DNA of 19,432 bases from Lachnospiraceae bacterium. Its GTDB lineage: Bacteria > Bacillota_A > Clostridia > Lachnospirales > Lachnospiraceae. The notes below the pieces were generated by a model. It saw only the letters and a list, made by a program, of their open reading frames with translations, ran no database searches and was not told the DNA's origin. The translations under genes were made by a program, and so were the position numbers. The stretch spans positions 1-19,432 of the forward strand of contig JAGADM010000008.1 in assembly GCA_017613595.1 (NCBI GenBank). Direction: 5' to 3'. How positions within the stretch are numbered: position 1 is the stretch's first letter; the number at the start of each line of letters is the position of its first letter. This document shows, one piece after another, positions 1 to 19,432 of the stretch.

Positions 1-1065
1 GATGTTCTCGCGAACGCTTAAATCCGCTATGATGCCGTCACGTTTACGGTCTTCCGCGAGATACCCGATGCCGTGACGCATCGCATCGACCGGGCGCGTA
101 ATCTTAACCGGTTCTCCCTTAACGGTTACCGTGCCGCCGTTAACCTTGTCGGCACCGAAGATTGCGCGGACGCTTTCACTTCGTCCCGAACCGAGAAGTC
201 CCGTGAACCCGTTGACTTCGCCCTTCCGGATCGAAAAATCAAACGGCATCGCCTCGGAGCTCGAAAGCCCCTTTGCCTCATAGAACACTTCCCGTTCCAT
301 GATTTTTTCTTCGTCGCCGTCGCCCAGATTGCTGAGCTCTTCGAGTTCTTTACCGATCATCTTTGAAACAAGCTGCACCTGCGGCAGTTCTTCGGTCAGG
401 TATTCGCCGACGAGTTCGCCGTTTCGAAGTACCGTGATCCGGTCGCTGACCTCGTAAACCTGCTCTAAGAAGTGGGTGACAAATATGATGCCGACGCCCT
501 GGGCACGAAGGTCCCTCATCAGTTTGAACAACATCTGCACTTCGTTATCATCGAGGGACGAGGTCGGTTCGTCCAGGATCAAAACCTTACACTGCATGTC
601 CACCGCGCGGGCAATGGCCACCATCTGCTGTACGGCAAGGGAACAGTTCCCGAGAAGCTGCGTGCTTCTTGCCGGAATTCCGAGTCTTTCAAGAATCTCA
701 TCCGCGCGTTTCTCACGGTCTTTGTGCCGAATCACAAAGCCGCTCTTTCTGCCGATGAACATGTTCTCGGAAACGGTAAGATTCGGGCACAGGGTAATCT
801 CCTGATACACCGTGCTGATTCCTTTATTCTGGGCATCTTCCGGCGAACGGATCACGATACTTTCCCCATCCAGCCGTATTTCTCCGCCGTCCATCTGATA
901 CACGCCCGTCAGCACCTTGATCAGGGTGGATTTGCCGGCGCCGTTTTCTCCCATCAGCGCGTGGATTTCTCCCTTTCTTAAGGAAAAGTCCACACCGTTT
1001 AAGGCAAGAACGCCCGGAAATCGTTTTTCGATGCCGCGCATCGTCAGTAAGCATTCTTCCTGCAT
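1..1065 (-). CDS. Sugar ABC importer ATP-binding protein (RbsA/MglA/YtfR type), 3' end missing
   Basis: This is the cytoplasmic ATPase of a ribose/galactose-class sugar importer with two fused nucleotide-binding domains. 355 codons are visible; the family is about 500 residues, so the end of the second domain lies beyond the window edge. The first domain has Walker A GENGAGKST (about residues 33-41), a YQE Q-loop, a Walker B VLILDEPTSSLD and a VTH H-loop. Its signature is unusual, NCSLAVQQM rather than LSGGQ, but QQM is typical of this family. The second domain has the degenerate P-loop GLLGSGRSE and the family-typical AEDRKRDG stretch. The start at 1065 has GGAGG six bases upstream. It lies 90 bp downstream of a sugar-binding lipoprotein gene, with a terminator-like hairpin between; permease genes probably follow outside the window. 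The substrate cannot be named from the ATPase. Confidence 0.95.
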   Translation of the reverse strand, partial: MQEECLLTMRGIEKRFPGVLALNGVDFSLRKGEIHALMGENGAGKSTLIKVLTGVYQMDGGEIRLDGESIVIRSPEDAQNKGISTVYQEITLCPNLTVSENMFIGRKSGFVIRHKDREKRADEILERLGIPARSTQLLGNCSLAVQQMVAIARAVDMQCKVLILDEPTSSLDDNEVQMLFKLMRDLRAQGVGIIFVTHFLEQVYEVSDRITVLRNGELVGEYLTEELPQVQLVSKMIGKELEELSNLGDGDEEKIMEREVFYEAKGLSSSEAMPFDFSIRKGEVNGFTGLLGSGRSESVRAIFGADKVNGGTVTVKGEPVKITRPVDAMRHGIGYLAEDRKRDGIIADLSVRENI

Positions 1066-1094
1066 GCCAATCCTCCATTTCCATGTGATTCCCG

Positions 1095-1136
1095 AAAAAA
1101 GCGCAGCCGAAGCTGATTGCCTCAGCCCAGCTGCGC
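1095..1136 (-). terminator. Intercistronic terminator between binding protein and ATPase
   Basis: On the minus strand GCGCAGC pairs with GCTGCGC (outer stem 1101-1107 with 1130-1136). A second stem GCTGA/TCAGC lies inside it, and a run of six T follows (1095-1100). It sits between the binding-protein stop and the ATPase ribosome binding site. Partial termination here would give more binding protein than ATPase, a common arrangement in sugar ABC operons. Full termination cannot be excluded from sequence. Confidence 0.75.
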
Positions 1137-1155
1137 GATTTCGCCGGATTATCGA

Positions 1156-2118
1156 TTAGTCACCAAGACCGTAGGTGTTGATGTCATTTTCCGTAATGGT
1201 CTTCGCGTCGAAGCCCTTTTCTTCATTGATGATGATCTTCTGGGAAGGAGCCTTACCGCTCTTGATCAAATCGCTGATGATCTTTGCCTGGAACGGGCTG
1301 CACTGTCCGTCGTAGTTCCATTTTCCTGCAAGGAGCTCACGAAGCGCCCACTTATTGCAGTCAAAACCGATAACAACAACCTTGCCGTCCACACCGTGTG
1401 TAATACCTGCTTCGTCAAGTGCCGCTACAGCGCCTCTTGCCATACCGTCATTCTCTGCGTAGATAACGTTGAAATCTTCGCCGCTGTTGATAACGGTCTC
1501 AACAATCTTCTTAGCTTCTGCTTCGTCCCAGCCGGCCGTCTGCTGAACAATCTTCTTCATCTTGCCGGAAGCAAACTGTGCGTCAAGAGCACCGGTACGT
1601 CCTACCTGAGCATCGGAACCCATAGCTCCCTGGATATGGATAACCTTGTACTCCGGAAGATTCTGAGCGAGCAGCCAGTTTACTGCGGTCTCGCCTTCTT
1701 TTGCCATGTCAGAAATAACGGCCGCCTCATAAAGGCTCTCGTCAACTTCGATCTTACGGTCGAAGATGTAAACCTTAACGCCTGCATCCTTTGCCTTCTT
1801 GAGAACGTCGTCCCAACCGGTCGTCTCAGCGGCGGAAATCAGAAGGTAATCAACACCGTCCGTGATGAATCCTTTTGCTGCCTGAAGCTGCTCGTCATTA
1901 ACCTTGCTGTAGAAAGTCTTAAGTTCGTACCCGTTCTCTGCAGAGAAAACGGCCTCCATGTCCTTTACATTTGCCTCACGGTAACCGGACTCCGACGGCG
2001 GGTTATTTACAACGCCGATCTTAATCTTTCCGTCTTTCTTGTCTCCCTTGCCGCAAGCTGCCAGCATGCAGGAACATACAAGAGTAACCACCAATAACAA
2101 AGCTTTTAACTTTCGCAT
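1156..2118 (-). CDS. Sugar-binding lipoprotein of ABC importer (periplasmic-binding protein type 1 / RbsB-YtfQ superfamily)
   Basis: This 320-residue extracellular lipoprotein should capture a monosaccharide and deliver it to the importer whose ATPase follows. The signal peptide has a hydrophobic core and lipobox LAAC with the acylated Cys at residue 22. The mature part starts IKIGVVNNPPSESGYREAN, typical of Peripla_BP_4 domains. It carries the repeated-domain signatures ITDGVDYLLISA, KDAGVKVYIFDR and VIYAENDGMARGAV. The start at 2118 has a perfect AAGGAGG nine bases upstream. It is related to, but clearly different from, the sensor lipoprotein at 4998-5972, so the two are probably transporter and sensor versions of a similar fold. 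A terminator separates it from the upstream response regulator gene, so it has its own promoter and is probably that regulator's target. The exact sugar is unknown; a pentose, galactose or galactofuranose are candidates. Confidence 0.92.
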   Translation of the reverse strand: MRKLKALLLVVTLVCSCMLAACGKGDKKDGKIKIGVVNNPPSESGYREANVKDMEAVFSAENGYELKTFYSKVNDEQLQAAKGFITDGVDYLLISAAETTGWDDVLKKAKDAGVKVYIFDRKIEVDESLYEAAVISDMAKEGETAVNWLLAQNLPEYKVIHIQGAMGSDAQVGRTGALDAQFASGKMKKIVQQTAGWDEAEAKKIVETVINSGEDFNVIYAENDGMARGAVAALDEAGITHGVDGKVVVIGFDCNKWALRELLAGKWNYDGQCSPFQAKIISDLIKSGKAPSQKIIINEEKGFDAKTITENDINTYGLGD

Positions 2119-2163
2119 TTTTGCTGTCCTCCTTCAAAATCTAAGGCCGTCATCGACCTTCCG

Positions 2164-2223
2164 AGGATAAGGATAGCGTATTTGTCCGCAAGGGTAAATC
2201 AAGGTTCATTTTGACTTTGTTCA
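2164..2223 (-). promoter_or_regulatory. Candidate activator-dependent promoter of the sugar importer
   Basis: Between the response-regulator terminator and the importer start lies a weak -35/-10 pair on the minus strand: TTTACC (2193-2198), a 17-bp spacer, then TATCCT (2170-2175). Just upstream two TGAAC copies (2219-2223 and 2204-2208) repeat with a 15-bp period. Poor core elements with repeats upstream would suit activation by an AraC-type regulator such as the one encoded next door. This is a reading by eye with low support. Confidence 0.3.
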
Positions 2224-2262
2224 AAATAAAACCGCGTTTGGAAGGTTTTCTCCAAACGCGGT
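2222..2262 (-). terminator. Intrinsic terminator of the sensor-kinase-regulator operon
   Basis: A perfect 12-bp stem, ACCGCGTTTGGA pairing with TCCAAACGCGGT (2231-2242 with 2251-2262), has an 8-nt loop. On the minus strand a TTTTATTTT tract follows. It lies just past the response-regulator stop and separates that operon from the importer genes. Confidence 0.9.
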
Positions 2263-2272
2263 AAGAATCATT

Positions 2273-3526
2273 TTATTCCGGTTGATTTTGATATTGCGCC
2301 CTATATTCCGAGGGTGTCATCCCGGTATTTTTCTTGAAGATATAACTGAAATAATGCGCGTCATTATAACCGACTTCCCGCGCAATCTGCGAACTTCTTT
2401 CGTCTGTGGTCCGCAGCAATTCCTTGGCCTTATTCAGCCTGAGATAGATCAGATACTCGGTAAACGTCTGCCCTTTCTGCTGGGAGAACACCGTTGAGAA
2501 CCGGCTGCTGCTCATGTTCACGGCCTTCGCGACATCCTGCAGCATCAGATTCGGATTTGTGAAATGAAGCGACATGTACAGCTTCGCCTCACTGATAACC
2601 GCGGGTGTTTTCTCGTCCTCCGAATCGCCCATTTCCCTTACGCCGAGAATGATCGACTTTTCGTCCGTCCGCTCTACCAGCAGGTGACGGATATGTCTTG
2701 CCGTTTTAAAACTGTGATAGATCTCCTCCGGCTTTTCGACAATGTCTCCGATTCCCACGCGGATTTCCGATGATCCCGTATGCTCCAGTTCTCTAACAAG
2801 GGTTGTGGCAAATGCGTACGCTCTCTCCTCAACGTCTTCGACGGTCTCCCCGGTGATCAGGAACCGTGTTCCGACCCTTCCCGGAGACGGGAGAACATTC
2901 CCGCCGCCTGCCTCCGAAAGCTCATCGGCAACCGCCTGTCCCTCGGCAGTCGGGGAGAATGCCGCATCGATCACCGCATAAAACGGAGCCGGAACGGAGC
3001 ATCCCATTGCCGCAAGCTGGGTAAGCACATTCGGTGCGTCCTCTTCGGCCGCTTCGTTCGAGAAGAGCGAGCCGATCAGTTTTTCTTTTACCAGCTTTCC
3101 GCCGCTTTCCATCCTCGCGCGGAGACTGGCCGCATGTTCAAACGTGTTGCGCTCTGCCTTCAGTTGCATGCTCACTTTATCGAGTACTTCCTTCAGATTG
3201 CCCGCATTGATGGGTTTCAGCATATACTCGCGAACGCCCAGCTGGATACACTGGCGCGCATATTCAAACTCATCATAGCCGCTGAGCACGATGACTCCGA
3301 TCCACGGCATCTGCTTCTGCATGATCCGGCACAGCTCGATCCCGTCCATAAAGGGCATTTTAATGTCTGTAATAACTATATCGGGATTGGTATCTCTTAT
3401 CATCGGAAGCGCCATTTCGCCGTCGGGTGCTTCCCCTACCAGTACATACGGCGTGTCGTCCCACGGAAAAGACTCGCGGATTCCTTCTCTGACAACAATT
3501 TCGTCATCAACCAGAAATACTTTCAT
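2273..3526 (-). CDS. YesN-type response regulator (receiver + AraC DNA-binding domain)
   Basis: This 417-residue regulator is expected to be phosphorylated by the LytS-type kinase encoded just upstream and to activate sugar-transport genes. The receiver domain (about residues 1-120) opens KVFLVDDE. The phospho-acceptor is Asp54 in VITDIKMP and the conserved Lys104 lies in EYMLKP. A middle region of about 190 residues has no domain I can name. The last 100 residues are a two-helix-turn-helix AraC domain, with LQDVAKAVNMSSSRFSTVF and IAREVGYNDAHYFSYIFKK. I chose ATG 3526 because AGGAG lies 10 bases upstream; GTG 3532 would also work. It overlaps the kinase gene by about 20 bp, indicating co-transcription. 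The likely target is the importer beginning at 2118. Confidence 0.95.
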   Translation of the reverse strand: MKVFLVDDEIVVREGIRESFPWDDTPYVLVGEAPDGEMALPMIRDTNPDIVITDIKMPFMDGIELCRIMQKQMPWIGVIVLSGYDEFEYARQCIQLGVREYMLKPINAGNLKEVLDKVSMQLKAERNTFEHAASLRARMESGGKLVKEKLIGSLFSNEAAEEDAPNVLTQLAAMGCSVPAPFYAVIDAAFSPTAEGQAVADELSEAGGGNVLPSPGRVGTRFLITGETVEDVEERAYAFATTLVRELEHTGSSEIRVGIGDIVEKPEEIYHSFKTARHIRHLLVERTDEKSIILGVREMGDSEDEKTPAVISEAKLYMSLHFTNPNLMLQDVAKAVNMSSSRFSTVFSQQKGQTFTEYLIYLRLNKAKELLRTTDERSSQIAREVGYNDAHYFSYIFKKNTGMTPSEYRAQYQNQPE

Positions 3527-4973
3527 TTTCACTTATCTCCTCTCTGGTTCTGCACGGAACCTTGAAACTTACCGAAGTTCCTTCCGCTCCGCTCTCAATC
3601 GTTAAGTCGTCCGCCTGATTATAGTAAAGACGGATACGCATATTGACATTGACCAGACCGAAACCTCCGCCGCCCTCACTGACCGTCGGCTGTCCTTTTT
3701 TCATTCTTTCCTCCAGGTCATGCAGCTGTTCCGGGCTCATTCCGAGCCCCGTATCGGTAACGGAAAAGTACAGAAAACCGTTCTCGAGTCTCCCCTTCAC
3801 ACGGATGATTCCGCCGCCGCGCTTAATCTTAATCCCGTGATAGAGAGCATTCTCCACAAGCGGCTGCAGCAGCAGCTTCAGAATATAGTAATCGCCGATT
3901 TCATCCGGGATATCAATCTCATAATCCATGATATCACGGTATCTCGTCTGCTGAATCTTCAAGTAACCTTCGATATGTTTCTTCTCCTGACTGATGGGAA
4001 TCCAGTCCGCACCGGAAGAAAGGCTGATTCGGAAGAAGTCGCTCAGCGCACTTGTCAACTGGATTACTTCATCCTTTTCGCCGGCCTCTGCCTTCCACAC
4101 GATGGCGTCCAGCGTGTTATAGAGAAAATGCGGATTAATCTGCGCCTGAAGCGTACGAAGTTCCGCTTTCCGGAGGCTTCTCGCATCCCGATTGCTCTTC
4201 TTCATCATATCCTCCAGACGATCCGCCATCGTATTTACCTGAAGCGTCAGATTCCGAAGCTCGGTAACGTTCGTATCTTCGATTCTGGCATCGAGAGAAC
4301 CTTCGGCAATGTGTGAGGCAACTTCCTCCAACCGCTCAATCGGAAGACGGACGGACGTTGCCGTCGCCTTTACGGACTTATTCCGGACAAGCAGCGCTAC
4401 GATAACGATCAGCAACTCCACCACCGCGGTGAGAAGCACCCATATCCGAAGACTCAGGCTCATCCTGGCCGCCGAATTGATCTCTTTCGCAATATATTCC
4501 GTCAGCATACTGTCAACAAGCGATGCCACTCCGCGGACCTCTTCCACAACGGCTTCGTTCTCCACAACGGGAATGTCGGTCTCGATATTTTCTTTTATGC
4601 GGTCCACATAGTTTTCCAGCGTCTGCATGGTACGCCTTGCCACAATCAGAGACAGCCTGCTTTCCTCGTCCGTCTGTTCCGTAATGGTATCAATGGTATC
4701 ATTTACCTTCCGGATGGTAGTATAAATATTGCTTTCGGCAAATGTGTCGCGCCCGCTTACGATATTCCAGGCGCTTTCCGGGATTTCCTCCGTAACGACT
4801 GTCTTCAGACTCGCCACGGTCTCCATACGGTCAATGGAGTTATGGTATTTGCCCGCATAAAAAAGCATCAGAACAAGACTTATGATGATGGGGATCACCA
4901 GCATAAATACCAGACGGTGACTTAAATCAGCAATCTGTCCGAGTATGCTTTTTTCCTTACTGACTTTACCCAT
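3507..4973 (-). CDS. LytS/YesM-family sensor histidine kinase
   Basis: This 488-residue membrane kinase is the middle partner of a lipoprotein-kinase-regulator three-component system. A first membrane helix (about residues 21-40) is followed by an extracellular domain of about 130 residues that should contact the sensor lipoprotein. A second helix (about 176-197) leads to a HAMP-like linker (about 200-255). The His_kinase domain holds the phospho-accepting His282 in QAQINPHFLYNTLD. The ATPase domain has Asn375 in PLVENALYHG, the G1 box DTGLGM at about 407 and a glycine-rich GGGGFGL at about 434. All catalytic motifs look intact. The gene begins 24 bp after the sensor lipoprotein stop and overlaps the regulator gene. 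The ribosome binding site is weak, which suggests translation helped by the upstream gene. Confidence 0.95.
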   Translation of the reverse strand: MGKVSKEKSILGQIADLSHRLVFMLVIPIIISLVLMLFYAGKYHNSIDRMETVASLKTVVTEEIPESAWNIVSGRDTFAESNIYTTIRKVNDTIDTITEQTDEESRLSLIVARRTMQTLENYVDRIKENIETDIPVVENEAVVEEVRGVASLVDSMLTEYIAKEINSAARMSLSLRIWVLLTAVVELLIVIVALLVRNKSVKATATSVRLPIERLEEVASHIAEGSLDARIEDTNVTELRNLTLQVNTMADRLEDMMKKSNRDARSLRKAELRTLQAQINPHFLYNTLDAIVWKAEAGEKDEVIQLTSALSDFFRISLSSGADWIPISQEKKHIEGYLKIQQTRYRDIMDYEIDIPDEIGDYYILKLLLQPLVENALYHGIKIKRGGGIIRVKGRLENGFLYFSVTDTGLGMSPEQLHDLEERMKKGQPTVSEGGGGFGLVNVNMRIRLYYNQADDLTIESGAEGTSVSFKVPCRTREEISENESISG

Positions 4974-4997
4974 TACATGCCTGCCTTTCCCGCAGTC

Positions 4998-5972
4998 CTA
5001 ATACCCTCTCGGTGCAATTGCCGAAACATTCATCTCATCACTGAACACCTGCTCCTCAGGATGGATCACTGCTTCCACACGTTCCCCGTTTTTCAGTTTG
5101 ATCGCCGTCTCCATCAGCGCCTTTCCGAGTTTCGGCGTACACTCCACCACACAGTTGATCTTTCCCGATTTCAGCACGTCAATGGCCTCCTGTCCACCAT
5201 CGATCGAGATGATCAGCATGTCTTTGCCGGGGACAAGGTTCGCCTTTTCAATCTCGGGGATTGCTCCGATCGTCATCTCATCATTGTGTGAAAAGACAAC
5301 ATCAATGGAATCACCGTACTTGTCAAGAAGATACCGCATGCACTCTGCACCCCGGCTCTTTAAAAAATCGCCGTCAATACTTTCCAGAATACACATGCGT
5401 GCGTCATCTTTCACCGTATCGTAAAACCCGGCCTGCCGCTGACGCATCGGTGTGGAATTTTCCGTTCCCGTTATTTCCACAATATTTATATGCTCTAACC
5501 CAAGGCTGTCGGCCTTTCGGATAAGATACTCCGCCGCCATGACGCCTTCCTTATAGAAGTCCGCACCGATCAGGCATGTGGTAAGCCCCTCCTGTGCGGT
5601 GTTGATGTCCCGATCCACCAGGATTACAGGGATTCCCGCATCTTTCGCTTCTTTAAGTACATTGTCCCAACCCTCTTCAACCACCGGGGAAAATGCGATT
5701 GCATCCACCTTATACGCGATAAAGCGCCGTATGGCGGCAATCTGGTTCTCCTGTTTCTGGTTGGCGTTTTCAAGCATCAGCCCGATACCGTAAGACTCTG
5801 CCTGCTCTTCGATATCCCTGGTGTTGCCGATACGCCACGCGCTTTCACTTCCGATCTGGCTGAACCCCAGAACCAGCCTCGAATCGCCTGTTTCTTCCTT
5901 CTTTTGCCCGCAACCGGCTGCTGCGAGCATCAGAACGATTCCGATAACACCCAATAAAATCTTTCTGTACAT
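4998..5972 (-). CDS. Sugar-sensing lipoprotein (YtfQ-like), XylFII-type partner of the LytS kinase
   Basis: This lipoprotein of about 324 residues has a YtfQ-like sugar-binding domain. The signal peptide ends LAAAGC with the lipid-bearing Cys at residue 21. The mature domain has hallmarks of the galactofuranose-binding YtfQ group: VLGFSQIGSESAWR, NQKQENQIAAIRRF, DAIAFSPVVEEGWDNVL, IPVILVDR and SHNDEMTIGAIP. It is encoded next to a kinase and regulator rather than directly with importer subunits. This matches the XylFII-LytS-YesN arrangement described in Clostridium, where the binding protein docks on the kinase and passes on sugar occupancy. The start at 5972 places the signal peptide correctly, but its ribosome site (AGAAGG) is only about two bases away. 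In-frame ATG 6032 is the alternative and would add about 20 residues before the signal core. The ligand is inferred only to be a monosaccharide. Confidence 0.9.
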   Translation of the reverse strand: MYRKILLGVIGIVLMLAAAGCGQKKEETGDSRLVLGFSQIGSESAWRIGNTRDIEEQAESYGIGLMLENANQKQENQIAAIRRFIAYKVDAIAFSPVVEEGWDNVLKEAKDAGIPVILVDRDINTAQEGLTTCLIGADFYKEGVMAAEYLIRKADSLGLEHINIVEITGTENSTPMRQRQAGFYDTVKDDARMCILESIDGDFLKSRGAECMRYLLDKYGDSIDVVFSHNDEMTIGAIPEIEKANLVPGKDMLIISIDGGQEAIDVLKSGKINCVVECTPKLGKALMETAIKLKNGERVEAVIHPEEQVFSDEMNVSAIAPRGY

Positions 5973-6051
5973 AGCCTTCTCTTTTCTTTTAGAAAAGCCG
6001 ATACGATCATAGATGTACCGGCTGTGTTTCATTTCTTTCGCGCCTTCGCTT

Positions 6052-6077
6052 GTGCAGGGAAATGGTATTCCCTGCAC
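6052..6077. repeat. 10-bp perfect inverted repeat upstream of the sensor operon
   Basis: GTGCAGGGAA pairs with TTCCCTGCAC around a 6-nt loop. It sits about 80-105 bp before the sensor lipoprotein start and about 60 bp after the exporter stop. No T-run follows on the minus strand, so it does not look like a terminator. An operator or a 5'-leader hairpin fits better. The 163 bp between the two genes shows no convincing core promoter. Confidence 0.6.
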
Positions 6078-6135
6078 CGGACGGCACTTTACGTGTTCTG
6101 AGGATCCCGCCTGCAGAAAAACGATAATCGGTTAT

Positions 6136-8082
6136 TTAATCCAGTTCCCTGGTTCCCATGTAGAGCTCGTAATAACGGCCCTTCTGTGCGAGCAAATCGT
6201 CATGGTCGCCGCGCTCGATGATCTCGCCGTGCTCAAGAACCATGATCGCATTGGCATTGCGTACCGTCGAAAGACGATGAGCGATGACAAATGTGGTGCG
6301 GTCCTTCATCAGGCGGTCCATACCGTGCTCGATGTGACGCTCGGTACGGGTATCGACCGAACTGGTTGCTTCGTCAAGAACCAGGATCGGAGCCTTCGAA
6401 AGCGCTGCTCTTGCGATATTGAGAAGCTGTCTCTGACCTTGCGAGAGGTTCGCGCCGTCACCTTCAAGCTTCGTCTGGTATCCGTCGGAAAGACGCATGA
6501 TAAAGCTGTGCGCGCTGGCTGTCTTCGCTGCGGCGATAACTTCCTCGTCGGTTGCATCGAGACGTCCGTAACGGATATTTTCCATAACCGTTCCGGAGAA
6601 CAGGTGCGTATCCTGCAGTACCATTGCGATATTCTTACGAAGTACGTCTCTTTCGATCTGTTTAACGTCTACGCCGTCAATCGTTATCTTTCCTTCGTTA
6701 ATGTCATAGAAACGGTTCAGAAGGTTCGTAATCGTCGTCTTACCGGCACCGGTGGAGCCGACAAATGCGATCTTCTGGCCGGGCTTCGCATACAGGTTGA
6801 TGTCTTTGAGGACGGTCTTGTCAGGGTTGTAGCCGAAGGTTACATGCTCCATGACAACGTGTCCCTTCATCGCGGGCATCGGATCGGCGTCCTTCACATC
6901 CGGCGCCTCCGGAACCTCGTCCATAACCTCGAAGACACGCTCAGCGCCTGCGAGAGCCGAGAAGAAGGTTGCCATCTGCTGCGAAAGCATATTGATTGGC
7001 ATCGCGAACTGACGGGAATAGTTGGCAAATACCGTAAGTCCGCCGGCCGTAACCTTGCCGAAGATCATCAGCACGCCGCCGATACCGACCGTCGCGGCGT
7101 AGGAAATCTGCGAAGTGTTGCCCATGATCGGTCCGGTCACGCCGCCCCAGAACTGCGCTTTGAACTGCTTGTCGCGCATATCGTCATTGAGAGCGGAGAA
7201 CTCTTCCACGCAGCATTCCTCGTGGTTGAATACCTTTACGACCTTCTGACCGGTAACGGTTTCTTCAATATAGCCGTTCACTGCGCCGAGTGCACTCTGC
7301 TGTGCGGCATAGTATTTGCGGCTCAGTTTACCGATTGTCAGACCGCCGAACAGAAGAAGCGGAATGAATACCACGGTAACGATTGTCAATATCCAGCTTG
7401 TGGTGATCATGAAGATCAGCGTTCCGACAAGCGTTACACCGCCCGAAACAAGCTGTGTAAACGAGTTATTGATCATGACATCGATGTTATCGATATCGTT
7501 TGTGAAACGGGACATGATCTCACCGGTCTGTCTCGAGTCGAAGAAACGAACCGGAAGCTTCTGCAGTTTCGCGAACAGATCGTTACGGATCCGCTCGATC
7601 ATACCCTGCGAGATGGAAAGCATCAGGCGGGCCTGCGTATAGGTTGTGATAACGCCGATGCAGTAAATGGAAGCGAGCATGATAAGCGCCATCAGAATGT
7701 AAGTCATAACCGCCGGATCGCCGGGGAAGAACTTATCCGCGAAACGGAGGATCCATTTGTCCGCAATCTTTTCGAATACGGATCTCTTTAATTCCTTATC
7801 CGGATGCACCGCCAGATCAAGTTTGTTGATGATCGGTGCCATAAAGTAACCGCCGACAAGGCTGGTAACCGTCGTTACGAGCATGCACAGAAGAACGAGT
7901 GCGAAACGGAGACGGAAACCTTGCATGTAGGTAAGAAGCCTTGCGATGGTCTTCTTTGCGCTCTTCGGCTTGCCGCCCATCATTCCGCGGCCTCTCGGGC
8001 CTCCCTGCGGGCGCTGCTTGAACGCATTTTTCTTAGCTATGCTGTTGTACTGCTGCTGCAGCTGTTCCAATGATCTTGCCAT
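6136..8082 (-). CDS. Heterodimeric ABC exporter subunit, catalytically competent half (LmrD/BmrD-like)
   Basis: This 648-residue half-transporter has membrane helices at about residues 57-370 and a C-terminal ATPase domain. It should pair with the product of the gene just upstream to export drugs, lipids or peptides. A 45-residue Gln/Gly/Arg-rich cytoplasmic extension precedes the first helix. The ATPase motifs are complete: Walker A GSTGAGKT with Lys448, Q-loop VLQD, signature LSQGQ at about 546, Walker B LVLDE with catalytic Glu571, and H-loop His602 in IAHRLSTV. The start at 8082 has AAAGGGGG upstream and lies 4 bp after the partner's stop, so the two are translationally coupled. No strong terminator is visible after the gene. 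The substrate is unknown. Confidence 0.93.
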   Translation of the reverse strand: MARSLEQLQQQYNSIAKKNAFKQRPQGGPRGRGMMGGKPKSAKKTIARLLTYMQGFRLRFALVLLCMLVTTVTSLVGGYFMAPIINKLDLAVHPDKELKRSVFEKIADKWILRFADKFFPGDPAVMTYILMALIMLASIYCIGVITTYTQARLMLSISQGMIERIRNDLFAKLQKLPVRFFDSRQTGEIMSRFTNDIDNIDVMINNSFTQLVSGGVTLVGTLIFMITTSWILTIVTVVFIPLLLFGGLTIGKLSRKYYAAQQSALGAVNGYIEETVTGQKVVKVFNHEECCVEEFSALNDDMRDKQFKAQFWGGVTGPIMGNTSQISYAATVGIGGVLMIFGKVTAGGLTVFANYSRQFAMPINMLSQQMATFFSALAGAERVFEVMDEVPEAPDVKDADPMPAMKGHVVMEHVTFGYNPDKTVLKDINLYAKPGQKIAFVGSTGAGKTTITNLLNRFYDINEGKITIDGVDVKQIERDVLRKNIAMVLQDTHLFSGTVMENIRYGRLDATDEEVIAAAKTASAHSFIMRLSDGYQTKLEGDGANLSQGQRQLLNIARAALSKAPILVLDEATSSVDTRTERHIEHGMDRLMKDRTTFVIAHRLSTVRNANAIMVLEHGEIIERGDHDDLLAQKGRYYELYMGTRELD

Positions 8083-8086
8083 CTGC

Positions 8087-9856
8087 TCACGCCCCCTTTC
8101 CCGTCTGAGACTCGTAGATTTCACGGTACTCGGTGTTATTTGCAAGCAGCTCGTCATGGGTTCCCATACCGGTGATCACACCGTCGTCCATAACGATGAT
8201 CGTGTCAGCATCCTGAACGGAACTGATACGCTGCGCAATGATCAGCTTGGTCGCTTTGCGGAGATTCTCGGTGTACGGATCCGCCTCGCCCATAATCGGC
8301 ACGGATTTCTCGGAAAATGCTTTCCGGATCTGTGCTTCGGTCGCCGTATCAACGGCGCTCGTCGAATCGTCAAGGATCAGGATCTTCGGCTTCTTAAGAA
8401 GCGCTCTCGCGATACAGAGACGCTGCTTCTGGCCGCCGGACACGTTCGTTCCGCCCTGCTCGATCATCGTGTCGTAGCCGTCGCGGAAGGCCGAGACAAA
8501 TTTGTCTGCCTGCGCGTACTCCGCCATACGCCTGATCTCTTCGGGAGAAGCATTCTCATCGCCCCACTGAAGGTTCTCGGTTACGGTTCCGGAGAACAGC
8601 GTGTTCTTCTGAAGAACCATGGATACACCTTCACGGAGGTTATAAAGCGAATAGTCACGGACATCCACGCCGTCCACAAGCACTTCGCCTTCATCACAGT
8701 CATACAGTCTCGGGATCATCGAAACAAGCGTCGTCTTACCGCAGCCCGTTGAGCCGATGATGCCGACCGTGGAACCAGCCGGAATATGCAGGTTGATATT
8801 GTTCAGAACCTTCTCTTCGCTGTTCTTATAGTATCGGAAGGAAACGTTCTTAAAGGTAATCTCGCCGTTCTGTACGGTCAGATCCTTCTGCTTTGCGTTC
8901 TCATCGGTCAGGTCGAGAGGCTCATCCATAACTTCACGGATACGCTTTGCGGAAGCCAGCGCTCTCGAAGAGAACATCAGCAGGAAGGTGATCATGACAA
9001 GCGAGGAAAGAATCTGCGTTACGTATGTTAAGAACGCGGACAGATCACCGATCTCCATTCTGTAATCGAGAACCATCGGCCCGCCGATCAGGATAACGGC
9101 GATAACGGTTCCGTTCATGAAAAGCGTCATGACCGGAGACATAAAGATCATAACCTTGGAAGCGGAAATACCCGCTTTTTTCAGGTTTGCGTTGGATTCG
9201 CGGAACTTTTCAATCTCGTAATCCTCACGGACGAAGCTCTTAACCACGCGTACGTTTGTAACATTTTCCTGAACCGTCGAGTTCAGGGCGTCAACCTTCT
9301 TCTGCACGCGGCCGAATCTCGGGAAACCGGTAAAGATAATGCCTCCGACCGCTACGAGCATGGTCGGGATGGATACGGCAAATACAACCGACAACGGGGG
9401 ATTCAGAAGAATCGCCATGACTAACGCCGCGATCATCATACCCGGCGCGCGGAGCGCCATACGAAGAACCATCGCGATGAAGTTCTGTACCTGCGTTACG
9501 TCATTGGTAAGACGCGTAACGAGGGAACCGGTTGAAAACTTATCAATATTCGCGAAAGAATACTGCTGGATTCTGCGGTAGCAATCCTCTCTTAAGTCCG
9601 CGGCAAAGCTGACGGAAGCCTTCGAGGCGAAATATGCGCCGCCGATACCGCCGGCCATCATGACAAGTGCCGTCAGGATCATCAATCCCATGATTCCGAG
9701 GCTGGTCGCCGTTGTCAGCGTTCCGCGGTTCGCATTGTTGATGACAATTGCCAGAAGTCTCGGCATGATTACTTCACCGACTACTTCCACAATCATACAA
9801 AGCGGTCCGAGAATGAAGAACGCCAGATACGGCTTAATGTACTTCGACCATTTCAT
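8087..9856 (-). CDS. Heterodimeric ABC exporter subunit, degenerate-site half (LmrC/BmrC-like)
   Basis: This 589-residue half-transporter has a six-helix membrane domain (about residues 8-300) followed by an ATPase domain. Walker A is GSTGCGKT with Lys374 and the signature is the canonical VSGGQ at about 472. However, the Walker B motif ends in Asp496-Asp497 (LILDDST), so the catalytic Glu is replaced by Asp. The H-loop His is Gln542 (IAQRISSV). This asymmetry is the hallmark of heterodimeric type IV exporters such as TM287/288, LmrCD and BmrCD, where one ATP site is non-hydrolytic. A short extra stretch of about a dozen residues around position 520 precedes the H-loop. It begins 48 bp after the MarR gene and is co-transcribed with the catalytic partner. 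Confidence 0.94.
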   Translation of the reverse strand: MKWSKYIKPYLAFFILGPLCMIVEVVGEVIMPRLLAIVINNANRGTLTTATSLGIMGLMILTALVMMAGGIGGAYFASKASVSFAADLREDCYRRIQQYSFANIDKFSTGSLVTRLTNDVTQVQNFIAMVLRMALRAPGMMIAALVMAILLNPPLSVVFAVSIPTMLVAVGGIIFTGFPRFGRVQKKVDALNSTVQENVTNVRVVKSFVREDYEIEKFRESNANLKKAGISASKVMIFMSPVMTLFMNGTVIAVILIGGPMVLDYRMEIGDLSAFLTYVTQILSSLVMITFLLMFSSRALASAKRIREVMDEPLDLTDENAKQKDLTVQNGEITFKNVSFRYYKNSEEKVLNNINLHIPAGSTVGIIGSTGCGKTTLVSMIPRLYDCDEGEVLVDGVDVRDYSLYNLREGVSMVLQKNTLFSGTVTENLQWGDENASPEEIRRMAEYAQADKFVSAFRDGYDTMIEQGGTNVSGGQKQRLCIARALLKKPKILILDDSTSAVDTATEAQIRKAFSEKSVPIMGEADPYTENLRKATKLIIAQRISSVQDADTIIVMDDGVITGMGTHDELLANNTEYREIYESQTGKGA

Positions 9857-9904
9857 ATAATATGTGTTCCTTTCTTTCCGGGACTTCCCCGGTAAACTGC
9901 TGTT

Positions 9905-10348
9905 TTATTCCGACGCCGTAAGCGCCTTCAGGTTGCCCTGCATCCGAAGAAGCACTTCCATAAAGGATTCGAGCTCCTCGTCGGATATTCCCGCGCACAT
10001 CGCATCGTCCAGATCGCCGAAAATCTTCTTCGTACGCTCTACGATCGCGCGCCCGGTTTCGGAAACCGTGATTTCCTTTTCGCGGCCGTTTTTCATGGTC
10101 CGTTCAATGAAACCGGCTTTTTCAAGCTTCTGGATTGTCCCCGTAACCGCAGCCGGACTGATTCCGAACGCCTTCGCCATTTCCGCCTGTGACGGTATGT
10201 TCTCGCAATGATAGAGATACATCAGCATCATATGCTGGCTCCGGTGGATGCCGAGAGTCGCCAGCTGGCTTTCCACGGCCGCGCGGTGCGCCCGGTCGGT
10301 TGCACAGAATGTCTGAACGATATCCGTTGACGAATGTCTTTCTGCCAT
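9905..10348 (-). CDS. MarR-family transcriptional repressor
   Basis: This 147-residue winged-helix regulator, typical in length for MarR, probably represses its own operon with the two exporter genes that follow. The recognition region reads PSQAEMAKAFGISPAAVTGT, then IQKLEKAGFIERT. The wing is formed by NGREKEITVSETGRA. N- and C-terminal helices would make the dimer interface. The start has AAAGGAG five bases upstream. A 31-bp perfect palindrome overlapping its promoter is the obvious operator. The inducer is presumably an exporter substrate; its identity is not visible. Confidence 0.95.
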   Translation of the reverse strand: MAERHSSTDIVQTFCATDRAHRAAVESQLATLGIHRSQHMMLMYLYHCENIPSQAEMAKAFGISPAAVTGTIQKLEKAGFIERTMKNGREKEITVSETGRAIVERTKKIFGDLDDAMCAGISDEELESFMEVLLRMQGNLKALTASE

Positions 10349-10401
10349 AGCCGCTCCTTTCCGAGGTTTTCTTTCCTGCCGTTACCGGAATCACGGCAAA
10401 A

Positions 10402-10432
10402 AATTAACGCGTTAACAGTTAACGCGTTAATT
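10402..10432. promoter_or_regulatory. 31-bp perfect palindrome, presumed MarR operator
   Basis: AATTAACGCGTTAAC and GTTAACGCGTTAATT flank a single central base. Equivalently, two copies of the self-complementary 12-mer TTAACGCGTTAA are separated by 3 bp (10404-10415 and 10419-10430). It overlaps the -10 element and the start region of the marR promoter, so repressor binding would block RNA polymerase. The 15-bp centre-to-centre distance of the two 12-mers could hold two MarR dimers side by side. Confidence 0.88.
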
Positions 10433-10457
10433 CTATCACATATCTGCCGATTGTCAA
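10430..10457 (-). promoter_or_regulatory. Sigma-A-type promoter of the marR-exporter operon
   Basis: The minus strand carries a consensus -35 TTGACA (10452-10457), a 16-bp spacer and -10 TAGAAT (10430-10435), about 80 bp before the marR start. The palindromic operator begins inside the -10. Only about 30 bp separate the -35 from the stop of the upstream gene at 10488, and no terminator is visible there. Confidence 0.85.
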
Positions 10458-10487
10458 TAACTTATTTTGCTTTTTCGATGGAAAATC

Positions 10488-11999
10488 TTATTCTCCGCTT
10501 TCATTCTGCTCCGCTCGAAACGCTTCCATGGCCGCGGTAAATGCCGTGCCGTTAATCTCGCGGTTATAAGCCTTACGGATCAGCTCCGAGTATTTCATAA
10601 CCGTCCGGCTGTCCGTTACTCCGTCGTTGATGCTGATGACGAAATCGCTTGCCTGTCGGAGCCTTCCCGTAATCTGAGCGGAAAGCGCATCCACACCGGT
10701 TGTATCATAATTCACCGTCCAAGCAGGAAGCGCGGCCCCGTCGAGGTAAATATACATAGAAACAAGCTGCCCTAATTCCATCGCATACTGCGCCGCAAGT
10801 TCCTTCTGCGCGGAACCGTTATTCACCGCAAGCGCCTTATCCGCTCCGCATAAGAACTGACCTGCACCGGAATCAGCACTGTCAATCACCGGAAAATCAA
10901 CCACAGCGATGTCGTCGCAAATCGCCAACTCCGGGCAGTTCCAGCTTCCGCCCAAATAGAAAGCGTAGCGGCCGTCCATGAAATCTGCCTTCACCTCTCC
11001 GTTGCCGCGACCGGACGCATCATCCGCAGGAGAGAAATATCCCTTTTGAACAAACTCCTCATAAAGGTCGATTGCTTCCGCAACATCCCGGTTCTGCCAG
11101 GATGCGCCGTTCCGATAGATGGCCTGAAGCGCTGAAGCTCCGGCACTCTTAATGATCAGCGTTTCGAGATACTCGCTCATGCACCATTCCTCATCAGCAC
11201 AACCAAACGGAGCAATACCGTTTTGGCGTAACGTTTCACAGCACGTGATAAGCTCGTCATAAGTGGAAGGAACCTCATTTATGCCGACCGAACGAAGCAC
11301 TTTCCTGTTTACGAAAAGAGCTCTCACGGTAACCATATACGGAACGCCGTACAACTTTCCGTTATAACTGACATTTTCACACATTGTTTTCGGTAATGCA
11401 TCCGTATATTTCGCATATGCACCGTCCAGGCAATACACCTGCCCCTGTGCAGCCATATCGTCAAGAACATACCCGTTTCCCACACAGAAGATATCAGGCG
11501 CCGTTCCTTCCTGAAGTGCCTTACTTACTGCCAATTCCAGTTCCGGGTCCCAATAAGTTTTTAAACAAAGATCAACATTCGGATACTTTACCCGCATTTC
11601 GTCGATTGCTCTCTCAAACGCAACCTTGTCGAACGAACCTTCCTTGGCGGTACACCACATCGTAAGCGATGTTTTCGCGGCATTTCCGGTCGGGGTATCG
11701 GTCACATGGCCGGTCGGGTTATCGCCGGTACGGGTACCCTTCAGGTTGTTTTTATACTTCACTCCGAAATACACCGCGGCAGCGATTCCTCCGATCAGCA
11801 CAACCCATAATAATGCGGCTGCCGCGCGCATTCCCCACACAAACAGCTTTGAGGACGTCTTTCGCCTCGCTTTTTTATCCCGTGCGCCCCCACCCGGCGC
11901 ACCCTTCGAAAACTGAAACATGCTTTTCTCCTTTTTCTGTTGTTCGTATTGTTCCTTAGCTTTCATCACTCTTCGGAACACTTCGTCATGATCTCTCAT
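10488..11999 (-). CDS. Membrane-anchored extracellular solute-binding protein, possible anti-sigma/co-sensor of adjacent ECF sigma factor
   Basis: This 503-residue protein lacks a cleavable signal or lipobox. It has a charged cytoplasmic tail (about residues 1-51, MRDHDEVFRRVMKAKEQYEQ then a basic patch), one membrane helix (about 57-80) and a Thr/Gly-rich linker. From about residue 110 onward it has a family 1 (maltose-binding type) solute-binding domain, with APDIFCVGNG, YNGKLYGVPY, PSTYDELI and FMDGRYAFYLGGSW. The outer domain has about 12 cysteines, many for this family. It starts 43 bp after an ECF sigma gene with GGAGG upstream, so the two are almost certainly co-transcribed. Topology and position are those of an anti-sigma factor, but no zinc-type HxxxCxxC anti-sigma motif is present. 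The sigma-regulating role is inference; a tethered transporter-type binding protein is the alternative. Confidence 0.85.
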   Translation of the reverse strand: MRDHDEVFRRVMKAKEQYEQQKKEKSMFQFSKGAPGGGARDKKARRKTSSKLFVWGMRAAAALLWVVLIGGIAAAVYFGVKYKNNLKGTRTGDNPTGHVTDTPTGNAAKTSLTMWCTAKEGSFDKVAFERAIDEMRVKYPNVDLCLKTYWDPELELAVSKALQEGTAPDIFCVGNGYVLDDMAAQGQVYCLDGAYAKYTDALPKTMCENVSYNGKLYGVPYMVTVRALFVNRKVLRSVGINEVPSTYDELITCCETLRQNGIAPFGCADEEWCMSEYLETLIIKSAGASALQAIYRNGASWQNRDVAEAIDLYEEFVQKGYFSPADDASGRGNGEVKADFMDGRYAFYLGGSWNCPELAICDDIAVVDFPVIDSADSGAGQFLCGADKALAVNNGSAQKELAAQYAMELGQLVSMYIYLDGAALPAWTVNYDTTGVDALSAQITGRLRQASDFVISINDGVTDSRTVMKYSELIRKAYNREINGTAFTAAMEAFRAEQNESGE

Positions 12000-12042
12000 A
12001 TTCTTCCTCCGACTTTATAAGGTATAGGTCTTTCCTCCCCTC

Positions 12043-12579
12043 TTACCTATCTTCTAACTTCATACGAAGCGACTTTTTGGCGCGCTCAAAAAGATGATAG
12101 ATTCCGGCCGAAGATTTTCCCATGACTCCTGCTATCTCACTGAGTTCCATTCCTTCGTAAAACTTAAGTGTCAGAACCTTCCGGTAGTCCGGACGCAAAT
12201 CATTCATTGCGCTCGCTAACCGTTCCCGTTCTTCCCTCTCGACAAGAATCGCTTCGGCGTTCCCCTCACCGTATCCGTAACTAACGAGTTCCTCCGACAA
12301 AGGCTCCGTTTCCGGCGGTTTGCACCGGATCCGGTCAATTGCCAGATTACGTCCGATTGTATAAAGCCATGTCTTAAAAGACGACCGTCCCGCGAATCGC
12401 GGCTTCTTGGTCGCCAGAACTATCATGGCCTCTTCGGCACAGTCTTCGGCATCCGTAAGATTATTCAGATAGGCGTTCAGATAAAGCGCCAGTCCGTCAT
12501 AATACAAGTCGATAATCCTGCGGAGTCCCTCATCGTCACCGTCCAGGAAACGGCGGTAGCTACTTGCACCGTTATCCAT
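12043..12579 (-). CDS. ECF-type RNA polymerase sigma factor
   Basis: This 178-residue sigma-70 family protein directs RNA polymerase to a specific set of promoters. Region 2 spans about residues 22-90; it includes DAEDCAEEAMIVL and the promoter-melting/-10 reading helix FKTWLYTIGRNLAIDRIR. A 30-residue variable linker follows. Region 4 covers about 118-175, with LRPDYRKVLTLKFYEGM and a helix-turn-helix LSEIAGVMGKSSAGIYHLFE. Regions 1 and 3 are absent, as expected for ECF factors. AAGGAGG lies about eight bases before the start. It is co-transcribed with the membrane-anchored solute-binding protein. ECF factors usually control their own operon, and the leader upstream contains direct repeats that could be involved. 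Confidence 0.95.
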   Translation of the reverse strand: MDNGASSYRRFLDGDDEGLRRIIDLYYDGLALYLNAYLNNLTDAEDCAEEAMIVLATKKPRFAGRSSFKTWLYTIGRNLAIDRIRCKPPETEPLSEELVSYGYGEGNAEAILVEREERERLASAMNDLRPDYRKVLTLKFYEGMELSEIAGVMGKSSAGIYHLFERAKKSLRMKLEDR

Positions 12580-12614
12580 TGAGGTTCCCTCCTTTGCTCT
12601 TCTGTCCTTTAGAC

Positions 12615-12646
12615 GGAAAATGTGCCGTTTTTTCGCCGCATTTTCC
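12615..12646 (-). other. Leader hairpin upstream of the sigma factor gene
   Basis: GGAAAATG (12615-12622) and CATTTTCC (12639-12646) form an 8-bp stem with a 16-nt loop, ending about 35 nt before the sigma start codon. It could shape the 5' leader. The function is unknown. Confidence 0.4.
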
Positions 12647-12675
12647 CGAAATATCTAAAAAAAGTTGAAAGTCAA

Positions 12676-12728
12676 ACTAACTTCCGGTCTCAACTTCGTC
12701 CTTTGTTTTTGCCTGACTAACTTCCGGT
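12676..12728. repeat. Two 13-bp direct repeats 40 bp apart upstream of the sigma factor
   Basis: ACTAACTTCCGGT occurs at 12676-12688 and again at 12716-12728, exactly 40 bp apart. Each is followed by a looser CGTCCT match. On the minus strand the core is ACCGGAAGTTAGT. They lie between the candidate promoter and the sigma start, suggesting a binding site in the leader or an ECF promoter element. Confidence 0.7.
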
Positions 12729-12753
12729 TTGTCCCCGTCCTACATTTCTCTTC

Positions 12754-12762
12754 ATTATATCA
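12754..12762 (-). promoter_or_regulatory. Extended -10 promoter element for the sigma operon
   Basis: The minus strand reads TGATATAAT, a perfect TATAAT (12754-12759) preceded by the TGN extension. No -35 match is found 17 bp upstream, because that position lies in the upstream gene's terminator hairpin. The leader to the sigma start would be roughly 165 nt. Confidence 0.55.
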
Positions 12763-12790
12763 AAAAAGCGGAATCCGGGAAGGATTCCGC
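12762..12790 (-). terminator. Intrinsic terminator of the metallo-beta-lactamase-fold gene
   Basis: On the minus strand a perfect 9-bp stem, GCGGAATCC/GGATTCCGC, with a 5-nt loop is followed by six T (12762-12767). It lies 24 bp beyond the hydrolase stop and directly abuts the -10 element of the sigma operon. Confidence 0.92.
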
Positions 12791-12813
12791 AGAAATACTT
12801 TTGCATTTTCCTT

Positions 12814-13638
12814 TTACAGTTCCACACAGTCGCCCGCATGCACATACATAAGCTTGTCCCGAAGGATCGGTTTCATCTGTTCGTATGCAGCAATCCCGGT
12901 GCAGTGTCCCGTGTAAAATGTCACGCCTGTCGCGGCGAGCTCTTTCGCAACTTCCCGGATCCGCGAAACCGCGGCGTCATCATAACCGTCTGCGTTCATC
13001 ATATGAAACCCGCTCACCACGGCGTCCGGATAGGAGCCGTACAATTCCCGGTAACGCTCAAGAATATTAACGATTCCTTTGTGCGCGCAGCCGGAAACCA
13101 GAACCGACCTTGCGCCCTCCCTGAGAACTGCGTACTGCTCGTGTTCAAACGAGTCCCTAAAGAACTTCCCGTCTTTCTTTTCATAAAGTGTCCGGTTGCC
13201 CTCCGGCTCAAATCTTGTCCCGTTTACTCCTGAGAACAGCGAAAGCGTTTCGTCAACTTCCGTAATGCCTTCCCGCGGCGTCAGGATAAGCCCCGGAAGA
13301 TTCCGTATCTCCGAATCGATTCCGATGTATTTTTCATACTCGCGAAGGTTATAATACAACCGATCCGCATTATCGCGCATGTAAACCGGCCCGCGGTAGC
13401 CTCGCCTTACAAGCCCCATAAGGCCGCCGGTATGGTCGTAATGCCCGTGGCTCAGGACTACGGCGTCGACATCCGTCACATTTTCCCCGAGCGTATCGGC
13501 ATTGTCCCATGTTTTATCGGAAGCTCCGGTATCGAGAAGATAGCGGTGTTTCCGCGTTTCCACGAGAAACGAAAGTCCGTGCTCCGCCTTTACCGGGCAG
13601 GTCCCATTCGTATCCTCAATCAGATTTCTTATGATCAC
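12814..13638 (-). CDS. Metallo-beta-lactamase-fold hydrolase (COG1237-like)
   Basis: This cytoplasmic protein of 274 residues has the metal-binding motif SHGHYDHTGG (His64, His66, Asp68, His69). Later ligand-type motifs are SGCAHKGIVN, SGFHMMN and FYTGHCTG. These resemble the family annotated as 7,8-dihydropterin-6-methyl-4-(beta-D-ribofuranosyl)-aminobenzene-5'-phosphate synthase-like hydrolases, whose bacterial substrates are mostly unknown. The frame stays open upstream to about 13974. That part is Arg-rich and unlike the family, so I chose the GTG at 13638 (VIIRNLIEDTNGTC), where the conserved domain begins and GAGG lies about ten bases before. It runs divergently from the small membrane-protein gene and ends in its own terminator, so it is probably monocistronic. 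No strong promoter was recognised for it. Confidence 0.85.
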   Translation of the reverse strand: MIIRNLIEDTNGTCPVKAEHGLSFLVETRKHRYLLDTGASDKTWDNADTLGENVTDVDAVVLSHGHYDHTGGLMGLVRRGYRGPVYMRDNADRLYYNLREYEKYIGIDSEIRNLPGLILTPREGITEVDETLSLFSGVNGTRFEPEGNRTLYEKKDGKFFRDSFEHEQYAVLREGARSVLVSGCAHKGIVNILERYRELYGSYPDAVVSGFHMMNADGYDDAAVSRIREVAKELAATGVTFYTGHCTGIAAYEQMKPILRDKLMYVHAGDCVEL

Positions 13639-13751
13639 GGTTCTGCTTCCTCTCTTTCTCCGTCCGGCTCCGCTTCGGATTGCCGCGGTTAACGCATCTG
13701 AACGCGTTTTACGATGTCCTTCGTGTACCCGCCGCAGCCCCTGCCGTTCCC

Positions 13752-13780
13752 TTGTCATCCGCATATCCGCATGATATACT
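13752..13780 (+). promoter_or_regulatory. Sigma-A-type promoter for the plus-strand membrane protein
   Basis: TTGTCA (13752-13757), a 17-bp spacer and TATACT (13775-13780) lie 36 bp upstream of the start codon at 13817. Each element is one mismatch from consensus. Confidence 0.8.
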
Positions 13781-13816
13781 GAAAGCGGAAACAAAGACTG
13801 TCGGAAAGGAGCCGCC

Positions 13817-14254
13817 ATGAGTACCGTTATTCTTATTCTTCTCGTTTTCATCACGGGCTGTCTCATCTTCGGACGCATCGACATCGTTCTGATCGGCGGT
13901 GCAGGTCTTCTGATGGTTCTTTCCGCGATTCTTGTCCTTTTCTTCCTTGTATGCCTGCTCCGGCTCATCTTCATGCGGCGCCGGGAGGCGTATTTTACAC
14001 GTATCGATTACCCTCGCGAGAGCAGTTTTTATGAAGTTGCTTTCTACAACGTCGGCGGGAAGGAATATCCGTGTATCTTTCCGGAGGAAGGGATCTTCCG
14101 TTCCTATTTCTATAACCCGAACCGGTGCTGTCACGTCTTTTTAAATGAGCGAAACGGGCGTCTTTTCGATCCCATCTCGCTCATTACGATCATCTTCGGT
14201 TTCTTTGCCGGGCTTGCGTTCGGCACTGTGGTCTATCTTCTCTTCTTTATTTGA
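13817..14254 (+). CDS. Small integral membrane protein of unknown function
   Basis: This 145-residue protein is the only plus-strand gene. Two hydrophobic segments (about residues 3-19 and 24-52) lie at the N-terminus. A soluble middle of about 65 residues follows, with GKEYPCIFPEEG and ERNGRLFDP, then a third helix at about 120-144. The layout loosely recalls DUF3592-type proteins, but I do not recognise the family. It has AAAGGAG five bases before the ATG and a good promoter, so it should be expressed. Its last 8 bp overlap the end of malQ on the other strand. No function is assigned. Confidence 0.8.
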   Translation: MSTVILILLVFITGCLIFGRIDIVLIGGAGLLMVLSAILVLFFLVCLLRLIFMRRREAYFTRIDYPRESSFYEVAFYNVGGKEYPCIFPEEGIFRSYFYNPNRCCHVFLNERNGRLFDPISLITIIFGFFAGLAFGTVVYLLFFI

Positions 14255-15761
14255 AATCTCTCGAGAACATCTTGCAAACCCAGCTGTAGTAGCCCTTGTC
14301 CACCTTATCGGTCTCGCCGGGAAGCATACGCCATTGCCAGTTCGTTCCGATCGTGGCAGGATGGTTGATCCGGCAGGAATTGTCGAGATGAAGGAAATCC
14401 TGCATCTGAATGATTACGACGTTCGCGATGCTCTCATAAAGCTTGCGGATCATCTGGTCATGCAGTTCTTCCTTCTTCAGGATGCCGAAATACCCCATCA
14501 TCCAGTTGATTTCCCACTCTTCGCAGCCCGCAAGGAATCCGGCAAGCGTTTCGTTGTCGTGCGTTCCGACATAGGCGATGCAGTTCGGATTCTGGTAGTT
14601 GTGCATCAGATATCCGTTTGAAGAGTCTCCGGCAACACCGAATTCAAGCACCTTCATGCCCGGGTAGCCGCATTTTTCGATCAGATCCTTTACCGGCTTC
14701 GTCAGTACTCCGAGGTCTTCCGCAATGATCTTCGCGCCCTTAACGGACTCATCGATCACCTTTGTCAGCTTCTCGCCGGGACCTTTCTTCCATTTGCCGC
14801 CTTTAGCGGTCTTACATTTCACGGGAATCGACCAGTAGTTTACGATTCCGATGAAATGATCAATCCGGATCACGTCGTAAAGCGCGGCGGTTGCCTTCAT
14901 ACGTTCGCGCCACCACTTGAAATCCTTCTGCTCCATCACATCCCAGCGATATAACGGGTTGCCCCAGCGCTGGCCGTCTTCGGAAAAAGCATCCGGCGGA
15001 ACACCTGCGATATTTTCGGCGTTATGGTCCACATCGAGGTCAAAGAGTTCGCTGTGCGCCCATGTATCGGCGCTGTCCATCGAAACATAGAGCGGAATAT
15101 CACCGATAATCTCCACACCCTGCTCGTTTGCATAGGCGCGAAGCTTGTGCCACTGCTTAAAGAACGTGAACTGCATAAACTTCTGGAAAGCAATCTCGTC
15201 ACGGAGTTCTTCTTTCGCTTCGTCAACAGCCTTCTTTTTATGAAGACGGAGTCCGTCATTATCCCAGTTCTGCCAGCCTGCGTAGCCTTCTCTCTCCTTG
15301 ACTGCCATGAACAGGCAGTAATCATCGAGCCAGTATGCCGCTTCCTTCTCAAACTTCTTATACTCGTCCGTGCCTTCGCATTTGCTTCGGGCAAATGCCA
15401 TCCTTAACACGCGGTAGCGGCTTCCGAACTGTGCGCCGTAATCCACATAACGGGGTTCGGTTCCGTAATACCCGGAGTTAATCTCCTCCTGCGTGAGAAG
15501 TCCCTCTTCCTTCAAAGTGTCAAGGTCGATAAAGTAAGGATTGCCTGCAAATGCGGAATACGACTGGTACGGGCTGTCGCCGTAACTCGTCGGTCCGACC
15601 GGAAGCACCTGCCAATACCGGTGTCCCATCTCCTTAAGAAAATCCACAAACTGATAGGCGGCTTTGCCCAAAGTCCCGATTCCGTAAGGACTGGGCAAAG
15701 AAAAGACGGGAAGAAGCACGCCCGCGCTTCTTCCCCACTCATTCTTCTTCGCTGTACGCAT
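14247..15761 (-). CDS. malQ: 4-alpha-glucanotransferase (amylomaltase, GH77)
   Basis: This 504-residue cytoplasmic enzyme transfers alpha-1,4-glucan segments between malto-oligosaccharides, releasing glucose, in maltodextrin or glycogen metabolism. GH77 hallmarks are all present: LPVGPTSYGDSPYQSYSAFA near residue 53, IGDIPLYVS at about 219, nucleophile Asp301 in IRIDHFIG, acid/base Glu348 in IIAEDLG, and Asp402 in GTHDNET. The length is normal for the bacterial family. It starts 24 bp after the degenerate ABC ATPase gene with AGAGGA upstream, so it appears to be the third gene of that operon. No glycogen or maltose transport gene accompanies it here. Its 3' end overlaps the convergent membrane-protein gene by 8 bp, and neither has a visible terminator. 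Confidence 0.96.
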   Translation of the reverse strand: MRTAKKNEWGRSAGVLLPVFSLPSPYGIGTLGKAAYQFVDFLKEMGHRYWQVLPVGPTSYGDSPYQSYSAFAGNPYFIDLDTLKEEGLLTQEEINSGYYGTEPRYVDYGAQFGSRYRVLRMAFARSKCEGTDEYKKFEKEAAYWLDDYCLFMAVKEREGYAGWQNWDNDGLRLHKKKAVDEAKEELRDEIAFQKFMQFTFFKQWHKLRAYANEQGVEIIGDIPLYVSMDSADTWAHSELFDLDVDHNAENIAGVPPDAFSEDGQRWGNPLYRWDVMEQKDFKWWRERMKATAALYDVIRIDHFIGIVNYWSIPVKCKTAKGGKWKKGPGEKLTKVIDESVKGAKIIAEDLGVLTKPVKDLIEKCGYPGMKVLEFGVAGDSSNGYLMHNYQNPNCIAYVGTHDNETLAGFLAGCEEWEINWMMGYFGILKKEELHDQMIRKLYESIANVVIIQMQDFLHLDNSCRINHPATIGTNWQWRMLPGETDKVDKGYYSWVCKMFSRDFK

Positions 15762-15785
15762 TATAGTTCCTCTGGTTACCGTTTA

Positions 15786-16748
15786 TTACTGTTTCTTACG
15801 CGTCGAACGACGTCTCGGCCGCTCCGGAAGTTCATCCGGATCGGGAAGCGGAACGTCCTCCTCGGCTTCCTCGCCGCGGGCATACCGCTCTTCCTCATCG
15901 TCTGCCGGAAGATCTTCGTCTCTTCTGCGGCGGGGTTTCTCCGTCTCTTCGAGAATCTCATAAACCTCGGGAGAAGCTTCCTCCTCGGGGCTTTCATTCT
16001 CTACGGAAGGAACGATCTGTGTCTCGTCCGAAACCTCTTCTCCGCGATCCGCGAAATCATCCTTCTCGCTCTCGGACTGCTCAGGAACAGCTTCACCCGC
16101 AACCGGGATCATTCTCTGGCAGTGTGCCGCAACTCTCTTGGAATAGGTAAATACGATGATCGTATAACCGGCGCTGTTCAGAACTTCCAGAAAGTCCATG
16201 AACCGCTCGCGGTCAGCCGCGGAAAGACATCCCGTAGGCTCGTCCGCGAAAATGTACTTCGGCTCCGCAATCATTGCACGGCCTGCGCAGACCTTCTGAC
16301 GGTCAAGTACGGAGAACTCGGTCGGATAGAACCGGCCTTTGCCCTTCAGCCCCAGTCCCCGAAGCACCTCACGGGCTCTCTTCAGCTTACGCTTCTTGGT
16401 CATGAAACGATGATTTAACGGCATCGTAATGTTGTCAAATAATGTCATGTCCGAAACAAGCAGCGGATCTCTCGTGATGATACCGCAGTCCTTGGCACGA
16501 AAACTTGCCATCCTGAACATCCGGCCGAAACCGACCACCTTGCCGTCGATCATGTAATGACCGGAATCCGGTCTCGTAAGACCGGTCATAATATTCATCA
16601 GGGCGGTCTTGCCGCTTCCGCGGCGTCCGACGATGGCAACCATCTCACCGTCCTGAATCTCCATATTTACATTGTCCAGAATCTTCTTTCTGGGCTTCCC
16701 GATACCGAGGCCGTAGGATTTTGAGATATTGATCAGTTTTAATCCCAT
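15786..16748 (-). CDS. MacB/LolD-type ABC ATPase with degenerate motifs and acidic C-terminal tail
   Basis: This 320-residue protein is partner to the FtsX-like permease just upstream. Walker A GRRGSGKT (residues 41-48) and Walker B YIFADEPTG (Asp169, Glu170) are intact. The Q-loop Gln is replaced (GIITRDP, Arg93), the LSGGQ signature reads FSVLDRQ at about 145, and the H-loop His is Tyr202 in VFTYSKR. Three of the five nucleotide-handling motifs are therefore altered. Residues from about 221 to 320 form a low-complexity tail rich in Glu and Asp that ends in Arg/Lys clusters; LolD-type ATPases normally stop near 230. It probably binds ATP but may hydrolyse it poorly. AGGAGG lies six bases before the start, one base after the permease stop. 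Confidence 0.9.
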   Translation of the reverse strand: MGLKLINISKSYGLGIGKPRKKILDNVNMEIQDGEMVAIVGRRGSGKTALMNIMTGLTRPDSGHYMIDGKVVGFGRMFRMASFRAKDCGIITRDPLLVSDMTLFDNITMPLNHRFMTKKRKLKRAREVLRGLGLKGKGRFYPTEFSVLDRQKVCAGRAMIAEPKYIFADEPTGCLSAADRERFMDFLEVLNSAGYTIIVFTYSKRVAAHCQRMIPVAGEAVPEQSESEKDDFADRGEEVSDETQIVPSVENESPEEEASPEVYEILEETEKPRRRRDEDLPADDEEERYARGEEAEEDVPLPDPDELPERPRRRSTRKKQ

Positions 16749-16749
16749 G

Positions 16750-18612
16750 TTACACCTCCTGCGTCCGCCGGAACATCCGGGCGAAATCTCGGATAAGAAT
16801 CCAGATCATGATGGCGGCCGTCGGATATCCGACAAGCTTTCCGATACGGCGGAATACCGGCTTCGGAACCGTCAAGTGAAGTTTCAATAGCTTACAGATG
16901 ACGAAAGCACCCAGGTATGACAGGGCAGCCGCAAGCACGATCATCAGCACGCCTTCGATCAGATAAAGCACCATCATCTCCACCCGGTTGGTACCGGTCA
17001 TGTAAAGCGATGTATAGAATTCCTTTCCGCAGTAGAACTTATAGAAAAGATATAAAGCAAAAAGGATCATGCAGATCGGGAATGCTTTCTTTGTAAACTT
17101 CAGAACCTGATCCGTAAGTTTCATGGAATTCTCACGGAACAGAATCGAATTATCCTTGCTTGCGCCGTCAATCCGGTATGTGGTCAAAGGATCCTTCTTC
17201 GGGTTATCACGGCGGAAGTCTCTCCAGGATTCATCAATCACTTCCGCAAGGCTCAGCTGTGCCTCATTGCGGGTAAGCGTCGTCTTAATATACCCGGAGT
17301 TCATCATAAACTGAACATGGAACAGCATGGATCTTTCATCCACCTTGAATGAACGCTCCTGCGGTCCGATCGGCTCATCGATCATGATAGGGTCTGTGTT
17401 CCCCGGCTCTTCCGAGTTGTTCTCGGTCTGATTCTGCGTTTCTTCTTCCTGCTTCTCGGGCTGCAGGAATACGATGTAATCATCAAGAACTACGTCTCTG
17501 CCGTAAATCTTCCAGGTTGTTCCCGGATCAAGAATGTTATGTGCTTCCAGCGACGTAGTCGTCTGCGCGGCATACATATCAAATTTTGTCCCTGCCGTGA
17601 TTGTTCCGGCAGCACCGTAATTCGCGCCGACCATAACGCGGACAACGTCTTTCGATGTCGAATTGGCAAGGGCCTTCAGCCAGTCGGGAGCATCCTCGGT
17701 AACGGCCGAGCGCTCGATCCAAAGGCTTCTTACCTCTGCGTACTGTAAACCGGTCTTCTGATCGTTCTTCTTGTTCGGAGGGTTGTTCAGATAAGCGCCT
17801 GCCAGGAATTCATCGTTCAGATACTTTACCTGAATATATACCCCGTCCGTATAAGATGACGGAACCTCTTCCTTAATCTCATAGATGTCATCCATCGGAA
17901 CAAAAGGACAAAGGATATAACTGCTGAGATCGATCTCCTTATCACCGATCTTCGCGGTCGCCCCCTTCGGAAGGAATCCTGCAATCTGCAGCTGAATCTT
18001 TCCGACGGAATTCTTGGCCGTCAGAATGTTTCCGATACGATATCCGTTCTCCATCTGATAATCGGAACCGAGCATAACATAAATCTTTTCAAGATAATTG
18101 TTCGGCATACTGTAGATCTGCTTCGCGTCTTCACCGAGACGGAACGTCTCCACCATATCCTTGTCCATCCAGATTGTCTGAACCGTTGTGTATTTAGCTC
18201 CGTTACTGTCAATATCTTTGTTTGAGTAGTACTCGTCCGTCTCATATCCCTTTACAGCCTGATCGGGACCGAGGAAGGATGCAATCTGCAGATACTCCGT
18301 GCAGATCTCATCATAGCCCTTTACCCAGCCGGCTCTCACAAGATTCGCGTGGAACGCGATCTCCGCCTTCAGGTCGCTGTCCGTAACCTGCGGGCTCTTC
18401 GTCGACATCTTGCCGCTGAGAAGATACTTCTGCTCCTCCGTCGATGCATTCTGTAAATCATAAGTGCTCGGAAATGACTTCTTCAGCTCTTCTCTGAGGG
18501 TATCCTGAAAAAGCCATGCCGCGCCGCACGCAGCAAAGCCGACCAGAATGATAAAGAAGATATGTTTCTTCATTCCGAGGGAATACTTTAATTCCTTTAA
18601 AAATCTCCCCAT
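16750..18612 (-). CDS. FtsX/MacB-like ABC permease with large extracellular domain
   Basis: This 620-residue membrane protein has one helix near the N-terminus (about residues 17-36) and an extracellular domain of roughly 460 residues. It ends with about three helices, around FPICMILFALYLFYKFYC, LIEGVLMIVLAAALSYLGAF and YPTAAIMIWILI. This is the MacB/FtsX topology, used for mechanotransmission, peptide export or control of cell-wall enzymes. A Glu/Gln/Asn-rich stretch (about 395-420) interrupts the outer domain. The start at 18612 was chosen over 18633 because GGAGG sits five bases before it and inside the longer version. It is immediately followed by its ATPase and then malQ. The specific function is unknown. 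Confidence 0.87.
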   Translation of the reverse strand: MGRFLKELKYSLGMKKHIFFIILVGFAACGAAWLFQDTLREELKKSFPSTYDLQNASTEEQKYLLSGKMSTKSPQVTDSDLKAEIAFHANLVRAGWVKGYDEICTEYLQIASFLGPDQAVKGYETDEYYSNKDIDSNGAKYTTVQTIWMDKDMVETFRLGEDAKQIYSMPNNYLEKIYVMLGSDYQMENGYRIGNILTAKNSVGKIQLQIAGFLPKGATAKIGDKEIDLSSYILCPFVPMDDIYEIKEEVPSSYTDGVYIQVKYLNDEFLAGAYLNNPPNKKNDQKTGLQYAEVRSLWIERSAVTEDAPDWLKALANSTSKDVVRVMVGANYGAAGTITAGTKFDMYAAQTTTSLEAHNILDPGTTWKIYGRDVVLDDYIVFLQPEKQEEETQNQTENNSEEPGNTDPIMIDEPIGPQERSFKVDERSMLFHVQFMMNSGYIKTTLTRNEAQLSLAEVIDESWRDFRRDNPKKDPLTTYRIDGASKDNSILFRENSMKLTDQVLKFTKKAFPICMILFALYLFYKFYCGKEFYTSLYMTGTNRVEMMVLYLIEGVLMIVLAAALSYLGAFVICKLLKLHLTVPKPVFRRIGKLVGYPTAAIMIWILIRDFARMFRRTQEV

Positions 18613-18684
18613 ACAAACCTCCGTATACTTCAACGATTTTTGAGGGTCCCGCCGAAGTACATCTGCAATTTAACATACATAGTA

Positions 18685-18713
18685 ATCATATACCAAAACC
18701 GCGAAAAATACAA
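18685..18713 (-). promoter_or_regulatory. Sigma-A-type promoter of the permease-ATPase-malQ operon
   Basis: The minus strand has TTGTAT (18708-18713), a 17-bp spacer and TATGAT (18685-18690), about 72 bp before the permease start. It lies downstream of the metG terminator, so the operon has its own promoter. Confidence 0.75.
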
Positions 18714-18766
18714 CGGAGAGTGACAAATTGATAGCCAAAAAGTCCGTTTTTCGTCCGATTTTCCGC

Positions 18767-18810
18767 AAAAAAGCTCCGGAGAACCCTCTTTCTTCGGGAA
18801 ACTCCGGAGC
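18767..18810 (-). terminator. Intrinsic terminator of metG
   Basis: A 9-bp GC-rich stem, GCTCCGGAG/CTCCGGAGC (18802-18810 with 18773-18781), holds an inner CCC/GGG pairing. Six T follow on the minus strand (18767-18772). It lies 30 bp beyond the metG stop. Confidence 0.92.
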
Positions 18811-18839
18811 AATTCACATTTTTAAACGAAAAACACGGT

Positions 18840-19432
18840 CTAGCAGATCTCCGCTCCGCTAGGCATAAACTTTTCAGGGCTCATCAGCGCAAGCTCGCCG
18901 TTCTCGTCCTCAGCGCACAGAAGCATGCCCTCGGATTGAATTCCCGCAAGCGTTGCCGGCTTCAGATTCGTCAGCACCATGACATGCTTTCCGACCATCT
19001 GCTCGGGACTGTAATCCTTTTTGATACCGGATACGATCTGAAGCGTTTTGCTTCCGACCTTAACCTGCGAGCAGAGAAGCTTCTTGGACTTCGGAACTTC
19101 TTCGCACTTCACGATCACGCCGACACGGAACTGCAGTTTCGCGAAATCGTCATAGGTAATCTCCGCCTTCGGATCAATGTCGATGAATCGGCTCTCATCG
19201 GTCTTCGGATCCGCCGGAGCCGCCTCAGTCTTCGGTGCCTCGCCGCCTGCTTCTATCGCCTGCTCCGCCTCGTATTCCGCCTTCTGCTTTTCCTGAATTT
19301 CGGCAATCTTCGGCGCAATCTCCTTGAAATCGATTCTTGCGAAAAGGATTTCCGGCTGAGCGGTTACGGTTCCGCCGTTCGGGTAAAGTCCGAACTTATC
19401 GAGATCTTCGTACGCGCGGATCTCCGTGTTCA
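18840..19432 (-). CDS. metG: Methionyl-tRNA synthetase, C-terminal part only
   Basis: 196 residues of the C-terminus are visible; the catalytic domain lies beyond the window. The enzyme charges tRNA-Met in the cytoplasm. The first residues (LDKFGLYPNGGTVTAQPEIL, then FARID) match the end of the anticodon-binding region of bacterial MetG. A Glu/Ala/Pro-rich linker leads to a C-terminal EMAP/Arc1p-type tRNA-binding domain, with FRVGVIVKCEEVPKSKKLL, TLQIVSGIK, VGKHVMVLTNLKPATLAGI, SEGMLLCAED and a closing MSPEKFMPSG. This appended dimerisation and tRNA-binding domain is usual in Bacillota MetG. The reading frame enters at 19430. Confidence 0.96.
   Translation of the reverse strand, partial: NTEIRAYEDLDKFGLYPNGGTVTAQPEILFARIDFKEIAPKIAEIQEKQKAEYEAEQAIEAGGEAPKTEAAPADPKTDESRFIDIDPKAEITYDDFAKLQFRVGVIVKCEEVPKSKKLLCSQVKVGSKTLQIVSGIKKDYSPEQMVGKHVMVLTNLKPATLAGIQSEGMLLCAEDENGELALMSPEKFMPSGAEIC

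Follow-up and report, generated by a model that had tools for sequence, protein, structure and literature searches.

What is the role of a solute-binding protein (SBP) that is encoded directly behind an ECF sigma factor? The question is raised by two ORFs on the minus strand, separated by 43 bp, in a stretch of 19,432 nucleotides (the window) from a rumen bacterium of the Lachnospiraceae. The initial annotation described the pair as an ECF sigma factor and a single-pass, membrane-anchored SBP, and proposed that the cytoplasmic tail of the second protein holds the sigma factor until a ligand is bound outside. Here, we report a computational analysis of this locus, of its relatives and of the paralogous sigma factors in the same genus.

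The sigma factor and its partner

The first gene encodes an ECF sigma factor, as it contains regions 2 and 4 only (Pfam Sigma70_r2, 48.4 bits, cut-off 24; Sigma70_r4_2, 44.0 bits, cut-off 25.7) and exceeds the cut-off of the sigma70-ECF profile TIGR02937 (88 bits, cut-off 42.9). The partner matches SBP_bac_8 with 65.2 bits (cut-off 27) and SBP_bac_1 with 64.2 bits (cut-off 26) over residues ~149-405. Its AF2 model contains helices at residues 3-31 and 52-78, has low confidence at residues 27-106 and shows a confident SBP fold from residue ~109, so that Pfam scores above cut-off and a complete fold both assign it to the SBP_bac proteins. The architecture described in the initial annotation was thereby confirmed for both ORFs (Table 1), with all profiles above their cut-offs. 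Since the pair recurs in 8/22 genomes of the genus of G001, the arrangement is more than a chance neighborhood.

Table 1. Features of the sigma/partner locus (positions refer to the window).
Feature	Position	Strand	Basis
ECF sigma factor gene, 178 aa, regions 2 and 4	12043..12579	-	Pfam and TIGR profiles
Shine-Dalgarno AGGAGGG of sigma	12587..12593	-	read in sequence
Shine-Dalgarno CGGAGGAAG of partner	12003..12011	-	read in sequence
Membrane-anchored SBP protein, 503 aa, proposed anti-sigma receptor	10488..11999	-	ORF, Pfam, AF2 model
Tail residues 1-26, highly conserved, proposed sigma-binding helix	11922..11999	-	conservation, tail matches, model
Tail residues 27-51, basic spacer, poorly conserved	11847..11921	-	conservation, composition
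Transmembrane helix, residues 52-78	11766..11846	-	AF2 helix; hydropathy scan of homologues
P/T-rich linker, residues 79-108	11676..11765	-	alignment; low AF2 confidence
Extracellular solute-binding domain, residues 109-503	10491..11675	-	Pfam, 4g68 match, AF2 fold
ECF-type promoter element of sigma gene, GGCGAA-N16-CGTCTAA	12609..12637	-	sole exact match in window; aligned loci

The nearest structure to the outer domain is 4g68 (XBP1), which was matched by the family profile with an E value of 2.6e-95 and is 25% identical over 382 aligned residues; an excerpt of PMC10384115 describes 4g68 as a xylotriose complex. The lipobox or signal peptide and the adjoining permeases of a transporter-type binding protein are missing, and a tail and an internal membrane helix are present instead. 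Weak Pfam matches below cut-off, such as DEP in the window protein and several in its relatives, were set aside.

The tail (residues 1-51) contains 16 K/R and 7 D/E, one His and no Cys, and residues 27-51, with 8 K/R against 1 D/E, show a positive-inside composition. Class I zinc anti-sigma (ZAS) proteins carry the motif HxxxCxxC in a domain of about 100 aa. The Cys motif is absent from tail residues 1-51 and no zinc-finger anti-sigma match was obtained up to E 1 (Pfam), which places the partner outside class I; the remark in the initial annotation that no canonical zinc anti-sigma motif is present was thus borne out by a tail without Cys. Likewise, the window protein yielded no match up to E 1 (Pfam) to DUF4179, which RsiV/RsiP proteins carry at the membrane helix and directly outside it, and is therefore not an RsiV/RsiP protein, nor did it yield up to E 1 the N-terminal domain of RsgI, the partner of SigI, so that it is not an RsgI protein; its sigma factor consists of ECF regions 2 and 4.

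Other genes of the window were also read. Peripla_BP_4 sugar-binding proteins are encoded at 1156-2118 and 4998-6077, a histidine kinase at 3507-4973, an AraC-type response regulator at 2273-3532 and an MglA-like ATPase, named by eye, at 1-1065; together, positions 1-6077 carry a two-component sugar system linked to SBPs, close to the sigma switch. A palindromic repeat, TTAACGCGTTAACAGTTAACGCGTTAA, is located at 10404-10430 between the SBP gene and a MarR gene (9905-10348) and may be the operator through which MarR controls the two ABC exporter genes at 6136-8157 and 8087-9856.

Conservation of the tail and distribution of tailed SBPs

Mean identity and pN/pS were determined across 9 loci, the window included. 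Residues 1-26 of the tail are the best conserved part (identity 0.90, pN/pS 0.116), while the remaining parts gave identities and pN/pS values of 0.43 and 0.78 (tail 27-50), 0.60 and 0.50 (membrane helix and flank), 0.32 and 0.82 (linker) and 0.47 and 0.55 (SBP domain); the sigma factor gave 0.87 and 0.198. An unconserved cytoplasmic tail had been named in the initial annotation as an observation that would speak against its model, and the values for residues 1-26 show the opposite.

A search with the partner protein (7998 candidates scored) returned 17 matches at E <= 1e-10, the window protein included. A tail is present in 11 of the 13 other matches that were aligned; P0013 is a lipoprotein-like SBP without a tail, and P0014 is a 328-aa piece that begins inside the domain. 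Sigma relatives (E <= 1e-25) were found in 17/22 genomes of the genus of G001, with 55 matches and 1 to 6 per genome, and in 23/299 genomes across the family.

In the 22 genomes of the genus, the SBP search gave 61 matches, of which 8 are full-length and tailed, 2 are partial (residues 1-121 and 1-108 only; G306 and G318) and 51 start from residue 60 onward. The tailed SBPs (G001, G002, G003, G302, G307, G309, G315 and G192) are located directly behind a sigma gene in 8/8 cases. Six of the closer untailed paralogues among the 51 were read, and two BPD_transp_1 permease genes lie downstream in 6/6 of these loci, all of which qualify as loci of transporter SBPs. With the 50-aa tail alone as the query, 29 matches were obtained at E <= 1. 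A sigma gene immediately precedes 17/17 of those with E <= 0.0223 and 5/12 of the weaker ones. The check proposed in the initial annotation, namely whether the tail is conserved only beside sigma genes, was hence positive, and the situation that would have told against the model, homologues lying beside permeases without the sigma gene, was not encountered among the tailed SBPs of the genus.

One of the untailed SBP/permease operons (L198) has a gene for an FGGY carbohydrate kinase upstream and one for a histidine kinase downstream, neighbors hinting at pentose-type sugar use; on reading by eye, L202 and L203 contain genes resembling its kinase neighbors.

Exchange of the outer domain

The loci of G318 and G306 are orthologous to that of the window, with an MBL-fold gene before and MarR and ABC exporter genes after the pair. 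Their sigma factors are 73% identical to that of the window, and the tails share 21 and 19 of 26 residues with the window's (73-81%). The outer domain of the receptor is unrelated to the SBP and has no Pfam match. At the orthologous locus, the sensor was hence exchanged and the tail retained.

Two further observations concern these loci. The partner with the exchanged domain in G306 is split into overlapping ORFs (L205:7811-8347 and 8304-9182, minus strand), which is a frameshift or an assembly error. In G318, a further sigma gene (Sigma70_r2) and a downstream gene without a Pfam match (L204:7968-9523) lie between the exchanged receptor and MarR.

In G192, G307 and G315 the sigma/SBP pair was found in other neighborhoods (one side in G315 being only ~0.7 kb), and because these surroundings differ, the pair moves as a unit.

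A modular family of sigma/partner pairs

The sigma/partner pairs extracted amount to 78 rows, duplicates included; five of the genus's 55 sigma matches (36-40% identity) lie outside this set. Clustering left out L107, which has an in-frame TAG in the sigma gene, and the duplicates L019, L021, L022 and L038, and the tail statistics (53 pairs) left out L024, L025, L026 and L028. Sigma factors at least 40% identical to that of the window are mostly followed by a single-pass protein with the tail M[RK]xxxE[VM]xxx[VLI]xx[RK]xExY, where E6 is present in 49/54 and Y18 in 40/54 sequences (two of the 54 starts were wrongly trimmed). The outer domains form clusters without detectable kinship: SBPs, serpins and several without a Pfam match. 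The description of the receptor as built from a transporter-type binding domain applies to the window pair, although the SBP is only one of many interchangeable outer domains.

In a maximum-likelihood tree of 61 sigma factors, including that of the window, the SBP pairs form one supported group (100/99), and 3, 3 and 4 changes are required to explain the outer domains of the serpin, C and D clusters, respectively. When proteins that differ in the outer domain are compared, those with more similar sigma factors also have more similar tails (r 0.54 between the two identities, 0/2000 permutations, 53 pairs). Part of this correlation is relatedness, since each tail is inherited together with its sigma factor and the 53 pairs include several near-copies. 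In 23/25 testable proteins, the tail is most similar to one found with a near sigma (>= 0.55) and another outer domain, and not to one found with a distant sigma (< 0.6) and the same outer domain; the opposite was found for L053 and L117 (2/25). Proteins sharing an outer domain have a slightly closer tail in 2/4 sigma-identity bins (same vs different outer domain, 0.312 vs 0.276 at sigma identity 0.3-0.4 and 0.407 vs 0.353 at 0.5-0.6) and a less close one in the other 2/4 (0.284 vs 0.311 at 0.4-0.5 and 0.483 vs 0.563 at 0.6-0.8). As judged from these alignments, the tail follows the sigma factor, and the outer domain has no consistent effect at equal sigma identity.

The serpin cluster scores above the PF00079 cut-off in 10/10 members, two of them cut by contig ends. 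Its receptors (L053, L093, L094, L095, L098, L100, L102, L048, L088 and L089) have a tail of the same kind and are encoded behind paralogous ECF sigmas. The hinge GTKAAAVT, typical of inhibitory serpins, is present in 6/8 of those that reach the loop; L094 nearly conforms (GTQAEAAT), L048 deviates, and L088 and L089 stop at contig ends before the serpin loop. The serpin receptors could possibly constitute a protease-sensing sigma switch.

The balance of our observations tips slightly toward a so far undescribed modular signaling family of the Lachnospiraceae, in which up to six paralogous ECF sigmas per genome would each be held by a receptor with a one-helix tail and pluggable outer domains, including SBPs for nutrient sensing and inhibitory-hinge serpins for protease sensing via the large conformational change that accompanies the trapping of a protease.

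A promoter-like element before the sigma gene

The element GGCGAA-N16-CGTCTAA is exactly conserved in 8/10 aligned loci, while L084 and L085 have CGACAAA as the -10 region. Each of the 8 SBP-sigma genomes contains a single exact copy, which lies directly upstream of the sigma gene in 7 of them; in G309, element and sigma gene are near the ends of two contigs. When the spacing was relaxed to 15 to 17 nucleotides, 15 genomes gave 9 matches compared with 14 for the reversed pattern, so that the evidence for a promoter is its position and alignment and not its number. The ninth match has a spacing of 15 and lies in G305, a genome without a sigma match. The window contains 4 matches with up to three mismatches, compared with 6.4 expected, and only the exact one counts. 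The conserved element before the sigma gene fits autoregulation, as far as its sequence and position indicate.

No regulon beyond the sigma gene itself emerged when one mismatch was allowed in 6 genomes (16 matches, 6 of them the sigma promoters, vs 47 for the reversed control), and no transporter or glycosidase target was found by the promoter search. Among the paralogues, the motif [TA]CTAA..[AG].{2,3}G.A is present in 40/54 upstream regions, compared with 1.2 expected from shuffles, and missing from 14/54; this wider -10/start motif was defined on the very sequences in which it was counted. In addition, CCGGAAGTTAGT occurs twice upstream of the sigma promoter (minus strand, window 12676-12687 and 12716-12727), and similar stretches are found upstream of the paralogues L003, L102 and L111.

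Structure prediction of sigma factor and tail

At locus L046, the sigma stop, the gap and the partner lie in one frame, and this natural contiguous reading was folded by AF2 with TGA read as W. The tail was predicted as one helix at model residues 197-225 (tail residues 4-32) with block pLDDT values of 93 and 88; comparable blocks of the window partner alone had values of 83 and 59, from sequences and alignments that differ from those of the fused model. The sigma part, comprising both domains, deviates from anti-sigma-bound ECF sigmas by an rmsd of 7.8 (4nqw), 8.5 (4cxf) and up to 13.8 Angstrom, and from ECF sigmas in transcription complexes by 16.9-24.9 Angstrom; this fold search compared the sigma part and not the tail. 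The predicted sigma factor thus resembles inhibitor-bound forms more than transcription-complex forms, which lends the proposal weak support given the pTM of 0.51 of the fused model.

Proposed mechanism and alternative explanations

Architecture, co-occurrence, tail conservation, the tail following the sigma factor, outer-domain exchange and the promoter-like element together support a receptor model. We conclude that the second gene probably encodes a membrane-anchored, class-II-like anti-sigma receptor, sugar-gated at this locus, with swappable outer domains. From this evidence we infer the contact between tail and sigma factor, inhibition, proteolytic release, autoactivation, ligand and targets as follows. 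The first 26-30 residues would form one helix that keeps the ECF sigma inactive at the membrane, and the membrane helix and P/T linker would link it to the solute-binding domain outside, which would derive from an ABC transporter for oligosaccharides, most likely of the xylo- or arabino-oligosaccharide type. Ligand binding outside would alter the receptor and most likely make it accessible to regulated intramembrane proteolysis, upon which the tail would be degraded and the freed sigma factor would switch on its own promoter and further targets. Precedents for such a release are RsiV and RsgI. Related sigmas of the genus are paired with a tail of this kind on other outer domains, including serpins. 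The site-2 protease family PF02163 is present in 6/6 genomes, and also in 14/14 control genomes.

The tail may bind and hold the sigma factor while the trigger is something other than a sugar, with the SBP acting as bait, as a cell-surface stress sensor or as a permease-touching reporter of transporter occupancy. The SBP domain evolves fast (pN/pS 0.55, 47% identity), so that its ligand may vary, it is replaced by an unrelated domain at the orthologous locus, and the outer domain of RsiV binds a protein, lysozyme (excerpt of PMC6066255); to this reading we give a minor but real chance. It is improbable that the partner acts positively, as a co-factor or membrane tether on which sigma activity depends, instead of as an inhibitor: the comparative evidence establishes the partnership and not its sign, but membrane proteins beside ECF sigmas are mostly anti-sigmas (excerpt of PMC8103513), and the sigma model resembles inhibitor-bound forms.

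We consider it very improbable that the anchored SBP is a nutrient-capturing receptor under sigma control whose tail is a retention signal without sigma binding, even though SBP domains normally serve transport and the same genomes contain permease-adjoining paralogues. No other part of the protein is as constrained as the tail, which stands behind sigma genes, was kept through the outer-domain exchange and follows the sigma factor. Moreover, gene reading and helix counts revealed no importer-type permease pair in the surroundings of the SBP gene, either in the window or in L001, L002, L046, L206 or L207.

If the anti-sigma receptor model is correct, a minimal anti-sigma helix would be a universal plug for outer sensors, and one could guess from the outer domains to which signals the several paralogous switches of uncultured rumen bacteria respond. 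Transporter-type SBPs and serpins would join the sensors that gate sigma factors, and the short, perhaps orthogonal sigma/tail pairs would be useful for sugar- or protease-responsive gene switches.

Comparison with known systems

The proposed receptor resembles the RsiV/sigmaV system of Bacillus (ECF30 group), in which the anti-sigma of an ECF sigma is a single-pass protein that encounters the signal with its outer domain, but the window protein has an SBP as its outer domain and no DUF4179. A single-pass anti-sigma of an ECF sigma is likewise found in RsiP/sigmaP, which also belongs to ECF30. RsiV interacts directly with lysozyme and is cleaved first by signal peptidase, then by RasP (excerpt of PMC6066255). 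A receptor that does contain DUF4179 lies in L032 beside a sigma factor 38% identical to that of the window, which makes a distant link to RsiV possible.

With RsgI/SigI, the window pair and its relatives share an N-terminal inner domain, one membrane helix, a trans-wall region, swappable outer sensors and paralogous sigma/anti-sigma pairs. The outer sensors of RsgI in Clostridium thermocellum are CBM, glycoside hydrolase and peptidase-like domains, and the protein is degraded by RseP and then ClpXP (excerpt of PMC12203970). In contrast, the window sigma is an ECF sigma and not SigI, and its family uses SBPs, serpins and unnamed domains as outer modules. The analogy to RsgI drawn in the initial annotation accordingly holds for the logic of swappable sensors, whereas RsiV and short class II anti-sigmas of the CnrY type are, besides RsgI, also among the closest mechanistic relatives.

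Class II anti-sigma domains comprise ~50 aa or less and contact sigma2 and sigma4; the tail fits this length and was predicted with the sigma factor as one helix. CnrY, which senses through a separate periplasmic protein, is the class II anti-sigma of CnrH. Like the proposed receptor, it holds its ECF sigma by a very short cytoplasmic domain (4cxf; excerpt of PMC7406223), although this domain has two helices in CnrY (same excerpt) and one predicted helix (residues 3-31) in the window tail.

An SBP of the structural neighborhood of 4g68 serves as sugar sensor for gene control in the CuaDSR system of Ruminiclostridium cellulolyticum (excerpt of PMC10384115). There, the SBP is a protein of its own that acts together with a histidine kinase, whereas that of the window is joined via the membrane helix to the proposed anti-sigma tail. 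XBP1 (4g68) itself shares the fold of the outer domain but is a transporter component without tail or sigma factor. The literature searched, which comprised titles and abstract openings and few subscription papers, described no ECF anti-sigma whose outer domain is a solute-binding protein or a serpin; two papers that were inspected, PMC3990059 and PMC10059941, were incidental as judged from excerpts. Taken together, the logic (RsiV, RsgI), the short class II domains (CnrY) and SBP sensors working with histidine kinases (CuaDSR) are known, and what appears to be new, as far as this literature goes, is the use of SBP or serpin sensor modules on a one-helix tail behind an ECF sigma factor.
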